A DNA stretch of 64,000 nucleotides, taken from Streptomyces cavernicola (GTDB taxonomy: Bacteria > Actinomycetota > Actinomycetes > Streptomycetales > Streptomycetaceae). Each line of letters starts with the position of its first letter. Positions within the stretch are counted from its first letter, which is position 1. Under the pieces are notes generated by a model, which was given only the letters and a program-made list of their open reading frames with translations, ran no database searches and was not told the origin of the DNA. Positions 1 to 64,000 of this stretch are shown one piece after another. The stretch is taken from the NCBI RefSeq assembly GCF_029968035.1, contig NZ_JASCIQ010000005.1:186001-250000 (forward strand). Reading direction: 5' to 3'. The position numbers were made by a program, and so were the translations under genes.

Positions 1-511
1 AAATGGCCTGGGACGCGGCGAGGTCGGTCTCGATCCTGCGCAGGGCCCGTACGTCGACGACGATGCAGACCGCAGCCTTGTCGCCGTGCTCGGTCTCGGT
101 GGGCATCACATAGACCTCGGCGATGCCGTCCGGGGCGCGGCCGCCGTCGGTGCGGAACGGGACGACGCCCGTCCACTCGCGGCCGTCGAGTATCTCGGCG
201 ACCTTGCGGTGGCCGCGGTCGCGCAGGTCGGCGGGGACGAAGGCCTCGATCGGGTCCTTGCCGACGGCGTCCCGCGCGGGCACTCCGAAGAGCTGCTCGG
301 CGCGGAGCGACCACTGGTCGATCAGACCGTCGGGGCCGATGGAGAAGGAAGCGACCTTGACATAGTCGTAGATCGAGCCGGGCGGGCTCGACTGCCAGAC
401 GATGTCGCCGCCCGGCGTCTCGCCGCTTCGCTGCTCGGGCGTCCGCGCCCTGGCTGGTATCTCGCTCAACGCGACCGTCCCCTCCAGCTCACCGCCACCG
501 ACCAGGTCCAT
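1..511 (-). CDS. PAS-domain protein, probable SpoIIE-family phosphatase (C-terminus off window)
   Basis: The reading frame opens at ATG 511 and runs off the left edge without a stop, giving about 170 residues. Residues about 48-165 look like a PAS sensor domain, with the segments SFSIGPDGLIDQWS, AEQLFGV and GREWTGVVPFR, and the last visible part (VVDVRALRRIETDLAASQA) is the usual PAS exit helix. In Streptomyces such N-termini usually precede GAF and PP2C-type SpoIIE phosphatase domains acting in partner-switching sigma control. An anti-sigma-like ATPase gene lies just upstream on the same strand, which fits that role. Only the PAS part is visible, so the phosphatase domain is inferred; a histidine kinase or another PAS protein is possible. 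Confidence 0.72.
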   Translation of the reverse strand, partial: MDLVGGGELEGTVALSEIPARARTPEQRSGETPGGDIVWQSSPPGSIYDYVKVASFSIGPDGLIDQWSLRAEQLFGVPARDAVGKDPIEAFVPADLRDRGHRKVAEILDGREWTGVVPFRTDGGRAPDGIAEVYVMPTETEHGDKAAVCIVVDVRALRRIETDLAASQAI

Positions 512-640
512 CGGACGGCTTGCCCGCAGTATCCAGCACTACGGCCGCACGCAACACCGCGTTCACATCTCCTGTCCGTCCCGACACATTCCGGCCGTGT
601 GCCGTCGGGGTGCGGAAGGAGATCGGCTCTCCCTCACCTT

Positions 641-1072
641 CTAACCCGGGAGGGACAGCTCGAACCACACCGTCTTGCCCGTCCTGCCCTGTCGAGTACC
701 CCAGCGGCGGGCGGAACAGGCCACCAACTGCAGCCCGCGCCCGCCCTCGTCGTCGGGTTCCGCGCTGCGTTCGCGGGGCGGGTCCGGGAGCGGGTCGGAG
801 ACTTCCACCAGGAGCGGAGCCGTTCCGTCCTCCGGCTTCACGAGGCGGACGCCGATGGGTCCGGTGGCGTGCCGCAGGGAGTTGGTGACGAGTTCGCTGA
901 CGAGCAGGACGGTCACGTCGCCGACTTCGTCGAGTCCCCAGGCGTCGAGCTGTTTGCGGACCCGGGCGCGGGCGGTGCGGACGGCTCCGGGGTCGGCGGG
1001 AAAGTGCCACTCGGCGTGCTCGGCCCAGTCGGCGCGGTCGCCGTCGGTGTCGATCACGCCGATCACTTCCAA
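641..1072 (-). CDS. ATP-binding protein, anti-sigma-factor-like HATPase
   Basis: This 143-residue single-domain protein of the HATPase_c_2 type resembles RsbW/SpoIIAB regulators. The N-box reads ELVTNSLRHAT at about residues 61-71 and the glycine-rich G-box reads EGGRGLQLV at about 109-117, so nucleotide binding looks intact. It ends with WFELSLPG, the usual last strand. Such proteins are abundant in Streptomyces and bind sigma factors or anti-anti-sigma proteins; their serine-kinase activity varies. The next gene on the same strand, 130 bases downstream, begins with a PAS domain and may be a SpoIIE phosphatase, a common pairing. The partner sigma factor is not visible here. Confidence 0.85.
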   Translation of the reverse strand: MEVIGVIDTDGDRADWAEHAEWHFPADPGAVRTARARVRKQLDAWGLDEVGDVTVLLVSELVTNSLRHATGPIGVRLVKPEDGTAPLLVEVSDPLPDPPRERSAEPDDEGGRGLQLVACSARRWGTRQGRTGKTVWFELSLPG

Positions 1073-1255
1073 AGGGCCGAGTGGGAAGGTGGCAGAACCC
1101 GTCCGGTTTCGTGGGGTTAATCAGCACATACCCGATATCAAGTGGGCCCTACCGTACGCGCGGGCGCACGGTGGCACGAACGGCGTAGGTGCCCCGCGCC
1201 CGTCGCGCCGCGCGCCCCCTCCGGCCCGATGGGGTGTGCGCGGGCTGTGCCGGGG

Positions 1256-1669
1256 TCAGTTCCGGGCGGCGTGCCAGCGGGCGGTCTCGGTGACGGCGGG
1301 CCGGTCGTGCTCCAGCCAGTCGACGTCCCAGAGCTGGTCGGGCGTGAGCCAGCGCAGCTCGTCGTGGTCTTCGAGGGGGCGTACGTCCTCGGGGCTCGCG
1401 GAGATCAACTCGGCGGCCCAGACCCGCAGGACGTAGCCGGGGCGGCCGAGCGGCCACTCGCCGGGGATCCGTTCGAGGAGCTTGGCGTCGACGCCGAGCT
1501 CCTCGCGCAGCTCGCGGACGAGGGCCTGCTCGGGCTGTTCGCCCGGGTCGACCTTGCCGCCGGGGAGTTCCCAGCGTCCGGCCAGGTGGGCGGGGGCGCT
1601 GCGCCGGGCGGCGAGGAGCCGGCCTTCGGCGTAGAGGGCGGCGCCGACGACGAGGATGCGGTCCGTCAT
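1256..1669 (-). CDS. Nudix hydrolase (MutT-like)
   Basis: This 137-residue protein carries a complete Nudix box at about residues 37-60 (GGKVDPGEQ...RELREELGV), whose glutamates bind the metal for hydrolysis of a nucleoside diphosphate linked to another moiety. The flanking WELPGG and the late LRWLTPDQLWDVDW segment match small MutT/8-oxo-dGTP diphosphatase relatives that clean oxidised nucleotides. The precise substrate cannot be read from sequence. It starts at ATG 1669, and 46 bases separate it from the SPOR gene read in the same direction, so the two could be co-transcribed. The length is normal for the family. Confidence 0.88.
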   Translation of the reverse strand: MTDRILVVGAALYAEGRLLAARRSAPAHLAGRWELPGGKVDPGEQPEQALVRELREELGVDAKLLERIPGEWPLGRPGYVLRVWAAELISASPEDVRPLEDHDELRWLTPDQLWDVDWLEHDRPAVTETARWHAARN

Positions 1670-1715
1670 GCGCCGGAGCCTATGCGCACTCCGGTGCCGC
1701 CGCGGAACGCGCGGG

Positions 1716-1895
1716 TCACGGCGTCTTCTGCCCGAGCCGCTCCACCCAGTACAGCTGCTTGTGGCCGCGGTCCTCCAGGCTGTCCGCGACCTGCTCGGCC
1801 TCGGTCTTGGTGGCGTACCGGCCGACGCGGTAGCGGTTGCCGTTGTCGTCCTGGCGTATGACGAGCCAAGGGAGCATCGCGCTGCCGTCGTTCAT
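1716..1895 (-). CDS. Small SPOR-domain-like protein
   Basis: This is a 59-residue protein. I chose ATG 1895 because a strong GGGGGAGGAG ribosome-binding site lies just upstream and the sequence before it is not coding-like. The core GNRYRVGRYATKTEAEQVADSLEDRG resembles a single SPOR/peptidoglycan-associated repeat: an Arg-Val-Gly strand followed by an amphipathic helix that alternates Ala and charged residues. There is no signal peptide, so cytoplasmic location is likely. It lies upstream of the Nudix gene in the same orientation, an arrangement I recall from other streptomycetes. The function is unknown. Confidence 0.75.
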   Translation of the reverse strand: MNDGSAMLPWLVIRQDDNGNRYRVGRYATKTEAEQVADSLEDRGHKQLYWVERLGQKTP

Positions 1896-2262
1896 CGCAC
1901 TCCTCCCCCGGCCGCCGGCCTCAGGATCCGCCGTCTCCCGTCTGCTTCTGCAACCCCATCTCGCATATGCCCGAGCGTACGCCCGGACTTCACACAGCGG
2001 ATACGGAATGGCACGAAGAGATACGCAATCGGCCAGGACCGGACCATTGCCGAGGGGGCGCACACCTCGCATGCGCCCCCCGGGGGCCGCCGCGCGCCTT
2101 GCGGTCAACGGGCGTCAACGGGCGGGGAAGCAGGGCGAGTCCGGCTGCGGGACGGCCAGAACGGCCGGATTCCGACGCCGGTCGCGCGTCTCGTCCTCCA
2201 ATGAAGTCACGCGGACCCGCGGGGAGTTGACGCGCCTCGCTCCTCGGCGTCGCGCCCTCGGC
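1896..2262. other. Intergenic region, 367 bp, no gene seen
   Basis: This gap separates the SPOR gene from the 3' end of the GntR gene. It holds a stem-loop at 2054-2080 (8-bp GC stem, 11-base loop, no T tract) and a tandem direct repeat of GTCAACGGGC at 2104-2123. Third-position bias in the open frames does not support a gene. Confidence 0.5.
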
Positions 2263-3012
2263 TCACTTCACGGGCAGGTGGTACGCGACGCGGTACCGGT
2301 CGGCCGGGACCACCACGTCGGCCGTCTCGACCGGGCGTCCGGACGCGAAGTACGTCCGCTCGATGGCGAGGACGACATGGCCGGGCACGCCGCCGAGCGC
2401 GAGGAGCTCCTCGGCGAGGCCGGGGCGGGCGCCGACCTCCTCGGCGACGTTGTCGACGATCACGTCGATCGCGGCCATCCGCTCGACGACGCCGCAGCCG
2501 CCGAGCGGGCCCTCCTCGGGGAGCATGACCGGGGTGCGGCCGGTGATCGCGAGGGGCTCCCAGGAGGTGGAGAGCATCATCGCCTCGCCGGCGTCCCGGA
2601 ACACGTACTTCGTGCGCATCACGCGGTCGTCCGGCTTGATCGCGAGGCGCTCGGCGATCTCGGGGCCCGCCTCGACCTGCTCACTGCGCGACTCCCACGT
2701 GCCGCGCGCCCCGGCCTCGGCCTGCTCCTGCCGGAACGGCGTGGAGCCGGTGGTGCGGTACCCGGAGCGGGCGACTCTTCGCGGGACCGGGCGCTCGCGC
2801 ACATACGTGCCGGAGCCGGAGCGACCCTCGACCAGGCCCTCGGCCATCAGGACCTTGCGGGCCTCCAGGGCGACGGTGTCCGAGACCCCGTACTCCTCGC
2901 GGATCCGGGCCTGCGAGGGCAGCCGGGTGTGGGGCGGGAGCGCGCCGTTGACGATCTGCCTACGAAGATCGTCGGCAACGCGCAGATACGCCGGCTGCTC
3001 ACCGATTGTCAC
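2263..3012 (-). CDS. GntR-family regulator, HutC/UTRA type
   Basis: This 249-residue regulator has an N-terminal winged helix-turn-helix at residues about 6-75 (LRRQIVNGALPPHTRLPSQARIR is the classic GntR opening). A UTRA effector domain follows at about 100-245, with the typical RTKYVFRDAGEAMMLSTSWEP and AIERTYFASGRPVETADVVVPADRYR motifs. UTRA proteins sense small metabolites such as sugars, histidine intermediates or fatty acids. The start is GTG 3012, with GGGAG six bases upstream. An inverted repeat ATCAC-N5-GTGAT lies 77-91 bases upstream of the start and is a candidate operator. The nearest genes give no clear clue to the ligand. Confidence 0.88.
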   Translation of the reverse strand: MTIGEQPAYLRVADDLRRQIVNGALPPHTRLPSQARIREEYGVSDTVALEARKVLMAEGLVEGRSGSGTYVRERPVPRRVARSGYRTTGSTPFRQEQAEAGARGTWESRSEQVEAGPEIAERLAIKPDDRVMRTKYVFRDAGEAMMLSTSWEPLAITGRTPVMLPEEGPLGGCGVVERMAAIDVIVDNVAEEVGARPGLAEELLALGGVPGHVVLAIERTYFASGRPVETADVVVPADRYRVAYHLPVK

Positions 3013-3088
3013 GAGCCACTCCCATCAGGTTGACAGACAGCAACAGCGTGACAACCCTCGGTTGAAGACCGCAACCTTAGGCCAGAGA

Positions 3089-3103
3089 ATCACCCGAAGT
3101 GAT
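3089..3103. promoter_or_regulatory. Inverted repeat ATCAC-N5-GTGAT upstream of the GntR gene
   Basis: Perfect 5-bp arms lie around a 5-base spacer in the region upstream of the GntR start. A second perfect palindrome, GAGAGCTCTC, lies at 3118-3127. Either could be an autoregulatory operator; this is inference from position and symmetry only. Confidence 0.35.
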
Positions 3104-3197
3104 GACTTGTCTTTACGGAGAGCTCTCTGCCCGCTAAGGCGATCAAGGAAACGGGCGGCCGGGCAGGGGCGTACGCCTTCTACGCCCCTCGACGGAG

Positions 3198-4070
3198 TCA
3201 GACCTCGGCACCCTCGCCGGGATTGCCCTCCAGCTCACCGGTCGAGCCACCGGTCGAACCGCCGGTGGAGCCACCGGTCGAACCGCCCGTGGAGCCACCG
3301 GTCGAACCGCCCGTCGTGCCCTGGTCGCCGCCACCACCGCTGCCGCCCGATCCGTCGCGGGCCGAGCCGAGGAGCTTGTCGCCGGTCTTGTCGCCGACGT
3401 GGCAGGACACCGTGCGCTCGCCCTGGGACCAGGCCGTCGAGTCGGGGAAGAAGTAGTACTCGTAGAGGTTGTCGGGGATCGACGACGCGTCGCCGAAGTA
3501 CTCGACGGCCAGGGCCCCGCAGCGCTCGTCGGCGAGCTGCGCGACCTCGCTGTCGCTCGGGTACGCCCCGTCGTCGAGGAGGAAGGTGCCGTACACCTCG
3601 CCGTCGTGCGGGGCGTCGCAGTTCACGACGTCGACTTCGGTGGTCACGCCCTCCAGCTTTCCGCCGTCCGCGTCGAAGCAGTCCCCCTCCACCAGGGAGA
3701 ACGCCGAGCGCCTGTCCCCGAACGGGTCGTCGTCGGCCGGGGAGCCGCCCCAGAGTCTCGCCGCCCAGCCGAGCGAGAGCGCGAGCACGACGAAGGCGGT
3801 GCCGATCGAGGAGAGCGTGACGCCCGCGATCGCCATGCCCTTGCCGCTCTGCCCCCTCTTCTTGATCTGCGAGAGCGCGACGAGCCCGAGCACCAGACCG
3901 AGCGGCGGCAGCACGCACAGGATGCCGAGCACCATCGATGTGACGGCGAGACCGTTGGTCGTCGCCGGCTGCTGCGCGTACGGATAGGGCTGCTGCCAGC
4001 CGTACGGGGGCGGCGCGCCCTGCCCGTAAGGCGGCGGCTGCGGGCCCTGGGGCGGCGGTGGTATGGCCAC
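3198..4070 (-). CDS. DUF4190 / septum-formation-domain membrane protein
   Basis: This is a 290-residue protein with a GTG start. Residues 1-35 are a Pro/Tyr/Gln-rich cytoplasmic head (PPPYGQ-type repeats). Residues about 38-110 form a DUF4190-like pair of membrane helices separated by LSQIKKRGQSGKGMAIAG. Residues about 120-240 form an extracytoplasmic domain with four cysteines (GDCFD, NCDAPHD, ERCGA, VSCHVG) resembling the septum-formation domain of actinobacterial membrane proteins. The last 50 residues are six GGST repeats ending in an acidic tail, probably a flexible linker. The repeats are encoded by near-identical 12-bp units at about 3240-3315 and could vary in number between strains. 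The exact role is unknown. Confidence 0.8.
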   Translation of the reverse strand: MAIPPPPQGPQPPPYGQGAPPPYGWQQPYPYAQQPATTNGLAVTSMVLGILCVLPPLGLVLGLVALSQIKKRGQSGKGMAIAGVTLSSIGTAFVVLALSLGWAARLWGGSPADDDPFGDRRSAFSLVEGDCFDADGGKLEGVTTEVDVVNCDAPHDGEVYGTFLLDDGAYPSDSEVAQLADERCGALAVEYFGDASSIPDNLYEYYFFPDSTAWSQGERTVSCHVGDKTGDKLLGSARDGSGGSGGGGDQGTTGGSTGGSTGGSTGGSTGGSTGGSTGELEGNPGEGAEV

Positions 4071-4156
4071 GGGTACGGTGCTCCTGGTCGGGATCGGGCG
4101 GTTCGTGCGAACGGTTGCGCGAATCGTACGTCGGGGGGCGGAAGGCCGGGGGCGAG

Positions 4157-5416
4157 ATGGCGACGGTGGACCGGACGACGGTGAACCGGGGGACGGTGCG
4201 GGCGCTCAACGCGCTCACGGCTCGCTGGGCGCGGGCGGCGAGAACGGAGAACGCGGACGCCGACGCGGACGCGAACGGGAACGGGAACTCGAACGGGGGC
4301 GGGACGGTGTTCGCGGCTGCCGGTGTGTGGCCGCTGCTCGGACTGCTCTCGGAGGGCGCGGACCCGGCGGTACGGGGCGAGTTGACCGAGGCGCTCGGGC
4401 TGCCGCCGGAGAAGGCCGGCCGGGCAGCGCGTGCCCTGCTCGGCGCGCTGGACGCGATGGACGGCGTGGACGCGGCCCTCGGCCTGTGGACGCGGCGCGA
4501 ACTCCCCTTGTACGAGACCTGGTCGGCAAAGCTGCCGGAGGGCGCGCACGCCCGGCTGACCGGGGACCTGGAGGTGGACGCGGCGGCGCTCGACCGGTGG
4601 GCGCGGGAGCGGACCGGTGGCCGGATCCCGGCCATGCCGATCGACCTCGAACGGCGGACCTGGCTGGTCCTGGCGAGCGCGCTGGTGCTACGGACGCGCT
4701 GGGAGTCGCCGTTCACGGAGGCGGAGCTGCGGCCCGACTCCGGGCCCTGGAGCGGGCGTTCGCTCGCCGGGCTGTTCCGCTCGTCGCGGGACCTGGACGA
4801 GGTGCGGCTCGCGGTGACGCCGGACGGCGACTCGGTCACCGTGCTGACCGTGCGGGGCGACAACGGCATCGACGTCCAACTTCTGTTGGGTGAGCCCCAG
4901 TTGGGCGCGGGGGCGGTGCTCGGTGCGGGGCTCGGGTTGCTCGACGGGTCGTGTGCGGGCGAGCGGGGTGGCGCGCTGCCGGTCGGGGCGGTCGGGCCCG
5001 GTCTGTCGGTCGTGGAGCAGCCGTCCGTGTCGCCCGGTGCGCGGGTCGACGTGACGCTTCCTCGGTTCACGGTCGCCGCCGAGCACGATCTCCTCGCCGA
5101 CGCCGCGCTGTTCGGGCTCGCCTCGGCGACGGACGGCTCGGACCGGCGCTTTCCCGGTGTCAGCCCGGAGCGGCTCGCGCTGCGGTCGGCTCGGCAGTCG
5201 GCCACGGCGACGTTCGACGAGGCGGGGTTCGAGGCGGCGGCAGTCACGGCTGGGGGCATGGCGTGGATGAGCGGGCCGCCCGAGCCTCGGCACACCGCGA
5301 CGGTCATCTCGGTCGACCTCGACCGGCCCTTCGGGTTCCTTGCGGTTCATCGGGGGGTGGGGTTGGTGCTGGCGGGTGGGTGGGTGCGGGACGTCTCGTC
5401 GGCGGGCGGGGTTTGA
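4157..5416 (+). CDS. Serpin-family protein
   Basis: This 419-residue protein starts at ATG 4157. I preferred it to an upstream start at 4058, which would overlap the divergent gene. Serpin signatures are visible: the hinge region reads TATFDEAGFEAAAVTAGG near residues 358-375, and the C-terminal signature reads DRPFGFLAVHRGVGLVLAGG near 394-413. Serpins are suicide inhibitors of serine or cysteine proteases; the reactive loop here lies between the hinge and the DRPF signature. There is no signal peptide, so it is probably cytoplasmic. Residues about 32-48 are a low-complexity Asp/Ala/Asn/Gly insertion. It sits 1.8 kb from two secreted subtilisins, but nothing in the sequence shows a functional link. 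Confidence 0.85.
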   Translation: MATVDRTTVNRGTVRALNALTARWARAARTENADADADANGNGNSNGGGTVFAAAGVWPLLGLLSEGADPAVRGELTEALGLPPEKAGRAARALLGALDAMDGVDAALGLWTRRELPLYETWSAKLPEGAHARLTGDLEVDAAALDRWARERTGGRIPAMPIDLERRTWLVLASALVLRTRWESPFTEAELRPDSGPWSGRSLAGLFRSSRDLDEVRLAVTPDGDSVTVLTVRGDNGIDVQLLLGEPQLGAGAVLGAGLGLLDGSCAGERGGALPVGAVGPGLSVVEQPSVSPGARVDVTLPRFTVAAEHDLLADAALFGLASATDGSDRRFPGVSPERLALRSARQSATATFDEAGFEAAAVTAGGMAWMSGPPEPRHTATVISVDLDRPFGFLAVHRGVGLVLAGGWVRDVSSAGGV

Positions 5417-5724
5417 TCCCCTCCCCACCCCTTCCCGAAAGTCCTCAGCGGACGGCTACCGAGGGCTCCGCCCCCGGGCCCCCTTTCCGGGGCTGCCGCC
5501 CCTGGACCCCGCTTCGGGGCTGCGCCCCGGCCCCCGGCCGTCATTTCGGCTGCCCCGCCGTCGTGGCCGATCGCGCCCACGCGGCGGAGCCGCACATGTC
5601 ACAGCCCCGCGCCCCTAATAGTCAGCCCCAGCCTGCGAAATTCAGCCCGTTCGGCGTTTGAGGACGAGCCCGGAGGGCGATCGAGGGTCACCGAGTCGAC
5701 GGTGCGCCAAGGGTCGCCCAGGCC
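5417..5724. repeat. Intergenic GC-rich repeat region
   Basis: This gap starts with the sequence CCCTTCCCGAAAGTCCTCAG, which also begins the islands near 10.4 and 28.6 kb. It then carries GGGGCTCCGCCCC-type stems, a CGGCGGAGCCGCACATGTCA module shared with 39.55 and 45.71 kb, and a TTCGGCGTTTGAGGACGAG module related to that at 29.03 kb. No coding sequence is seen. Confidence 0.7.
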
Positions 5725-6846
5725 TCACGCCCACCTGGGTTCGGGGACCACCCCCGACTTCACTCCCGCCCCGCACAACGGCACCGCCACCGACCGCTCC
5801 CCGAAGCGTCCGCCCCGTACCGCCGCCCAGCACACCGCAGCCGTCGTCTCGACGAACAGGCCGCGCGCCGCCAGGTCCCGTTGGGCGGAGGCGATCGCCG
5901 GGTCCGGGACGGTGAGGAAGCCGCCGCCGAACTGCCGTACCGCGGCGAGGATCTGGCGGGCGCGCGGCGGCCGGGGGATCGCGATGCCCTCGGCGTACGT
6001 GGGCCGCGCCGGGTACGGCTCCGCCGGCAGGTCCGCCGCCCCCTCCGCCCAGGCCGCAGCGACCGGCGCGACCGCCGCGGACTGCACCCCGTACAGCGCG
6101 GGGAAGCGGCCGATCTGCCCGGCCGAGTGCAGCTCGCGCAGGGCGAGCGCCGCGCCGAGGAGCAGCGTGCCGTTGCCGACGGGGACGACCAGGACGTCGG
6201 GGAGGCGGCCGCCGAGGTCCTCCCAGAGTTCGAGGACGTACGTCTTGGTGCCGTGCAGGAAGTACGGGTTGTGCACGTGCGAGGCGTAGAACGTGCCGGG
6301 TTCGTCGGCGGCGGCGCGGGCCGCGAGCGCCGTGGCCTCGCGGTCCCCCGGCACCGCCTCGATGTGCGCGCCGTGCGCCCGGATCTGCTCCAGTTTCTTC
6401 GGCGAGGTGGTGGCGGGCACGTACACCGTGCAGTCGAGTCCCGCGCGGGCCGTGTACGCGGCGACGGCCGTGCCCGCGTTCCCGCTGCTGTCGGCGACGA
6501 CCCGCTCGGGGGCGAGGCGGCGGGCCAGTTCGGCGAGGAGGACCGCGCCGCGGTCCTTGAAGGAGAGCGTCGGCATCAGGAAGTCCAGCTTCGCCGTGAT
6601 CGTCTCGGTGAGCTCGACGAGCGGGGTGCGGCCCTCGCCGAGGCTGACCTCCGGCGCGGCGAGCGGCAGTGAACCCGCGTACCGCCACAGGGAGTTGACC
6701 CGCCCTGCGAGCGCCTTCAGGTCGGTGGGCGTCGGGTGGAAGTCCAGGTCGAGGGGGCCGCGGCAGACCGGGCAGCACCAGGCGAGGGAGCCCGCGCGCA
6801 CCCGGGTGCCGTCCGCGGGGCAGACGAAGTCCGGCAGAGACATCAT
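5725..6846 (-). CDS. Threonine-synthase-like PLP-dependent enzyme
   Basis: This is a 373-residue fold-type II PLP enzyme. The catalytic lysine lies in PTLSFKDRG (about residues 92-100), and the phosphate-binding loop is seen as SSGNAGTAVAAY (119-130) and later as PVGNGTLLLG. An N-terminal CPADGTRVRAGSLAWCCPVC stretch has four cysteines that could form a zinc ribbon, as in many threonine synthases. Overall it matches the threonine synthase/cysteate synthase group, but a biosynthetic role is not assured because no other threonine gene is nearby. It reads away from the protease genes, and a 21-bp tandem duplication overlaps its start codon. Confidence 0.8.
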   Translation of the reverse strand: MMSLPDFVCPADGTRVRAGSLAWCCPVCRGPLDLDFHPTPTDLKALAGRVNSLWRYAGSLPLAAPEVSLGEGRTPLVELTETITAKLDFLMPTLSFKDRGAVLLAELARRLAPERVVADSSGNAGTAVAAYTARAGLDCTVYVPATTSPKKLEQIRAHGAHIEAVPGDREATALAARAAADEPGTFYASHVHNPYFLHGTKTYVLELWEDLGGRLPDVLVVPVGNGTLLLGAALALRELHSAGQIGRFPALYGVQSAAVAPVAAAWAEGAADLPAEPYPARPTYAEGIAIPRPPRARQILAAVRQFGGGFLTVPDPAIASAQRDLAARGLFVETTAAVCWAAVRGGRFGERSVAVPLCGAGVKSGVVPEPRWA

Positions 6847-6885
6847 GAGCCGACCTTAGGACGTCATGAACCGACCGTAGGACGT
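6844..6885. repeat. 21-bp tandem duplication overlapping a start codon
   Basis: Two adjacent 21-bp copies (6844-6864 and 6865-6885) differ at two positions. The inner copy contains the start codon of the PLP-enzyme gene. Read on the minus strand, each copy carries a TAAGGT or TACGGT hexamer about 6 bases before an ATG, which resembles a -10 element for a leaderless transcript. No Shine-Dalgarno sequence is visible there. Confidence 0.6.
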
Positions 6886-6947
6886 CAAGCAGGGCGAAGT
6901 CGGGTATCTGCTGACTGCCCATCATGTGGCCATCGAGCCTCCGGCAG

Positions 6948-6968
6948 GGCGGAACTGATAGTTCCGCC
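6948..6968. promoter_or_regulatory. Perfect palindrome with 9-bp arms, candidate operator
   Basis: Arms GGCGGAACT and AGTTCCGCC flank a 3-base centre (GAT). The site lies in the divergent promoter region between the PLP-enzyme gene and the first subtilisin. It lacks a T tract, so an operator seems more likely than a terminator. The GAAC-N5-GTTC spacing is one base longer than an actinobacterial LexA box. Confidence 0.5.
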
Positions 6969-6980
6969 GGGCCTCTTGTG

Positions 6981-7013
6981 CGATTCCTATGGATCAGTCA
7001 ATCTTTCCGACGG
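6981..7013 (+). promoter_or_regulatory. Promoter-proximal element shared by the two subtilisin genes, copy 1
   Basis: About 33 bases starting CGATTCCTATGGATC and ending CGACGG closely match 9044-9078 upstream of the second subtilisin. The two subtilisin leaders are otherwise diverged until the last 30 bases before the start codons. Conservation suggests a shared promoter or regulator site. Confidence 0.45.
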
Positions 7014-7192
7014 CGACCGGCCCCGAACGCATCTGCGACGGGCCCGTCGTGTTCTGTGCGCACCTCCGCACCATCCCGTGTCACCGGCACTGCCCCCGTC
7101 CGACCAGCTCCGAGCCTGTCCGACCAGCACTGCCGCACGGCACGCGCACCACCACCCCCACCAGAGCACCATCCACGAGGAGGACCCCTCAG

Positions 7193-8770
7193 ATGGCACT
7201 GAAGAGAACCGCACGGCGAAGATTCGCAGGCACCACCGGCCTGGCCGTCGCGGCCCTCGCGCTCGGCGTCGTCGCCGCACCCCAGGCGGGAGCGGACGAC
7301 GCCCGAGTGGGCACCGTAGAGAACGCCGGTGCGCCCGGCGCGATCGCCGACAGCTACATCGTCACGCTCAAGAAGAGCGCCGCGAAGTCGAGTTCGGCCA
7401 AGGGCAGGAGCGTGGCGAAGGAGTACGGCGCGAAGATCGAGCGCACCTTCACCGCCGCGCTCAACGGCTACGAGGTCGAGGCGAGCAAGGCGGAGGCGGA
7501 GCGGCTCGCGGCCGACCCGGCGGTGGCGTCGGTGGCCCAGAACCGGACGTTCACGATCGACGCCACCCAGACCAACCCGCCGTCCTGGGGCCTGGACCGC
7601 ATCGACCAGAAGTCCCTTCCCCTGAACCAGAGTTACACCTACCCCGATTCGGCCGGGCAGGGCGTGACGGCGTACATCATCGACACCGGTGTCCGCATCA
7701 GCCACACCGACTTCGGCGGCCGCGCCTCGTACGGCTTCGACGCCGTCGACAACGACAACACCGCGCAGGACGGCAACGGCCACGGCACGCATGTGGCGGG
7801 CACCGTCGCCGGCACCGCGCACGGTGTGGCCAAGAAGGCGAAGATCGTCGGCGTGCGCGTCCTCGACGACCAGGGCTCGGGCACGACCGCGGGTGTCGTC
7901 GCGGGCATCGACTGGGTGACGAGGAACGCGGTCAAGCCGGCCGTGGCCAATATGAGCCTCGGCGGCGGGGCGGACGCCACGCTGGACACGGCGGTCCGCA
8001 ACTCCATCGCGTCCGGGGTGACTTACTCGCTCGCGGCGGGCAACGAGTCCACCGACGCCTCGACCCGCTCCCCGGCACGTGTCGCGGAGGGCATCACGGT
8101 CGGCGCGACCACCAGCAGCGACGCCAAGGCCAGCTACTCGAACTACGGCAGCGTCCTCGACATCTTCGCCCCCGGCTCGTCCATCACGTCGACCTGGAAC
8201 ACCGGGGACAGCGCCACCAACACGATCTCCGGTACGTCGATGGCGGCCCCGCACGTGGCCGGCGCGGCGGCGCTCTACCTCGCCGACCACACCTCCTCCA
8301 CCCCGGCGCAGGTGCGGGACGCGCTGGTCGCGGCTTCCAGCACGGGCGTCGTCACGAGCCCCGGCACGGGTTCGCCGAACCGCCTCCTGAACGTCGGCTC
8401 GGGCGACACCACGCCGCCGCCGACCGGCCCGAGGTTCGAGAACACCACGGACTACCCGATCAACGACAACGCGACCGTCGACTCGCCGCTCTCGGTCACC
8501 GGCGTCGCGGGCAACGCCCCGGCGGCTCTGCAGGTCTCGGTGAACATCACCCACACGTACATCGGTGACCTGCGCGTTCAGTTGGTCGCCCCGGACGGCT
8601 CCGCGTACACGTTGAAGGACTACGGCACGGGCGGCAGCGCGGACAACATCAACACCACGTACACGGTGGACGCCTCGGCGGAGACGGCCGGCGGCACGTG
8701 GAAGCTGCGCGTCAGCGACAACGCGAGCTTCGACACCGGAAAGATCGACTCCTGGGCGCTGCAGTTCTGA
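7193..8770 (+). CDS. Secreted S8 subtilisin-like protease with C-terminal P domain
   Basis: This is a 525-residue preproprotein. I chose ATG 7193 because a GAGGAGGA ribosome-binding site precedes it and a signal peptide follows directly ([10 protein letters not shown] then a hydrophobic run to about AGA at 34). Residues about 54-122 are an I9-type inhibitor propeptide ([12 protein letters not shown]). The S8 catalytic domain has Asp164 ([13 protein letters not shown]), His197 (NGHGTHVAG), the oxyanion Asn in AAGNES and Ser349 ([12 protein letters not shown]). Residues about 415-525 form a proprotein-convertase-type P domain (FENTTDYPI to SWALQF), absent from the neighbouring paralogue. It probably degrades extracellular protein. 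Long stretches are identical to the next gene, which suggests recent duplication or gene conversion. Confidence 0.95.
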
Positions 8771-8775
8771 CGCCC

Positions 8776-8920
8776 AAGAGCTCGACGTCCAAGAGCTCGA
8801 CGTCCAAGAGCTCGACGTCCAAGAGCTCGACGTCCAAGAGCTCGACGTCCAAGAGCTCGACGTCCAAGAGCTCGACGTCCAAGAGCTCGGCGTCCAAGAG
8901 CTCGGCGTCCAAGAGCTCAA
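8776..8920. repeat. 15-bp tandem repeat directly after a protease stop codon
   Basis: Nine full units of AAGAGCTCGACGTCC and one partial unit start 5 bases after the TGA of the first subtilisin. The first seven full units are identical; the last two carry A to G (CGGCGTCC). The unit contains GAGCTC and GACGTC palindromes and has no stop in any frame, so it is open on both strands. There are no spacers, so it is not a CRISPR array. Confidence 0.95.
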
Positions 8921-9043
8921 CTCTCTGAAGTGGCCCCGGATCACGGCCGGTCGGCGGTGGTCCGGGGCAGCTCTGTGCGGGGATGACGACGCGTCATGTG
9001 TGATGCATGGCAGCTGTGTTACGTCTGTGCACAGCCCTTGTCG

Positions 9044-9078
9044 GGATTCCTCTGCATCCGTCAACCTTTCAACGACGG
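9044..9078 (+). promoter_or_regulatory. Promoter-proximal element shared by the two subtilisin genes, copy 2
   Basis: GGATTCCTCTGCATCCGTCA and the following bases to CGACGG align with 6981-7013 upstream of the first subtilisin. The same leader also shares ATCCACGAGGAGGACCCCTC just before both start codons. Confidence 0.45.
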
Positions 9079-9162
9079 GAGCTGCATCCCCCCGAAATTG
9101 ACATGCTCCCGTCGTGCGATTCCCCCCCCATCGGTGCACCATCCACGAGGAGGACCCCTCAG

Positions 9163-10383
9163 ATGGCAGTCGTGCAGCAGCGCACGCGAAAGTACGCAGG
9201 GATCGGCACGACCGTGGCGGCGACGCTCGCCCTCGGACTCGCCTCCGCACTCCCCGCGGACGCGGCCACGGAGCAGGAGCCCAGACGCGGCGCGATAGAC
9301 AACGCCGGTGCGCCCGGCGCGATCGTCGACAGCTACATCGTCACGCTCAAGAAGAGCGCCGCGAAGTCGAGTTCGGCCGAGGGCAAGGGCCTGGCGAAGC
9401 AGTACGGGGCGAAGATCGAGCGCACCTACACCGCCGCGCTCAACGGCTACGCGATCGAGGCGACCGAGGCCGAGGCGGAGCGGCTCGCGGCCGACCCGGC
9501 GGTGGCGTCGGTGGCCCAGAACCGGACGTTCACGATCGACGCCACCCAGACCAACCCGCCGTCCTGGGGCCTGGACCGCATCGACCAGAAGTCCCTTCCC
9601 CTGAACCAGAGTTACACCTACCCCGACTCCGCGGGCGAGGGTGTGACGGCGTACATCATCGACACGGGCGTCCGCATCAGCCACACCGACTTCGGCGGCC
9701 GTGCCTCGTACGGCTTCGACGCCGTCGACAACGACAACACCGCGCAGGACGGCAACGGACACGGCACGCATGTGGCGGGCACGGTCGGCGGTACGACGTA
9801 CGGCGTCGCCAAGAAGGCGAAGATCGTCGGCGTGCGGGTCCTGAACAACCGGGGCTCGGGCACGACCGCGGGTGTCGTCGCGGGCATCGACTGGGTGACG
9901 AAGAACGCGGTCAAGCCGGCCGTGGCCAATATGAGCCTCGGCGGCGGGGCGGACGCCACGCTGGACACGGCGGTCCGCAACTCCATCGCCTCGGGCGTCA
10001 CTTACTCCCTCGCTGCGGGCAACGAGTCCACCGACGCCTCGACCCGTTCGCCCGCGCGCGTGGCGGAGGGCATCACGGTCGGTGCGACCACCAGCAGCGA
10101 CGCCAAGGCCAGCTACTCGAACTACGGCAGCGTCCTCGACGTCTTCGCCCCCGGCTCGTCCATCACGTCGGCCTGGAAGAACACCGACACCTCGACGAAC
10201 ACGATCTCCGGTACGTCGATGGCGGCCCCGCATGTGGCGGGTGCGGCGGCGGTGTATCTCGCGGGCAACAAGTCGGCGAGTCCGGCGCAGGTGCGGGATG
10301 CGTTGGTCGCGGCGGGCAGCAGTGGTGTGGTCACGAGCCCCGGCTCGGGCTCCCCGAACCTCCTCCTGAACGTCACCGGGTGA
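9163..10383 (+). CDS. Secreted S8 subtilisin-like protease, paralogue without P domain
   Basis: This is a 406-residue preproprotein with a signal peptide to about residue 35 (a hydrophobic run ending PADAA), an I9 propeptide (about 57-125) and an S8 domain with Asp167, His200 and Ser352. It ends shortly after the catalytic domain (LLLNVTG), so it lacks the P domain of its upstream paralogue. Bases 9472-9626 are identical to 7493-7647 (155 bp), while the signal peptides differ, which is the pattern expected from gene conversion after tandem duplication. Start and ribosome-binding site match those of the first copy. A rho-independent-type hairpin follows the stop. The substrate is unknown but probably bulk extracellular protein. 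Confidence 0.95.
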   Translation: MAVVQQRTRKYAGIGTTVAATLALGLASALPADAATEQEPRRGAIDNAGAPGAIVDSYIVTLKKSAAKSSSAEGKGLAKQYGAKIERTYTAALNGYAIEATEAEAERLAADPAVASVAQNRTFTIDATQTNPPSWGLDRIDQKSLPLNQSYTYPDSAGEGVTAYIIDTGVRISHTDFGGRASYGFDAVDNDNTAQDGNGHGTHVAGTVGGTTYGVAKKAKIVGVRVLNNRGSGTTAGVVAGIDWVTKNAVKPAVANMSLGGGADATLDTAVRNSIASGVTYSLAAGNESTDASTRSPARVAEGITVGATTSSDAKASYSNYGSVLDVFAPGSSITSAWKNTDTSTNTISGTSMAAPHVAGAAAVYLAGNKSASPAQVRDALVAAGSSGVVTSPGSGSPNLLLNVTG

Positions 10384-10396
10384 CCCGGTAACCCTC

Positions 10397-10431
10397 CGCC
10401 CCCTCGCCCAGCCAGGGCGGGGGGCGTTTTT
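10397..10431 (+). terminator. Rho-independent terminator after the second subtilisin
   Basis: A 12-bp GC stem (CGCCCCCTCGCCC with GGGCGGGGGGCG) around a short loop is followed by five T residues, 14 bases after the stop codon. Confidence 0.85.
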
Positions 10432-11024
10432 CCCCACCCCGCCCCTTCCCGAAAGTCCTCAGCGGACAGCTCCGGGGGCTGCGCCCCCGGCCCCCGCTCG
10501 GGGCTCCGCCCCGCACCCCTACCCCGGGCTGCCGCCCCCCGCCCCCACCACGGGGCTCCGCCCCGGACCCCATCCAGGGGGCCAGCCCCCGGACCCCCTC
10601 CCCCAAGCTCTCGGCTTCGCTCGAGCAGGGGGGACCCCCATCTCAAACCCCGGAGGGGCTGAATTTGCCCCCTGCCCTCAGACGCCCGGGGGGAGTCGGG
10701 ACTGGATCGTTGCGGGCTGGGGGCAGGATTTTGCAGACTCAGGCTGGATTGGACTCCCTGCCCCCTCAGATCCCAGTGGGGCTGAATCATGCGGACTCAG
10801 ACTGGACTTAGCCCGGCCAGGGCTGACGCTGAGGCGGTCCCCAACAGGGGCGCGGGGAACGGCGCGACCAGCCACGATCAAACGGGCAGCCGAAAAACAA
10901 CCGCGGGGCCGGGGCGAAGCCCCGGCTTTCAGGGGCGCGGGGAACTGCGCGATCAGCCACGACGGCGCGGGTAGTCGCACGACAGCCGACGGCAGTCTTT
11001 CGGGAAGGGGCGGGGTGGGGAAAA
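10428..11024. repeat. Intergenic repeat island with 28-bp perfect inverted ends
   Basis: Bases 10428-10455 and 10997-11024 are perfect 28-bp inverted copies (TTTTCCCCACCCCGCCCC... on the left). Between them are GGGGCTCCGCCCC-type stems, a GGGGCTGAATTTGCC-like module and two copies of the GGGGCGCGGGGAACNGCGCGA-type module (about 10849 and 10934). The same modules and ends recur at 28.6-29.2 and 39.1-39.7 kb. No gene is seen in this 650-bp gap. Confidence 0.85.
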
Positions 11025-11037
11025 CCGCGCCGGAGGC

Positions 11038-13959
11038 CTACTCGCCCGCACCCGGCAACGCCCCCCGCAACAGCTCCGCCAGATGCCGAGCCTTCCGGTC
11101 GGACAGCTGCTGAATCTGCGTCCGGCAGCTGAACCCGTCCGCCAGGACGACCGTCGATTCGGGCGCCGCCCGCAGCGCGGGCAACAGCGCCTGCTCGCCC
11201 ACCTGCACCGACACCTCGTAATGCCCCCGCTCGAAGCCGAAGTTGCCCGCGAGCCCGCAGCAGCCCGAGTCGAGGCGGCCGCTGTCGACGCCGAGGCGTG
11301 CGAGGACGCGGTCGTCGGCCGCGCTGCCGAGTGTCGCGTGCTGGTGGCAGTGGGTCTGGGTGAGGGCCGTGGCGCCCAGGCGGTCGAACGCCGCGTCCGG
11401 GGCGTGCCGGTCGAGGAGTTCGGCGAACGTCAGGGTCTGCTCGGCGGCCCGCCGCGCCCGGTCGTCCCCGGCGAGGAGCTCCGTACCGTCGCTGCGGAAC
11501 AGGGACGTGCAGCTCGGCTCCAGGCCGACCAGGGGGATGCCGCGCCGCAGGTACGGGTCGACGGAGGACAGTGTGCGGTCCAACACGCGCCGGGCCGTGT
11601 CGAGTTGGCCGGTCGTCAGCCACGTCAGGCCGCAGCACAGGCCGTCCGGTGGCAGCAGCACCTCGAAGCCCGCGGCCTCCAGAACCTCCACCGCGGCCCG
11701 CCCGACCTCGGGTGTGAAGTACTCCGTGAACGTGTCCGGCCAGAGGAGGACCTGCTGACGGTCACCCTCAGACGGCGTACGCCCTTCGAACCAGCGGCGG
11801 AACCGCTGCGGCGCGAACGGCGGCACCGCGCGCTGCGGCGCGATCCCGCCCGCCCGCTTGAGCAGCGCCGCCGCGAACGGGTTCTGCGTCACGGCGTTCG
11901 CCAGGCGCGGGGCCCGCCCGGCGAGCCGCGCCCACACCGGGAGCCGGCCCAGGGTGTAGTGCGTGACGGGGCGCAGCCGGCCGCGGTAGTGCTGGTGCAG
12001 GAACTCCGACTTGTACGTGGCCATGTCGACGCCGACCGGGCAGTCGCTCTTGCAGCCCTTGCAGGACAGGCACAGGTCGAGGGACTCGCGGGCCTCCTTC
12101 GAGCGCCAGCCGGCCGTGACGACCTCGCCCTGGATCATCTCGTAGAGGACGCGGGCGCGGCCGCGCGTGGAGTCCTTCTCGTCGCGGGTCGCGCGGTAAC
12201 TCGGGCACATCACGCCGCCGGTGGACGTACGGCACTTGGCGATGCCGACGCAGCGGCGCAGCGCCCGGCTCAGGTCGCCGTCGTCCTCCGCGAGGGCGAG
12301 GGTCGTCGTGAGCGGGAGCTGCGGCCGGTGTCCGGGGCGGATGCGGAGTCGTTCGTCGGCGGGGCGGGGGTGGACGAGGATGCCGGGGTTGAGCCGGTTC
12401 TCCGGGTCCCACACGTCCTTGAAGTGGGCGAACGCGGTCATCGCCTCGGGGCTGTAGACCAGGGGCAGGAACTCGGCGCGGGCCTGCCCGTCCCCGTGCT
12501 CCCCGGACAGGGTGCCGCCGTGACTCCCCACCAGACGCGCCGCGTCCGTCATGAACTGCCGGAAGATCCGCACCCCTTCAGGCGTCTCGTGGTCGAAGTC
12601 GATCCTGATGTGCACGCAGCCCTCGCCGAAGTGCCCGTACGGCGTGCCCTGCAGTCCGTGCCGGTCGAGCAGCGCCTGCAGGTCCCGCAGATAGTCGCCG
12701 AGGTGCTCGACGGGTACGGCGGAGTCCTCCCAGCCGGGCCAGGCCTCCGAGCCGTCGGGGGCGCGGGTGGCGAGGCCCGAGCTGTCCTCGCGGATCCGCC
12801 AGAGCGCGGCCTGCTCGGCGGGGTCGGCGACGAGGCGGACGGCGAGCGCGCCGGTGTCGCGGCGCAGCGCGGCCGCCAACTCCCGGTCGCCGTGGGGGTC
12901 TTCGGCGGCGTCCGCGTAGCCGAACTCGCAGAGCAGCCAGCCGCGGCCCTCCGGCAGGAGCTTCTCCGGCTCGGCGTCGGGGACGTTGCGGCGCAGCGCC
13001 GCCACCTGGTCGCCGCCGAGGCCCTCGCAGGCGATCGGCCGGTGCTCCAGGACGTGCCGGGCCGCGTCGCCCGCCGCGGGCAGGTCGGCGAAGCCGAGGG
13101 CGACGAGGGTGCGCCGGGCGGGCAGCGGGACGAGCCGGACGGTGGCGGCGAGGACGACGGCGCAGGTGCCCTCGGTGCCGACGAGGACGGCGGCCGGGTC
13201 GAAGCCGCGCTCGGGCAGCAGATGCTCCAGGCTGTAGCCGGAGACCTGGCGCGAGAAGCGGCCGAACTCGGTGCGGAGCAGGGCGAGATGGGCGTCCCGC
13301 AGGTCCCGCAGGCGGGCGTGGATCTCGCCGCGCCGGCCGCCCGCCTCGATGACCTGGAGCAGTTCTTCCTCGCTGAGCTTGCGCAGCGTCATGCGGTGCC
13401 CGTCGTACGTGACGACGTCGAGCTCCACGACGTTGTCGGCGGTGCGGCCCCAGGCCACCGAGTGGGTGCCGCAGGCGTTGTTGCCGATCATGCCGCCGAT
13501 GGTGCAGCGGGCGTGCGTCGACGGGTCGGGCCCGAACCGCAGGCCGTACGGGCGGAGCGTCTTCTGCAGGTCGTCGAGGACCACGCCGGGTTCCACGCGC
13601 GCGGTGCGGGCCTCGGGGTCGACGTCGAGGACCGCGCCGAGGTGGCGCGAGGTGTCGACGACGACCCCGTCCCCGACCGCCTGCCCGGCGATCGAGGTGC
13701 CCGCGCCGCGCAGCGTGACGGCCACGCCGTACCGGTGGCAGACCGCGAGGGTTCCGACCAGCTCGCCGGTGGAGCCGGGCAGCACCACGGCGGCCGGGAC
13801 CTGCCGGTACGTGGAGGCGTCCTGGGCGTACTCGGCGCGGCGGCGGGCGCCGAAGGACACCTCGCCGCTCACGACGACGGCCCGCAGGTCCCGTTGGAGC
13901 CGTGCCAGGGTCCGCCGCGCCTGGGTGGAGTCGGTGCGGGGCTCGGCAGGGGTGGACAT
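11038..13959 (-). CDS. Fused FAD/Fe-S 2-hydroxyacid dehydrogenase (GlcD-GlcF/YdiJ-like)
   Basis: This 973-residue protein joins a GlcD-type flavoprotein and a GlcF-type iron-sulfur subunit. Residues about 55-280 are a PCMH-type FAD domain (LRGAGTSIAGQAVGDGVVVDTSR; GMIGNNACGTHS), followed by the FAD-oxidase C domain (HFGEGCVHIRIDFD). Residues about 580-690 hold 4Fe-4S ligands (CLSCKGCKSDCPVG and VGIAKCRTSTGGVMCPSY). The C-terminal third has CCG-type motifs (DGLCCGLTW, DSGCCGLAGNFG). Such fusions oxidise D-lactate, D-2-hydroxyglutarate or similar acids and pass electrons to the respiratory chain. It lies 54 bases downstream of the GabT-like gene on the same strand and probably shares its operon and regulation. 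Confidence 0.9.
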   Translation of the reverse strand: MSTPAEPRTDSTQARRTLARLQRDLRAVVVSGEVSFGARRRAEYAQDASTYRQVPAAVVLPGSTGELVGTLAVCHRYGVAVTLRGAGTSIAGQAVGDGVVVDTSRHLGAVLDVDPEARTARVEPGVVLDDLQKTLRPYGLRFGPDPSTHARCTIGGMIGNNACGTHSVAWGRTADNVVELDVVTYDGHRMTLRKLSEEELLQVIEAGGRRGEIHARLRDLRDAHLALLRTEFGRFSRQVSGYSLEHLLPERGFDPAAVLVGTEGTCAVVLAATVRLVPLPARRTLVALGFADLPAAGDAARHVLEHRPIACEGLGGDQVAALRRNVPDAEPEKLLPEGRGWLLCEFGYADAAEDPHGDRELAAALRRDTGALAVRLVADPAEQAALWRIREDSSGLATRAPDGSEAWPGWEDSAVPVEHLGDYLRDLQALLDRHGLQGTPYGHFGEGCVHIRIDFDHETPEGVRIFRQFMTDAARLVGSHGGTLSGEHGDGQARAEFLPLVYSPEAMTAFAHFKDVWDPENRLNPGILVHPRPADERLRIRPGHRPQLPLTTTLALAEDDGDLSRALRRCVGIAKCRTSTGGVMCPSYRATRDEKDSTRGRARVLYEMIQGEVVTAGWRSKEARESLDLCLSCKGCKSDCPVGVDMATYKSEFLHQHYRGRLRPVTHYTLGRLPVWARLAGRAPRLANAVTQNPFAAALLKRAGGIAPQRAVPPFAPQRFRRWFEGRTPSEGDRQQVLLWPDTFTEYFTPEVGRAAVEVLEAAGFEVLLPPDGLCCGLTWLTTGQLDTARRVLDRTLSSVDPYLRRGIPLVGLEPSCTSLFRSDGTELLAGDDRARRAAEQTLTFAELLDRHAPDAAFDRLGATALTQTHCHQHATLGSAADDRVLARLGVDSGRLDSGCCGLAGNFGFERGHYEVSVQVGEQALLPALRAAPESTVVLADGFSCRTQIQQLSDRKARHLAELLRGALPGAGE

Positions 13960-14013
13960 GCGGGCTCAACTCCCGGGTTCGTAGGGTGACTTGCGGTTAT
14001 TGCGCTCCGGGGT

Positions 14014-15288
14014 TCAGCTGCCCAGGACCGCGTCCACGGACTCCTCCCACAGCCTGAGCCCCTCCGCCACCTCGGCCTCGCTCACCACGAGCGGCGGGAT
14101 CATCCGTACCACCTGGCCCTGCGTGCCGCAGGTGAGCAGGAGCAGGCCGCGCTCCCCGGCGGCGGCGTGCACCTTCGCCGCGGTCGCGCCGTCCGGCTCG
14201 CCGTCCGCGCCGGTGAACTCCGTGCCCGCCATCAGGCCGAGCCCGCGCACGTCACCGATGCCCGCGCGGCCTGCGCCCGCGGCGTGCTTTGCGGCGACCT
14301 CGCGCAGGCCGGTGAAGAGCTGGCCGCCGCGCGTGGCCGCGTTCTCGACGAGCTTCTCGTCCTGGATCACGTCGAGGGTGGCGATGGCGGCGGCGCAGGC
14401 GACCGCGTTGCCGCCGTACGTGCCGCCCTGCGAACCCGGCCAGGCCTTCGCCATCAGCGCCTCCGGGGCGGCGATCGCGGACAGTGGGAAGCCGCTGGCC
14501 AGGCCCTTCGCGGTGACGACGATGTCGGGCCTGCCGCCGAAGTGGTCGTGGCCCCAGAACTTGCCGGTGCGCCCGAAGCCGGTCTGCACCTCGTCCAGGA
14601 TGAGCAGGATGCCGTGCCGGTCGGCGCGCTCCCGCAGCCCCTGCAGGAAGGCCGTGTTCGCCGGTACGTACCCGCCCTCGCCGAGGACCGGCTCGACGAT
14701 GAACGCGGCCGTGTCGGCGGGCGCGGTCACGGTGGCGAGGAGCTGGTCGAGCTCGCGCAGCGCGAAGCGGGTCGCGGTCTCCTCGTCCCAGCCGTAGTGG
14801 AAGGCGTTCGGGAACGGGGCGAGGGCCACGCCGGGCATCAGCGGCCCGTACCCGGAGCGGAACTTGGTGGCCGAGGTCGTCATCGACGCGGCGGCCATCG
14901 TGCGCCCGTGGAAGCCGCCCTGGAACGCCACGATGTTGGGCCGCCCGGTGGCCTGCTTGGCCAGGCGCATCGCCGCCTCGACGGCCTCGGAGCCGGAGTT
15001 GACGTAGAACAGCGAGTCGATCCCGGCGGGCAGGACCTCGCCGAGGCGCTCGGTCAAGGTCAGGAGCGGCTGGTGCATGACCGTCGTGTACTGGCCGTGC
15101 ACCAGCTTGCCGACCTGCTCCTGCGCGGCGGCGACCACGCGCGGGTGGCAGTGCCCGGTGCTGGTCACGCCGATGCCGGCGGTGAAGTCCAGGTGGGCGC
15201 GCCCGGATTCGTCGTAGAGGTGGACGCCCTCGCCGCGTACGGCCAGGACCTGCGTTGCCTGCTTGAGGACGGGGGACAGTGCGCTCAT
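14014..15288 (-). CDS. gabT: 4-aminobutyrate aminotransferase-like class III aminotransferase
   Basis: This is a 424-residue class III PLP aminotransferase. The start was placed at ATG 15288 because GAGGAGA lies six bases upstream; a start 27 bases further up lacks this. The PLP lysine is Lys261 in VVTAKGLASGFPLS, with LILDEVQTGFGRTG before it and NSGSEAVEAA near 97-106. Overall it fits the GabT/acetylornithine group, moving the amino group of GABA or another omega-amine to 2-oxoglutarate. A probable succinate-semialdehyde dehydrogenase gene is divergent across a 173-bp region that carries a TTGT-CA-ACAA operator, supporting GABA conversion to succinate. Substrate specificity is inferred from context. 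Confidence 0.8.
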   Translation of the reverse strand: MSALSPVLKQATQVLAVRGEGVHLYDESGRAHLDFTAGIGVTSTGHCHPRVVAAAQEQVGKLVHGQYTTVMHQPLLTLTERLGEVLPAGIDSLFYVNSGSEAVEAAMRLAKQATGRPNIVAFQGGFHGRTMAAASMTTSATKFRSGYGPLMPGVALAPFPNAFHYGWDEETATRFALRELDQLLATVTAPADTAAFIVEPVLGEGGYVPANTAFLQGLRERADRHGILLILDEVQTGFGRTGKFWGHDHFGGRPDIVVTAKGLASGFPLSAIAAPEALMAKAWPGSQGGTYGGNAVACAAAIATLDVIQDEKLVENAATRGGQLFTGLREVAAKHAAGAGRAGIGDVRGLGLMAGTEFTGADGEPDGATAAKVHAAAGERGLLLLTCGTQGQVVRMIPPLVVSEAEVAEGLRLWEESVDAVLGS

Positions 15289-15384
15289 GGACGTCTCCTC
15301 GGACGCGGACGGCACGGTTCTCGGTCACCCGGGGATCCAGGGCTCCGGGGCCCCGGGGCGTTCTCAGGACTGTCGATTCATCGT

Positions 15385-15401
15385 AGGATTGTCAACAACC
15401 T
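15385..15401. promoter_or_regulatory. Candidate GntR/FCD operator between gabT-like and SSADH-like genes
   Basis: AGGATTGTCAACAACCT contains the core TTGT-CA-ACAA, identical in its ten core bases to the long palindrome at 20091-20110. FCD-subfamily GntR proteins often bind TTGT-N2-ACAA-like sites, and one is encoded at 21076. A tandem GCATGC pair lies just to the right (15406-15419). Confidence 0.6.
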
Positions 15402-15461
15402 GCACGCATGCAAGCATGCCATTTCCAACGCTGTCCATAGGCGAGTTGAGCGGGAGTACGC

Positions 15462-16934
15462 GTGAGCACTTGGACGGAACACGAGCGGGCCGTCGTCGAC
15501 GCGGTGCCGGACGGTCTCTTCATCGGCGGGAGCTGGCGCCCGGCCGCGTCCGGGGCCCGGTTCCCGGTCGAGGACCCGGCGCTCGCCCGCGAGCTGCGCA
15601 CGGTCGCGGACGCGGGCGCGGAGGACGCCCGCGCGGCGGCCGAGGCGGCGGGCGCGGCGCAGGAGGCCTGGGCGGCGACCGCCCCGCGCGAGCGCGGCGA
15701 GATCCTGCGCCGGGCGTACGCACTGCTGCACGAGCGGCAGGACGACCTGGCGCTCCTGATGACCCTGGAGATGGGCAAGCCGCTGGCCGAGGCCAGGGGC
15801 GAGGTGGCGTACGCGGCGGAGTTCTTCCGCTGGTTCGCCGAGGAGGCCGTCCGGATCGACGGCGGGTACCAGACCTCGCCCGACGGCAAGGACCGCTTCG
15901 TCGTGATGCGCCGCCCGGTCGGCCCGGTGCTGCTGATCACGCCGTGGAACTTCCCGCTCGCCATGGGCACGCGCAAGATCGGCCCGGCCGTCGCCGCGGG
16001 CTGCACGATGGTCGTCAAGCCCGCCGAGCAGACGCCGCTCTCGCTGCTCGCGCTCGCCGGGATCCTGCGCGAGGCGGGGCTCCCGGACGGGGTGCTCAAC
16101 GTCCTGACGACGAGCCGTCCCGGCGAGGTCGTCGAGCCGCTCCTGCGCGGCGGGATCATCCGGAAGCTGTCGTTCACCGGCTCTACGGCGGTCGGCCGGC
16201 TGCTCCTCGAACAGTCCGCCGAGCAGGTCCTGCGGGTCTCCCTGGAGCTCGGCGGCAACGCCCCGTTCCTGGTCTTCGAGGACGCCGACCTGGACCGCGC
16301 GGTGGAGGGCGCCTTCGCCGCCAAGATGCGGAACATGGGCGAGGCCTGCACCGCCGCCAACCGGCTCTACGTCCACGAGAGCGTCGCCGGGGCCTTCGCC
16401 GAGCGCCTCGCCGCCCGCATGGGCGCCCTCACCGTGGGCCGCGGCACCGAGCCGGGCGTGGACGTCGGCCCGCTGATCGACGCGGACGGCCGCGGCAAGG
16501 TCGACGAGCTGGTCGGGGACGCCGTCGGGCGCGGTGCGAAGACCCTGGTCGGCGGTGAACACGCCCCGGGCGACGGGTACTTCTACCGGCCGACGGTGCT
16601 GACCGGAGTCCCCACCGACGCGGCGATGCTGCACCAGGAGGTCTTCGGCCCCGTCGCCCCCATCCTCACGTTCACCGACGAGGACGAGGCGCTCACCGCC
16701 GCCAACGACACCCCGTACGGCCTGGTGAGTTATGTGTTCACGCAGAGCCTGGAGCGGGCCTTCCGGGTCGGCGAGCGCCTGGACACCGGCATGGTCGGGC
16801 TCAACAAGGGCGTGGTCTCCAACCCGGCGGCACCGTTCGGCGGGGTCAAGCAGTCCGGTCTCGGCCGCGAGGGCGGCAGCGTCGGCATCGACGAGTTCCT
16901 GGAGACCCGGTACCTCGCGATGCCGATGAGCTGA
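15462..16934 (+). CDS. Succinate-semialdehyde dehydrogenase-like aldehyde dehydrogenase
   Basis: This 490-residue NAD(P)-dependent aldehyde dehydrogenase has a GTG start. Visible motifs are the substrate entry ITPWNFPLAMGTRKIGPA, the cofactor loop SFTGSTAVGR, the general base in VSLELGGNAPF and the catalytic cysteine in NMGEACTAANR. It ends with the usual FGGVKQSGLGREGG and the strand LETRYLAMPM. The combination fits the GabD group, which oxidises succinate semialdehyde to succinate. It is divergent from the aminotransferase gene and is followed after 40 bases by the DUF3830 gene. The operator at 15385 lies in its promoter region. Confidence 0.82.
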   Translation: MSTWTEHERAVVDAVPDGLFIGGSWRPAASGARFPVEDPALARELRTVADAGAEDARAAAEAAGAAQEAWAATAPRERGEILRRAYALLHERQDDLALLMTLEMGKPLAEARGEVAYAAEFFRWFAEEAVRIDGGYQTSPDGKDRFVVMRRPVGPVLLITPWNFPLAMGTRKIGPAVAAGCTMVVKPAEQTPLSLLALAGILREAGLPDGVLNVLTTSRPGEVVEPLLRGGIIRKLSFTGSTAVGRLLLEQSAEQVLRVSLELGGNAPFLVFEDADLDRAVEGAFAAKMRNMGEACTAANRLYVHESVAGAFAERLAARMGALTVGRGTEPGVDVGPLIDADGRGKVDELVGDAVGRGAKTLVGGEHAPGDGYFYRPTVLTGVPTDAAMLHQEVFGPVAPILTFTDEDEALTAANDTPYGLVSYVFTQSLERAFRVGERLDTGMVGLNKGVVSNPAAPFGGVKQSGLGREGGSVGIDEFLETRYLAMPMS

Positions 16935-16974
16935 GCTCCGTCCCACGTACCGCCTACCGCACCGGAGGGTTCGC

Positions 16975-17493
16975 ATGCCCCGCCATATCGAGGTCTCGCT
17001 GCCCAAGCGCGGCGTCACCTGCACCGCCCTGCTCCTCGACGACAAGGCCCCGATCACCTGCCAGGCCGTGTGGGACGCGCTGCCGCTCGGCGGCGACGTC
17101 TACCACGCCAAGTACGCGCGCAACGAGATCTACACCCTGGTCCCCCCGTTCGCCCCGCAGGAGCCCCCGCTGGAGAACCCGACGATCACCCCGATCCCGG
17201 GCGACCTCTGCTACTTCACGTTCACGGACACGCAGTTGAACACCTCCTCGTACGGGTACGAGGCGGCCGCCGAGCAGCAGGGCGGGCAGGCCGCGCACGC
17301 CGAGCGGGCCACGGTCGTCGACCTGGCGCTGTTCTACGAGCGCAACAATCTGCTGATCAACGGCGACCAGGGCTGGGTGCCCGGCATCGTCTGGGGCTCG
17401 ATCGTCGACGGCCTGGACCGGATGGCGGACGCCTGCCAGGACCTGTGGCGGGCGGGCGCGCTCGGCGAGTCCCTGCAGTTCCGCAGGGCCTGA
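16975..17493 (+). CDS. DUF3830-family protein, cyclophilin-like fold
   Basis: This 172-residue protein has a CGGAGGG ribosome-binding site. It matches the DUF3830 pattern (TALLLDDKAPITCQAVWDALPLGG; HAKYARNEIYTLVPPF; TPIPGDLCYF), a small family with a cyclophilin-like fold. Members often sit beside amidase, hydantoinase or racemase genes. That context is repeated here, with an amidase gene convergent to it. The biochemical role is unknown. It is likely co-transcribed with the SSADH-like gene and stops before a strong hairpin terminator. Confidence 0.78.
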   Translation: MPRHIEVSLPKRGVTCTALLLDDKAPITCQAVWDALPLGGDVYHAKYARNEIYTLVPPFAPQEPPLENPTITPIPGDLCYFTFTDTQLNTSSYGYEAAAEQQGGQAAHAERATVVDLALFYERNNLLINGDQGWVPGIVWGSIVDGLDRMADACQDLWRAGALGESLQFRRA

Positions 17494-17516
17494 GCACACG
17501 CGCGGGCACAGGCGAA

Positions 17517-17543
17517 GGGGCGGGCCGGGCGGCCCGCCCCTTT
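17517..17543. terminator. Bidirectional terminator between convergent genes
   Basis: GGGGCGGGCC and GGCCCGCCCC form a perfect 10-bp stem with a 4-base loop, followed by TTT on the plus strand. It lies between the convergent DUF3830 and amidase genes. Confidence 0.8.
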
Positions 17544-17574
17544 CCCGTACAGCCGGGACTCAATCAGCCGGGAC

Positions 17575-19026
17575 TCAGCCCACCGGGTCCGTGGCCACCA
17601 CGCCCTCCCGCAGCAGCTCCTGCTGCAGCAGATGCGCGGCCCTGAGGACAAGGGCGTCCCCGTGCCGCGCCGCCACCAACTGCGCGCCCACCGGCAGCCC
17701 TTCGTCCGTCGTCCCGCAGGGCACGCTCGCCGCCGGCTGCTGCGTCAGGTTGAACGGGTACGTGAACGGCGTCCACCCCGTCCACCGCGCGAGCCCGCTG
17801 CCCTCCGGCACCTCGACGCCCGCCGCGAACGCGGTGCGCGGCACGGCCGGCGTGAGCAGCAGGTCGTACGTCTCGTGGAACGCGCCCATCAGGACGCCGA
17901 GCGCCATCCGGGTGTCGACCGCGCCCAGGTAGTCGAGGGCGGTGCGCTCCGCGCCCTCGGCGACGATCTCCTGCAGGCCCGGGTCGAGGCGGGCGCGCTG
18001 CTCCGGGCCGAGGTGCTCGACGACCTTCGCCGCGCCCGTGAACCACAGCGTGTGGTACGCCTCCACCGGGTCCTCGAACTCCGGTGCCGCCTCGACGACT
18101 TCGGCCCCGAGCCCGGCGAGCAGCTTCGCGACCCGCGCCACCCGCGCCGCGATCTGCGGGTCGACCTCGGCGCCCGCGAGCGTCGGCGCGTAGGCGATGC
18201 GCAGGCCCGCGAGCGAGTCCCCTTCGAGCGCGGCGCGGAACCGGCCCTCGGGGGCGGCCAGTTGGGACCAGTCGCGGCTGTCCGCGCCGCACACCACGTC
18301 CATCAGGAGCGCCGCGTCGGCGACGGTCCGCGTCATCGGGCCCGCGTGCGCGAGCGTCCCGAAGGGGCTGGCCGGGAACAGCGGGATCCGCCCGTACGTC
18401 GGCTTCATGCCGAAGACGCCGCAGAACGCCGCCGGGATGCGCACCGAGCCGCCGCCGTCGGTGCCCACCGAGAGCGGGCCCATCCCGGCCGCGACCGCCG
18501 CGGCGCTGCCGCCCGACGAGCCGCCCGAGGTCCGGCTCGGGTCCCAGGGGTTGCGGGTCACGCCGGTCAGCGGATTGTCGGTGACGCCCTTCCAGCCGAA
18601 CTCGGGCGTCGTCGTCTTGCCCACGAACACCGCGCCGTGCTCCCGCAGCCGCGCCACACACGGCGCGTCCGCGTCCCAGGGCTGCTCTGCGGCGATGCTG
18701 AGCGAGCCGCGCAGGGTGGGCCAACCCCGGGTCAGGAACAGGTCCTTGATCGAGGTGGGCACGCCGTCGACCAGGCCGAGCGGCTGCCCGCGCCGCCACC
18801 GCTCGGCGCTCTCCTGGGCCTGCGCGAGCGCCGCGTCCCGGTCGACCAGGCAGTACGCGTTGAGCCTCGGGTCGGCCTCCGCGATCCGGTCGAGCACGGC
18901 CTCGGTCGCGGTGACCGGGGAGAGCTCGCCGGTCGCGTACGCGGCGAGCAGCTCGGTCGCGGTGAGGGCGGCGGGGCCGGTCACTCCCCGGCCGGGCGTA
19001 CGGGCTTCTTCCTGCACGTTCGTCAT
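17575..19026 (-). CDS. Amidase (amidase-signature family)
   Basis: This 483-residue protein has the full amidase signature. The catalytic lysine is in GVPTSIKDLFLTRG (about 92-105). The Ser-cisSer region is TSGGSSGGSAAAVAAGMGPLS, and the nucleophile loop is GTDGGGSVRIPAAFCGVFGMKP. The family hydrolyses amides, ureas or lactam-derived amides. It overlaps the downstream end of the 2-hydroxyacid dehydrogenase gene by four bases (ATGA), so the two are translationally coupled. The shared promoter region holds the palindrome at 20091. A role in releasing ammonia from an amide intermediate of the local pathway is an inference. Confidence 0.88.
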   Translation of the reverse strand: MTNVQEEARTPGRGVTGPAALTATELLAAYATGELSPVTATEAVLDRIAEADPRLNAYCLVDRDAALAQAQESAERWRRGQPLGLVDGVPTSIKDLFLTRGWPTLRGSLSIAAEQPWDADAPCVARLREHGAVFVGKTTTPEFGWKGVTDNPLTGVTRNPWDPSRTSGGSSGGSAAAVAAGMGPLSVGTDGGGSVRIPAAFCGVFGMKPTYGRIPLFPASPFGTLAHAGPMTRTVADAALLMDVVCGADSRDWSQLAAPEGRFRAALEGDSLAGLRIAYAPTLAGAEVDPQIAARVARVAKLLAGLGAEVVEAAPEFEDPVEAYHTLWFTGAAKVVEHLGPEQRARLDPGLQEIVAEGAERTALDYLGAVDTRMALGVLMGAFHETYDLLLTPAVPRTAFAAGVEVPEGSGLARWTGWTPFTYPFNLTQQPAASVPCGTTDEGLPVGAQLVAARHGDALVLRAAHLLQQELLREGVVATDPVG

Positions 19027-20018
19027 CGGTGCCCTCCATCAGCAGGGGTGGCGTACGGGACGTAGCCGAGCTTCTTGTCGACGACGTTGCGCAGCGGGCG
19101 GCCCGCGCGCCAGCGGCCGAAGTTGTCGACGAACACCGCGGCCAGGTCGTCGAGCCAGGTGGTGGTGTCGGCCGACATGTGCGGCGAGACCAGGAGGCCG
19201 GGCGCGTCCCACAGCGGGCTGTCGGCGGGCAGCGGCTCCTCCCGGAACACGTCGAGGGCCGCGCCGCCCAACCGCCCGGAGCGCAAGGCGGCGAGCAGGT
19301 CGTCCTCGACGACGAGGGGGCCGCGCCCCACGTTCAGGAAGCGGGCCCCGCGCTTCATCAGGGCGAAGGCGCGCGCGTCGAACATGTCCCTGGTCCGCTC
19401 GGTCAGGGGCGCGGCGCACACCACCCAGTCGGCCTCCGGGAGCAGCGCGTCCAGCTCGTCGAAGGCGTGCACGCGACCGACCTCCGGGTCGTCCGCGCGG
19501 GCCGTCCGGCCGACCAGGGAGACGCGCAGGCCGAGCGCGGCCAGGGTGCGCGCGCAAGCCCGGCCGATGGGGCCGCCACCGACGACCACGGCGCGGGTGC
19601 CGCCGACCCGTTCGGTGACCCGGTGCTGCCAGACGCGGTCCCGCTGGCGGGCGTACGTCCCCGCGAAGTCCTTGGCGAGGGCGATGACCCAGCCCGCCAC
19701 GTACTCCGCGATGGGCTGCTCGAAGACCCCGCGGGCGTTGGTGAGGACGGTGTCCGATTCGACGAGGGCGGGGAACATCAGGCGGTCCACGCCCGCGCTC
19801 GCCGTGTGCACCCAGCGGGGTCCGCCCGCGCGCGGCCAGGCCTCGGGCAGCGCGTCGGTGGCGAAGTCCCAGACGAGCAGGGCGTCCGCCGCGGGCAGTT
19901 CGGCGGCGAGCCGGTCCTCTCCGACGAGGCGCAACTCGGCCTGCCCTTCGAGGGATTCGAGGCCGGGCGGCGGTTCGCCCGAGAGGACCAGGACGCGGGG
20001 AGTGGAGCTGTCGGTCAT
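19023..20018 (-). CDS. D-isomer-specific 2-hydroxyacid dehydrogenase
   Basis: This is a 331-residue NAD-dependent dehydrogenase. The NAD-binding Rossmann motif is AVVVGGGPIGRACARTLAALG (about 145-165). Active-site elements include NVGRGPLVVEDDLLAAL with its arginine, FREEPLP and the catalytic histidine in LLVSPHMSADT. It is most like the phosphoglycerate dehydrogenase/glyoxylate-hydroxypyruvate reductase group. It starts the minus-strand pair with the amidase and is divergent from the isomerase-like gene. The hydroxy or keto acid it handles is not known. Confidence 0.85.
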   Translation of the reverse strand: MTDSSTPRVLVLSGEPPPGLESLEGQAELRLVGEDRLAAELPAADALLVWDFATDALPEAWPRAGGPRWVHTASAGVDRLMFPALVESDTVLTNARGVFEQPIAEYVAGWVIALAKDFAGTYARQRDRVWQHRVTERVGGTRAVVVGGGPIGRACARTLAALGLRVSLVGRTARADDPEVGRVHAFDELDALLPEADWVVCAAPLTERTRDMFDARAFALMKRGARFLNVGRGPLVVEDDLLAALRSGRLGGAALDVFREEPLPADSPLWDAPGLLVSPHMSADTTTWLDDLAAVFVDNFGRWRAGRPLRNVVDKKLGYVPYATPADGGHR

Positions 20019-20090
20019 ACGGCAGGCCGCCCTTCGATCGCGGTACGACGGGCCCCCTCACCAGGGATTGACACGCTAGGCGGCCGATCT

Positions 20091-20110
20091 TTAGATTGTC
20101 AACAATCTAA
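20091..20110. promoter_or_regulatory. Perfect palindromic operator, GntR/FCD type
   Basis: TTAGATTGTCAACAATCTAA has perfect 9-bp arms around a 2-base centre. It lies between the divergent 2-hydroxyacid dehydrogenase and isomerase-like genes. The core matches the site at 15385-15401. The FCD-type GntR gene two positions downstream is the natural candidate for the binding protein. Confidence 0.75.
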
Positions 20111-20273
20111 CGTTCTGCTCGGCTGGGTGCGAGCGCCGCAGCCGCCGCCCGGCCGCCCCCAGACCCCTCCGGCCGCACCGATCCCGGCCGTCCCCAGCCG
20201 GGCCGACCCCCGCGACCTCGGCAAGATCCAAACGACAGGCCCTAAACTCACCGCGCGAAAGGAAATCGAACCC

Positions 20274-21041
20274 ATGCCTGACCGGACGACCTGTGTCGGA
20301 TTCCTGTACCCGGGTTTCTCCGCCGAGGACGACTACCCGCGCCTCGAAGGACTGCTCGGCGACGGCACCCGGCTGCCCCTGGTGCACACGGACATCGGCG
20401 AGGACGCGCACCGCCCGGACGCCCTCCTGGAGATGGGCTCCACCCACCGGCTCGCGGACGGCCTCACCGAACTCTCCCGGCACCGCCCCGACGTCGTCGT
20501 CTGGGCCTGCACGAGCGCCAGCTTCATCTACGGCCCCGAGGGCGCCCGCCGCCAGGTCGAGGAGCTCGCCGAGGCCGCCGGGCTCCCCGTGACGCACGCG
20601 TCGTCGACGTCCTTCGCGTTCGCCCACGCCGTCCAGGCCCTCGGCGTCCGCAGGCTCGCCATCGCGGCGACCTACCCGGAGGACGTCGCCGGATACTTCG
20701 TACGGTTCCTCGAAGCCGCCGGGGCCGAGGTCGTCCAGGTCTCCGGGCGGGGCATCATCACGGCCGCCGAGGTCGGCACGCTCAGCCGCGAACAGGTCCT
20801 GGAACTCGCCCTGTCCAACGACCACCCGGACGCGGAGGCGGTCCTCCTGCCGGACACGGCCCTGCACACCATCGCGTACCTCGACGACCTGGAGCAGGCC
20901 CTCGGCAAGCCGGTCCTGACCGCCAACCAGGTCTCGGCCTGGGAAGGCCTGCGCCTGGCCGGCGACGCGGAGCCGCGGGCCGGGCTCGGCGCGCTGTTCC
21001 GGCTCCCGCACCATCCCCGCATCACCACCGGCGTGGCCTGA
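20274..21041 (+). CDS. Maleate isomerase / arylmalonate decarboxylase-like protein (Asp/Glu racemase superfamily)
   Basis: This 255-residue protein carries the superfamily cysteine motif VVWACTSASFIYG near residues 77-89. The second-half position that carries a cysteine in racemases reads LLPDTALHTIAYL, so that second cysteine is missing. One cysteine with GFLYPGFSAEDDYP at the start resembles the maleate cis-trans isomerase/arylmalonate decarboxylase/EutA group rather than true racemases. The reaction could be decarboxylation or cis-trans isomerisation of a dicarboxylate. It begins an operon with the GntR gene 34 bases downstream, opposite the hydroxyacid dehydrogenase and amidase genes, with a palindromic operator between. 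Confidence 0.72.
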   Translation: MPDRTTCVGFLYPGFSAEDDYPRLEGLLGDGTRLPLVHTDIGEDAHRPDALLEMGSTHRLADGLTELSRHRPDVVVWACTSASFIYGPEGARRQVEELAEAAGLPVTHASSTSFAFAHAVQALGVRRLAIAATYPEDVAGYFVRFLEAAGAEVVQVSGRGIITAAEVGTLSREQVLELALSNDHPDAEAVLLPDTALHTIAYLDDLEQALGKPVLTANQVSAWEGLRLAGDAEPRAGLGALFRLPHHPRITTGVA

Positions 21042-21075
21042 ACCCGGCCCCGCCCCGACCAAGGACGAACTGAAG

Positions 21076-21750
21076 ATGGCGGAAGTGAAGAGTCTGCGCC
21101 CCGTGAAGCGGGAGCCCGCGGCCATCGCGATCGCGTCCCAGCTGACCCAGGCCATCATGGACGGCAGCCTGCCGCCCGGACACCAGCTCGGCGAGGCCGA
21201 GCTCGCGGCCCAACTCGGCGTCAGCCGGGGCCCGTTGCGCGAGGCCATGCAGCGCCTCGTGCAGCAGGGCATCGCGGTCAGCGAGCCGCACCGCGGCGTC
21301 TTCGTCACGAAGCTCGACGAGGACGACGTACGCGACATCTACTTCACCCGCTCCGCCATGGAGGCCGCGGCCTGCCGGCTCGTCCTGCAACAGGACCCGC
21401 AGCGCACCGCCGACCGCCTCGCCAAGGCCCACCGGGCGATGGCGACGGCGGCTCGGCGCGGCAACATGACCCAACTCAGCGCCGCCGACATGGAGTTGCA
21501 CCAGATCCTGGTCGCCGAGTCCGGCAGCCGCCGGCTCGCCCGGATCGCGGAGACCCTCTTCGTCGAGACCCACATGTGCCTCTCCGCCCTCACCCACCGC
21601 CACCCCGACCCGCAGGCCATGGTCGAGGAGCACGCGGCCCTCATCGAGGCCCTCCGGGCGGGGGACGAGCCTCGGCTGCTCACGCTCCTGGAGGCCCATA
21701 TGCAGGACGCGGTGGACCGGCTCACGAGCGGGGAGAGCTCCGCGGAATAG
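21076..21750 (+). CDS. GntR-family regulator, FCD type
   Basis: This 224-residue regulator has an N-terminal winged helix (IASQLTQAIMDGSLPPGHQLGEAELAAQLGVSRGPLREAMQRL) at residues about 15-75. An all-helical FCD domain follows from about 90 to 215, with the metal-binding histidine set suggested by ELHQ, HMCLS and EEHAALIEA. It is 34 bases behind the isomerase-like gene and is probably co-transcribed. FCD regulators usually act as repressors released by a carboxylic acid. Two TTGT-CA-ACAA sites at 15385 and 20091 fit this subfamily, so it likely controls both divergent promoters and its own. Confidence 0.9.
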   Translation: MAEVKSLRPVKREPAAIAIASQLTQAIMDGSLPPGHQLGEAELAAQLGVSRGPLREAMQRLVQQGIAVSEPHRGVFVTKLDEDDVRDIYFTRSAMEAAACRLVLQQDPQRTADRLAKAHRAMATAARRGNMTQLSAADMELHQILVAESGSRRLARIAETLFVETHMCLSALTHRHPDPQAMVEEHAALIEALRAGDEPRLLTLLEAHMQDAVDRLTSGESSAE

Positions 21751-21763
21751 TTACTGTCGGGCC

Positions 21764-22345
21764 ATGCAGGCTCTGCCCGACTGGATGGTCCCGCCCCGCC
21801 CGGAAGGCTGGTTCGCCGAGGACCTGGACCACCTTCCCGAAGCGCCCCGCCACACCGAACTCATCGACGGCGCCCTGGTGTTCAGGCTGACCCCGCAACG
21901 GGCGTGGCACAGCCGCGCAGTCACCGCGCTCACCGCAGCGCTCATGGCACGGGCGCCGGGCGGCGTCGAGGTCGCCAGGGAGATGACGACCCGCCTCGAC
22001 GCCCGGACCCGCCTGGAGCCCGACGTCCTGGTGACCACGGCGCCCTACGAGGCCGACCTCACCTGCTTCGCCCTGGAGGAGATCCTGCTCGTCATCGAGG
22101 TCGCCTCCCTCGAATCCGCCCATCGCGACAGCACGGTCAAGCTCCGCAAGTACGCGGAGGCGGGCATCCCGCACTACTGGTACGTCGAGGACGAGGACGG
22201 AGCACCCGTTGTCCACGTCTACGAACTCGACGAGCCGACCCGCGCCTACGCCCCGACCGGAATCTTCCGCGGCTCCCTGCAGCGCCTCGTCCCCTTCGAG
22301 ATCGACCTCGATCTCGACAAGCTCGTACCGCAGAGAGGCGACTGA
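21764..22345 (+). CDS. Uma2-family putative endonuclease (DUF820)
   Basis: This is a 193-residue protein of the Uma2/DUF820 family with a restriction-endonuclease-like fold. Core residues are visible as ELIDGALVFRL, LEPDVLVTT, LVIEVASLESAHRDSTVKLRKYAEAGIPHYWYVE, that is the D-x(n)-E-V and K-x-x-x-Y pattern. These genes are numerous in streptomycetes and usually of unknown function. It lies 13 bases after the GntR gene and may be read from the same transcript, though a functional link is not evident. A strong terminator follows. Confidence 0.85.
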   Translation: MQALPDWMVPPRPEGWFAEDLDHLPEAPRHTELIDGALVFRLTPQRAWHSRAVTALTAALMARAPGGVEVAREMTTRLDARTRLEPDVLVTTAPYEADLTCFALEEILLVIEVASLESAHRDSTVKLRKYAEAGIPHYWYVEDEDGAPVVHVYELDEPTRAYAPTGIFRGSLQRLVPFEIDLDLDKLVPQRGD

Positions 22346-22362
22346 CGACGCAGCACTCCGCA

Positions 22363-22395
22363 AAGGGCCGGCACTCCACGGAGTCCGGCCCTTTT
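22363..22395 (+). terminator. Rho-independent terminator after the Uma2 gene
   Basis: Stem AGGGCCGGCACTCC pairs imperfectly with GGAGTCCGGCCCT and is followed by TTTTT. It separates the GntR operon from the monooxygenase operon. Confidence 0.85.
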
Positions 22396-22419
22396 TCGTG
22401 GCGGCTCACATCTAAAAAT

Positions 22420-22445
22420 CAGATCGCCTACCCCGAAAAGATCTG
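22420..22445. promoter_or_regulatory. Inverted repeat CAGATC-N14-GATCTG upstream of the monooxygenase operon
   Basis: Perfect 6-bp arms lie about 95-120 bases before the flavin monooxygenase start, in an AT-richer stretch than its surroundings. The site is a candidate operator for this operon, possibly for the LysR protein at its end; this is inference only. Confidence 0.35.
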
Positions 22446-22539
22446 TTGGACAGGCGTTCCGGCTCGGGCCAAGGATGTTCACGCGGTAGCGCGGTTCACC
22501 GCGACACCTCGATGAACTACCGCCCGAGTGGAGGCTGAA

Positions 22540-23796
22540 GTGCCGAGTGAAGAGACCGAAGTCGTCGTCGTCGGAGCAGGTCAGGCCGGGGTCGCGATGA
22601 GCGAGCACCTGGGGGCCCAGGGCATACCGCACCTCGTCCTGGAGCGGCATCGCATCGCCGAGCGCTGGCGGTCGGAGCGCTGGGACTCCCTGGTCGCGAA
22701 CGGGCCCGCCTGGCACGACCGGTTCCCGGGCCTGGAGTTCACCGACGTGGACCCGGACGCCTTCCCCGCCAAGGAGCAGATCGCCGACTACTTCGTCGCG
22801 TACGCCGAGAAGATCGGGGCCCCGGTCCGGTGCGGCGTCGAGGTGACGAAGGTGCGCAAGCAGGAGGGGCAACCCGGGTTCCGGGTCGAGACCTCCGAGG
22901 GTGTGATCGACGCGCGCTTCGTGGTCGCCGCGACCGGGCCGTTCCAGCGGCCGGTGATCCCGCCGGTCGTCCCGGACGGCGCGGTGCCCGTGCAGATCCA
23001 CTCCAGCCAGTACCGCAACCCGGGCCAACTGCCCGACGGGGCCGTGCTCGTGGTGGGCGCAGGCTCCTCCGGCGTGCAGATCGCCGACGAGCTGCGCAGG
23101 TCCGGACGCCAGGTGTTCCTCTCCGTCGGGCCGCACGACCGGCCGCCGCGCCAGTACCGCGGCCGGGACTTCTGCTGGTGGCTCGGTGTCCTCGGCCTGT
23201 GGGACCTGGACACGCCGCCGCAGGGCGCGGCGCACGTCACCATCGCGGTCAGCGGCGCCCGCGGCGGGCACACCGTGGACTTCCGCGCGCTCGCCGCCGA
23301 CGGCGTCGAACTCCTCGGCATGACCTCCGCGTACGAGGACGGGGTACTGCGCTTCGCGCCCGACCTCGGCGAGAACATCGCGCTCGGCGACGAGAAGTAC
23401 CTGGACCTGCTCCGCGCCGCCGACGCCTACGTGGAGCGCAACGGGCTCGACCTGCCCGAGGAGCCCGAGGCGCACGTCCTCGGCCCCGACCCGGCCTGCG
23501 TGACCGAGCCCCGGCTCGAACTCGGCCTGGCCGAGGCGGGCGTGACCTCGATCGTCTGGGCGACGGGCTTCGCCACGGACCACAGCTGGCTGGAGGTCGA
23601 CGCGTTCGACGCGAACGGCCGCCCGGACCAGCGGCGCGGCGTCTCCACCGAGCCGGGCGTGTACTTCGTGGGCCTGCCGTGGCTGTCCCGGCGCGGGTCG
23701 AGCTTCATCTGGGGGGCCTGGCACGACGCCAAGTACATCGCCGACCACATCACGACCCAGCGCGGCTACCTCGCGTACGGCACGGACGAGAGCTGA
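22540..23796 (+). CDS. Flavin-containing monooxygenase-like FAD/NAD(P)-binding protein
   Basis: This is a 418-residue protein. I chose GTG 22540 because GGAGG lies five bases upstream. There are two Rossmann motifs: FAD-binding VVVVGAGQAGVAMSEHLGAQG near the N-terminus and NADPH-binding VLVVGAGSSGVQIADELRRSG at about 172-192. An FMO/BVMO-like segment (RWDSLVANGPAWHDRFPG) lies between. It resembles YUCCA/CzcO-type enzymes that hydroxylate nitrogen or insert oxygen. The gene leads a four-gene string with RidA, DUF1028 and M20 genes, which suggests oxidation of a nitrogen compound followed by imine and amide hydrolysis. The substrate is unknown. Confidence 0.82.
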   Translation: MPSEETEVVVVGAGQAGVAMSEHLGAQGIPHLVLERHRIAERWRSERWDSLVANGPAWHDRFPGLEFTDVDPDAFPAKEQIADYFVAYAEKIGAPVRCGVEVTKVRKQEGQPGFRVETSEGVIDARFVVAATGPFQRPVIPPVVPDGAVPVQIHSSQYRNPGQLPDGAVLVVGAGSSGVQIADELRRSGRQVFLSVGPHDRPPRQYRGRDFCWWLGVLGLWDLDTPPQGAAHVTIAVSGARGGHTVDFRALAADGVELLGMTSAYEDGVLRFAPDLGENIALGDEKYLDLLRAADAYVERNGLDLPEEPEAHVLGPDPACVTEPRLELGLAEAGVTSIVWATGFATDHSWLEVDAFDANGRPDQRRGVSTEPGVYFVGLPWLSRRGSSFIWGAWHDAKYIADHITTQRGYLAYGTDES

Positions 23797-23810
23797 GGAG
23801 CAGGACCACC

Positions 23811-24299
23811 ATGACCTCGACCAACGAGCCCAACGAGCCCGTCGTGGCCGGCGGGCACACCCGGATCCGCCCGTTCAACACCCGCGACACCTACCCCGAG
23901 CAGAGCCTCGACAACGACCTCTGCCAGGCCGTCGTCGCCGGCGACACGGTGTACGTGCGCGGCCAGATCGGCCAGGACCTCGACACCAGCGAGTCCGTCG
24001 GGATCGGCGACGCCGAGGCGCAGGCCGAGCAAGCCATGGCCAACATCAAGATGCTGCTCGAAGAGGCCGGCAGCCGGATGGAGCACCTGGTCAAGCTGAC
24101 GATCTACCTGATCGACCCGCGCTACCGCGAGGCCGTCTACCGCACGGTGGGCCGCTGGACCAAGGGCGTGCACCCGATCTCGACCGGCCTGGTCGTCTCG
24201 GCCCTCGCCCGCCCGGAGTGGCTGTGCGAGATCGACGCGATCGCGGTGATCCCCAAGGACGCGCAGGCCCCGCAGGACTCGAAGGAGGCGCGGGCGTGA
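23811..24299 (+). CDS. RidA-family protein
   Basis: This is a 162-residue Rid/YjgF protein. The family pattern is visible in VVAGDTVYVRGQIGQD, the helix AEAQAEQAMANIKMLLEEAGSRMEHLVKLTIYL and the end STGLVVSALARPEWLCEIDAIAVI. The usual catalytic arginine region near the C-terminal third is replaced by the LARPEWLCEIDA segment, which keeps an Arg and the Glu. Members hydrolyse enamines or imines made by other enzymes, or act in dedicated pathways such as aminoacrylate or aminomuconate deamination. The position after the flavin monooxygenase and a four-base overlap with the next gene support a pathway-specific role. Confidence 0.88.
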   Translation: MTSTNEPNEPVVAGGHTRIRPFNTRDTYPEQSLDNDLCQAVVAGDTVYVRGQIGQDLDTSESVGIGDAEAQAEQAMANIKMLLEEAGSRMEHLVKLTIYLIDPRYREAVYRTVGRWTKGVHPISTGLVVSALARPEWLCEIDAIAVIPKDAQAPQDSKEARA

Positions 24300-24970
24300 C
24301 GTTCTCCCTCGTAGTGCGGGACGGCGAGCGGTTCGGCATCGCGGCGAGCTCGTCGAGCCCCGCGGTCGCCGCGCGCGTGGTCCATCTGCGGCCCGGCGTC
24401 GGCGCGGCGACCTCGCAGAACGTCACCGACCCGACGCTCGGCCCCGATCTGCTCGACGCGCTCGCCGAGCACGGCGACCCGGAGCGCGCCCTGGCCGCCG
24501 TCACGGGCGCCGCACGCAACGAAAAGACCATCGCCTACCGGCAGTTGACGGTCCTCGGCCGGTCCGGGCCCGGCTTCGCGTACAGCGGCGCGAACACCCT
24601 GGGCACGCACGCCGCGGCCTGCGCGGACGGTGCGGTCGCGGCGGGCAACATGCTGTCCGGCGAGCACATCCCCGGCGTGCTGCTCGACGCGTACGCGGCG
24701 GCGAGCGGCGAGTTGGAAGAGCGCCTGGTCGCCGCGATGCAGGCGGCCCTCGCGGCGGGCGGCGAGGAGGGGCCGGTGTACTCGGCGGGCCTCGCGGTCG
24801 TCGCGGACGCCGACTGGCGCGTGACGGACCTGCGCGTCGACTGGGCCGAGGACCCGCTGAGGCGGCTCGGCGAGCTCGTCGACGTATGGCTCCCGCAGCG
24901 CGACGACTATGTGCGGCGCGGCCTCGACCCGGCCTCCGCGCCCTCCTACGGCGTTCCGGGGGACGAGTGA
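24296..24970 (+). CDS. DUF1028-family protein (Ntn-hydrolase-like)
   Basis: This 224-residue protein has a GTG start overlapping the RidA stop (GTGA). The DUF1028 pattern is clear: TFSLVVRDGERFGIAASSSSPAVAARV at the start, ATSQNVTDPTLGPDLLDAL, and AGNMLSGEHIPGVLLDAY. The family has an Ntn-hydrolase-like fold. Thr2 follows the initiator directly and could serve as an N-terminal nucleophile, although catalysis has not been settled for the family as far as I know. It is translationally coupled to the genes on both sides. Hydrolysis of an amide intermediate is a reasonable guess. Confidence 0.85.
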   Translation: MTFSLVVRDGERFGIAASSSSPAVAARVVHLRPGVGAATSQNVTDPTLGPDLLDALAEHGDPERALAAVTGAARNEKTIAYRQLTVLGRSGPGFAYSGANTLGTHAAACADGAVAAGNMLSGEHIPGVLLDAYAAASGELEERLVAAMQAALAAGGEEGPVYSAGLAVVADADWRVTDLRVDWAEDPLRRLGELVDVWLPQRDDYVRRGLDPASAPSYGVPGDE

Positions 24971-26112
24971 TGGGCGCCGCCGAGCGGATGAAGCAGGGCG
25001 CGCGGGCGGCCGTGAAACGGCACACGGACCGACTCATCGGCCTCTCCGAGCAGTTGCACGCCGACCCGGAGACCGCGTGGGAGGAGCACCGGGCGGCCGC
25101 GGCCGTGCCGGAGCTGCTCGACCGCGCCGGGTTCGACGTCACGTCGGCGTACCTGGGCCTGGACACCGCGTTCCACGCCCGCTTCGGCAGCGGGCCCGTG
25201 CGGATCGCGCTGTGCGCGGAGTACGACGCGCTGCCCGGCCTCGGCCACGCCTGCGGGCACAACCTGATCGCGGCGAGCTCGGTCGGCGCGGCGCTCGGCC
25301 TGGCCGCCGTCGCCGACGAGGCCGGGCTGACCGTGGAGGTGTACGGCACGCCGGCCGAGGAGGGCGGCGGCGGCAAGATCGAGCTCCTTGACCGGGGCGC
25401 GTTCGCCGGGGTCGACCTGGCGATGATGGTGCACCCGGCGCCGGTCGACGTGGCCGAGGCCCGGCCGTTCGCGGTCAGCCACTCGAAGATCTCGTACACG
25501 GGCAAGTCCGCGCACGCCGCGGCCTACCCGGAGGCCGGGGTCAACGCGGCCGACGCGTTCACGGTGGCCCAGGTCGCCATCGGCCTGCTCCGCCAGCAAC
25601 TGCCCGCCTCCGCGCGGGTCCACGGGGTGGTGACGCACGCCGGGGACGCCCCGAACGCCATCCCGGAGCGGGCCGACGGCCGTTGGTACGTACGGGCCGA
25701 AACCCTCGCGGAACTCGCCGAGTTGGAGCCGCGCGTGATGCGGGCCTTCGAGGCGGGCGCGCTCGCGACCGGCTGCGAGCTCGACGTCGAGCCGGAGAGC
25801 AAGCCGTACGCGGAGTTCCGCGCGGACGAGTCGGCGCTCGCGCACTACCGCGCCAACGCCCTGGCCCTGGGGCGGGAGTTCGCGCCGCCCGGCCAGGCGG
25901 CGCGGATGAACCGGGCCTCCACGGACATGGGCAACGTCTCGCAAGTGGTCCCGGCCATCCACCCGTACATCGGCATCGGCTCACTGCCGGCCACCAACCA
26001 CCAGCGCGAGTTCGCCGCGCACTGTGTCGGCGGCCCGGCGGAGCGCGCGCTGCTCGACGGGGCGCTGGCCCTCGCCTGGACGGGCGTGGACCGGGCGACC
26101 GCACAGCACTGA
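24970..26112 (+). CDS. M20-family metallo-amidohydrolase
   Basis: This 380-residue protein starts at ATG 24970, overlapping the preceding TGA. Zinc-site motifs are present: LPGLGHACGHNLI (about 92-104), TPAEEGGGGKIELL and MMVHPAPVD. The fold closing motif RASTDMGNVSQVVPAIHPYIG is typical of the AbgB/peptidase M20 domain-containing group that hydrolyses N-acyl or N-aminobenzoyl amino acids. It probably performs the last hydrolytic step of the pathway begun by the monooxygenase. The substrate is not evident. Confidence 0.88.
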   Translation: MGAAERMKQGARAAVKRHTDRLIGLSEQLHADPETAWEEHRAAAAVPELLDRAGFDVTSAYLGLDTAFHARFGSGPVRIALCAEYDALPGLGHACGHNLIAASSVGAALGLAAVADEAGLTVEVYGTPAEEGGGGKIELLDRGAFAGVDLAMMVHPAPVDVAEARPFAVSHSKISYTGKSAHAAAYPEAGVNAADAFTVAQVAIGLLRQQLPASARVHGVVTHAGDAPNAIPERADGRWYVRAETLAELAELEPRVMRAFEAGALATGCELDVEPESKPYAEFRADESALAHYRANALALGREFAPPGQAARMNRASTDMGNVSQVVPAIHPYIGIGSLPATNHQREFAAHCVGGPAERALLDGALALAWTGVDRATAQH

Positions 26113-26180
26113 CCACACCGACCACACCACACCACCCACACCACACCGACCATCCACACCCGCACCGCACTGACCACACG
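26113..26180. repeat. CCACA/CCACAC low-complexity tract
   Basis: The spacer between the M20 and MFS genes is built from irregular ACCACACCGACC and CACACCACACC units. It lacks G on the plus strand over long stretches. It might vary in length, but no defined function is apparent. Confidence 0.7.
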
Positions 26181-26216
26181 GGGCCGGCTTCTCCACCCAT
26201 CCCCAAGGAGGCGTGT

Positions 26217-27581
26217 ATGCCCACCTCTCACACCGGCGCGACGACGATCGAAGCCGAGGTCGAGCCGGCCACGGACCCGGTCGCCCTGCGCAGGAGCGTC
26301 GCCGCGGGAGCCGTCGGCGTGTTCGTCCACTGGTTCGACTGGGCCGCGTACGCGTATCTCGCGGGCACCGTCGCGACCGTGTTCTTCCCCGCCGAGGACA
26401 GCACGACCGGACTGCTCGCGGTCTTCGGCGTGTTCGCCGTCTCCTTCGGCATCCGGCCGATCGGGGCGCTGGTGTTCGGCCCGCTCGGCGACCGGATCGG
26501 CCGCAAGCGCACCCTGTCCCTGGTGATCTTCACGATGTCCGGCGCGACCCTGGCGATCGGTCTGCTGCCCGGGTACGCGTCCCTCGGCATCGCCGCGCCG
26601 ATCCTGCTCGTCGTCCTGCGCCTGGTCCAGGGGTTCGCGGCGGGCGGCGAGTTCGGCAGCGCGGCGAGCTTCCTCGCGGAGAGCGCGCCGCGCCGCCGCC
26701 GCGGCTTCGGCGTGGGCTGGCTGGAGGTCGGCTCGCTGCTGGGCTTCCTGGCCGGCTCGTTCGTCTTCCTGCTCCTGTCCACCTGGCTCGACGAGGCCCA
26801 GCTCACCGCCTGGGGCTGGCGCATCCCGTTCCTGATCGCCGCCCCGCTCGGCGTCATCGGCTACGTCATCCGCAACAAGATCGAGGACACCCCCGAGTAC
26901 CGGGCGCTCGAAGCCAACGACACCGTCCCGCGCTCCCCCGCCCGCGAGCTGCTCCGCTGCCACAGGCGCCAACTCCTGCAGGCGGCAGGCCTGATGGCGG
27001 CCATGCACGTCCCGTTCTACGCCGTCCTCACCTACCTGGTGACGTACGAGACGGACCACCTCGGCCACTCCGCGGACGGCGCCGCCCTGCTCTCCACGGC
27101 CATCTCGCTGCTCGGCCTGGCCCTCGTGCCGCTGTTCGGCGCGCTGTCCGACCGGGTGGGCCGCAAGCCGGTGTTCGTCGGCGCGACGGCGGCCCTCTTC
27201 GTCCTCGCCACCCCGGCGTTCCTGCTGATGCGCACGGGCACCGTCGGGACGTGGATCGCGGGGCTGCTGCTCGGCGTGATCCTGGCGGCGATCCTCGGCA
27301 CGTACGCGGTGTGGTCGGCGGAGGTCTTCCCGACGCGGACGCGGCAGAGCGGACTGTCCCTCGCGTACAACGTGACAGCCGCGCTGTTCGCCGGGACGGT
27401 CCCGTACCTGATGACGGTGCTGATCTCGGCGACCGGCAGCACGCTCGTGCCCGGCCCGTACCTGATGGTCTTCGCGGCGGCCGGCCTGATCGCCGCGCTG
27501 TCCCTGAAGGAGACGGCGGGATCCTCGCTGCTGCACGCCGAGGACATCGCGGCGGATGCCGCGCCCGCCGTCCGCGCGTAG
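26217..27581 (+). CDS. MFS transporter, metabolite:H+ symporter (MHS) type
   Basis: This is a 454-residue protein with about 12 membrane helices. The start is ATG 26217, preceded by AAGGAGG. MHS/ProP features are the opening GVFVHWFDWAAYAYLAG, the loop motif GPLGDRIGRKRTL between helices 2 and 3, and LRLVQGFAAGGEFGSAASFLAE. The internal repeat motif LFGALSDRVGRKPVFVGA lies in the second half. These carriers import osmolytes or organic acids with protons. Its place directly after the monooxygenase-RidA-DUF1028-M20 genes suggests that it imports the substrate. Confidence 0.9.
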   Translation: MPTSHTGATTIEAEVEPATDPVALRRSVAAGAVGVFVHWFDWAAYAYLAGTVATVFFPAEDSTTGLLAVFGVFAVSFGIRPIGALVFGPLGDRIGRKRTLSLVIFTMSGATLAIGLLPGYASLGIAAPILLVVLRLVQGFAAGGEFGSAASFLAESAPRRRRGFGVGWLEVGSLLGFLAGSFVFLLLSTWLDEAQLTAWGWRIPFLIAAPLGVIGYVIRNKIEDTPEYRALEANDTVPRSPARELLRCHRRQLLQAAGLMAAMHVPFYAVLTYLVTYETDHLGHSADGAALLSTAISLLGLALVPLFGALSDRVGRKPVFVGATAALFVLATPAFLLMRTGTVGTWIAGLLLGVILAAILGTYAVWSAEVFPTRTRQSGLSLAYNVTAALFAGTVPYLMTVLISATGSTLVPGPYLMVFAAAGLIAALSLKETAGSSLLHAEDIAADAAPAVRA

Positions 27582-27663
27582 CGGCCGCATAGGCTCGGGC
27601 GCGGACACGGTTCACACGGAACGCGCACAGGCACAGGCTCAAGCGCAGGCACGAAGGTCTCGG

Positions 27664-28590
27664 ATGACGTCACCGCTGGGATTCACCCTCGTACAGCTCC
27701 GCTACTTCCTGGTCGCCGCCGAGCGCGGTTCGGTCACGGAGGCCTCGGTGGAACTGCACATCGCGCAGTCCGCCGTGTCCGCCGCGATCCACAACCTGGA
27801 GCGGGACCTGCAGGTGCAGCTGTTCATCCGGCGTCGGGGCCGGGGCCTGACCCTCACCCCCGCCGGGGAGCGCCTGCGCCAGCAGGGGCGCGACCTGCTC
27901 GCGCGCGCCCGCGAGGTGGAGCGGGAGGCGCGCGGCGACGGCGAGACGGTCTCCGGGCCGGTCTCCGTCGGCTGCTTCGTCACCCTCTCCCCGTACTACC
28001 TCCCGGCCCTGTTCAGCGAGTGCACGCGGCACTTCCCCGACATCGAGATCGACGTGCTGGAGGCGGAGACCGACGCCCTCGTGCGCGCCCTCGCGTCCGG
28101 GCGCATCGACTTCGCGCTCACGTACGACCTGGGGCTCTCGACCGAGCCGGAGGTGCACAGCGAGACGATCGCGCGTGCGCCGGCGTACGTGATCGTCGCG
28201 GCGGGCCATCCGCTGGCGGAGCGGGGCAGTGTGGAGCTGGCCGAGCTGTCGGCGGAGCCGCTCGTCCTGCTGGACCTGCCGCACAGCCGCGACTACTTCC
28301 GCTCCCTGGTCGCCGCGACCGGCACCGCCCCGGACGTCCGCTACCGCACGCAGTCGTACGAGACGGTGCGCTCGCTCGTCGCCCGCGGGCTCGGCTACTC
28401 GGTCCTGAACCAGCGTCCGGCCACGAGTCAGACGTACGGGGGCGGGGAGGTGGTGGAGCTCGAACTCCTTGATGCCGGGCCGGCGTTGGAGGTGCGGATT
28501 GCGACGCTGGTGGGGGTGGGGCAGAGTGCGCGGGCTCGGGCGGTGATGTCCCTGCTCCGTGAGCTCTCCCCCACCCCGCCCCTTCCCTGA
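27664..28590 (+). CDS. LysR-family regulator
   Basis: This is a 308-residue regulator with an N-terminal helix-turn-helix (VQLRYFLVAAERGSVTEASVELHIAQSAVSAAIHNLERDL) and a LysR substrate domain from about residue 95. It follows the MFS gene by 82 bases in the same direction and probably controls the 22.5-27.6 kb operon. The last residues, SPTPPLP, and the stop codon are encoded by the left end of the 28.6-kb intergenic repeat island, so the repeat has apparently shaped the C-terminus of this protein. Confidence 0.88.
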   Translation: MTSPLGFTLVQLRYFLVAAERGSVTEASVELHIAQSAVSAAIHNLERDLQVQLFIRRRGRGLTLTPAGERLRQQGRDLLARAREVEREARGDGETVSGPVSVGCFVTLSPYYLPALFSECTRHFPDIEIDVLEAETDALVRALASGRIDFALTYDLGLSTEPEVHSETIARAPAYVIVAAGHPLAERGSVELAELSAEPLVLLDLPHSRDYFRSLVAATGTAPDVRYRTQSYETVRSLVARGLGYSVLNQRPATSQTYGGGEVVELELLDAGPALEVRIATLVGVGQSARARAVMSLLRELSPTPPLP

Positions 28591-29245
28591 AGTCCTCAGC
28601 GGACACCTCCGGGGCCTGCCCCCCGGCCCCCGCCTTCCCGCGGCTCCGCCCCGGCCCCCGGCTGTCCTTCGGCTGCCGCGCCGCCGTGGCCGCTCGCGCA
28701 GTTCCCCGCGCCCCTGAAGAGCCGGGGGCTCCGCCCCGGACCCCGGCCGGCCTTCGGCTGCCCGCTTCGTCGTGGTTGATCGCGCAGTTCCCCGCGCCCC
28801 CGGAAAGCCCGGGGCTCCGCCCCCAGACCCCGGCCGTCTTTCGGCTGCCCGCTTCGTCGTGGTTGATCGCGCAGTTCCCCGCGCCCCCGGAGAGCCAGGG
28901 GCTCCGCCCCAGACCCTGGCCGTCCTTCGGCTGCCCGCTTCGTCGTGGCTGGTCGCGCAGTTCCCCGCGCCCCTGAATGATCAGCCCCTGCCGGGGCTGA
29001 ATCCCGCCACAGCCCGCAAAATCCAGCCCCTCCGGCGATTGAGGAGCGGGGGTCCGGGGGCTGGCCCCCGAGCGGGGTCCAGGGGCGGAGCCCCGAAGCG
29101 GGGTCCAGGGGCGGCAGCCCCGGGGGGCTGGGGCGGCAGTCCCCGGGGAGCGGGGAGCTGGGGGCGGCAGTTCCCGGGGCTGTCCGCCAGGCCACGCGGC
29201 GGCAGCCGCAAATTGACACAGCCGGGAAGGGGCGGGGAGGGGAAG
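28564..29245. repeat. Intergenic repeat island with near-identical tandem modules
   Basis: The island begins inside the LysR gene end (CCCCACCCCGCCCCTTCCC) and ends with the inverse near 29224-29245. Its left half holds an approximately 85-bp unit repeated three to four times between about 28640 and 28975: a GGGGCTCCGCCCC stem, a CTTCGGCTGCCCGCTTCGTC segment and a GATCGCGCAGTTCCCCGCGC segment. The right half has a CAGCCCCTCCGGCGATTGAG module and GGGGC stems. No coding sequence is seen in this 670-bp gap. Confidence 0.8.
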
Positions 29246-29261
29246 ATTCGCCCGTAGGGGA

Positions 29262-29879
29262 CTACAGGTCCGGGCACCCGGTGACCGCACGCGCCTGGGC
29301 CAGCAGCAGCTCCCGCGCCCGCTCCGGCCGCACCGCGGCGTTGTGGCTGACGATGTGCAACCCGTACCCGTCCTCCAGCGCGACCAGCCCATGCGCGAGA
29401 TCCCGCGCGGACGCCGCCAGCGTGAACACCCCCATCGCCGCCCCCACTTCGAGCGCCGTCGCGTACAACCCGACCTCCCGCCCGAACAGCGAGGTCATCA
29501 GCTCCGCATGCCCGGGGCTGCGCCCCGCCCGCCGGTGGAGTTGGTAGAGGAGGCCGTGGAGGGAGTCCTCCGCGCTCGACGGCAGCCCGCTGTCGACAAG
29601 CGCCCGCAGCCGCGCCGCCGGCGACCCCGCGGCCGCGGATTCGTACGCCCGCTGCCGGGACTCCAGGTACCCCTCCACCGCGCCGCGGTGCACCTCCAGG
29701 ACGAGGTCGTCCAGCTCCGGGTAGTAGTACAGGACCGAGCCCTGCGAGACGCCCGCCGCATCGGCGATGTCCTTGATCCGCAGCCCTTCGAGGCCGCGCT
29801 CGGTGATCGCCTGCCCCGCCGCGGAGACGAGGGCCTGCCTGCGCGCCGTCTGATTGCGCGGTCTGCCGACTTTGCTCAT
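29262..29879 (-). CDS. TetR-family regulator
   Basis: This is a regulator of about 205 residues. ATG 29879 (MSKVGRP) is preferred to a TTG nine bases upstream. The helix-turn-helix lies at about residues 20-60 (GLEGLRIKDIADAAGVSQGSVLYYYPELDDLV). The C-terminal helices are of the TetR_C type found in regulators of amine use. It is divergent from the PuuC-like aldehyde dehydrogenase gene with a 197-bp gap, and so is probably the local repressor. A short inverted repeat TTTGA-N9-TCAAA near 29959-29977 is a weak operator candidate. Confidence 0.85.
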   Translation of the reverse strand: MSKVGRPRNQTARRQALVSAAGQAITERGLEGLRIKDIADAAGVSQGSVLYYYPELDDLVLEVHRGAVEGYLESRQRAYESAAAGSPAARLRALVDSGLPSSAEDSLHGLLYQLHRRAGRSPGHAELMTSLFGREVGLYATALEVGAAMGVFTLAASARDLAHGLVALEDGYGLHIVSHNAAVRPERARELLLAQARAVTGCPDL

Positions 29880-30076
29880 GGTCGTCAATTCTCTGTTACC
29901 CGGACCATGTCTTGCAAGAAGTTCCCGTCCAGAGCATTGACGACCTCGTAAGCAATTGTTTGAATCTCAGCTCAAAGAACTGATTGCGCCGGGCGCTCTG
30001 CCCGGCCCGCCCGTTCCGGGCCGCACCTGTGCCGACTTCCGGCCCGTCTCACCGAACCGCAAGCGAAGGCCACCGC

Positions 30077-31567
30077 ATGACGACGTACTCGCACTGGCGG
30101 CAGCGCGCCGCCGAGCTCGTCCCCCGCACCCGCCTCTTCATCGACGGCGCCTGGTCGGAGCCCACCGGCGACGACCCCTGGCTGCCCACCGTGAACCCCG
30201 CCACCGGCAAGACCACCGCGCACGTCGCGATCGCCTCCGCCGCCGACGTCGACCGCGCCGTGGCCGCAGGCCGTACCGCCTTCGAGGACGGCCGCTGGTC
30301 ACGCACCGCCCCCGCCGAGCGCAAGCGCGTCCTGCTCGAACTGGCCCGCCTGATCGAGGCGCACGGCGAGGAGCTCGCCCTCTGCGACACCCTCGACATG
30401 GGCAAGCCGATCGCCGAGTCGTACGGCACGGACGTGCCCGGCGCGGCCGGCGTCTTCGCCTGGTACGCGGAGGCCCTGGACAAGCTGTACGACGAGGTCG
30501 CCCCGGCCCCGCCCGGCAACCTGGCCCTGGTGCGGCGCGCCCCGCTGGGCGTCGTCGGCGCGGTCGTGCCGTGGAACTTCCCGCTGGACATCGCGAGTTG
30601 GAAGGTCGCACCCGCCCTCGCCGCCGGCAACAGCGTGGTCCTGAAGCCGGCCGAGCAGTCGCCGCAGTCGGCGCTGCTGCTCGCCGAGCTCGCCTCGCGG
30701 GCCGGACTCCCGGACGGCGTCCTGAACGTCGTGACGGGCCCCGGCGAGATCACCGGTCGCGCCCTCGGCCTGCACCCGGACGTGGACTGCCTGGCGTTCA
30801 CCGGCTCCACCGCCGTCGCCAAGCGCTTCCTGGGCTACGCGGCCGAGTCCAACATGAAGCAGGTGTGGCCCGAGGCGGGCGGCAAGAGCCCGAACCTGGT
30901 CTTCGCCGACGCCGACCTGGACGCCGCCGCGGAGCGCGCCGCCTGGGGCTTCGCGTACAACGCGGGGCAGGTGTGCTCGTCCAACACCCGTCTGCTCGTG
31001 GAGAGTTCGATCGCCGAGGAGTTCGCCGCCCGGGTCGCCGAGCACGCCCGCGGCTGGCTGCCGGGCGACCCGCTCGACCCGGCCACGCGGCTCGGCCCGC
31101 TGGTCGACGAGGCCCAGGCGCGGCGCGTGCTCGCTGCGGTGGACGCCGCGATCACCGGCTCCGGCGGCACGCTGCTGTGCGGCGGCACGCGGCCCGAGCG
31201 CGAGGGCGCGTACGTCGACCCGGCCGTCGTGACCGGACTCGACCCCGAAGCACCGCTCGTACGCGAGGAGTTGTTCGGGCCCGTGCTCGCGGTGCTGCCG
31301 TTCCGCGACGAGGCGGAGGCGGTGCGGCTCGCGAACGACTCCGCGTACGGCCTGGCCGCGTCCGTCTGGAGCCGGGACCTGGGCCGCGCGCACCGCGTCG
31401 CCGACGCGCTCCGGGCGGGCACCGTCTCCGTCAACACCGTCGACGCGCTCAGCCCGTTCACGCCCTTCGGCGGCTTCAAGCAGTCCGGCCACGGCCGTGA
31501 CCTCTCGCTGCACTCCTTCGACAAGTACACGGGCCTCAAGACCACATGGATCTCGTACGACGCCTGA
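30077..31567 (+). CDS. PuuC-like aldehyde dehydrogenase (aminoaldehyde type)
   Basis: This 496-residue NAD-dependent aldehyde dehydrogenase starts at ATG 30077. The general base lies in MKQVWPEAGGKSPNLVFAD, where EAGGKS replaces the common ELGGK; this variant is characteristic of PuuC/gamma-glutamyl-aminobutyraldehyde dehydrogenases. The catalytic cysteine lies in YNAGQVCSSNTRL. The end is FGGFKQSGHGRDLSLHSFDKYT, also PuuC-like. With the aminotransferase and APC permease that follow, this fits oxidation of an aminoaldehyde from putrescine or another amine. The glutamylation enzyme of the Puu route is not seen in this window. Confidence 0.85.
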   Translation: MTTYSHWRQRAAELVPRTRLFIDGAWSEPTGDDPWLPTVNPATGKTTAHVAIASAADVDRAVAAGRTAFEDGRWSRTAPAERKRVLLELARLIEAHGEELALCDTLDMGKPIAESYGTDVPGAAGVFAWYAEALDKLYDEVAPAPPGNLALVRRAPLGVVGAVVPWNFPLDIASWKVAPALAAGNSVVLKPAEQSPQSALLLAELASRAGLPDGVLNVVTGPGEITGRALGLHPDVDCLAFTGSTAVAKRFLGYAAESNMKQVWPEAGGKSPNLVFADADLDAAAERAAWGFAYNAGQVCSSNTRLLVESSIAEEFAARVAEHARGWLPGDPLDPATRLGPLVDEAQARRVLAAVDAAITGSGGTLLCGGTRPEREGAYVDPAVVTGLDPEAPLVREELFGPVLAVLPFRDEAEAVRLANDSAYGLAASVWSRDLGRAHRVADALRAGTVSVNTVDALSPFTPFGGFKQSGHGRDLSLHSFDKYTGLKTTWISYDA

Positions 31568-31607
31568 CCGGCCCCCACCCTCAGCACACTCACGAAAGGC
31601 ACCGCCC

Positions 31608-32960
31608 ATGACCCTCGACGCCGCCGAACTCGCCCGCCTCGACCGGGCGCACATCATCCACCCCTACCTGCCGGGCAGCGCCACCGAGCGCATCGTGATG
31701 ACCGAGGGGGCGGGCTGCCGGCTCACCGACACCGAGGGCCGGAGCTACCTCGACGCCACCGGCGGCCTCTGGCTGGCGCAGGTCGGCCACGGGCGCACGG
31801 ACCTCGCGGACGTGGCGCACGAGCAGATGAAGAAGCTGGAGTACTTCACCAGCTTCTGGGACTTCTCCAACGACCGCGCCATCGAACTGGCCGCCCGCCT
31901 CGCCGAGTTGGCGCCGGACCCGCTGAACCACGTGTACTACACGTCCGGCGGTTCGGAGGGCGTCGAGGCCGCGATCAAGATGGCCCGCTACTACCACCAC
32001 CGCCGCGGCGAGGGCAGCCGCACCTGGATCCTGGCGCGCAGCAAGGCGTACCACGGCGTGGGCTACGGCGGCAGCTCCGCCGCCGGATTCCCGCTGTACC
32101 AGGAGGGCTTCGCCCCGATGGTGCCGCACGTCTCGCACCTGACCCCGCCGTGGCCGTACCGCAGCGAGCTGTACGACGGCCAGGACCCCACCGACTTCCT
32201 CATCCGCGAACTGGAGGAGCGGATCGCGGAGATCGGCCCGGAGAACATCGCCGCGATGGTAGGCGAGCCGATCATGGGCGTCGGCGGCATGCTCGTACCG
32301 CCCGCCGACTACTGGCCGCGGGTCCGCGAGGTCCTGGACCGGCACGGCATCCTGCTGATCTTCGACGAGGTCGTCACCGCGTACGGGCGGGTGGGCGAGT
32401 GGTTCGCCGCCCAGTACTTCGAGACCACCCCGGACATCATCGTCACCGCCAAGGGCATCACCTCCGGGTACGTCCCGCTGGGCGCGCTGCTCGTCGGGGA
32501 CCACGTCGCCGAGGCGCTCCTGCGTGAGCAGGGCTTCCCGATGGGCTACACGTACAACGGCCACCCGGTCGCCACGGCCGTCGCACTCGCCAACCTCGAC
32601 GTCATCGAGAAGGAGGGGCTGCTCGCCCGCGCGACCACCATCGGCTCCTTCCTGCACGCCGAACTCCAGTCGCAGCTGGGCGAGTTGGACGTGGTCGGCG
32701 AGGTCCGCTCGGTCGGCATGATGCTCGCCGTGGAGCTCGTCGCGGACAAGGCGACCCGTGAGCCGCTGCCGCTCGACCCCGAGCGGATGCCGCACGACGT
32801 GATCCGCCGCGAGTCCGGCGTCATCGTCCGCGACTCGGCGCACAGCCTGGTGCTCTCGCCGCCGCTGATCATGACCGAGGCGGAGGCCAAGGAGGCGGCG
32901 TCCGCGCTGCGCAGCGTCCTGGAGCGCACCGAGCCGAACGGCCGGATCCGCGAGGCCTGA
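31608..32960 (+). CDS. Class III aminotransferase, polyamine or omega-amino-acid type
   Basis: This is a 450-residue PLP enzyme. Visible are the N-terminal HIIHPYLPGSATERIV, the cofactor pocket YYTSGGSEGVEAAIKMARYYH, LLIFDEVVTAYGRVGEWFA and the lysine in IIVTAKGITSGYVPLGALL. It resembles the putrescine/beta-alanine:pyruvate aminotransferase group (SpuC-like) rather than GabT. It follows the PuuC-like gene by 40 bases, and the two would convert a diamine to an amino acid. The precise amine is not known. Confidence 0.87.
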   Translation: MTLDAAELARLDRAHIIHPYLPGSATERIVMTEGAGCRLTDTEGRSYLDATGGLWLAQVGHGRTDLADVAHEQMKKLEYFTSFWDFSNDRAIELAARLAELAPDPLNHVYYTSGGSEGVEAAIKMARYYHHRRGEGSRTWILARSKAYHGVGYGGSSAAGFPLYQEGFAPMVPHVSHLTPPWPYRSELYDGQDPTDFLIRELEERIAEIGPENIAAMVGEPIMGVGGMLVPPADYWPRVREVLDRHGILLIFDEVVTAYGRVGEWFAAQYFETTPDIIVTAKGITSGYVPLGALLVGDHVAEALLREQGFPMGYTYNGHPVATAVALANLDVIEKEGLLARATTIGSFLHAELQSQLGELDVVGEVRSVGMMLAVELVADKATREPLPLDPERMPHDVIRRESGVIVRDSAHSLVLSPPLIMTEAEAKEAASALRSVLERTEPNGRIREA

Positions 32961-33107
32961 GCGCCACCGGCCTGCCCCCCCCCGCCCGCACGGGAGGCCC
33001 GTCCCCCGCCGGGCCTCCCCCGCACCCCCGTCCCCGTACCGACACCCGCCCCCGTACCGACACGCACCCGCACGCAGTCCCCCGTCTCCCCGCCCTAGGA
33101 ACTGCCC

Positions 33108-34622
33108 GTGTCCACCAAGCTCTCGCCCCCTGACCTGCCGGCGCCCGAGGCCACCCCGGGCCTGCGGCGCAGCCTCAAGCGCTTCGACATCACCGCCATG
33201 GCCGTGGCCGCGGTGATCTCCTTCGACACCGTCGGACAGATCGCCACCGGCGGCGGCGAGGCCGCCACCTGGACGGCGGCCATCGCCGTGTTCTTCCTCA
33301 TCCCGTACGCCCTGCTCTTCGCCGAGACCGGTGCCGCGTTCCCGCAGGAGGGCGGCCCGTACATGTGGGTCAAGCTCGCCCTCGGCCGGCCCGCGGCGGC
33401 GCTCACGACCCTCTTCTACTGGGTCACCAACCCGATCTGGCTGGGCGGTTCGCTGGTCTTCCTCGCCGCCGAGACCTGGGACGGCTTCGTCTTCCACCTG
33501 GGCTCGGGCACGTTCGCCGACTACGCGTTCAAGCTCGTCTTCGTCTGGGCCGCCATCCTCACCGCGGTCGTCTCCCTCAGCCGCGGCAAGTGGATCACCA
33601 CGGCCGGGGCGATCGTGAAGGTCCTCTCCCTCGCCCTGTTCACGCTCACCGCCGTCCTGTATGGGGCCCAGCACGGCTTCCGGGGCCTGGCCGACGCCAG
33701 CTTCACGCCGACGACGGCCGGTTTCCTCGCCCTCGTGCCGATCCTGCTCTTCGCGTACGTCGGCTTCGAGGCGCCGAACGCCGCGGGCGAGGAGATGCAC
33801 GACCCGCAGCGCGACGTGCCCGCCGCACTCGGCCGCTCCGCGACCATCGCCGCCTGCTGCTACCTCCTGCCGGTCCTCGCGCTCCTCGCCGTCGTGCCGG
33901 CCGGGAAGGTCACCGGCGTCGGCGGCTTCATGGAGGGCGCGCGGCTCGTCTTCGGCGTGTACGGCGGCGCGGCCGGGCCGCTCCTCACGCTCACCGCGGT
34001 CATGTTCGTCTTCGCGCTCCTCACCCAGGGCAGCGCGTGGATGATCGTCTCCGACCGTATGCAGGCCATGGCCGCGGCGGACGGCGGCTTCTTCTCCCGC
34101 GCGCTCGGGGCGTTCCACCCGAGGCTCGCGACGCCGGTGCGGACGAACCTGCTGTCCGGCGCGGTCGCCACGGTCTTCATGTTCGCCGCGATGCAGCTGG
34201 CCGACGGCGACACGGCGGCGGTGTTCACGGTCGTCCTCACCGTGGCGGTGACCACGCTGCTCCTGTCGTACTTGGTCGTCGTCCCCGCCCTCGTGGTCCT
34301 GCGGCTGCGCCGCCCGGAGGTCCGCCGACCGTACCGAGTCCCGTTCGGGAACCGGGGGTTCGTGCTCTGCGCGGCCCTGGTGTACGCGTGGATCCTGGTC
34401 GGCTCCTGGTCGGCGCTGTTCCCCGGGGTCCTGGAGGGGCTCTTCGGCATCGACTACGTGTTCAGCGAGATCTGGGGCGTCTCCCGGCTCGCGTTCGAGA
34501 CCTTCACCCTCGGTACGGTCGCGCTGCTCCTCCTCGTCGGGGCGGTCGGCCTCGCGGTGGCCCGGCGTACGGACCGGGGCGTTGACCGAGGCGCTGACCG
34601 GGGCGCGGCGGCCGACGGCTGA
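33108..34622 (+). CDS. APC-family amino acid/polyamine permease
   Basis: This is a 504-residue protein with about 12 membrane helices and a GTG start. It has the APC opening (LKRFDITAMAVAAVISFDTVGQIATGGGEAATW) and GAAFPQEGGPYMWVKLALG. It is the third gene after the PuuC-like and aminotransferase genes, separated by a GC-rich spacer with repeated CCCGTACCGACAC. Import of the amine used by those enzymes is the simplest reading. A bidirectional-type hairpin follows the stop. Confidence 0.9.
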   Translation: MSTKLSPPDLPAPEATPGLRRSLKRFDITAMAVAAVISFDTVGQIATGGGEAATWTAAIAVFFLIPYALLFAETGAAFPQEGGPYMWVKLALGRPAAALTTLFYWVTNPIWLGGSLVFLAAETWDGFVFHLGSGTFADYAFKLVFVWAAILTAVVSLSRGKWITTAGAIVKVLSLALFTLTAVLYGAQHGFRGLADASFTPTTAGFLALVPILLFAYVGFEAPNAAGEEMHDPQRDVPAALGRSATIAACCYLLPVLALLAVVPAGKVTGVGGFMEGARLVFGVYGGAAGPLLTLTAVMFVFALLTQGSAWMIVSDRMQAMAAADGGFFSRALGAFHPRLATPVRTNLLSGAVATVFMFAAMQLADGDTAAVFTVVLTVAVTTLLLSYLVVVPALVVLRLRRPEVRRPYRVPFGNRGFVLCAALVYAWILVGSWSALFPGVLEGLFGIDYVFSEIWGVSRLAFETFTLGTVALLLLVGAVGLAVARRTDRGVDRGADRGAAADG

Positions 34623-34639
34623 ACGCGCCCGCGCGCCCC

Positions 34640-34675
34640 GGGCAGGGCTCGACCTGGGAGGTCGGGCCCTGCCCC
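34640..34675. terminator. Strong hairpin between convergent genes
   Basis: GGGCAGGGC(T)CGACCT pairs with AGGTCG(G)GCCCTGCCC around a short loop. It lies between the convergent APC permease and acyl-CoA-dehydrogenase-fold genes. There is no long T tract, but position and stability suggest termination on both strands. Confidence 0.7.
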
Positions 34676-34692
34676 TGTTCCCTCCCCTGCCG

Positions 34693-35871
34693 CTACTCCA
34701 GGTCGAGGAAGGTCCAACTCGCCTCGGGCCGGGCCCCGCTGAGCCAGGTCCCGCAGTTCTGCAGGACGACCGGGCTGGAGGTGATGTGCTGGGACCCCGT
34801 GCCGAGGTCGCGCAGGAACCGCTCGATCGGGCCGCGTCGGATCGCCGCCGTGCCCGCCCAGCGGTGGACCGTCCTGCCGACGCCGAGGGCGGTCGACGTC
34901 GCGTGGTTGAGGGCGAGCCGCAGCAGGGTGTCCTGCTCGGTGTCCGTCAACTCGCCCGCGTCCAGGGTGAGTTCGATGCCCCGCCACACCTCGGCCGCCC
35001 AGGCGCGCGCCGCCCGGAGCTCGGCTTCCGCGGTCGCGTACTCGGCGTGGAACTGGGAGGTGTCGACGGCGGCGTTACGGCTGCCGCTGCGGGCCGCGGC
35101 GACCGACTTCAGCTCGTCGAGGAGGCGCCGCCCGACGCCGAATGCCCAGCCGGTGTGCCCGAGCGCGGACAGGTTGACCAGGCCGAGCCGGTAGATCGCC
35201 CCACCGTTGGCGGGGGTGGTCGTGGTGGCGGGATAGGTGTGCGTCGCCGGGACGTACGCCTCGTCGCAGTGGTAGTCGACGCTGTGCGTGGCGCGCAGGC
35301 CGAGCACGTCCCAGTTGCCGTCGAGGACCACCTGCTCCTTGGGCATCGCCAGGACGCGCAGCTCCCCGGTGCCCTCGACCTGGATCGCGCTGTGGATGTG
35401 GCTGGCGTGCGCCATGCCGGAGGCGAACTGCCAGGCGCCGCTGACGAGGAAGCCGCCGTCCACCGGGACCGCCCGGCCGGGACGGGTGCCGTGCCCGGCG
35501 AGCAGCGCGTGCTTCCCGCTCGGCACGTCGGGGAACAGCTCCGCCGCCGCGGTGGGGCCGAGATAGGCCGCGGTGGTGGCGGTCATCACCTGCAGCGCCT
35601 GCATCGTCCAGCCCGCGGCGGCGTCGTGGTAGCTGATCCGCTCCACCATCTCGATCAACTGGCGCGGGGAGAACTCGTGGCCGCCGAGGCTCCTCGGCAG
35701 TCCGGCCCGTACGACCCCCGCGTCGAGCACAGCCCGCGCGGTGTCGTCGGTGTGCCGCCCGAGTTCCTCGGCGGGCGCCGCGTCCGCGTCGAGGGTCGCG
35801 CCGAGCGCCTCTATTCGCTCCAGCACTGCGGGAAATTCCGGGCTGAGGTGCAGTCCGGGTGTGGCCGCCAT
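34693..35871 (-). CDS. Acyl-CoA dehydrogenase-fold flavoprotein (group D monooxygenase-like)
   Basis: This is a 392-residue protein with the acyl-CoA dehydrogenase fold. The N-terminal helical domain includes GLPRSLGGHEFSPRQLIEMVERISYHDAAAGWTMQ, the beta domain includes GFLVSGAWQFASGMAHA, and the C-terminal helical part (AIRRGPIERFLRDLGTGSQH) resembles the type-2 C-domain of HpaB/DszC-like oxygenases and of IBD-like proteins. It may therefore be a flavin-dependent monooxygenase rather than a true dehydrogenase. An IS200/IS605 element lies immediately upstream of its ATG, so its native promoter is probably displaced. Confidence 0.82.
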   Translation of the reverse strand: MAATPGLHLSPEFPAVLERIEALGATLDADAAPAEELGRHTDDTARAVLDAGVVRAGLPRSLGGHEFSPRQLIEMVERISYHDAAAGWTMQALQVMTATTAAYLGPTAAAELFPDVPSGKHALLAGHGTRPGRAVPVDGGFLVSGAWQFASGMAHASHIHSAIQVEGTGELRVLAMPKEQVVLDGNWDVLGLRATHSVDYHCDEAYVPATHTYPATTTTPANGGAIYRLGLVNLSALGHTGWAFGVGRRLLDELKSVAAARSGSRNAAVDTSQFHAEYATAEAELRAARAWAAEVWRGIELTLDAGELTDTEQDTLLRLALNHATSTALGVGRTVHRWAGTAAIRRGPIERFLRDLGTGSQHITSSPVVLQNCGTWLSGARPEASWTFLDLE

Positions 35872-36021
35872 CAGAACCTACCCAGGGGACGCCCCGCTTC
35901 AGCGGGGTGGGGAATGGCTTCTGCGTCCTGCTCTGACCTCAACTGTGTGCACGGATCTGCACTGTCCATCTGAACCGCCTTTCCTGCCGCACTAGACCTG
36001 CGACATCTGTATATTCATCGT

Positions 36022-36456
36022 GTGACTGTGACCAGGAAGGTTCGCCGATTCTCCGGCGGCGTGCACGACCTCGGGCTCCACGTGGTGTGGTGCCCGAAGT
36101 ACCGCCGTCCGGTCCTCGGCGGCAGGGTCGCGGAACGCCTGGACGAGCTGATCCGGCAGAAGGCAGACGAGCGAGGGTGGGAGATCATCGCTCTTGAGGT
36201 GATGCCCGACCACGTGCACCTGTGCGTCAAGCACGACCCCAAATCATCGGCCTCGTACGTCGCGAACCAGTTCAAGGGCTTCACCTCCCGCATACTTCGC
36301 TCGGAGTTCCCGCACCTGAAGTCGCGGATGCCCACGCTGTGGTCGTCGTCGTACTTCGCAGCCTCGGTCGGCGCGGTGTCGGCGGCCACGGTGGAGAAAT
36401 ACATCAACACCCAGTGGGAGCGCCCCTCGAAGAAGGGGAAGGGGGACGCCTCGTGA
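36022..36456 (+). CDS. tnpA: IS200/IS605 Y1 transposase TnpA
   Basis: This is a 144-residue single-strand transposase with a GTG start. The HUH metal site is His64-Val-His66 in MPDHVHLCV, and the nucleophile is Tyr127 in VEKYINTQ. Length and order match the family. It overlaps tnpB by four bases (GTGA). An AT-rich TATATTC about ten bases upstream may be the -10 element. All catalytic residues are present, so the element may still move. Confidence 0.95.
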   Translation: MTVTRKVRRFSGGVHDLGLHVVWCPKYRRPVLGGRVAERLDELIRQKADERGWEIIALEVMPDHVHLCVKHDPKSSASYVANQFKGFTSRILRSEFPHLKSRMPTLWSSSYFAASVGAVSAATVEKYINTQWERPSKKGKGDAS

Positions 36457-37712
36457 TACGGGCGTACAAGTTCCTTCTTCGCCCCACGTCCGGTCAGGAA
36501 GCGTCGTTGCGCGCGATGCTGGCCGACCACTGTTCCCTCTACAACGGCGCGCTCCAGGAGCGCCGCGACGCCTACGCGCACTCGTCCCAGACGAAGATCA
36601 AGTACGGGGACCAGTCGGCGCAGCTCAAGGACATCCGCACCTTCGACCCGGAGCGTCAGGGACGCTGGTCGTTCTCCAGCCAGCAGTCCACGTTGCGCCG
36701 GTTGAACGTCGCGTTCGTCGCGTTCTTCAAGCGGGCGCAGAAGCGGACGGCCGCGCTCGCCCATGGGGTGCCGAAGGAGCTGGCACCGAAGGCCGGGTAC
36801 CCACGCTTCAAGGGCGTCGGGCACTTCGACACCGTCACGTTCCCGAAGGACGGCGACGGCTGCCGGTGGGATTCCGCCCCTCACGACACCCAGACCCGCG
36901 TACGGCTGCAAGGCATCGGGCATGTCCGCGTGCACCAGCACCGCCCCGTACGGGGCCGGGTGAAGACGGTCAGCGTCAAGCGCGAGGGACGTAAGTGGTA
37001 TGTGATCATCACCTGCGACCAGGTCCCCGCCGAACCGCTCCCGGCCACCGGGGCGATCGTCGGTATCGACATGGGCATCACCCACTTCCTGACCACGTCG
37101 CAGGGCGAGCAGGTTTCCAACCCGCGTTTTCTCCAGGCTTCCGCCGATGAGCTGGCAGCCGCACAACGCGTCCTGGAAACCTTCCCGAAGAACACCAGAC
37201 GGCGCACGAAGAAGCATCGGGCCGCCGCCCGGCGGGTGGCGAAGATCCACGCGAAAATCCGGCGACAGCGTCTCGACCACCACCACAAGCGGGCCCTCGA
37301 CCTGGTCCGTGACAACGACGTGATCGGGCACGAGACGCTGAACACGGCGGGCATGACCAAGACGCCCGGCCCCAAGCCCAACCCGGACCAGGACGGCGCG
37401 TTCCTCCCGAACGGTGCCGCCGCGAAGGCCGGACTGAACAAGCGGATCCTCGACGCGAGTTGGGGGCTGTTCCTCGGAATCCTGGCGAACAAGGCTGAGA
37501 GCGCCGGTCGCCGAGTGATCCCGGTGGACGCCCGCAACACCTCCCGCACCTGCCCGCCCTCCGCCGGAGGATGCGGGCACGTCGCCAAGGAGAACCGCGT
37601 CACCCAAGCGAAGTTCGAGTGCGTCAAGTGCGGGTTCGTAGAGAACGCCGACATCGTGGGCGCACTGAACGTCGAGCACAGGGCCGGGCTGGCCCTCTGC
37701 GCGGAGGCTTAG
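36453..37712 (+). CDS. tnpB: TnpB RNA-guided nuclease of IS605 type
   Basis: This 419-residue protein starts at GTG 36453, overlapping the tnpA stop. The RuvC-like triad is intact: Asp206 (GIDMGITHF), Glu294 (IGHETLN) and Asp400 (NADIVGALNV). The zinc finger uses Cys367, Cys374, Cys390 and Cys393. TnpB proteins use an omega-RNA made from the 3' part of the element to cut DNA next to a short motif and so keep the element in place. The right-end RNA hairpin is also intact, so this copy is probably active. Confidence 0.95.
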   Translation: MIRAYKFLLRPTSGQEASLRAMLADHCSLYNGALQERRDAYAHSSQTKIKYGDQSAQLKDIRTFDPERQGRWSFSSQQSTLRRLNVAFVAFFKRAQKRTAALAHGVPKELAPKAGYPRFKGVGHFDTVTFPKDGDGCRWDSAPHDTQTRVRLQGIGHVRVHQHRPVRGRVKTVSVKREGRKWYVIITCDQVPAEPLPATGAIVGIDMGITHFLTTSQGEQVSNPRFLQASADELAAAQRVLETFPKNTRRRTKKHRAAARRVAKIHAKIRRQRLDHHHKRALDLVRDNDVIGHETLNTAGMTKTPGPKPNPDQDGAFLPNGAAAKAGLNKRILDASWGLFLGILANKAESAGRRVIPVDARNTSRTCPPSAGGCGHVAKENRVTQAKFECVKCGFVENADIVGALNVEHRAGLALCAEA

Positions 37713-37757
37713 CCACCGACGCAGGAAGCCCGCGACTTTGGTCGTGGGTGGAGTCAC
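37600..37757 (+). ncRNA. Probable TnpB omega-RNA (right-end element RNA)
   Basis: The 3' end reads GAAGCCCGCGACTTTGGTCG and then TGGGTGGAGTCAC, the same layout as known omega-RNA ends (GAAGCCC stem, TTT loop, GGGGAG, TCAC). The guide would be the flanking bases 37758-37777. The 5' boundary inside tnpB is not visible and 37600 is only an estimate. Confidence 0.6.
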
Positions 37758-37796
37758 GGAGGGTCTCTCCTTGCTTGCGGGACCAGGTCGGGCGAT

Positions 37797-37827
37797 GTCA
37801 ACTAGCCTGATTCTGGCTCAAGTTGAC
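37797..37827. repeat. Imperfect inverted repeat at the end of the beta-family gene
   Basis: GTCAACTAGCC (37797-37807) pairs with GGCTCAAGTTGAC (37815-37827) with a two-base bulge. The stop codon of the minus-strand gene lies inside the right arm. It may act as a terminator for that gene, although no T tract follows. Confidence 0.55.
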
Positions 37828-38978
37828 CGTCGTTTCCGATCTTTACGCGCCGTCTTCAGCTGACGTGTCACGAACGTCATGTGCTGGCTGTGGCCCGCCT
37901 CGATCCACCGTCCCGGGGTGCCTGTGCCCTCGCTGCCGGACTCCCGCGCGCAGGCGTCGAGCCAGCGGTCGCCCGCGCTGAAGTGCGGTCCCCGGAAGTC
38001 CATGTCCGCGCTCTCGACGAGTTGCCGGGCGAGCGACCGGATACGTTCCGCCCGATCCGGTCCGCCGCCGGTCGGAGCCTTGGCCAGGAGGAACGTGCGC
38101 TCCGTCGTGTACCGCAGCAGGCCCCACGCCGGTCCGCCCCCGCGCTCCGCCGGCTGGTCCGCGCCGCCGATGTCCTGCGCCCCGTAGTCGCCGTACGTCA
38201 GGAGCGGAGCCTCGGCCTCGGTGGCGTGCAGCACCATGTGCAGGACGTCCCAGTCGAAGCGGTGCGGCTCGGTCAGTCCGCCGACCGGGACGTCGCTCAC
38301 CTCCCGCGGCACAGCCCCGGCGATGAGCGCGACCGTCCGCCACGGGTGTAGCCCGGCCAGCAACTCCAGCGCGCGCACCACCCACTTGTCGGCCCTGTGG
38401 TGCTCGTCCGTGACCGCACCCAGGTCGAGCAGAAGGTCCAGCGGGATCGCGTGCGGCCCCGCCGTGCCCCGTATCCGCCCGATCAACTCCCGTACGGATT
38501 CGGCCTCGCGCTCGTCCGGCAGCACGGGCAGCAGCACCCGTATACCCAGGCCGTCGCCGCTCGCGCGGGCCGCCTCGGCTGCCGCGTACTGCTGCCGCTC
38601 CGCGCGCTCGGTCCCCGTCACCGGCCGCAACCGCCCGGCGGCGAGGAGATCCCGGAGCACCGCGTCGACCGGTCCCGGCTCGTCCTCCACATGGCAGGCG
38701 TCCACCCAGCCGGGCAGCGCCCGCTGCGCCCGCAGGATCGCATCCGCAGCGGCCCGCACATGCCCGGCCAGGGCCCGCAGGTCCCGGTCGTGTCCGGGCT
38801 CCGCCCCGTGCCCGACCGGGCGTACGGGCCCTGCCCTGGGCGGGATCGTCCACAGCGGCGCGGTGCCGGCGCGGACATGGGAGGCGAGTCCCGCGTACGC
38901 CCGGAGCGCGCTGCGGCGGGCCGGCAGCGCGGGCACGTAGAGCGGTGGGCGCCCGGTGATCGGTAAGTGCTCGGCCAA
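37818..38978 (-). CDS. Beta-family protein (T4 beta-protein-like)
   Basis: This is a 386-residue protein with a TTG start preceded by GGGAG. The layout matches the beta protein family first named from phage T4: an opening YVPALPARRSALRAYAGLASHVRAGTAPLWTIPPR, a central LDLLLDLGAVTD, and closing DWDVLHMVLHATEAEAPLLTYGDYGAQDI and FRGPHFSAGDRWL. The molecular role is unknown; members occur near mobile elements and toxin-like genes. Codon 5 is TTA (38964-38966), which in Streptomyces would make expression depend on the bldA tRNA, if the start is right. It sits next to the IS element. Confidence 0.82.
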   Translation of the reverse strand: MAEHLPITGRPPLYVPALPARRSALRAYAGLASHVRAGTAPLWTIPPRAGPVRPVGHGAEPGHDRDLRALAGHVRAAADAILRAQRALPGWVDACHVEDEPGPVDAVLRDLLAAGRLRPVTGTERAERQQYAAAEAARASGDGLGIRVLLPVLPDEREAESVRELIGRIRGTAGPHAIPLDLLLDLGAVTDEHHRADKWVVRALELLAGLHPWRTVALIAGAVPREVSDVPVGGLTEPHRFDWDVLHMVLHATEAEAPLLTYGDYGAQDIGGADQPAERGGGPAWGLLRYTTERTFLLAKAPTGGGPDRAERIRSLARQLVESADMDFRGPHFSAGDRWLDACARESGSEGTGTPGRWIEAGHSQHMTFVTRQLKTARKDRKRRST

Positions 38979-39075
38979 GTCGAACAGCTCCCGTCTTCCC
39001 CGCGAGAACGTCCTGGTCGCAGGGTCACGCGGGAGCGGGGGCGAGGGAAGGGGGCGTATTCGGCCACGGCTGAAT

Positions 39076-39704
39076 CTCCCCCTCCCCGCCCCTTCCCGAA
39101 AGACCGCCGTCAGCTACGGGGGCTCCACCCCCGAACCCCCGCACCCCGGGGCTGCCGCCCCTGGACCCTCACGCCCCGGGGCTGCCGCCCCTGGACCCTG
39201 CTTCGGGGCTGCCGCCCCGGCCCCCCACCACGGGGCTCCACCCCGGACCCCCTCCCGGGGGCCAGCCCCCGGCCCCCCCGCTCCTCAAACGCCGGAGGGG
39301 CTGAATTTGCCCCTGCCCCTCAAACCCCGCAGGGGCTGAATCTTGCGGGCTGCGGCGGGATTCAGTCCCGGCAGGGGCTGATCTTTTAGGGGCGCGGGGA
39401 ACTGCGCGACCAGCCACAACGGCGCAGCAGACAAACGAAGACCGGGAACGGGGCGAAGCCCCGGCTTTCCAGGGGCGCGGGGAACTGCGCGAGCGACCAC
39501 GACGGTGCCGCAGGCGAAGAACGACCGGGTTCGGGGCGAAGCCCCGGTTCATTCAGGGGCGCGGGGCTGTGACACATGCGGCTCCGCCGCGTGGGCGCGA
39601 TCAGCCACGACGGTGCGGCAGTCAAAAGGCGGCCGGGGAGCGGGGTACGGGGGCGCAGCCACCGGAGCTGCCCGTCAGGACTTCGGGAAGGGGCGGGGAG
39701 GGGA
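39076..39704. repeat. Intergenic repeat island within an 856-bp gap
   Basis: Left end 39076-39102 and right end 39681-39704 are inverted copies of the C/G-rich end sequence. Inside are GGGGCTGCCGCCCC stems, GCCGGAGGGGCTGAATTTGC modules, two GGGGCGCGGGGAACTGCGCG modules (about 39389 and 39474) and one GGGGCGCGGGGCTGTGACA module (about 39556). No gene is seen from 38979 to 39834. Confidence 0.8.
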
Positions 39705-39761
39705 TCAAAGCAGGAGAGCCGCGCGCCGCTTGCCATAGCGAGAACCGAGACCGATGCTGAT

Positions 39762-39777
39762 CGGGTTAACGAACGAT
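39762..39777. promoter_or_regulatory. XRE operator-like site, upstream copy 1
   Basis: CGGGTTAACGAACGAT shares the TTAACGAACGA half with the palindrome at 40570-40589. It lies about 60 bases before the XRE-cupin start, consistent with autoregulation. Confidence 0.55.
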
Positions 39778-39794
39778 CCCGACCAGCGGGCGTA

Positions 39795-39808
39795 CGTTAT
39801 ACCGAACG
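39795..39808. promoter_or_regulatory. XRE operator-like site, upstream copy 2
   Basis: CGTTATACCGAACG reads on the minus strand as CGTTCGGTATAACG, one base different from CGTTCGGTTTAACG in the operon promoter at 40571. It lies about 25 bases before the XRE-cupin start. Confidence 0.6.
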
Positions 39809-39834
39809 ATGACTGAAGGTGAAGGGGGTAGGGC

Positions 39835-40449
39835 GTGAGCGTCTCCGAGGATTCCGTCCGGGACATGCTGGCCGCCAATCTGAAGCGGGCCCGCAGCGAG
39901 CGGGGGCTCTCGATCTCCGAGCTCTCACGGCGCTCGAAGATCGGCAAGGCGACCCTGTCGCAGCTGGAGTCGGGGGCGGGCAACCCCACGATCGAGACGG
40001 TGTTCAGCCTCTCCCGCGTCCTGGAGGTGCCGATCTCCGACCTCCTGGACGCGGCCCCCACCAGCGGTCTCACAGTGGTCCGCGCCGAGCAGCAGGAGGT
40101 GCTCAGCGGCGAGGGCGTGGACCTGCGCCGGCTGCAGCGGATCGAGTCGGGTGACACCGTCTTCGAGGTCTTCGACCAGCAGGTTCGCGGCGGCCGCAAG
40201 CAGGAGTCGCTCGGTCACGTGGGCACCGAGCACACCATCGTGCAGGCCGGCCGCCTGCAGGTCCAGGTGGAGGGCCAGGAGGTCGAGCTGGGCCCCGGCG
40301 ACTACGTCGGCTTCGACGCGGCGCTCCCGCACAGCTACGCGGCGCCCGACGCGGCCGTCCGCTCCGTGCTGCTCCTGCAGTACCGGGCCGACCAGCGCCT
40401 GCACCTCGCCGACGCCACCCCCGCGGGCGCCCACGAGGCGAAGGACTGA
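39835..40449 (+). CDS. XRE-family regulator with C-terminal cupin
   Basis: This is a 204-residue regulator with a GTG start. The helix-turn-helix spans residues about 10-65 (LKRARSERGLSISELSRRSKIGKATLSQLESGAGNPTIETVFSLS). A cupin sensor domain spans about 110-185 (GTEHTIVQAGRLQVQVEGQEVELGPGDYVGFDAALPHSY). It precedes the hydroxyproline operon, and related palindromes occur upstream of both its own gene and that operon. It is therefore very likely the operon's repressor, sensing a pathway intermediate through the cupin. Confidence 0.9.
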   Translation: MSVSEDSVRDMLAANLKRARSERGLSISELSRRSKIGKATLSQLESGAGNPTIETVFSLSRVLEVPISDLLDAAPTSGLTVVRAEQQEVLSGEGVDLRRLQRIESGDTVFEVFDQQVRGGRKQESLGHVGTEHTIVQAGRLQVQVEGQEVELGPGDYVGFDAALPHSYAAPDAAVRSVLLLQYRADQRLHLADATPAGAHEAKD

Positions 40450-40569
40450 CCCGCCCGGCGACCCCTCCCCGCGACCCCCGCGCACGGCCCCGAACCCTCC
40501 TCCCGAGATCCCGGAAAGTTCACCCTGACGTGACCGTTGACACACCCTGACCCCCGTCGTACGTTCCTG

Positions 40570-40589
40570 TCGTTCGGTTTAACGAACGA
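40570..40589. promoter_or_regulatory. Palindromic operator of the hydroxyproline operon
   Basis: TCGTTCG and CGAACGA arms surround GTTTAA, ten bases before the first start codon's ribosome-binding site (GAGGAGG). The inner sequence CGTTCGGTTTAACG recurs with one change upstream of the XRE-cupin gene, which makes that protein the likely binder. Confidence 0.75.
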
Positions 40590-40598
40590 GGAGGTTCG

Positions 40599-41822
40599 AT
40601 GTACGGAACACGGGTTGTGGTGCTCGGCGCCGGGATCGTCGGCTCCGCATGCGCCCGTGAGCTGGCCCTGGCCGGTCTGGACGTCACGGTCGTCGACCGG
40701 GGCGCGCCCGCCTCCGCGACCACGGCGCACGGCGAGGGCAATGTCCTCGTCTCCGACAAGGGACCTGGCCCCGAGCTCGAACTCGCCCGGATCTCCCGGG
40801 AGTTGTGGCCCGAGGTGCTCGCCGCCACGGCGGAACGCTCGGCGCACGCGGCGCGGGCCGTGGAGTGGGACCCCAAGGGCGGCATCGTCGTCGCGACCAC
40901 CGAGGCGGGCGCGAAGGGCCTGGCCGACTTCGCCGCGGCCCAGCGCACGGCGGGCGTACGGGCCGAGGTCCTGGACGCCGGCGAGCTGGCGAAGGCCGAA
41001 CCGTACGTCACCCGCGACCACACCGCCGCCCTGCACTACCCGGAGGACGCGCAGGTGCAGCCCGCCGGGGCGGCCGCCGCGCTGCTCGGCGACGCGCTCG
41101 CGGCGGGCGCCCGGCTGCGGACCGGCTGCGAGGTGCTCGGCGCGGCCACGCGCGGCGGCCGGATCACCGGGGTCCGCACCACCACCGGCCTGATCGAGGC
41201 CGACCTGTTCGTGAACGCCGCGGGCCCCTGGGCGGGCGAGCTCTCCGCCCGCCTCGACGCCCCCGTCGACGTACGGCCCCGGCGCGGCGACGTCCTCGTC
41301 ACGACGCCGCTGCCGCCGACGGTCTTCCACAAGGTGTACGACGCGGACTACGTCGGCGCGGTCGGCAGCAGCGCCGAGGACCTGCAGACCTCGGCGGTCG
41401 TGGAGTCCACGCACGGCGGCAGCGTCCTGATCGGCTCCTCGCGCCGCCGCGTCGGCTTCGACGACCGGCTGCGCCCCGAGGTCCTCTCCGCCGTCGCCGC
41501 GAAGGCCCTCCGCCTCTTCCCGTCCCTCGCCGGCGTCCCGGTGATGCGCGCGTACGGCGGCTTCCGGCCGTACGTCCCCGACCATCTGCCGGTGATCGGC
41601 GCCGATCCGCGGCTCGACGGCCTCTGGCACGCGGGCGGGCACGAGGGCGCGGGGATCGGCCTGTCCGTGGGCACCGCCCGGCTGCTGCGGAACCTGGTCC
41701 TCGGCGAGGAGCCCGTCATGGACGCGAGCCCGTTCCGGGTGGACCGACCGGCCGTACTCGGCCCGAACTCGCCTGAGAACACCGGGAGTTCACACCGCAC
41801 GGAGAGCGAGGAGACCGCATGA
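40599..41822 (+). CDS. FAD oxidoreductase, D-hydroxyproline dehydrogenase DAO-type subunit
   Basis: This is a 407-residue DAO-family flavoprotein with the FAD motif VVVLGAGIVGSACARELALAGLDVTVVDRG at the start and the DAO end motif GLWHAGGHEGAGIGLSVGTARLL. It resembles the HcnC/DadA-like subunit of multi-subunit dehydrogenases. The two following genes encode HcnA- and HcnB-like subunits, giving the three-part dehydrogenase that oxidises cis-4-hydroxy-D-proline to 1-pyrroline-4-hydroxy-2-carboxylate. The whole gene set supports this substrate. It overlaps the next gene by four bases (ATGA). Confidence 0.87.
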   Translation: MYGTRVVVLGAGIVGSACARELALAGLDVTVVDRGAPASATTAHGEGNVLVSDKGPGPELELARISRELWPEVLAATAERSAHAARAVEWDPKGGIVVATTEAGAKGLADFAAAQRTAGVRAEVLDAGELAKAEPYVTRDHTAALHYPEDAQVQPAGAAAALLGDALAAGARLRTGCEVLGAATRGGRITGVRTTTGLIEADLFVNAAGPWAGELSARLDAPVDVRPRRGDVLVTTPLPPTVFHKVYDADYVGAVGSSAEDLQTSAVVESTHGGSVLIGSSRRRVGFDDRLRPEVLSAVAAKALRLFPSLAGVPVMRAYGGFRPYVPDHLPVIGADPRLDGLWHAGGHEGAGIGLSVGTARLLRNLVLGEEPVMDASPFRVDRPAVLGPNSPENTGSSHRTESEETA

Positions 41823-42169
41823 GCCCCAGACGCGTGCGCGCCGAGTCCGACGCCGTCGGCAGGCAGGACCGGCCGCTGCGGATCACCGTCGACGGCGAGC
41901 CGGTGGACGGCGTCGAGGGGCAGACCCTCGCGGGCGTCCTCCTCGCCGCCGACCGCCTCGCCTGGCGCCGGGGCCGCTCCGGGGCGCCCCGCGGGGTGTT
42001 CTGCGGCATCGGCGTCTGCTTCGACTGCCTGGTCACGGTGGGCGAGGACCGCGACGTACGCGCCTGCCGCCGCCGGGCACGCGACGGCGACGAGGTGACC
42101 ACGCAGAGCCGCGCGCCGGGCGGCCTCGTCGACCGGAACGAGCCCACCCCACCCCCTACGGAGAAGTGA
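41819..42169 (+). CDS. (2Fe-2S) subunit of D-hydroxyproline dehydrogenase (HcnA-like)
   Basis: This is a 116-residue ferredoxin-like protein. The 2Fe-2S ligands are visible in GVFCGIGVCFDCLVT (C-x4-C-x2-C) and the later RACRRR cysteine. A glycine-rich EGQTLAGVLLAADRLAWRR segment precedes them. It is too small to act alone and links electron flow between the flavin subunits. It overlaps the genes on both sides. Confidence 0.9.
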   Translation: MSPRRVRAESDAVGRQDRPLRITVDGEPVDGVEGQTLAGVLLAADRLAWRRGRSGAPRGVFCGIGVCFDCLVTVGEDRDVRACRRRARDGDEVTTQSRAPGGLVDRNEPTPPPTEK

Positions 42170-43698
42170 TGACACACCGTGACATCGTCGTCGTCGGGGC
42201 AGGTCCCGCCGGGCTCGCCGCCGCCGAGGGGGCGCTCGCCGCCGGGGCACGCGTGACGCTGATCGACTCGGCCGACCAGCCGGGCGGCCAGTACCACCGC
42301 ATGCTCCCCGAGGCGTACGAGGCGACCCGGCCCGAGGCGCTGCAGCACGGCTGGACCGCCTTCCAGCGGCGGCTGCGCCGGGTCCGCGGGCATCCTGACT
42401 GCGCCTGGTGGTCGGAGAGTTCGGTGTGGGCCCTCGAACGCCCCGATCCCGCCCCCGACCGTGACTCCGACCTCGACCGCGACCCCGACCGTGACTCCGA
42501 CCCCGACCGCGACCGCGAGCAGCCGAGGCCCCCGCGCGTGCACGTCCTGCGCGGTCCGGCCGACGGCTCCGGACGACGGCGTACGACGCTCGAACCCGAC
42601 GCGCTGGTCCTCGCCGTCGGCGCCCACGACCGCGTACTGCCGTTCCCCGGCTGGGAGTTGCCCGGCGTGTTCACCGCCGGCGCGGCCCAGGCGCTCGCCA
42701 AGGGGGAGCGGGTCGTGGTCGGCGACCGTGCGGTGATCGCGGGCACCGGGCCGTTCCTGCTCCCGGTGGCCGCCTCGCTCCTGGAGGCCGGGGCCCAGGT
42801 CCTGGAGGTCCTGGAGGCCAACACCCCGCGCACCGTCGCCCGCGGCTGGTCGCAACGCCCCTGGCAGCTCGCCGCGCAGGCCGGCAAGTCCGGTGAACTC
42901 GCCGAGTACACCGCCCTGTTGCTGCGTCACCGGGTCCCGTACCGCACGGGCCGCACCGTGGTCGAGGCGCGCGGCGACGGGCGGGTCGAGGAGGTCGTCA
43001 CCGCACGGCTGCGCCCGGACTGGTCAGTCGTGCCCGGCAGCGAGCGCACGCTCGCCGTCGACGCGGTCTGCGTCACGCACGGCTTCAGCCCGCAGCTGGA
43101 GCTGCCGGTGGCCGCGGGCTGCGCCCTGCGCGGCACGCTCGGCGGCGAGTTCGTGGCCGTCGACGACGATCAGGCCACCAGCCGCCCCGGCGTGTACGCG
43201 GCCGGGGAGATCACCGGGGTCGCGGGCGCGCCGGCCGCCCGCGCGGAGGGCGCGCTCGCCGGCTGGCGCGCCGCAGGCGGCGACCCGGACACGGCCGCCG
43301 TACGCCGTCTGCGCCGCAGCCGCGACCAGGGCCGGGCCTTCGCCGAACGCCTCGCCCGCGCCCATCCGATCGGCGCGGCCTGGCCCGGCTGGCTGCGCCC
43401 CGAGACCGTCGTCTGCCGCTGCGAGGAGGCCGACTACGCCTCGCTGTGCCGGGCCGCCGCCGACCCGGCCGGTTCCGCCGCCCGCGTCGCCAAGCTCGCG
43501 ACCCGGGCTGGGCTCGGCCCCTGCCAGGCCCGGGTCTGCGGCCCCACGGTCGCCGAGCTGAACGCCCGCCTGTCCGGTGCGCCCGCCGACCGCGAGGCGG
43601 AGGGCCTGCCGGTCCCCGCGCCGCACCGGCGGCCGCTCGCCCAGCCCATCCGGCTCGGCGAACTCGCCGCCGCACCACAGCCCCCGCACCAGCCCTGA
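42169..43698 (+). CDS. FAD/NAD(P)-binding subunit of D-hydroxyproline dehydrogenase (HcnB-like)
   Basis: This protein of about 509 residues starts at ATG 42169 in the TGATG overlap, with GGAGAAG upstream. It has an N-terminal FAD motif IVVVGAGPAGLAAAEGALAAG and a second Rossmann region (AVIAGTGPFLLPVAASLLEAG). A BFD-like 2Fe-2S site follows near the C-terminus (VVCRCEEADY and GPCQARVCGPTV). Residues about 92-115 are an Asp/Arg low-complexity insertion (DRDSDLDRDPDRDSD) coded by irregular repeats at about 42455-42520. This is the large subunit typical of LhpE/HcnB-type complexes. Confidence 0.87.
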   Translation: MTHRDIVVVGAGPAGLAAAEGALAAGARVTLIDSADQPGGQYHRMLPEAYEATRPEALQHGWTAFQRRLRRVRGHPDCAWWSESSVWALERPDPAPDRDSDLDRDPDRDSDPDRDREQPRPPRVHVLRGPADGSGRRRTTLEPDALVLAVGAHDRVLPFPGWELPGVFTAGAAQALAKGERVVVGDRAVIAGTGPFLLPVAASLLEAGAQVLEVLEANTPRTVARGWSQRPWQLAAQAGKSGELAEYTALLLRHRVPYRTGRTVVEARGDGRVEEVVTARLRPDWSVVPGSERTLAVDAVCVTHGFSPQLELPVAAGCALRGTLGGEFVAVDDDQATSRPGVYAAGEITGVAGAPAARAEGALAGWRAAGGDPDTAAVRRLRRSRDQGRAFAERLARAHPIGAAWPGWLRPETVVCRCEEADYASLCRAAADPAGSAARVAKLATRAGLGPCQARVCGPTVAELNARLSGAPADREAEGLPVPAPHRRPLAQPIRLGELAAAPQPPHQP

Positions 43699-43746
43699 AC
43701 CACCGACCTCCGCAGTACCCAACTCCCGTACGAAGGAGCCCAGTTC

Positions 43747-44697
43747 ATGAGCAGCACCGCGCAGCAGAAGTCCCTTTCCCTCGGCGGCGTCGTCGTGGCC
43801 ACCGCACTCCCCTACTACGAGGACGCCGCCGCCCCGGCCGGTCTCGCCGTCGACCACGACAAGTACGCCGAGCACTGCCGCTGGCTGGTCGAGAACGGCT
43901 GCCGCGGCGTCGGCCCGAACGGCTCGCTCGGCGAGTACTCCTCGCTGACCGACGACGAGCGCCGCCAGGTGGCCCGTACCGCGAAGGAGGCCGTCGGCGA
44001 CGCGGGCGTCGTGGTCGTCGGCGTGCACGGCCCCGGCTCGCACCAGGCCAGGCACTGGGCGGAGCTCGCCGCCGAGGACGGCGCGGACGGGCTGCTCTGC
44101 CTGCCGCCGACGATGTACCGCGCCAACCGCGGCGAGGTCCTCGCCCACTTCGAGGCCGTGGCCTCGGTCGGCCTGCCCGTCATGGTCTACAACAACCCGA
44201 TCGACACCAAGGTCGACCTCACCCCCGACCTCGTCGGGGAGATCGCGCAGATCGACAACGTCGTAGCGATCAAGGAGTTCTCCGGGGACGTGCGCCGCGT
44301 CCTGGAGATCCGCGAGCAGGCGCCCGGCATCGAGGTGATCAGCGGCGCCGACGACGTCGTCCTGGAGAGCCTCCTGATGGGCGCGACGGGCTGGTTCGCC
44401 GGCTTCCCGAACGTCTTCCCCGCCGAGTCGGCCCGCCTGTACGAGCTCGCCGTGAACGGCAAGCTGGAGGAGGCGCGTGCGCTGTACGAGCCGCTGGTCG
44501 CCGCGTTCCGCTGGGACTCACGGACCGAGTTCGTGCAGGCCATCAAGCTCGGCATGGAGGAGGTCGGCCGGTACGGCGGCCCGTGCCGCCCGCCGCGCGG
44601 CCCGCTCACCCCGCAGATGCGGGAGCAGGTCAAGGCGGACATGGCCCGCGCCATCGCATCCCTGGAGAACGCCGACTCCGCTGCGCAGGCCTCCTGA
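43747..44697 (+). CDS. DHDPS-family lyase, probable 1-pyrroline-4-hydroxy-2-carboxylate deaminase
   Basis: This is a 316-residue class I aldolase-fold protein of the dihydrodipicolinate synthase family. The Schiff-base lysine is Lys176 in NVVAIKEFSGD and the catalytic tyrosine is Tyr148 in VMVYNNP. In hydroxyproline pathways this family deaminates and dehydrates pyrroline-4-hydroxy-2-carboxylate to 2-ketoglutarate semialdehyde. The neighbours upstream (dehydrogenase) and downstream (epimerase) make that assignment strong. It overlaps the epimerase gene by one base (TGATG). Confidence 0.88.
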   Translation: MSSTAQQKSLSLGGVVVATALPYYEDAAAPAGLAVDHDKYAEHCRWLVENGCRGVGPNGSLGEYSSLTDDERRQVARTAKEAVGDAGVVVVGVHGPGSHQARHWAELAAEDGADGLLCLPPTMYRANRGEVLAHFEAVASVGLPVMVYNNPIDTKVDLTPDLVGEIAQIDNVVAIKEFSGDVRRVLEIREQAPGIEVISGADDVVLESLLMGATGWFAGFPNVFPAESARLYELAVNGKLEEARALYEPLVAAFRWDSRTEFVQAIKLGMEEVGRYGGPCRPPRGPLTPQMREQVKADMARAIASLENADSAAQAS

Positions 44698-45698
44698 TGA
44701 GGTCGATCCGCACGATCAGCGCCGTCGACTCGCACACCGAGGGCATGCCGACCCGCGTCGTCACCGGCGGCGTCGGCCCGATCCCCGGCGACACGATGGC
44801 CGAGCGCCGCCGGTACGCCATGGAGCACCTGGACGGGCTCCGCCGGTTCCTGGTGGACGAGCCGCGCGGGCACTCGGCGATGAGCGGGGCGATCCTGCAG
44901 CCGCCGACCCGCCCGGACGCCGACTGGGGCGTGCTCTACATCGAGGTCAGCGGCTTCCTGCCGATGTGCGGCCACGGCACCATCGGCGTGGCCACCGTCC
45001 TCGTCGAGACCGGCATGGTCGAGGTCAGCGAGCCGGAGACCCGGGTCCGCCTGGACACCCCGGCCGGCCTCGTCGAGGCCCGGGTGACGGTCCGCGACGG
45101 CCGCGCCGAGAAGGTCACGCTGCGGAACGTCGACTCCTTCGCGCTCGAACTCGACGCGTCGGTCAAGGTCCCCGGTCTCGGCGAGGTCCGCTACGACATG
45201 GCGTACGGCGGGAACTTCTACGCCATCGTCGAACTCGACCAGCTGGGGCTGCCGTTCGACCGCTCCCGCAAGGACGAGATCCTCGCCGAGGGCCTGTCGA
45301 TCATGCACACGATCAACGAGCTGAACCGTCCGGTGCACCCGGTCGACCGGCTCATCCACGGCTGCAAACACGTCCAGTTCATCGCCCCCGGCTCGGACGC
45401 CCGGCACTCGCGCAACGCCATGGCCATCAACCCCGGCTGGTTCGACCGCTCCCCGTGCGGCACCGGCACCTCGGCGCGCATGGCGCAGCTGCACGCGCGC
45501 GGCGAACTCCCCCTGCACACCGAGTTCGTCAACGAGTCCTTCATCGGCACCCGCTTCACGGGCCGCCTCCTGGAGACCACGGAGGTCGGCCAACTCCCCG
45601 CGGTGGTCCCGGAGTTCTCCGGCCGAGCCTGGATCACGGCCACGGCCAACTACCTCCTCGACCCGACGGACCCGTTCCCCCACGGCTTCGTGCTGTAG
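44697..45698 (+). CDS. 4-hydroxyproline 2-epimerase (proline racemase family)
   Basis: This is a 333-residue member of the proline racemase family. Both catalytic cysteines are present, Cys91 in FLPMCGHGTIG and Cys254 in RSPCGTGTSARM. That marks a racemase or epimerase rather than a trans-3-hydroxyproline dehydratase, which has a threonine at one site. It converts trans-4-hydroxy-L-proline to cis-4-hydroxy-D-proline, the substrate of the dehydrogenase encoded upstream. The start is ATG 44697, overlapping the previous stop. Confidence 0.92.
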   Translation: MRSIRTISAVDSHTEGMPTRVVTGGVGPIPGDTMAERRRYAMEHLDGLRRFLVDEPRGHSAMSGAILQPPTRPDADWGVLYIEVSGFLPMCGHGTIGVATVLVETGMVEVSEPETRVRLDTPAGLVEARVTVRDGRAEKVTLRNVDSFALELDASVKVPGLGEVRYDMAYGGNFYAIVELDQLGLPFDRSRKDEILAEGLSIMHTINELNRPVHPVDRLIHGCKHVQFIAPGSDARHSRNAMAINPGWFDRSPCGTGTSARMAQLHARGELPLHTEFVNESFIGTRFTGRLLETTEVGQLPAVVPEFSGRAWITATANYLLDPTDPFPHGFVL

Positions 45699-45705
45699 GG
45701 GGCGC

Positions 45706-45770
45706 CCTTCAGGGGCGCGGGGCTGTGACATTTGCGGCTCCGCCGCGGGGCGCGAGCAACCACGACGAAC
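45706..45770. repeat. Single intergenic repeat module
   Basis: TTCAGGGGCGCGGGGCTGTG followed by a GCGGCTCCGCCGC stem and CAACCACGACG matches the modules at about 39551 and, inverted, at about 5573-5612. Here one module lies between two operon genes, so it is likely transcribed. Confidence 0.7.
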
Positions 45771-45857
45771 CGGCACCCGGCAGTGCACGAACAGCCCCCG
45801 GACGCAACCCGCAGGGGGAGCCCACAACAACCCGCACGCACCACGGAGGGGACCCCC

Positions 45858-47363
45858 ATGTCCCGTACCACCCCGGTGATACCCGGCGACCGGAGAACAC
45901 CCCCAGGCGGGGCCCGCCTACTGTCCAGACAGGGCATCTTCCGGCTGAAGCCCGTAGACCCCTCGGAAGAGGAAACCCACGGCGGCCTCCGCCGCACCAT
46001 GGGCCTCTGGCAACTCGTCGCGCTGAGCCTCGGCGGCCTCGTGGGCGCGGGCGTCTTCTCGCTGGCCGGCGTCGTCGCCCACGAGGACGCCGGGCCCGGC
46101 GTGATGATCTCGTTCCTGATCGCCATCATCGCCAGCACCGCCGCCGCCCTCTGCTACGCCGAGTTCGCCGGCACCATCCCGAAGGCCGGCTCCGCCTACA
46201 CGTACTCGTACGCCGCGCTCGGCGAGGTCGTCGGCTGGCTGATCGGCTGGGACCTGCTGCTCGAGTACACCGCCATCGTCGCGGTGGTGGCCATCGCGGT
46301 GTCCGGTTACTTCTCGTACATCCTGGAGCGGATCGGCATCGATCTGCCGGCCTGGATGCTGGGCGCGCCCGGCACCGGTCCCGGCCACAAGGTCGACCTC
46401 TTCGCCGCCCTGCTCTGCCTGCTGCTCGCCTTCGTCCTGTCCCGCGGTACGAAGGAGTCGGCGCGCTTCGAGACGATCCTCGTGGTCGTCAAGCTCGGCA
46501 TCGTCGCCCTGGTCGTGGTCGCGGGCGCCTTCCACATCTCGGCCGGCAACTACTCGCCGTTCCTGCCGTTCGGCATCGGCGGCGCGTTCACCGGCGCGGC
46601 GACCGCCTTCTTCGCGGTGTACGGCTACGACGCGATGAGCGCGGCCGCCGAGGAGAGCGCCGAGGCGAAGAAGGTGCTGCCGAAGGCGATCGTGATCTCC
46701 CTGGCCATCGCGGCGGTCGTCTATCTCCTGGTCTGCGTCGTCCTGTTGGGCATGCAGGACTACCGCGAGATCGACACGCAGAGCCCGTTCTCCAGCGCGC
46801 TCGGCGCGGTCGGCCTCGGCGGGCTCGGCATCGTCGTCGCGGTCGGCGCGATCATCGGCATCACCACGTCCGCGTTCGCCAACATGCTGGCCGTGTCGCG
46901 GGTCTGGTACTCGATGAGCCGGGACGGGCTGCTGCCGCGGTACTTCGCGAAGAACCACCCGAAGCGGCACGTGCCGACGCGGGTGATCTGGCCGGTGGGC
47001 ATCGGCTCCGCGTTCATCGCCGGGGTGCTGCCCATCCGGGAGGCCGCCGACCTCACCAACATCGGCATCCTCGCGGCGTTCTCCGTCGTCGCGGTCGCCG
47101 TGGTCGTACTGCGCCGCACCCGCCCGGACCTGCCGCGCTCCTTCCGCACCCCGCTCGTCCCCCTCGTACCGGCCGTCGGGGTCGCCTTCTCGGTCTGGCT
47201 GATCGCCAACCTGGACCCGATCACCTGGTTCCGCTTCGCGGGGTGGATGGCGGTCGGCCTGGTCCTCTACTTCGCGTTCGGCATGCGCAACTCGGAGGAG
47301 AACAAGCCGAGTTCACCCTCGGAGGACAACCTTCCCGAGCCCCGCGACGGGAGCTCCGCATGA
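45858..47363 (+). CDS. APC-family amino acid permease
   Basis: This 501-residue protein has 12 likely membrane helices (GLWQLVALSLGGLVGAGVFSLAGV as helix 1; FAGTIPKAGSAYTYSYAALGEVVGWLIGWDLLLEY as the consensus APC motif). It starts at ATG 45858, with CGGAGGGG upstream. It lies in the hydroxyproline operon after a 160-bp spacer with one repeat module. It may import hydroxyproline or proline-like amino acids. It overlaps the MFS gene by four bases. Confidence 0.9.
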   Translation: MSRTTPVIPGDRRTPPGGARLLSRQGIFRLKPVDPSEEETHGGLRRTMGLWQLVALSLGGLVGAGVFSLAGVVAHEDAGPGVMISFLIAIIASTAAALCYAEFAGTIPKAGSAYTYSYAALGEVVGWLIGWDLLLEYTAIVAVVAIAVSGYFSYILERIGIDLPAWMLGAPGTGPGHKVDLFAALLCLLLAFVLSRGTKESARFETILVVVKLGIVALVVVAGAFHISAGNYSPFLPFGIGGAFTGAATAFFAVYGYDAMSAAAEESAEAKKVLPKAIVISLAIAAVVYLLVCVVLLGMQDYREIDTQSPFSSALGAVGLGGLGIVVAVGAIIGITTSAFANMLAVSRVWYSMSRDGLLPRYFAKNHPKRHVPTRVIWPVGIGSAFIAGVLPIREAADLTNIGILAAFSVVAVAVVVLRRTRPDLPRSFRTPLVPLVPAVGVAFSVWLIANLDPITWFRFAGWMAVGLVLYFAFGMRNSEENKPSSPSEDNLPEPRDGSSA

Positions 47364-48727
47364 GCACGCAACCGCCCCCGGCCCACGACCCGCGCACCGT
47401 CCGCAAGGTGATGACGGCCTCGGCCATCGGGCACTTCGTCGAGTGGTACGACTTCGCCGTCTACGCCTACGCGGCCCCGGTGATCGCCGCCCTCTTCTTC
47501 CCCGACGCCAACACCTTCGTCGCCCTCCTCTCCACCTTCGCCGTGTACGCGGTCGGGTTCGTGATGCGGCCGGTCGGCGCGTTCCTGCTCGGCAGCCTCG
47601 GCGACCGGATCGGCCGCAAGCGGGTCCTGGCCGGCGTCATCCTGGTGATGGGCTGCGCCACGACGGGCATCGGCCTGCTCCCCACGTACGCGCAGATCGG
47701 CGTGCTCGCCCCGGTCCTCCTGGTCCTGCTCCGCCTCGCGCAGGGCTTCTCGGCGGCGGGCGAGACCATCGGCTCCAACTCGTTCGTCGCCGAGCACGCC
47801 CCGCAGAAACGGCGCGGCTTCGCCGTCGGCATGGTCTACACGTGGTCCAACCTGCCCCCGGTCCTGGCCGCGCTCCTCGTGTACTTCCTGACGGGGGCCA
47901 TGAGCAGTGCCGCGTACGAGAGTTGGGGCTGGCGCGTGCCGTTCCTGCTCGGCGCACCGCTGGCCGTGGTCGGCCTGTACATCCGCACCCGCGTCGACGA
48001 GTCCCCCGCCTTCGCCGCCGTACGGAAGGCCAAGCGGGTCTCGGCCGCGCCGATCCGCACGGTGTGGCGCGAGCACCGCAAGGAGATGGCCGTCTGCTTC
48101 GCCATCGCGGCCGTCGCCAGCCTCGGCTACTACTCGCTGACCGGCTACTTCTTCACGTACCTCACGGTCACGATCGGCATGACCGAGTCGGCGGCGCTGC
48201 TGTCCAACAGCATCGCCCTGACGGTCACGTTCGTGACGGTGCCGCTCGCCGCCGCCCTCTCCGACGGCATCGGCCGCAAACGCGGACTGCAGCTCGCCGC
48301 CGCCCTGAACGCGCTGGTCGCGGTGCCCGCGTATCTGCTCGCCGGGCAGGCGGACCTGCCGAGCGCGATCGTCAGCCAGGGCCTGCTCGCCCTCAGCCTG
48401 GGCATGTTCTTCGGCCCGGCCGGCGCGGCGTTCGTCGAGCTGTTCCCGGCCCACACCCGCTACTCGGGCGCGTCCGTCAGCTACAACCTGGCGTTCACGC
48501 TCTTCGGCGGCACGGCGCCGCTCCTGTCCATCTACCTGATCGAGCAGACCGGCAGCACGATCGCCCCCGCCTGGTACGTCGTCGCCGTCTCGGTCGCATC
48601 CCTCCTGGTCATCGCCCGGATGACGGAGACGGGCGGGCGCTCGATGCTGCCCGAGGACGTACCGATTCCGAGCCCCTCCGCCGCACAACGCCCCTCCGCC
48701 GTACAAGGAGAGAAGGAAGCACGATGA
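47360..48727 (+). CDS. MFS transporter, MHS/ProP type
   Basis: This is a 455-residue MHS-type symporter with ASAIGHFVEWYDFAVYAYAAPVIA, LGSLGDRIGRKRVLAG, LRLAQGFSAAGETIGSNSFVAEH and a second-half DGIGRKRGLQLAAA motif. ProP-like carriers move proline, betaine and hydroxyproline-like zwitterions, which suits the operon. Having both an APC and an MHS carrier in one operon suggests two uptake affinities or two substrates. It overlaps the genes on both sides (ATGA). Confidence 0.9.
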   Translation: MSTQPPPAHDPRTVRKVMTASAIGHFVEWYDFAVYAYAAPVIAALFFPDANTFVALLSTFAVYAVGFVMRPVGAFLLGSLGDRIGRKRVLAGVILVMGCATTGIGLLPTYAQIGVLAPVLLVLLRLAQGFSAAGETIGSNSFVAEHAPQKRRGFAVGMVYTWSNLPPVLAALLVYFLTGAMSSAAYESWGWRVPFLLGAPLAVVGLYIRTRVDESPAFAAVRKAKRVSAAPIRTVWREHRKEMAVCFAIAAVASLGYYSLTGYFFTYLTVTIGMTESAALLSNSIALTVTFVTVPLAAALSDGIGRKRGLQLAAALNALVAVPAYLLAGQADLPSAIVSQGLLALSLGMFFGPAGAAFVELFPAHTRYSGASVSYNLAFTLFGGTAPLLSIYLIEQTGSTIAPAWYVVAVSVASLLVIARMTETGGRSMLPEDVPIPSPSAAQRPSAVQGEKEAR

Positions 48728-50160
48728 ACGCCGTCGTACGCGAACCCGATGCGGCGGTGGCCGCAGCCGCCGCGGCAGCCCGCACCTGGGCCGAACTGCC
48801 CCTGCCGGAGCGGGCCCACGCCCTGGAGACGGTCGCCGACGCGCTGGAGGCGGAGCGCGCCGACCTGGTGGCCCTGGCGAACGCCGAGACCCACCTCGAC
48901 GCGCCCCGCCTGAACGGCGAACTCACCCGTACCGCCTTCCAGTTGCGCCTCTTCGCCGAGGAGGTGCGGGCAGGCGCGTTCCTCGACGTCCGCATCGACC
49001 GCGCCGACCCGCAGTGGCCCACGGGCCCCCGACCCGAGCTGCGCCGCTACCGCACCGCGCTCGGCCCGGTGCTGGTCTTCGCGGCGAGCAACTTCCCGTT
49101 CGCGTTCAGCGTGGCGGGCGGCGACACCGCGTCGGCGTGGGCGGCCGGCTGCCCGGTGATCGTCAAGGCGCACCCGGGCCACCCCGAACTGTCCCGCCGC
49201 ACCGCCGGGATCATCCACGCGGCACTCGCCAAGTCCGGTGCGCCGGACGGGGTGTTTGCCCTGATCGAGGGCGTGCAGGCCGGGATCGACGCGCTCCGCC
49301 ACCCGGCCCTGAAGGCAGCCGCGTTCACCGGCTCGGAACGGGCCGGCCTCGCCCTGGCCAGGATCGCCGCCGACCGCCCCCGACCGATCCCGTTCTACGG
49401 CGAGTTGGGCAGTGTCAACCCGGTGGTGGTGACCCCCGCCGCGGCCCGCACCCGGAGCCAGGAAATCGCCCAGGGCTACGCGGCCTCCCTGACCCTCGGC
49501 GCAGGCCAGTTCTGCACCAACCCGGGCCTGCTCTTCCTCCCGGCCGACGCCCCGCTGGTGGACGACATCGCCCGACTCCTCGGCGAAACCCCGCCCGCCC
49601 CGATGCTCGGCCCGTGGATCTCCGAGGCGTACGTCGACGGGGCCCGCCGCCTCGCGGACCTTCCCGGCACGCACCGGCTCGTCTGGCCGGACGACGACTC
49701 CGCCCCGTCCCCGCGCCTCCTCACCACCGACCTGCCCACGTTCGCGGCGACCCTCGCCCCGATGGCCCAGGAATGCTTCGGCCCCCTCGGCCTGGCGGTG
49801 ACGTACGACGACCTGCAGGACCTGCCCGCCGTACTGGCCGCTCTCCCGGGCCAACTCACCACGACCCTGCACGGCGAGCCCACCGAGGCCGAGCAACTCA
49901 CCTCTCTCACCGCGACGTTGGCGGAACGCAGCGGCCGCGTCCTGTGGAACGCCTGGCCGACAGGCGTCTCGGTCACCCCCGCCATGCAACACGGCGGCCC
50001 CCACCCGGCGACAACGGCCCCCACGACGACCTCAGTGGGCACAGCAGCCCTGACCCGCTTCCTCCGCCCGATCACCTACCAGTCCTACCCGGAGGCTCTG
50101 CTCCCGCCGGCGTTGCGGGAGGGGAATCCTTGGGGGGTGCCGCGGACGGTGGATGGTTAG
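48724..50160 (+). CDS. 2-ketoglutarate semialdehyde dehydrogenase-like aldehyde dehydrogenase
   Basis: This is a 478-residue aldehyde dehydrogenase of the 2,5-dioxovalerate/KGSA group. Features are FAASNFPFAFSVAGGDTASAWAAGCPVIVKAHPGHP, the general base in PFYGELGSVNPVVV and the cysteine in LGAGQFCTNPGLL. This group often uses NADP. It would turn 2-ketoglutarate semialdehyde into 2-ketoglutarate, the last step of hydroxyproline breakdown. It is the final gene of the operon, followed by an 18-bp perfect hairpin. Confidence 0.9.
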   Translation: MNAVVREPDAAVAAAAAAARTWAELPLPERAHALETVADALEAERADLVALANAETHLDAPRLNGELTRTAFQLRLFAEEVRAGAFLDVRIDRADPQWPTGPRPELRRYRTALGPVLVFAASNFPFAFSVAGGDTASAWAAGCPVIVKAHPGHPELSRRTAGIIHAALAKSGAPDGVFALIEGVQAGIDALRHPALKAAAFTGSERAGLALARIAADRPRPIPFYGELGSVNPVVVTPAAARTRSQEIAQGYAASLTLGAGQFCTNPGLLFLPADAPLVDDIARLLGETPPAPMLGPWISEAYVDGARRLADLPGTHRLVWPDDDSAPSPRLLTTDLPTFAATLAPMAQECFGPLGLAVTYDDLQDLPAVLAALPGQLTTTLHGEPTEAEQLTSLTATLAERSGRVLWNAWPTGVSVTPAMQHGGPHPATTAPTTTSVGTAALTRFLRPITYQSYPEALLPPALREGNPWGVPRTVDG

Positions 50161-50181
50161 CGACTGCGCCTACGGGGGACG

Positions 50182-50227
50182 GCCCGCCTGCACATCGACG
50201 TGGACTCCGGTCGATGTGCAGGCGGGC
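50182..50227. terminator. 18-bp perfect stem-loop ending the hydroxyproline operon
   Basis: GCCCGCCTGCACATCGAC pairs perfectly with 50210-50227 around a 10-base loop. It lies between convergent gene ends. No T tract is present, so termination is inferred from stability and place. Confidence 0.75.
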
Positions 50228-50274
50228 GTCACTCACCCAGGAGCTGTGCAGGCGGGCGTCACTCCCCCAGGAGC
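50215..50274. repeat. 30-bp tandem duplication covering a stop codon
   Basis: Copies at 50215-50244 and 50245-50274 differ at one base. The second copy contains the final codons and stop of the DUF4407 gene. The first also forms the right arm of the stem-loop. Confidence 0.8.
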
Positions 50275-51620
50275 CGGGCCGTACGGGCGTCGAGTTCCTC
50301 CCGGACGATGCGGGCGTGCTCAGCCCGCGCTTTGTAGCGGGCATGCCCCAGCCGGGCCTTGTCCTCCTCGGCCCGCACCTCGGCCGCGTACCGCCGGACC
50401 TCGTGGTCGATGGAGGAGACCTGGCGCTGCACGTCCTGGTCCTCCAGGTGGATGCGCTGGTTGGCCTCGCGCCGCTCGGCCAGCCTGCGGTCGTACTCGG
50501 ACGGGCCGCTCATCAGCTTGGCGAGGACCGGCATGGCGTCGACGAGAAGCAGCACGGCGTGCAGCAGAAACATCATGAAGAGCGCGAAACCGTCGGACCA
50601 GGCCACCGTGGACAGCGCATCCGCGCGCAGCAGCAGTCCGTCGTGCTGCTGCGACTGCTTCCGCTCGGCGACCTTCGCGTTGATCGCCTTCTTGACGTCC
50701 GCGCGGTAGGCGGTGCCGGTGTCGACCAGCCGCTCGGACAGGACGTTTCCCTCGGCGACGAGTTCGGCACGCTTCGCCTCGTACGCGTCGACCTTGCTCG
50801 TCCGCTGGTAGGCGTTCGTGTCGTCGCGGGCACGCTCGCAGGTCTCGGTGGTGTCCCAGCCGTTGCCGCGCCAGATCCAGCGGCTCTTGGCGCACTCGCG
50901 GCGCTCCGTGGCCAACTTCTTGTCGAGAGCGTCGTCGTAGGTCTTGATCTGCTCGTCGAGGCGGTCCACGGCGGCGGCGTTGTCGGCGATGTCCTCCTTG
51001 ATCGAGGCCGGCGCGCCCTTCACCGTCAGATGGAAGTCGCCGCACTCCGCGCGGTTCGTGGTGTCCTTGCCGTCGGGAGGATTGCAGGCGGTGAGACTGC
51101 CCCTGAAGTCGGCGAGGTCGCGCTCCCTGGCGACTGCCATCTCCTGGCGTATCTCCCGGTCGAAGATCTGGAACAGCAGCGGCTCGGCGATGGTGAGCCC
51201 GAGCACCAGGGAGAGGAACAGGCGCGGCACCAGCATGCGGATGGCCCGTCCACCCGTGTAGCCATGGGTGCTGGAGACCAGCCAGCTGTCCAGGGCCAGC
51301 ACGATCCACGCCCAGACGAAACCGACGGCGATCGCCACCACGACCGGCGTGCCCTCCCGGACGGTGCCGATCGCCAAGGCCATGGAGGCCCCGCCCAGCA
51401 GCGCGGTGTTGAGGACGATGGCGCCGTACCAGGTGTAGCGGGCGCGCTCGGCGTGCTCGCGGTCGAGGATCTCCTCGCGTACGCCGATCAGCCGGCGCAG
51501 CAGCACAGCGAGACTGCGACCGCCCCGGCGGCCGACTGCGGAACGGTGGACGGGGCCGGTCTCGGCCGCCCACGCGTCGTGACTCTGCTCGGGCGGGCGG
51601 ACAGGGGTGTCAGCGGCCAC
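50259..51620 (-). CDS. DUF4407-family membrane protein
   Basis: This is a 453-residue protein. I chose GTG 51620 because GGGAGGGAGGA lies just upstream; the start overlaps the preceding gene by 11 bases. Predicted membrane helices lie at about 63-82 (YGAIVLNTALLGGASMALAIG), 89-108 (AVGFVWAWIVLAL), 124-144 (RLFLSLVLGLTIAEPLL) and 345-365 (GFALFMMFLLHAVLLLVDAMPVL). Between them is a long charged coiled coil with four cysteines (TACNP, AECGD, RRECAK, TETCER). DUF4407 proteins are of unknown function. Here it is the last gene of the cyclase-NTPase operon and may be its membrane component. Confidence 0.82.
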   Translation of the reverse strand: MAADTPVRPPEQSHDAWAAETGPVHRSAVGRRGGRSLAVLLRRLIGVREEILDREHAERARYTWYGAIVLNTALLGGASMALAIGTVREGTPVVVAIAVGFVWAWIVLALDSWLVSSTHGYTGGRAIRMLVPRLFLSLVLGLTIAEPLLFQIFDREIRQEMAVARERDLADFRGSLTACNPPDGKDTTNRAECGDFHLTVKGAPASIKEDIADNAAAVDRLDEQIKTYDDALDKKLATERRECAKSRWIWRGNGWDTTETCERARDDTNAYQRTSKVDAYEAKRAELVAEGNVLSERLVDTGTAYRADVKKAINAKVAERKQSQQHDGLLLRADALSTVAWSDGFALFMMFLLHAVLLLVDAMPVLAKLMSGPSEYDRRLAERREANQRIHLEDQDVQRQVSSIDHEVRRYAAEVRAEEDKARLGHARYKARAEHARIVREELDARTARLLGE

Positions 51621-53220
51621 GCTCCTCCCTCCCCGCTTCACCGAGGTCGTCGTCTGCGATCAGGCGGTCGGCAGCCCCGTCGTCGGCGGCGCGGCCGGCG
51701 TCGTCGTACCCGTCGCCGACCCGTTCATCGTGCTGCTCGCCCCCGCGCGGGTCAGCGGGGCGCCGAGCGCTCGGCGCCGTGTGCTCCCGGCCGTGCTCCT
51801 CCGCGGTCTCCGCCTCCTGCTCCTTCTCGTACGACCTGCCCTCGCCCTCCTCCAGCTGCGGGCTCTCGGCGTCGGTCACCTGCCGGGCGACGGTGCGCGG
51901 CTCCTCGTCGATGAGGCCCTGGCCGGAGCTGAGGCGCTCGACGAAGGCACGGGCGTCGAGCGGCGCGTTGTCGAGCAGGCCGCGGTTGATCATCTGGCGG
52001 CCCAGCTCCTGGTTGACGCTGTCGCGCCGGTCGGCCCGGTGGCGACGCTCTTCCCTGTCGGCCAACTCGTCCTCACGCTGGTCGGCGCGTCGGCGCAGCC
52101 GGTCCTGGCGTTCCTCGGCCCGCCGTTCGCGCTTCTCCTCCCGTTCGGCCTCCAACGCGGCACGACGGTCCTGGCGGTCGATCTCCTGGTGCCGGTCGTC
52201 CCGCTCCAGGCTGTAACGGATTTCCTCCCGTTCGGCCTGACGCCGCCGCTCGGCGTACTCCCAGTGCCGCTCCTCGTCCTCCCGCTGCCGCTCGCGCCGC
52301 ACCCGGTCGGCCTCGCGCTGCCGGTCGGACAGCTCCGTGTAGGAGATCTCCCCTCTGCTCCGGGCGAGGATGTCGGCGTTGTCCGCGTCGGTGCCGAAGT
52401 CGTCCAGATCCTTGAGCGCCTCGGTGCGGGAGAACTCGTTCTCCTTGCGCTTGAGGTCGTGGCTGTAGTGCTGGTCCTCGGCGTCGGTCCGCTGCGCGTA
52501 CCTTCGCTTCAACTCCTCCAGTTCCTGCTCGTGCTGCAGCTCCAGCGCCTTGCGCTCGTGCTCCATCCGCTCGCGCTCGCGGCGGACCGCCTCCTTCACG
52601 CGGTCCTGCTCGGCCTCGCGCCGCTCCTCGTCGGCGCGGCGCTGCTGTGCGGCGAACTCCTCCGGGGTGAGGACCGTCAGGTACGGGGTGCCGACGGCGA
52701 GCCCGGCGATCCGCGGCGGTTGCATCTCGAGGTACGAGATCAGGCGGGCGGTGAGCCGCCGGGACACCTGCTTGCCCTGGTCGAGCGGCCATTCCTGGGT
52801 GACCTCGGTGAGTCCGGGCAGCGCCCGCAGGTAGCCGAGCAGCCGGGACTCCACATCGGTGACGCCCTCCCGGACGACGGCCACCGGGTCGGTGACGGTG
52901 CACGGGAAGGCGACCTGGACGGTGAAGCCGTCGGTCTCGGCGGACGGCACGTCGGTGCCGACGGTGACGGGCACCTCGGTACGGCAGTCGACGACCGTGA
53001 CGGAGCCGGCGTTCAGGACCGCCTCGTCCGCGGGCCCGCGGACACCGTGGTCCGTGAGGTACTGGTCACCGGTGCGGTAGACGAGCACCTGGTGGGCCGC
53101 GACCCGGGGCAGCTCGTCGTCGGCACGGGTCGGCCGGTTCCAGAAGCGGCGACCGGTTCGGGGCGCGGGGGCGAGCACGCGCTCCTCGACCAGGGGATAG
53201 GTCCTGCGGATCGTGGTCAT
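51610..53220 (-). CDS. SPFH/band-7-like protein with long coiled coil
   Basis: This is a 536-residue protein. Residues about 38-185 resemble an SPFH/prohibitin-like domain: HQVLVYRTGDQYLTDHGVRG, then VTVGTDVPSAETDGFTVQVAFPCTVTDPVAVVREGVTDVESRLLGYL. Residues about 190-420 are a highly charged coiled coil rich in Arg and Glu. The acidic tail is disordered. There is no clear membrane helix. Such proteins often scaffold membrane complexes. It is translationally coupled to the NTPase gene (ATGA) and to the DUF4407 gene (11-base overlap). The SPFH assignment is moderate and rests on pattern only. Confidence 0.65.
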   Translation of the reverse strand: MTTIRRTYPLVEERVLAPAPRTGRRFWNRPTRADDELPRVAAHQVLVYRTGDQYLTDHGVRGPADEAVLNAGSVTVVDCRTEVPVTVGTDVPSAETDGFTVQVAFPCTVTDPVAVVREGVTDVESRLLGYLRALPGLTEVTQEWPLDQGKQVSRRLTARLISYLEMQPPRIAGLAVGTPYLTVLTPEEFAAQQRRADEERREAEQDRVKEAVRRERERMEHERKALELQHEQELEELKRRYAQRTDAEDQHYSHDLKRKENEFSRTEALKDLDDFGTDADNADILARSRGEISYTELSDRQREADRVRRERQREDEERHWEYAERRRQAEREEIRYSLERDDRHQEIDRQDRRAALEAEREEKRERRAEERQDRLRRRADQREDELADREERRHRADRRDSVNQELGRQMINRGLLDNAPLDARAFVERLSSGQGLIDEEPRTVARQVTDAESPQLEEGEGRSYEKEQEAETAEEHGREHTAPSARRPADPRGGEQHDERVGDGYDDAGRAADDGAADRLIADDDLGEAGREERGR

Positions 53221-55556
53221 CGTGGGTGACCGTCCTTCACACGGTTCAGGGCGCCGATCAGGGTCGCGACGCAGTCGGGTTCCGTGGCGCGAGCGGGACG
53301 AGAGACCGCGAGTCGGCCCAACTCGTCGGCCAGCAGTGGATGTTCAGCCTGCGGGAGCACGGCGACGAGGGCATGGCCCAGTCGCGCGGCCGCTGTGGTG
53401 GGGTCGGAGGTCACGGCAGGCAGGGCGCGAACCGTGACGAGCAGGGCGGACAGGGCGTCCCGGCGCAGCGGCCGGTAGCGGAGCATCGCCGCCCACAACT
53501 CGGCGACGACCTCGGCCTCTGCGGGCCGGTCGGCGATGTAGCGGGCGACGGCGGGGCGGCCGGAGAGCCGCTCGGTGGCGGTGAAGACGTACAAGGCGGT
53601 TTCGAGGGCAAGGAGGCCCGTCGCCGAGTAGGCGGCGGACCGGGTGCGCTGTTCCTTCCGGATCCGGTACGCCAGGGCGTCGAGCACGATGCCGGCGTCC
53701 TCCTGACAGTCGACGAGCGTCAGGAACAGCTGCGCCCATGCGTGCAGGCCGGCTTCGCGCTCCTCCTGCTTGTCGAGCACCCCGCTCCGGAGCACCGCCC
53801 AGAGCCATTTCACCGCGTCGGTGGGGAAGGTGGCGCCGAGCTGCCCGCTGAACGCCACGAGCGCGGTGCCCCGCAAGGCGGGGTGGGTGGACTGCGCCCA
53901 GGTGCGGACCAGCGTGAGCGCGGCGGCCGCCTGTGTCTCCTCCAGGCACATGAACCACAGCACGTACGCCGCGACGGTCTGCCCGGTCAGGCCGTGCTCC
54001 CCGCGCGCCCACGGGTCGAGGTAGCTCTGCACGACCTCGTCGAAGGCGATGTGGCCCAGCAGCGTGAGCCCGGAGGCGATGGAGAGCTGCAGGGCGGGGT
54101 CGTGGTCGGCGTCGACGACGAGACCCAGCCATTCGCGGACCGCGTCCCAGTATTCCGTGGGGTGGTAGCGCCACAGCGCCTGCAGCACCCAGCGGCGCAG
54201 CTCGGCGTCGGCGAAGACCATCACCTCGCGGGTGGTCGCCCCGTAGACCTGCATCTCGGTCTCGATCAGGGAGTTGCGGGCGAGCGAGCGGCGCCGGTCC
54301 ACCGGACGGGCTCGACGTGGCTGCCGCCGGTCCTGTCCGTCGGCAGCCGCGGACTGACCCGCGGCGTCAGGGACCGAGGCGCCGGAAGGCGGCGGCACGG
54401 CCTCCGACGCGAAGTACACGGGTTCGAGGAGCCGCTCCAGGACGTCCTGGAGCGATTCAAAGGCACGCCTCCCGATACCGGGCGCGAAAGCGAGCGTGGT
54501 GACCTCGGCGATCTCTCGCAGACTCCGCTCCTCGTCGACGTCGAACCACTCCCGGACCGCCTGCGGCGCACCGCCGGTGTGCTCCTTCCACACCTGGTCG
54601 GGGTCGGCGCCCGCCGCGATCCGCTGCGCCGCATCGGCGACGACCGCGATCGGACAGCCGGGTGGCATCCCGGTGACGGCCCGCTCGACGGTGTCCTGCG
54701 GGGTGCGGGCCTGGACCAGCCGGGCCCGCACCACCTTGTCCAGGGCCGGGGGCCGCCAGCGCAGATGGCGTACCGCCTCCGGGGCGCGCCCGGTGACGCC
54801 GTGCACGGTCGTGATCACCAAGTGGGCGCCGTGGCGGCGCAGTTGGTCGCGGACCCGGCGCCAGTCGAAGTCCGCAGAGGGCCCGGCTACGCCCTCCGCG
54901 GCCCCTGCGCTCCCGGTCCGGTCGAGGACGACGTAGCCGACGCTTGCTTCGAAGGTGCGCTCGGCCAGCTGGTCGAGACCGATGTCGGGCGAGAGCACCA
55001 CGTAGTCGGCGGTGGGTCCGACCGTCTCGCGGAGCAGGGCGACCGCGCCGGAGCGTTTGCCTGTGCCCTGTGGGCCGGTCAGCACGACGACGCCGGTACG
55101 GGACAACTCGCGGGCCGCGTCGTCGAAGCAGTCGGGGCGAATGTACGAGCGCAGCAGCGTGTCGATCTCGTCGCCCTCCAGCAGGCCGGTGGCGCGGGCC
55201 CGCCCTGCGCGCTCGGTGGCGGTGGCGATGCCGAAGTGGGCACGGTCGTGGTACTGGGGGCCGTAGAAGTTGTTGTAGACGCGGCTGTCACCGTCGGACG
55301 GAGACGGAGACGGAGACGGAGACGGAGACGGAGACGGAGACGGAGACGGAGACGCAGGCCCAGGCGCAGGCGCAGGTGCAGGCCCAGGCGCAGGTGCGGG
55401 CGCGGGCGCGGGCGCAGCCGCAGATTCTTCGGGTTCCGAGCGGGAGTCGGAGGTGCTGTTCGGCTCTCCGGTCGACTGTCGGGCCTCGCCGGGCACTCCG
55501 TCCCCTGCCCCTTCCCCGCTTCCGTGACTCTCCGCCGGCCGATCTGTGGCTCTCAC
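53217..55556 (-). CDS. P-loop (STAND-like) NTPase with N-terminal signalling motif and helical repeats
   Basis: This is a 779-residue protein. GTG 55556 is chosen because upstream codons would overlap the cyclase gene. Residues 1-90 are disordered, with Ala-Pro and then nine Ser-Pro repeats. Residues 95-110 read NNFYGPQYHDRAHFGI, matching the C-terminus of the cyclase-like protein. The P-loop is GPQGTGKRS (161-169), Walker B is YVVLD (208-212) and a sensor-like HLVITTVHG follows. Residues about 430-779 are helical repeats. The order of motif, NTPase and repeats is that of NLR-like/STAND conflict proteins. An Arg-rich linker occurs at about 405-425. Confidence 0.8.
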   Translation of the reverse strand: MRATDRPAESHGSGEGAGDGVPGEARQSTGEPNSTSDSRSEPEESAAAPAPAPAPAPGPAPAPAPGPASPSPSPSPSPSPSPSPSPSDGDSRVYNNFYGPQYHDRAHFGIATATERAGRARATGLLEGDEIDTLLRSYIRPDCFDDAARELSRTGVVVLTGPQGTGKRSGAVALLRETVGPTADYVVLSPDIGLDQLAERTFEASVGYVVLDRTGSAGAAEGVAGPSADFDWRRVRDQLRRHGAHLVITTVHGVTGRAPEAVRHLRWRPPALDKVVRARLVQARTPQDTVERAVTGMPPGCPIAVVADAAQRIAAGADPDQVWKEHTGGAPQAVREWFDVDEERSLREIAEVTTLAFAPGIGRRAFESLQDVLERLLEPVYFASEAVPPPSGASVPDAAGQSAAADGQDRRQPRRARPVDRRRSLARNSLIETEMQVYGATTREVMVFADAELRRWVLQALWRYHPTEYWDAVREWLGLVVDADHDPALQLSIASGLTLLGHIAFDEVVQSYLDPWARGEHGLTGQTVAAYVLWFMCLEETQAAAALTLVRTWAQSTHPALRGTALVAFSGQLGATFPTDAVKWLWAVLRSGVLDKQEEREAGLHAWAQLFLTLVDCQEDAGIVLDALAYRIRKEQRTRSAAYSATGLLALETALYVFTATERLSGRPAVARYIADRPAEAEVVAELWAAMLRYRPLRRDALSALLVTVRALPAVTSDPTTAAARLGHALVAVLPQAEHPLLADELGRLAVSRPARATEPDCVATLIGALNRVKDGHPR
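55299..55352. repeat. Nine CGGAGA hexamers coding a Ser-Pro linker
   Basis: Nine perfect CGGAGA units (TCTCCG on the coding strand) encode nine Ser-Pro pairs in the NTPase linker. Being in frame, copy-number change would only alter linker length. An Ala-Pro/Gly-Pro tract with GCAGGC units adjoins it. Confidence 0.9.
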
Positions 55557-55587
55557 GTGTGCACCCCCATCTCCTCGCCCGCTCAGG

Positions 55588-56349
55588 TCACTTGGAGATG
55601 CCGAAGACGACGTTCCCGTTGATGACGGTTCCGTACAGGTTGTTGGTGGCCGAGTCGCCTCCACGCGCGGGAGGCCCGGCCTGCGCCGCGGTCCCACCGG
55701 AGTTCGCAGGGGAGCCGGCTCCGGCGCCCGGGGCGGAATCGCCCAGGTCAAGGCCGTGGACGTCGTACCCCGGCACCCACAGCCAGGCCCGGCCCCGGTA
55801 CTCCTTCTTCTCGACGACGACCTCGCGGAATTCCTCCGGCCGGAAGTTGGTGTAGCCCTGGGCGACGAGCTCGGTGAAGACCGGCGTGGTCAGCGCGACG
55901 GCGAGCGGGGCGTCCGGGGCCGCGACGAGGGCCCGACGCAGCGGGTCGCTCTCCAGAATGCGGGAGACCTCGACCGGCCCAGGGCCCACGAAGCCGTTGG
56001 GAGCCTCGGAGGCCGGACCGAAGTGCACGGCGGCGCGCAGCGCGAGCCGCGCGCCGGGCACGCGGTCGCGGTTGTGCGCGCGCAGCCCGGCGTCCAAGCG
56101 GCGCATGAACGGCTCGACAAGCGCCTGTTCGTCGGATCCGGTCGGCAGCACAGCGAACTCGGAGTCCCCGGCGGCCTGCCGTACCCAGGAGGCACGGTCG
56201 AGCCCGGCCGCCTCGGCCGCCTCGGAGAGCAGCCGGGGCAACACGGTCTGGATCTCGCGCTGTCGCGCGGTGTCCGCGCTGCCGTATCCACGCGCGTCAA
56301 CGGCCAGCAGAAGCCGCCTGTCGAACACGCCCATCGCTCCTACGGACAT
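55588..56349 (-). CDS. Class III nucleotide-cyclase-like protein (PycC-like) with C-terminal motif
   Basis: This 253-residue protein starts at ATG 56349, with GAGGAGG five bases upstream. The catalytic-fold pattern of class III cyclases is seen: the first metal aspartate Asp18 in LLLAVDARGYGSAD, the second Asp62 in AAGDSEFAVLP, and RLALRAAVHFGP with EVSRIL later. Both metal residues are kept. After a Gly/Ala/Pro linker the C-terminus reads NNLYGTVINGNVVFGI (236-251), which matches the NTPase motif in position and spacing. A Pycsar-effector-like gene is divergent. The cyclised base cannot be told from this. It leads the four-gene operon. Confidence 0.75.
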   Translation of the reverse strand: MSVGAMGVFDRRLLLAVDARGYGSADTARQREIQTVLPRLLSEAAEAAGLDRASWVRQAAGDSEFAVLPTGSDEQALVEPFMRRLDAGLRAHNRDRVPGARLALRAAVHFGPASEAPNGFVGPGPVEVSRILESDPLRRALVAAPDAPLAVALTTPVFTELVAQGYTNFRPEEFREVVVEKKEYRGRAWLWVPGYDVHGLDLGDSAPGAGAGSPANSGGTAAQAGPPARGGDSATNNLYGTVINGNVVFGISK

Positions 56350-56525
56350 CCCGTCCTCCTCGTCCGGCCCATCGGGAAGGACAGCATGCCGCACCGTCAA
56401 CTCACTGACGAATCAGCCGAGTTACTCGGTGAAAGGCGATTCGGCACGCTGCTCCCGGACCGCTGCCCACCCCCGTGGAGCAGCGGTCGCCCTGCCAGTC
56501 GTACCTCCGAAACGGGTGCCCGCAC

Positions 56526-56572
56526 CCCGTGGAAGTACGGGATCTCGCCAAGTCGCTCAATCCCGTAGAAGT
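56526..56572. promoter_or_regulatory. Direct repeats in the divergent cyclase/effector promoter region
   Basis: CCCGTGGAAGT (56526-56536) and CCCGTAGAAGT (56562-56572) recur 36 bases apart in the 283-bp region between the divergent cyclase-like and effector-like genes. The nearby Crp-like regulator is one candidate to act here; no classic TGTGA-N6-TCACA site was seen. Confidence 0.3.
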
Positions 56573-56632
56573 GGCTGGTCCGCCCGGCGCGACGGCGGCT
56601 CAATGGAAGCCCGTCCGAGTCGTGGAGGTTCC

Positions 56633-57202
56633 GTGACATCCACCCCGCCCACCCCGTCAACGGCGGCGTCCGCCCCCGCCGGGGGTGCGCCCGCCCGCGC
56701 ATCGCACACCATGCTGCCCCTCCTGCAGACGACGCACCAGCACGCCGACGCCAAAGCCGGCATCCTCGCCGCCGTGCAAGCGGCACTGGTGGGAACAGCG
56801 GGTTCATGGAGCGAAGCGGCGTACGACAGCTGGCGGCGCGGCGGGCTGTCCGGCTGGACGATGGGAGTGCTGCTCGTCTTCTTCGCCTGCGGCTTCTTCG
56901 GTGGTACCGCCTCGCTCGCGCTGGCGCTCCGGCCGCGCGTCTGGCGGCCCGCCCTCCCCAACGACTACAGCTTCGTCTCGCTCGCCGCCGCTTCGAACCC
57001 GTCGTCGGTCGCCGCGGCCACGGCCACGCCCGCACCGCCCGCACCGCCCGACGAGGACGAGCGGCAGCGGCGCGCGATGATCCGCTTCCTTTCCGACGTG
57101 GCCCTGCGGAAGTACCGCTGCGTGACAGCAGCCGTCGCCTGCACCGCCGTGATGGGAACCGCCGCCGGGCTCTGCCTGTTGCTACAGCCGATCGTCGACT
57201 GA
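56633..57202 (+). CDS. Pycsar-effector-like small membrane protein (PycTM-like)
   Basis: This 189-residue protein starts at GTG 56633, with GGAGG five bases before it. Residues 37-42 give the H-A-D-A-K-A motif (QHADAKAGILAAVQ) that opens Pycsar TM effectors. Predicted membrane helices lie at about 43-58, 75-98 and 164-184, with a conserved-looking DYSF segment at 111-114. In known Pycsar systems such proteins disrupt the membrane after binding cCMP or cUMP. Here it is divergent from the cyclase-like gene. Its 3' end overlaps the convergent Crp-like gene by 21 bases. Confidence 0.78.
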   Translation: MTSTPPTPSTAASAPAGGAPARASHTMLPLLQTTHQHADAKAGILAAVQAALVGTAGSWSEAAYDSWRRGGLSGWTMGVLLVFFACGFFGGTASLALALRPRVWRPALPNDYSFVSLAAASNPSSVAAATATPAPPAPPDEDERQRRAMIRFLSDVALRKYRCVTAAVACTAVMGTAAGLCLLLQPIVD

Positions 57203-57937
57203 CCCCCTGCGCGGGCGCGGGGCGGGCGGCACCACGGGCTCGGCAAGCTCGGCCACGCGGGCGAGCCGGGCGAGGTCGTGCACGGTGGTCGTGCGGTATC
57301 CGGTGCCGAGCAGCCCCTCGTCCCGCAGCTCGCGCAACCCCTTGTGCACGGTGGTCTCCGCGGCCCCGGTGAGCGCGGCGAGCTCGGGCTGGGTGAGCTG
57401 AAAGCCGATCACATACCCACCGCCCGGCTCGGGTCGCCCGCACGCGACGGTCAACTCCACCAGGAGCCGGGCGAGGCGCACCTTGACCGTGTAGCCCCGA
57501 AAGTCCAGGCGCCGCCGATTCGCCCAGCGCAGCCGGTCGGCCACGATCCGGGTCAGCGCCATCGCCACCTCGGGCCGCCGCATCATGAGCCCGTGCAGGG
57601 CCTCAGGCCCGATCACCCGCGCCTGCAACGGCCCACAGGCCACCACCCCGGCCGACCGTGGCGCCCCGTCCAACGCGGCCATCTCGCCCACGGTGTCACC
57701 CCCGACCCGGACGGCGAGCAGCGACTCCTGCCCGTTCTCCACAGTCGCGGTGACCTTGGCGAACCCGCTGAGAATCACGTACAGATGGCGATCCGCGGCC
57801 CCCTCGGTGAGCAGCACGTCCCCGGACTCGAACGTCAACTCCAAGCCCAGCCCCAGCAGTTCGGCCCGAGCAGGAGCGGACAGCACCCCGAGCAGACTCC
57901 GATCCGGCCATCCCCACTCCCGCCGCGCCCCACCCAC
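57182..57937 (-). CDS. Crp/Fnr-family regulator
   Basis: This is a regulator of about 251 residues. I place the start at GTG 57937; the frame stays open to 58045, but that part has non-coding base use. The N-terminal cyclic-nucleotide-binding domain reads ELTFESGDVLLTEGAADRHLYVILSGFAKVTAT and VGEMAALDGAPRSAGVVA. The C-terminal Crp-type helix-turn-helix is FQLTQPELAALTGAAETTVHKGLRELRDEGLL. Its binding pocket contains GEMAALDGAPRSAGV, close to the cAMP-type GE-x(n)-RSA pattern. Next to a cyclase-like gene, a role in sensing its product is possible. Confidence 0.87.
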   Translation of the reverse strand: MGGARREWGWPDRSLLGVLSAPARAELLGLGLELTFESGDVLLTEGAADRHLYVILSGFAKVTATVENGQESLLAVRVGGDTVGEMAALDGAPRSAGVVACGPLQARVIGPEALHGLMMRRPEVAMALTRIVADRLRWANRRRLDFRGYTVKVRLARLLVELTVACGRPEPGGGYVIGFQLTQPELAALTGAAETTVHKGLRELRDEGLLGTGYRTTTVHDLARLARVAELAEPVVPPAPRPRRGSVDDRL

Positions 57938-58167
57938 GCCCGCACCCCCACATCTCGACCCGCCCAGGCTAGGCCCCCGTACGAATACACCCACGGCCGG
58001 CCAGCCGTCCGACCGTCGCGCCGCCATGCCTGCATCACCCCCCAAGAGAACCGAGCACTTGACGCGTCAACAAGCCCTACGACAACCAGAGTTGAGCCAC
58101 ACTCTGAAGCCGCCGAGTTCCGGCACGGAGCAACGTCACGCTCATGGAGAAGGGCCAACCGTCAGCC

Positions 58168-59040
58168 TCACTCTGTCGCCGCGAGGCCTTCAAGAAACGC
58201 CTGCGCGACGGGCGAGACGTTGAAGCCGCTCCACGCCAGATACTCGACGCGGGTGGGGCCGCTGGTGACCGGGATGGTGCGGAGTTCGTCGCTGTCGGGG
58301 ATCACAGCGGGTGACAGCAACGCGATCACGAGATTGTTCTTCACGAGACTCAGCATGAGGTCGGTGCTCATCGCCTCGAACGCCACTTCGCGATGTAGGC
58401 CGGCGGCACGGAACGCCAGGTCCGAGGGAGCCCGTCCTGGAGTCCCTTCCGGGAAGTCGACGAATGCCTCATCGACCAGGTCCTCGAGCCGCAACCTGCG
58501 TCGCGCGGCGAGAGCGTGGTCGGCAGATACGACGGCGGCGAGCCGCTCGCGTGCCAGGACGCGCGTGTTCACGTTCTTCGGCGTCATCGTGTCGGGGAGC
58601 CCGAGCACAGCCACGTCCATGCTGCCGTCGGCGATGGCCGCGATGAACTCGTCACTGCCGCCGCCGCGCAGCCTGATCCGCACTGCAGGGTGCTTGCGGT
58701 GGAACGCTCCGAGCGCAGCCGGAATGTCGATCGCGGTCACCGTGGGAATCACACCGATGGTCAGGGTGCCACGAATTTCGCCGGCTGCCGCGGCGGCATC
58801 TGACACAGCTCGCTCGGCAGCGTCGAGACTCACGCGAGCCGCGGCGAGGAACGCCTCGCCGGCGGCGGTCACCTCGACGCGGCGACTCGTACGAGCAAAG
58901 AGCACGACTCCCAACTCGCGCTCCAGGCCCTTGATCTGATGGCTGAGCGCGGACTGCACCACATGGCACCGCTCGGCGGCACGGGTGAAGCTGCGCTCCT
59001 CCGCGACCGCCACGGCGTATCGCATCTGCTGAAGATCCAT
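58168..59040 (-). CDS. LysR-family regulator
   Basis: This is a 290-residue regulator. ATG 59040 (MDLQQMRYAV) is preferred because the LysR box overlaps codons further upstream. The helix-turn-helix reads YAVAVAEERSFTRAAERCHVVQSALSHQIKGLERELG, and the substrate domain starts at about residue 90. It is divergent from an EamA transporter gene across 78 bases that contain CATTG-N9-CAATG. Base use in this LysR-EamA-oxidoreductase block is slightly less GC-extreme than its surroundings, which may suggest transfer. Confidence 0.9.
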   Translation of the reverse strand: MDLQQMRYAVAVAEERSFTRAAERCHVVQSALSHQIKGLERELGVVLFARTSRRVEVTAAGEAFLAAARVSLDAAERAVSDAAAAAGEIRGTLTIGVIPTVTAIDIPAALGAFHRKHPAVRIRLRGGGSDEFIAAIADGSMDVAVLGLPDTMTPKNVNTRVLARERLAAVVSADHALAARRRLRLEDLVDEAFVDFPEGTPGRAPSDLAFRAAGLHREVAFEAMSTDLMLSLVKNNLVIALLSPAVIPDSDELRTIPVTSGPTRVEYLAWSGFNVSPVAQAFLEGLAATE

Positions 59041-59061
59041 CGATCCATGCTCTCGGTTCAT

Positions 59062-59080
59062 CATTGGAATGACAACAATG
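59062..59080. promoter_or_regulatory. LysR box between divergent LysR and EamA genes
   Basis: CATTGGAATGACAACAATG has 5-bp inverted arms and a T-N11-A core, the standard LysR site. Its place in the short divergent promoter fits control of both genes. Confidence 0.65.
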
Positions 59081-59118
59081 TGTTGGACTCATACAAGCGG
59101 GCGACTGACGATGGACCC

Positions 59119-60057
59119 ATGACCACGACCACGCCCCCGCCACCTGCACTTCCGGCATCAATGGTCACGCCGCCGACGACGTCCGGGCGCATCGGCTTGA
59201 CGTCGTTGACCGCGATCGCCCCGGCCGTATGGGGCACGACCTACATCGTCACCACGCACCTGCTGCCCGAGGGGCACCCCTTGTTCGCGGCGCTGATGCG
59301 CTCGCTGCCGGCCGGCGTGGTCGCCCTGCTCATCGCGCGTCGGCTGCCGAGGGGGTCGTGGTGGTGGAAGAGCCTGGTGCTCGGCACACTCAACATGGCC
59401 GCGTTCTTCCCGCTGTTGTTCCTCGCAGCCCAGCACCTACCCGGCGGTGTCGCTGCCACGCTGGGTGCGTCGCAGCCGATCGTCGTGGCGTTCCTCGCCG
59501 TCGCGATCCTGCACGAGAAGCTCTCCATCTGGCGGGCCACCTGGGGCGTCATCGGAATGCTCGGCGTAGCTCTCGTCGTACTCGGCCCCAGAGCCGGACT
59601 TGATCCCATCGGCATCCTCGCGGGCCTGGGCGGCGCCGCGTCGATGGGCACCGGTGTCGTACTCACCAAGAAGTGGGGCCGACCCGCTGGAGTCTCCGCG
59701 ATCGGGCTCGCCGGATGGCAACTCACCGCCGCCGGACTCGTCTTGCTCATCCCTGCCATGCTCATCGACGGAATCCCCCGCGACATCGACGGCCCGGCAG
59801 TCGCCGGGTACATGTGGCTGGGCGTGCTCGGAGCACTGCTGACCTACAGCCTGTGGTTCTCCGGCATCCGGCGGCTTCCCGTCACCGCGACAGCCCTGCT
59901 CGGGCTGCTGTCTCCGCTGGTGGCCGCGGTTCTCGGCGCGGTCATCGCGGATGAGGCACTCACGTTCATCCAACTCATCGGCTTCGCCGTCGCGCTCGCT
60001 GCGATGGTCGCCGGTCAGCTCACCTCACCGAAGAAGAAAGCACGGATCCACCCATGA
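59119..60057 (+). CDS. EamA-family (DMT) transporter
   Basis: This 312-residue protein has ten likely membrane helices in two EamA repeats (TAIAPAVWGTTYIVTTHLLPEGHPLFAALMRSLPAG, and GLAGWQLTAAGLVLLIPAMLIDG in the second). These carriers export metabolites or drugs. ATG 59119 is in frame with the hydrophobic part; an earlier ATG meets a stop at once. It overlaps the next gene by four bases (ATGA). Control by the divergent LysR protein is likely. Confidence 0.9.
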   Translation: MTTTTPPPPALPASMVTPPTTSGRIGLTSLTAIAPAVWGTTYIVTTHLLPEGHPLFAALMRSLPAGVVALLIARRLPRGSWWWKSLVLGTLNMAAFFPLLFLAAQHLPGGVAATLGASQPIVVAFLAVAILHEKLSIWRATWGVIGMLGVALVVLGPRAGLDPIGILAGLGGAASMGTGVVLTKKWGRPAGVSAIGLAGWQLTAAGLVLLIPAMLIDGIPRDIDGPAVAGYMWLGVLGALLTYSLWFSGIRRLPVTATALLGLLSPLVAAVLGAVIADEALTFIQLIGFAVALAAMVAGQLTSPKKKARIHP

Positions 60058-60708
60058 GAATCGCCATCATCGGAGCCACCGGCATGGCCGGTAGCGCTAT
60101 CGCCACAGAAGCCCTGGACCGGGGACACCACGTCACCGCGCTCTCCCGACGTCCAAGAGCCGACGCCGGCATCGACCGGCTGAGCGCACGGGCCTTGGAC
60201 ATCGAGGACACCGCGTCATTGCCACCGGTACTCGCCGAAGTCGATGCGGCCGTCCTGACGATCCGACTCGCCCCCGGCGAAGAATCCCGCCTCGCCTCCC
60301 TCACACGAGGGTTTCTCGATGCCGCCGAGCAGCACGGCACACCCGTACTCATCGTCGGAGGCGCCGCGCCGCTGCGCTCCCCGAACGATCCCGATCGGCT
60401 CCTGATCGACGACCCGAGCTACGTGCCCGAGGCCTGGAAATCGATCGCTCAGGCCAGCCTCGACCAGTTCAACGGTTGCCAGGAGCACCGCTACAACGGA
60501 TGGGTCTACTTGAGCCCGCCCGCCATCCTCGAACCGGGCGAGCGCACTGGTCGCTACCGGCGCGGAACGACCAGACTGCTCACCGACGAGAACGGCATCT
60601 CCCGGATCACCGCACCCGACCTCGCCATCGCCGTCGTCGACGAAGTCGAAAGCCCGACCGGCGACAAGCACTTCACCGTCACAGCCCGGACGTCAGACCG
60701 GACCTCGA

Positions 60709-60719
<11 letters not shown>
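60054..60719 (+). CDS. NAD(P)-binding atypical SDR/NmrA-like oxidoreductase
   Basis: This is a 221-residue single-domain protein. The nucleotide-binding motif MRIAIIGATGMAGSAIATEALDRGHHVTALSR lies at the start. Later motifs (ALDIEDTASLPPVLAEVDAAVLTI; VLIVGGAAPLR; DLAIAVVDEVE) fit the BVR-B/NmrA-like atypical short-chain dehydrogenases. It is coupled to the EamA gene. Its end overlaps the convergent ychF gene by 11 bases, an unusual meeting of an accessory and a core gene. Confidence 0.87.
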
Positions 60720-61797
<1,078 letters not shown>

Positions 61798-61997
61798 GTT
61801 GCGACTTCCCGTACGTGAGGGTCTTGTGGAGGACCCGATGGCTGCCGGGCCGATCCACCAGTCTACGGCGCAACGCAAGCCCCGCCGTCGCCCGCCCGGG
61901 AGCCCGGTGGCCGGGGCCCGTCGAACGCAGGGCCAAGGTGCGCCAAAACGCGTGTCCAAGGGCGGATTTCCGGGCGCGGCCGACCTAGGTTGGAGCG

Positions 61998-62738
61998 GTG
62001 GAGCAACACAGGACGCGACCGGCCAGGGACAGAGCGCGACGAACCGCCCCCCTCCCGCCGCAGGCCGGCGGGCCGCCCGCCCGTCCGCGGCCCGTGAGCG
62101 GGGACGGCAGGAGCGACGGCAAGGGCGGCACGGTCTACCGGGCCGCGTCCCGGCCCCGCCTCCCCGGTCGCCTACCCGGTCGTCTCCCGGCCCGTGTTCC
62201 CGGCCGCGGCGCCGGCGGTCCGCCGGTCGTCCGCGGCGTACGGGCGGTGGTGCGCGCCGTGCGCAAGTTCGTGTCCGCGGTGCGCGCACTGCCCAACCCG
62301 CGTCTCACCGGGCTCGGCAGCGGGCTGTTCTGCACCTTGGTGATGGTGCTCATCGCCTGCCTCGACCGGCTCCTTTTCGGCGGCTCCGCACTCGCGTACG
62401 GGCTGCTGTTCCTGCCGGTCAGCGCGCTGACCGCGGTGTGGGTGCGGCCGGCGGACCTGGTCACGGCGCCGGTGGCGGTGCCGATCGCGTTCGCCGTCGG
62501 GATGCTGCCGATCTCGGGCGGCGCGGACGGGTTCGTCGGCCAGGTCATGGGCCTGTTCACGGCGCTCGCGATGCACGCGGGCTGGCTGTACGGCGGCACG
62601 CTGATCGCCGGGCTGATCGCGTCCGTACGCAAGATCCGGCTCATGGCGCGGAAGCGTGCGTTGCGCGCGAGCGCGGGCGCGGGCGCGGGCCGCGGCCGGT
62701 CGCCGCAGCAGCGCCGGATGCCCGCCCAGCACTCCTGA
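61998..62738 (+). CDS. DUF6542-type membrane protein
   Basis: This is a 246-residue protein with a GTG start. Residues 1-95 are Arg/Pro/Gly-rich and disordered. Residues about 102-215 form four membrane helices (LTGLGSGLFCTLVMVLIACLDRLL; LAYGLLFLPVSALTAVWVR; DLVTAPVAVPIAFAVGML; AMHAGWLYGGTLIAGLIA). The tail is basic. TAGGTT lies five bases before the GTG, a -10-like position that suggests a leaderless transcript. The same gene occurs beside ychF in other streptomycetes as far as I recall. Function unknown. Confidence 0.8.
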   Translation: MEQHRTRPARDRARRTAPLPPQAGGPPARPRPVSGDGRSDGKGGTVYRAASRPRLPGRLPGRLPARVPGRGAGGPPVVRGVRAVVRAVRKFVSAVRALPNPRLTGLGSGLFCTLVMVLIACLDRLLFGGSALAYGLLFLPVSALTAVWVRPADLVTAPVAVPIAFAVGMLPISGGADGFVGQVMGLFTALAMHAGWLYGGTLIAGLIASVRKIRLMARKRALRASAGAGAGRGRSPQQRRMPAQHS

Positions 62739-62787
62739 CGCCCCGGGCCGACGGCACCGGCCCCATGAGGCGCCGCCGGGCAGCGGC

Positions 62788-63540
62788 CTAACCGGCAGCA
62801 CGCTCCGCCGCCGCCATCGCGGCGCCCACGATCCCCGCGTTGTTCTGCAGCTCCGCGGGGACGATCTCCGCCTTGACGCCCTTGATCAGGGGCAGGAACT
62901 TGTGCGCCTTACGGCTGACTCCGCCGCCGATGACGAACAGCTCCGGCGAGAACAGCATCTCCACGTGCACGAGGTACTTCTGCACTCTGCGGGCCCAGTG
63001 CTCCCAGCTGAGGTCCTCGTCCTCGCGGGCCTTCGTGGAGGCTCTCTTCTCCGCGTCGTGGCCGTGCAGCTCCAGGTGGCCCAGCTCCGTGTTGGGGACG
63101 AGCACGCCGTCGACGAAGAGGGCGCTGCCGATGCCCGTGCCGAGCGTGAGCATCAGGACCGTGCCCTTGCGGCCGCGGCCCGCGCCGAACCGCATCTCGG
63201 CCACACCCGCGGCGTCCGCGTCGTTGAGGACGGTGACCGAGCCGCAGCCGGTGCGCTCGCCGAGCAGCGCGCCGGCGTCGACGTCGATCCAGCTCTTGTC
63301 CACGTTGGCGGCCGTACGGACCGCGCTGGCGCCGGTGACGACTCCGGGGAACGTGACCCCTATCGGGCCCGACCAGCCGAAGTGGCCGATGACCTGCTTG
63401 ACGCCGTCGGCCACCGCGTCGGGCGTCGCCGGATGCGGGGTGAGGACCTTGTGCCGGGGCTCGCTGAGCTCGCCCCGGTCCAGGTCGACCGGGGCGCCTT
63501 TGATGCCGGATCCGCCGATGTCCACGCCGAAGATCTGCAT
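62788..63540 (-). CDS. ppgK: Polyphosphate glucokinase
   Basis: This is a 250-residue ROK-fold kinase. The ATP/polyphosphate site reads [16 protein letters not shown] at the start, the catalytic aspartate lies in [19 protein letters not shown], and [15 protein letters not shown] follows. [21 protein letters not shown] and ELGHLELHG are typical of PPGK. It phosphorylates glucose using polyphosphate or ATP and provides much of the glucose kinase activity in actinobacteria. ATG 63540 is used; a GTG nine bases upstream is possible. Confidence 0.95.
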
Positions 63541-63645
63541 GGACTCCACGTTACGACGCGGAACTGACAGTCACGACGCAGACGTACGAGGCCGGCCCCC
63601 GACCTCGTACGACCGCTTTCCCGTCCGGAACCGCTCCGGAACCGC

Positions 63646-64000
63646 TCAGGACTCCGTCGTACGCCCCGTGCGCTCCTCGATCAGGGCGGCGGCCTCGGCG
63701 CGGAGGTCGCGGCGGAGCTCCTTCGGCAGGGAGAACGTGAGGGACTCCTCGGCGGTCTTCACGATCTCCACGTCCCCGTACCCCTTCTCCGAGAGCCAGG
63801 CCAGGACCTCCTCGACGAGGACGTCCGGGACCGAGGCGCCGGAGGAGACGCCGACCGTGCCGACGCCATCCAGCCAGGTCTCGTCGATCTCGCTGGCGAA
63901 GTCGACCAGGTACGCGGCGGGGCAGCCGGCCTGCTTGGCGACGTCCACCATGCGCTGGGAGTTGGAGGAGTTCTTGGAGCCGACCACGATGACCAGGTCC
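63646..64000 (-). CDS. ispH: 4-hydroxy-3-methylbut-2-enyl diphosphate reductase (5' part off window)
   Basis: The C-terminal 117 residues or so are visible, running off the right edge. [24 protein letters not shown] and [21 protein letters not shown] carry the SKNSSNS and [10 protein letters not shown] substrate-binding motifs of IspH/LytB. The third iron-sulfur cysteine is expected upstream, out of view. It catalyses the last step of the MEP isoprenoid pathway. Core gene. Confidence 0.95.

Follow-up and report, generated by a model that had tools for sequence, protein, structure and literature searches.

In the available text of reports on Pseudomonas, hinFLHG is assigned the half of histamine catabolism that deals with imidazole acetate; HinF is an FAD-monooxygenase (EC 1.14.13.5), HinL an enamine deaminase and HinH an amidase. 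In P. aeruginosa these genes are ordered from PA5393 to PA5390; HinI is an aspartase, and HinK is reported to sense imidazole acetate (PMC8231116, PMC6467879, PMC2542419). HinG is given as an amidase, EC 3.5.1.8 (PMC6467879). Genes of the aldehyde dehydrogenase (ALDH), aminotransferase and APC permease kinds sit at PA0219, PA0221 and PA0220, respectively. A review quotes the statement that Gram-positive bacteria have no hin genes, but Brevibacterium already contradicts it (PMC6467879). Our literature searches returned nothing relevant to Streptomyces and histamine among the matches listed, and no paper under the DUF1028 name or the PF06267 accession.

The F-L-H-G order of P. putida U and P. 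aeruginosa (PMC8231116, PMC6467879, PMC2542419) equals that of four genes in the window, the 64,000-nucleotide stretch of Streptomyces cavernicola DNA analysed here. The first encodes a Pyr_redox_3/FMO-like flavin monooxygenase (FMO; 22540–23796, GTG start), a HinF-type protein and proposed imidazoleacetate 4-monooxygenase, whose nearest NCBIfam model, TIGR04046, scores 359 bits, under its cut-off of 498. It is followed by a HinL-type RidA-fold protein (23811–24299; PF01042, 76.5 bits against a cut-off of 27.3), a DUF1028 protein (24296–24970, GTG start; PF06267, 177.7 bits, passing the curated cut-off of 26.2) and a PM20D2/HmrA-like M20 metallohydrolase (24970–26112; PF01546/PF07687). Beyond a plus-strand spacer (26113–26216) lie an MFS_1 transporter (26217–27581), termed only MHS-like since its best NCBIfam match, TIGR00883, scores 364 bits, under the curated cut-off of 443, and a regulator matching the LysR profile (27664–28590). 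All six genes are on the plus strand at the positions given in an earlier note on this DNA. Its description of RidA, DUF1028 and M20 genes joined by overlaps, with the FMO upstream and an importer and LysR gene downstream, was borne out: the RidA stop and the DUF1028 start overlap by 4 bp, and DUF1028 and M20 by 1 bp (TGATG). Further along are a minus-strand TetR-family regulator (29262–29879; PF00440, PF13977) and three plus-strand genes for an ALDH (30077–31567; PF00171), a class III aminotransferase (31608–32960; PF00202) and an APC amino-acid/amine permease (33108–34622; PF13520), for which HinD-, HinC- and HinA-type roles, respectively, are proposed. The aminotransferase, whose ATG start was picked by alignment with a relative locus (L004), is 88% identical to the protein of that locus, and the permease is 88% identical to that of another (L021). 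The earlier note had overlooked the match to hinFLHG, these amine-to-acid genes just downstream and the aspartase found in many relatives. As the FMO, RidA and M20 genes already fill F, L and G, the DUF1028 protein would by deduction be HinH. The identities agree with this assignment: HinH shows 48–50% over its full length to a Brevibacterium gene adjoining HinL by locus tag (PMC6467879), and the window and Klebsiella DUF1028 proteins are 48% identical; the M20 pair compared is not similar.

The conservation of this gene set was examined in 80 genome loci chosen by DUF1028 similarity, with gene presence called at identity thresholds of 37–60%. A RidA gene lies no more than 200 bases upstream of DUF1028 in all 80 loci. 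An M20 gene is likewise present in every locus, within 400 bases downstream of DUF1028 in 79, and the FMO is found in 79, the LysR regulator in 75, the MHS-like transporter in 57, the ALDH in 32 and the TetR regulator in 28. A search from the FMO side across 345 genomes of the class identified a close FMO in 15, each of which also carries a close DUF1028. The recurrence of the gene set in both searches indicates that the operon is not a chance arrangement, and the co-occurrence that the earlier note had put forward for checking was thus found. A general link between DUF1028 and RidA was rejected for the loci examined: none of 42 other DUF1028 loci (L088–L117, L136 and L138–L148; about 1.5 kb on each side, some ending at contig ends) contains RidA, FMO or M20, whereas RidA and M20 are adjacent in 17 of 17 Hin-type loci (L119–L135). 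FMO-RidA-DUF1028-argE also occurs in the same order on Burkholderia, Klebsiella and Bradyrhizobium plasmids; no Pseudomonas was among the plasmid matches listed (the best 60 of 282, 736 and 236 records).

Regarding the substrate, the earlier note had proposed breakdown of an N-acyl amine or heterocycle. The heterocycle half of that theme stood, as the gene set fits one oxidation followed by amide-type hydrolyses. The N-acyl amine half was dropped because none of the evidence indicated an acyl amine, whereas the aspartase, amine oxidase, aminotransferase, ALDH and HinK-like LysR are in keeping with an imidazole amine. Among solved structures, HinK (6m5f/3fzv) is the first match to the LysR protein by sequence, at 200 bits, followed by a ligand-domain-only chain at 115 bits and OxyR at 95 bits. 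Foldseek also placed HinK (3fzv, 6m5f) first by E-value, but the TM-scores to HinK (0.62–0.64) are no higher than those to some OxyR chains, so that the link to HinK rests on sequence. By analogy with HinK, the regulator probably senses imidazole acetate. The same operon and chemistry might instead serve another imidazole or N-heterocycle, such as histaminol or a different imidazole acid, and histamine would then be incidental. A GMC oxidoreductase, an ALDH and a cytosine permease stand beside FMO-RidA-DUF1028-argE in the Klebsiella cluster, an Acetobacter plasmid carries the same kinds of genes, and the MHS-like importer would suit an acid. Furthermore, RidA-DUF1028-argE on Pantoea and E. coli plasmids has other neighbours, and the stretch carries no gene annotated as FMO, which suggests that this trio may serve other substrates. 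We nevertheless regard such a substrate for the window operon as improbable, given that its aminotransferase, ALDH and APC permease, together with a Cu amine oxidase in 7 of the 80 relatives, point to an amine, and that the LysR is nearest to HinK. An Arthrobacter plasmid also carries an aspartase just after M20, along with a primary-amine oxidase and an ALDH. The operon is very likely an imidazole-acetate (histamine) catabolic cluster of the hinFLHG kind.

The conserved Arg is described as essential for imine hydrolysis in RidA and Rid1–Rid3 (PMC4433059). In the window protein, Ser lies opposite this catalytic Arg in three of the four alignments to solved RidA-type chains shown, while the fourth chain lacks Arg at this column. 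Ser occupies the column in 112 of 113 homologues. Five other RidA copies of the same genome were aligned: L156 has Arg opposite the Ser, L157 has Arg two columns off, and L158, L160 and L161 have none there. Three own-genome copies entered the alignment used for the Ser count, none with Arg at the column, and these copies are a weak control for the loss of Arg. The Rid-type imine hydrolysis that the earlier note had attributed to this protein is unsupported, with Ser in place of the essential Arg.

The AlphaFold2 model of the DUF1028 protein (pLDDT 93.3, pTM 0.90) adopts an Ntn fold, with HslV and proteasome β subunits matched at Z 11.1–12.4 in the rows listed. Of the 50 alignments listed, 22 superpose Thr2 of the model on Thr1 of HslV/proteasome, and 110 of 110 DUF1028 sequences retain Thr2. 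On the basis of the predicted fold, this position and this conservation, Thr2 is a credible nucleophile, as the earlier note had suspected. The start codon immediately precedes the Thr codon in 27 of 28 Hin-type loci examined, which implies that Hin-type DUF1028 has no propeptide, unlike HslV and proteasome subunits. A strictly N-terminal Thr2 throughout the family was rejected, since in 16 of the 42 other loci and in Bacillus badius Thr is not immediately preceded by a start codon; processing could explain these cases, which might otherwise speak against the nucleophile. At position 20, a basic residue in 41 of 42 other DUF1028 proteins is replaced by Ser in 68 of 68 Hin-type proteins. This substitution, the invariably upstream RidA gene and the overlap of the two genes in the window would suit an Ntn-fold protein without catalytic activity that serves as a partner, such as a RidA scaffold. 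We consider such a role very improbable in view of the invariant Thr2, the start directly before it and the retention of DUF1028 in a genome without a close RidA (G701).

We give about an even chance to the prediction that DUF1028 is the imidazolone-opening enzyme. Ntn hydrolases, as a class, act on many amide-type bonds. This breadth would also allow DUF1028 to perform the deimination of formimino-aspartate or the deformylation, in which case the ring would be opened by M20 or RidA, and the retention of DUF1028 and M20 without a close RidA in G701 suggests that DUF1028 might even cover two steps. This distribution of roles seems rather unlikely, as EC 3.5.1.8 is given to HinG (PMC6467879) and the lactam is the amide left for the "amidase" HinH.

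In the preferred assignment, with DUF1028 opening the ring, the APC permease would take up histamine, and the aminotransferase and ALDH would convert it to imidazole-4-acetate, the proposed ligand of the LysR. The MHS-like transporter may import imidazole acetate or a related acid. The FMO would hydroxylate the ring to yield imidazolone acetate, and DUF1028, as an Ntn amidohydrolase acting through Thr2, would open the lactam, giving N-formimino-aspartate. Conversion of this product to N-formyl-aspartate may be aided by the RidA-fold protein, and the M20 enzyme, a proposed formylaspartate deformylase in the HinG role, would strip the formyl group; an aspartase would then convert aspartate to fumarate. 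In 33 of the 80 relatives, M20 is directly followed by an aspartate ammonia-lyase gene, a remnant in one of them, but this gene is absent from the corresponding spacer in the window, whose genome holds two other aspartase homologues. The window M20 does not resemble the ArgE-type enzyme of a Burkholderia cluster to any meaningful degree (E 0.04), and their roles may still be equal despite the unrelated sequences. The Arg-less RidA, the RidA-less G701, the differing M20 branch and the lack of aspartase in the cluster all count against this pathway. Overall, an actinobacterial imidazole-acetate (histamine) cluster comprising hinFLHG with a regulator and a transporter remains a likely explanation.

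In some genomes, HpaB/HpaC occupies the FMO slot. In two genomes of the same genus, the HpaB/HpaC clusters adjoin the same TetR-ALDH-aminotransferase-permease genes, and G701 belongs to this HpaB/HpaC type. An HpaC-HpaB fusion in locus L058 was ruled out, as its two matches do not share a reading frame. A bolder reading, which we hold tentatively at somewhat below even chance, takes ring opening of imidazolone acetate to be the work of Hin-type DUF1028, acting as a cyclic amidohydrolase with a proteasome fold and dependent on Thr2. The enzyme would be a counterpart of the imidazolonepropionase of the histidine pathway, though unrelated to it, and its reaction would be the first assigned to PF06267. 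On this reading the trio would accept either of two unrelated oxygenases, so that imidazole-acetate monooxygenases would include a second class, made of two components. If these proposals are correct, DUF1028 gains a place in a pathway as well as a reaction and a nucleophile, and the use of histamine and imidazole acetate is widespread in Actinobacteria, contrary to the quoted absence from Gram-positive bacteria. The HpaB/HpaC swap would mean that oxygenases of two unrelated kinds carry out the same ring oxidation.

Compared with known Ntn hydrolases, the DUF1028 model shares its fold and N-terminal Thr position with HslV and 20S proteasome β subunits at only 9–21% identity, and there is no evidence of protease activity. 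The solved DUF1028 protein SPO2555 (2imh) has the same family and fold (Z 31.5, 26% identity) but lacks, by alignment, the Hin-type Ser run 19–20, Arg27 and Asn42. The sequence-unrelated M20 and the HpaB/HpaC swap do not appear in the available text of the published hin descriptions. In the Brevibacterium putative histamine pathway, also actinobacterial, HinADFGHIL homologues are reported in strains that grow on histamine, and the locus tag of the best HinG homologue is away from those of the other hin homologues (PMC6467879). As described for Pseudomonas, the hin system shares with the window a HinK-like LysR, an aminotransferase, an ALDH and an APC permease, and its aspartase HinI has counterparts in many window relatives but not in the window cluster. 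The actinobacterial cluster differs in its M20, which falls in the PM20D2/HmrA branch and not with ArgE, and in its additional MHS-like transporter and TetR regulator. The hin loci that are separate in Pseudomonas stand together in one region in the window.

The operon in the window comprises plus-strand genes for a flavin monooxygenase (FMO, 22540–23796), a RidA-like protein (23811–24299), DUF1028 (24296–24970, GTG start), an M20 hydrolase (24970–26112, ATG start), an MHS-like transporter (26217–27581) and a LysR regulator (27664–28590). The RidA stop overlaps the DUF1028 GTG by 4 bases, and the DUF1028 stop overlaps the M20 ATG by 1 base. The gene set and overlaps described in the earlier note agree with the coordinates and families as re-read here. 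Downstream of LysR, a minus-strand TetR gene and genes for aldehyde dehydrogenase (ALDH), class III aminotransferase and APC permease extend to 34622; the LysR–TetR intergenic region (28600–29150) appears by eye to contain imperfect GC-rich repeats. A Uma2-family putative endonuclease gene (21764–22345) lies just 5' of the operon, and an IS605 OrfB/TnpB-like transposase gene with a Cas12f1-like TNB domain is located at 36222–37712.

Conservation was assessed in the best 80 of 159 genome loci matching DUF1028, with flanks of up to 8 kb; neighboring genes were scored by tblastn at thresholds of 37–60% identity per gene, which undercounts distant genes. In all 80 loci, RidA lies directly 5' of DUF1028 (within 200 bases) and M20 is present, within 400 bases downstream in 79. 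The FMO occurs in 79 loci (56 co-directional and adjacent, 20 divergent upstream, 3 elsewhere), LysR in 75, MHS in 57, ALDH in 32, TetR in 28, the aminotransferase and APC permease in 15 each, and a Cu amine oxidase in 7. Matches to an aspartate ammonia-lyase occur in 35 of the 80, directly 3' of M20 in 33, including the remnant L046, and away from it in L016 and L075; the lyases of L008 and the Arthrobacter plasmid locus L085 were typed as NF008909 aspartate ammonia-lyase. Since these loci had been picked via DUF1028, a second search was begun from the FMO. Among 345 class genomes, a close FMO (at least 66% identity; next group at most 47%) is present in 15 and a close DUF1028 (at least 48% identity; next 38%; the remnant in genome G246 excluded) in 17. 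The co-occurrence proposed as a check in the earlier note was confirmed, as all 15 FMO genomes are within the 17 (Fisher p 2e-24, uncorrected for kinship). The two genes are not always adjacent, being on separate contigs in G398 and about 14 kb apart in G414. Among 246 genus genomes, DUF1028 occurs in 17, the FMO in 15, and both in 14 (in pieces in G823); in G650 just a partial FMO is present, and G697, G701, and G767 carry DUF1028 without it.

The AlphaFold2 model of the window DUF1028, based on 41 sequences, has a mean pLDDT of 93.3 and a pTM of 0.90. Its best match is the DUF1028 structure 2imh (Z 31.5), followed, among the matches listed, by HslV and proteasome subunits (Z 11.1–12.4). In 22 of 50 listed rows, the alignment opens with residue 2 of the model against residue 1 of the chain, the remaining rows being numbered otherwise; residue 1 is the catalytic threonine of HslV and proteasome beta. 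As modeled, DUF1028 has a proteasome-like fold together with Thr2, the previously suggested nucleophile. All 110 aligned sequences (68 Hin-type, from such operons, and 42 other family members) have Thr2; the duplicate L119, the remnant L137, and partial hits of other DUF1028 were excluded from this set. A start codon immediately precedes this Thr in 27 of the 28 Hin-type loci checked (all but Bacillus badius) and in 26 of the 42 other loci. The Hin-type proteins are distinct from the others at Ser20, Ser21, Arg27, Asn42, and Glu157 and are also set apart by a C-terminal tail ending in YGVPGD; 41 of the 42 others carry Lys, His, or Arg at position 20.

Of the four solved RidA-type chains in the alignments shown, three carry a conserved Arg opposite a Ser of the window RidA, and the fourth lacks Arg at this column. 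Ser occupies the column in 112 of 113 homologous sequences, some being the same gene fetched twice. The consulted portion of a published study describes this Arg as essential for imine hydrolysis (PMC4433059). A control with the five other RidA copies of the window genome that aligned was mixed, with Arg opposite the Ser in one, two columns off in another, and lacking in three. The protein is thus RidA-like in fold, and the imine hydrolysis ascribed to it in the earlier note was not supported.

In the consulted parts of the accounts of Pseudomonas hinFLHG, HinF is an FAD-monooxygenase (EC 1.14.13.5), HinL an enamine deaminase, HinH an amidase, and HinG EC 3.5.1.8, while HinI is an aspartase, HinA a permease, HinC an aminotransferase, and HinD an aldehyde dehydrogenase; HinK is a LysR regulator with a reported imidazole-4-acetate response and low in vitro affinity (PMC8231116, PMC6467879). 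These parts contain no mention that we found of DUF1028, the other M20 branch, or an alternative oxygenase. A further source, likewise in part, ties PA0219–PA0221 to histamine (PMC2542419). We deduce that DUF1028 is probably HinH. In the sections consulted, HinH shows 48–50% over its full length to a Brevibacterium gene that, by locus tag, lies beside HinL, and the best Brevibacterium homologue of HinG sits elsewhere in the genome (PMC6467879). The window and Klebsiella DUF1028 share 48% identity over the length of the protein. The window M20 is not meaningfully similar to the ArgE-type M20 of Burkholderia (E 0.04) and, judged by its sequence, is from a different branch.

In the classical imidazole-acetate pathway, hydroxylation comes first, the lactam is then opened to formimino-aspartate, and this is deiminated to formyl-aspartate, which is deformylated before aspartase acts. 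The FMO would perform the hydroxylation and M20 the deformylation, as the published hin assignments say so. DUF1028 would open the lactam to formimino-aspartate, the RidA-fold protein may deiminate this to formyl-aspartate, and an aspartase would act last, after deformylation. The window cluster has no aspartase; the genome encodes two other homologues elsewhere (65% and 47%). On Pantoea and E. coli plasmids (L172, L175), RidA-DUF1028-argE is accompanied by genes for an ABC transporter, quinone oxidoreductase, glutathione S-transferase, and dehydroquinate dehydratase. These stretches have no annotated FMO, a weak absence given the incomplete plasmid gene tables. With these other neighbors and no annotated FMO, the trio may therefore work on other compounds.

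The oxygenase itself varies. Separate HpaC and HpaB genes occupy the FMO slot 5' of RidA-DUF1028-M20 in L058. G697 (L166) and G767 (L168) carry LysR, HpaC, HpaB, RidA, DUF1028, M20, TetR, ALDH, aminotransferase, and APC permease, the downstream genes being the TetR-ALDH-aminotransferase-APC set of the window. Their ALDH matches the window's at 76–77%, the aminotransferase a query from the related locus L004 at 84–85%, and the APC permease, in G697 truncated where the locus ends, a query from L021 at 79–87%; G697 has an additional NCS1 permease. G701 (L167) has HpaC, HpaB, DUF1028, M20, and aspartase, and no close RidA was found in its whole genome. HpaB (E 1e-100) occurs in 5 of 246 genus genomes, namely the window's own, G697, G701, G767, and G246. 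In G246, it lies about 4 kb beyond a decayed operon (L171, contig C10, 8331–16253) retaining a DUF1028 tail, M20 and MHS pieces, and a near-complete LysR match. A second set, HpaB-RidA-DUF1028 accompanied by genes for a LysR protein and an amino-acid permease, is also present in the window genome (L083, contig C35, 8173–13306), and similar sets are found on Aminobacter and Bacillus badius plasmids. HpaB and HpaC are both present in G574; G050 carries a gene of the HpaC type, with HpaB not found in the 12 kb read. HpaB/HpaC is most simply read as a replacement for HinF; it is possible that the HpaB/HpaC clusters serve a different substrate.

Among solved structures, the window LysR is nearest to 3fzv and 6m5f (titled HinK) at 200 bits, followed by a ligand-domain-only chain (115 bits) and OxyR (95 bits). 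Foldseek also placed 3fzv and 6m5f first by E-value, with TM-scores of 0.62–0.64 that some OxyR chains equal or exceed, and the link to HinK as the nearest relative therefore rests on sequence. One Arthrobacter plasmid stretch contains, on both strands, ALDH, primary-amine oxidase, TetR, LysR, and FMO genes together with RidA, DUF1028, M20, and aspartate ammonia-lyase. Burkholderia, Klebsiella, and Bradyrhizobium plasmids carry FMO-RidA-DUF1028-argE; the Klebsiella order (L118, 8983–12504) was taken from 1 of 105 Klebsiella plasmid records matching DUF1028. The FMO-RidA-DUF1028-M20 genes of the window follow the identical F-L-H-G order of Pseudomonas hinFLHG, and the operon is conserved and of a known kind, the hin type.
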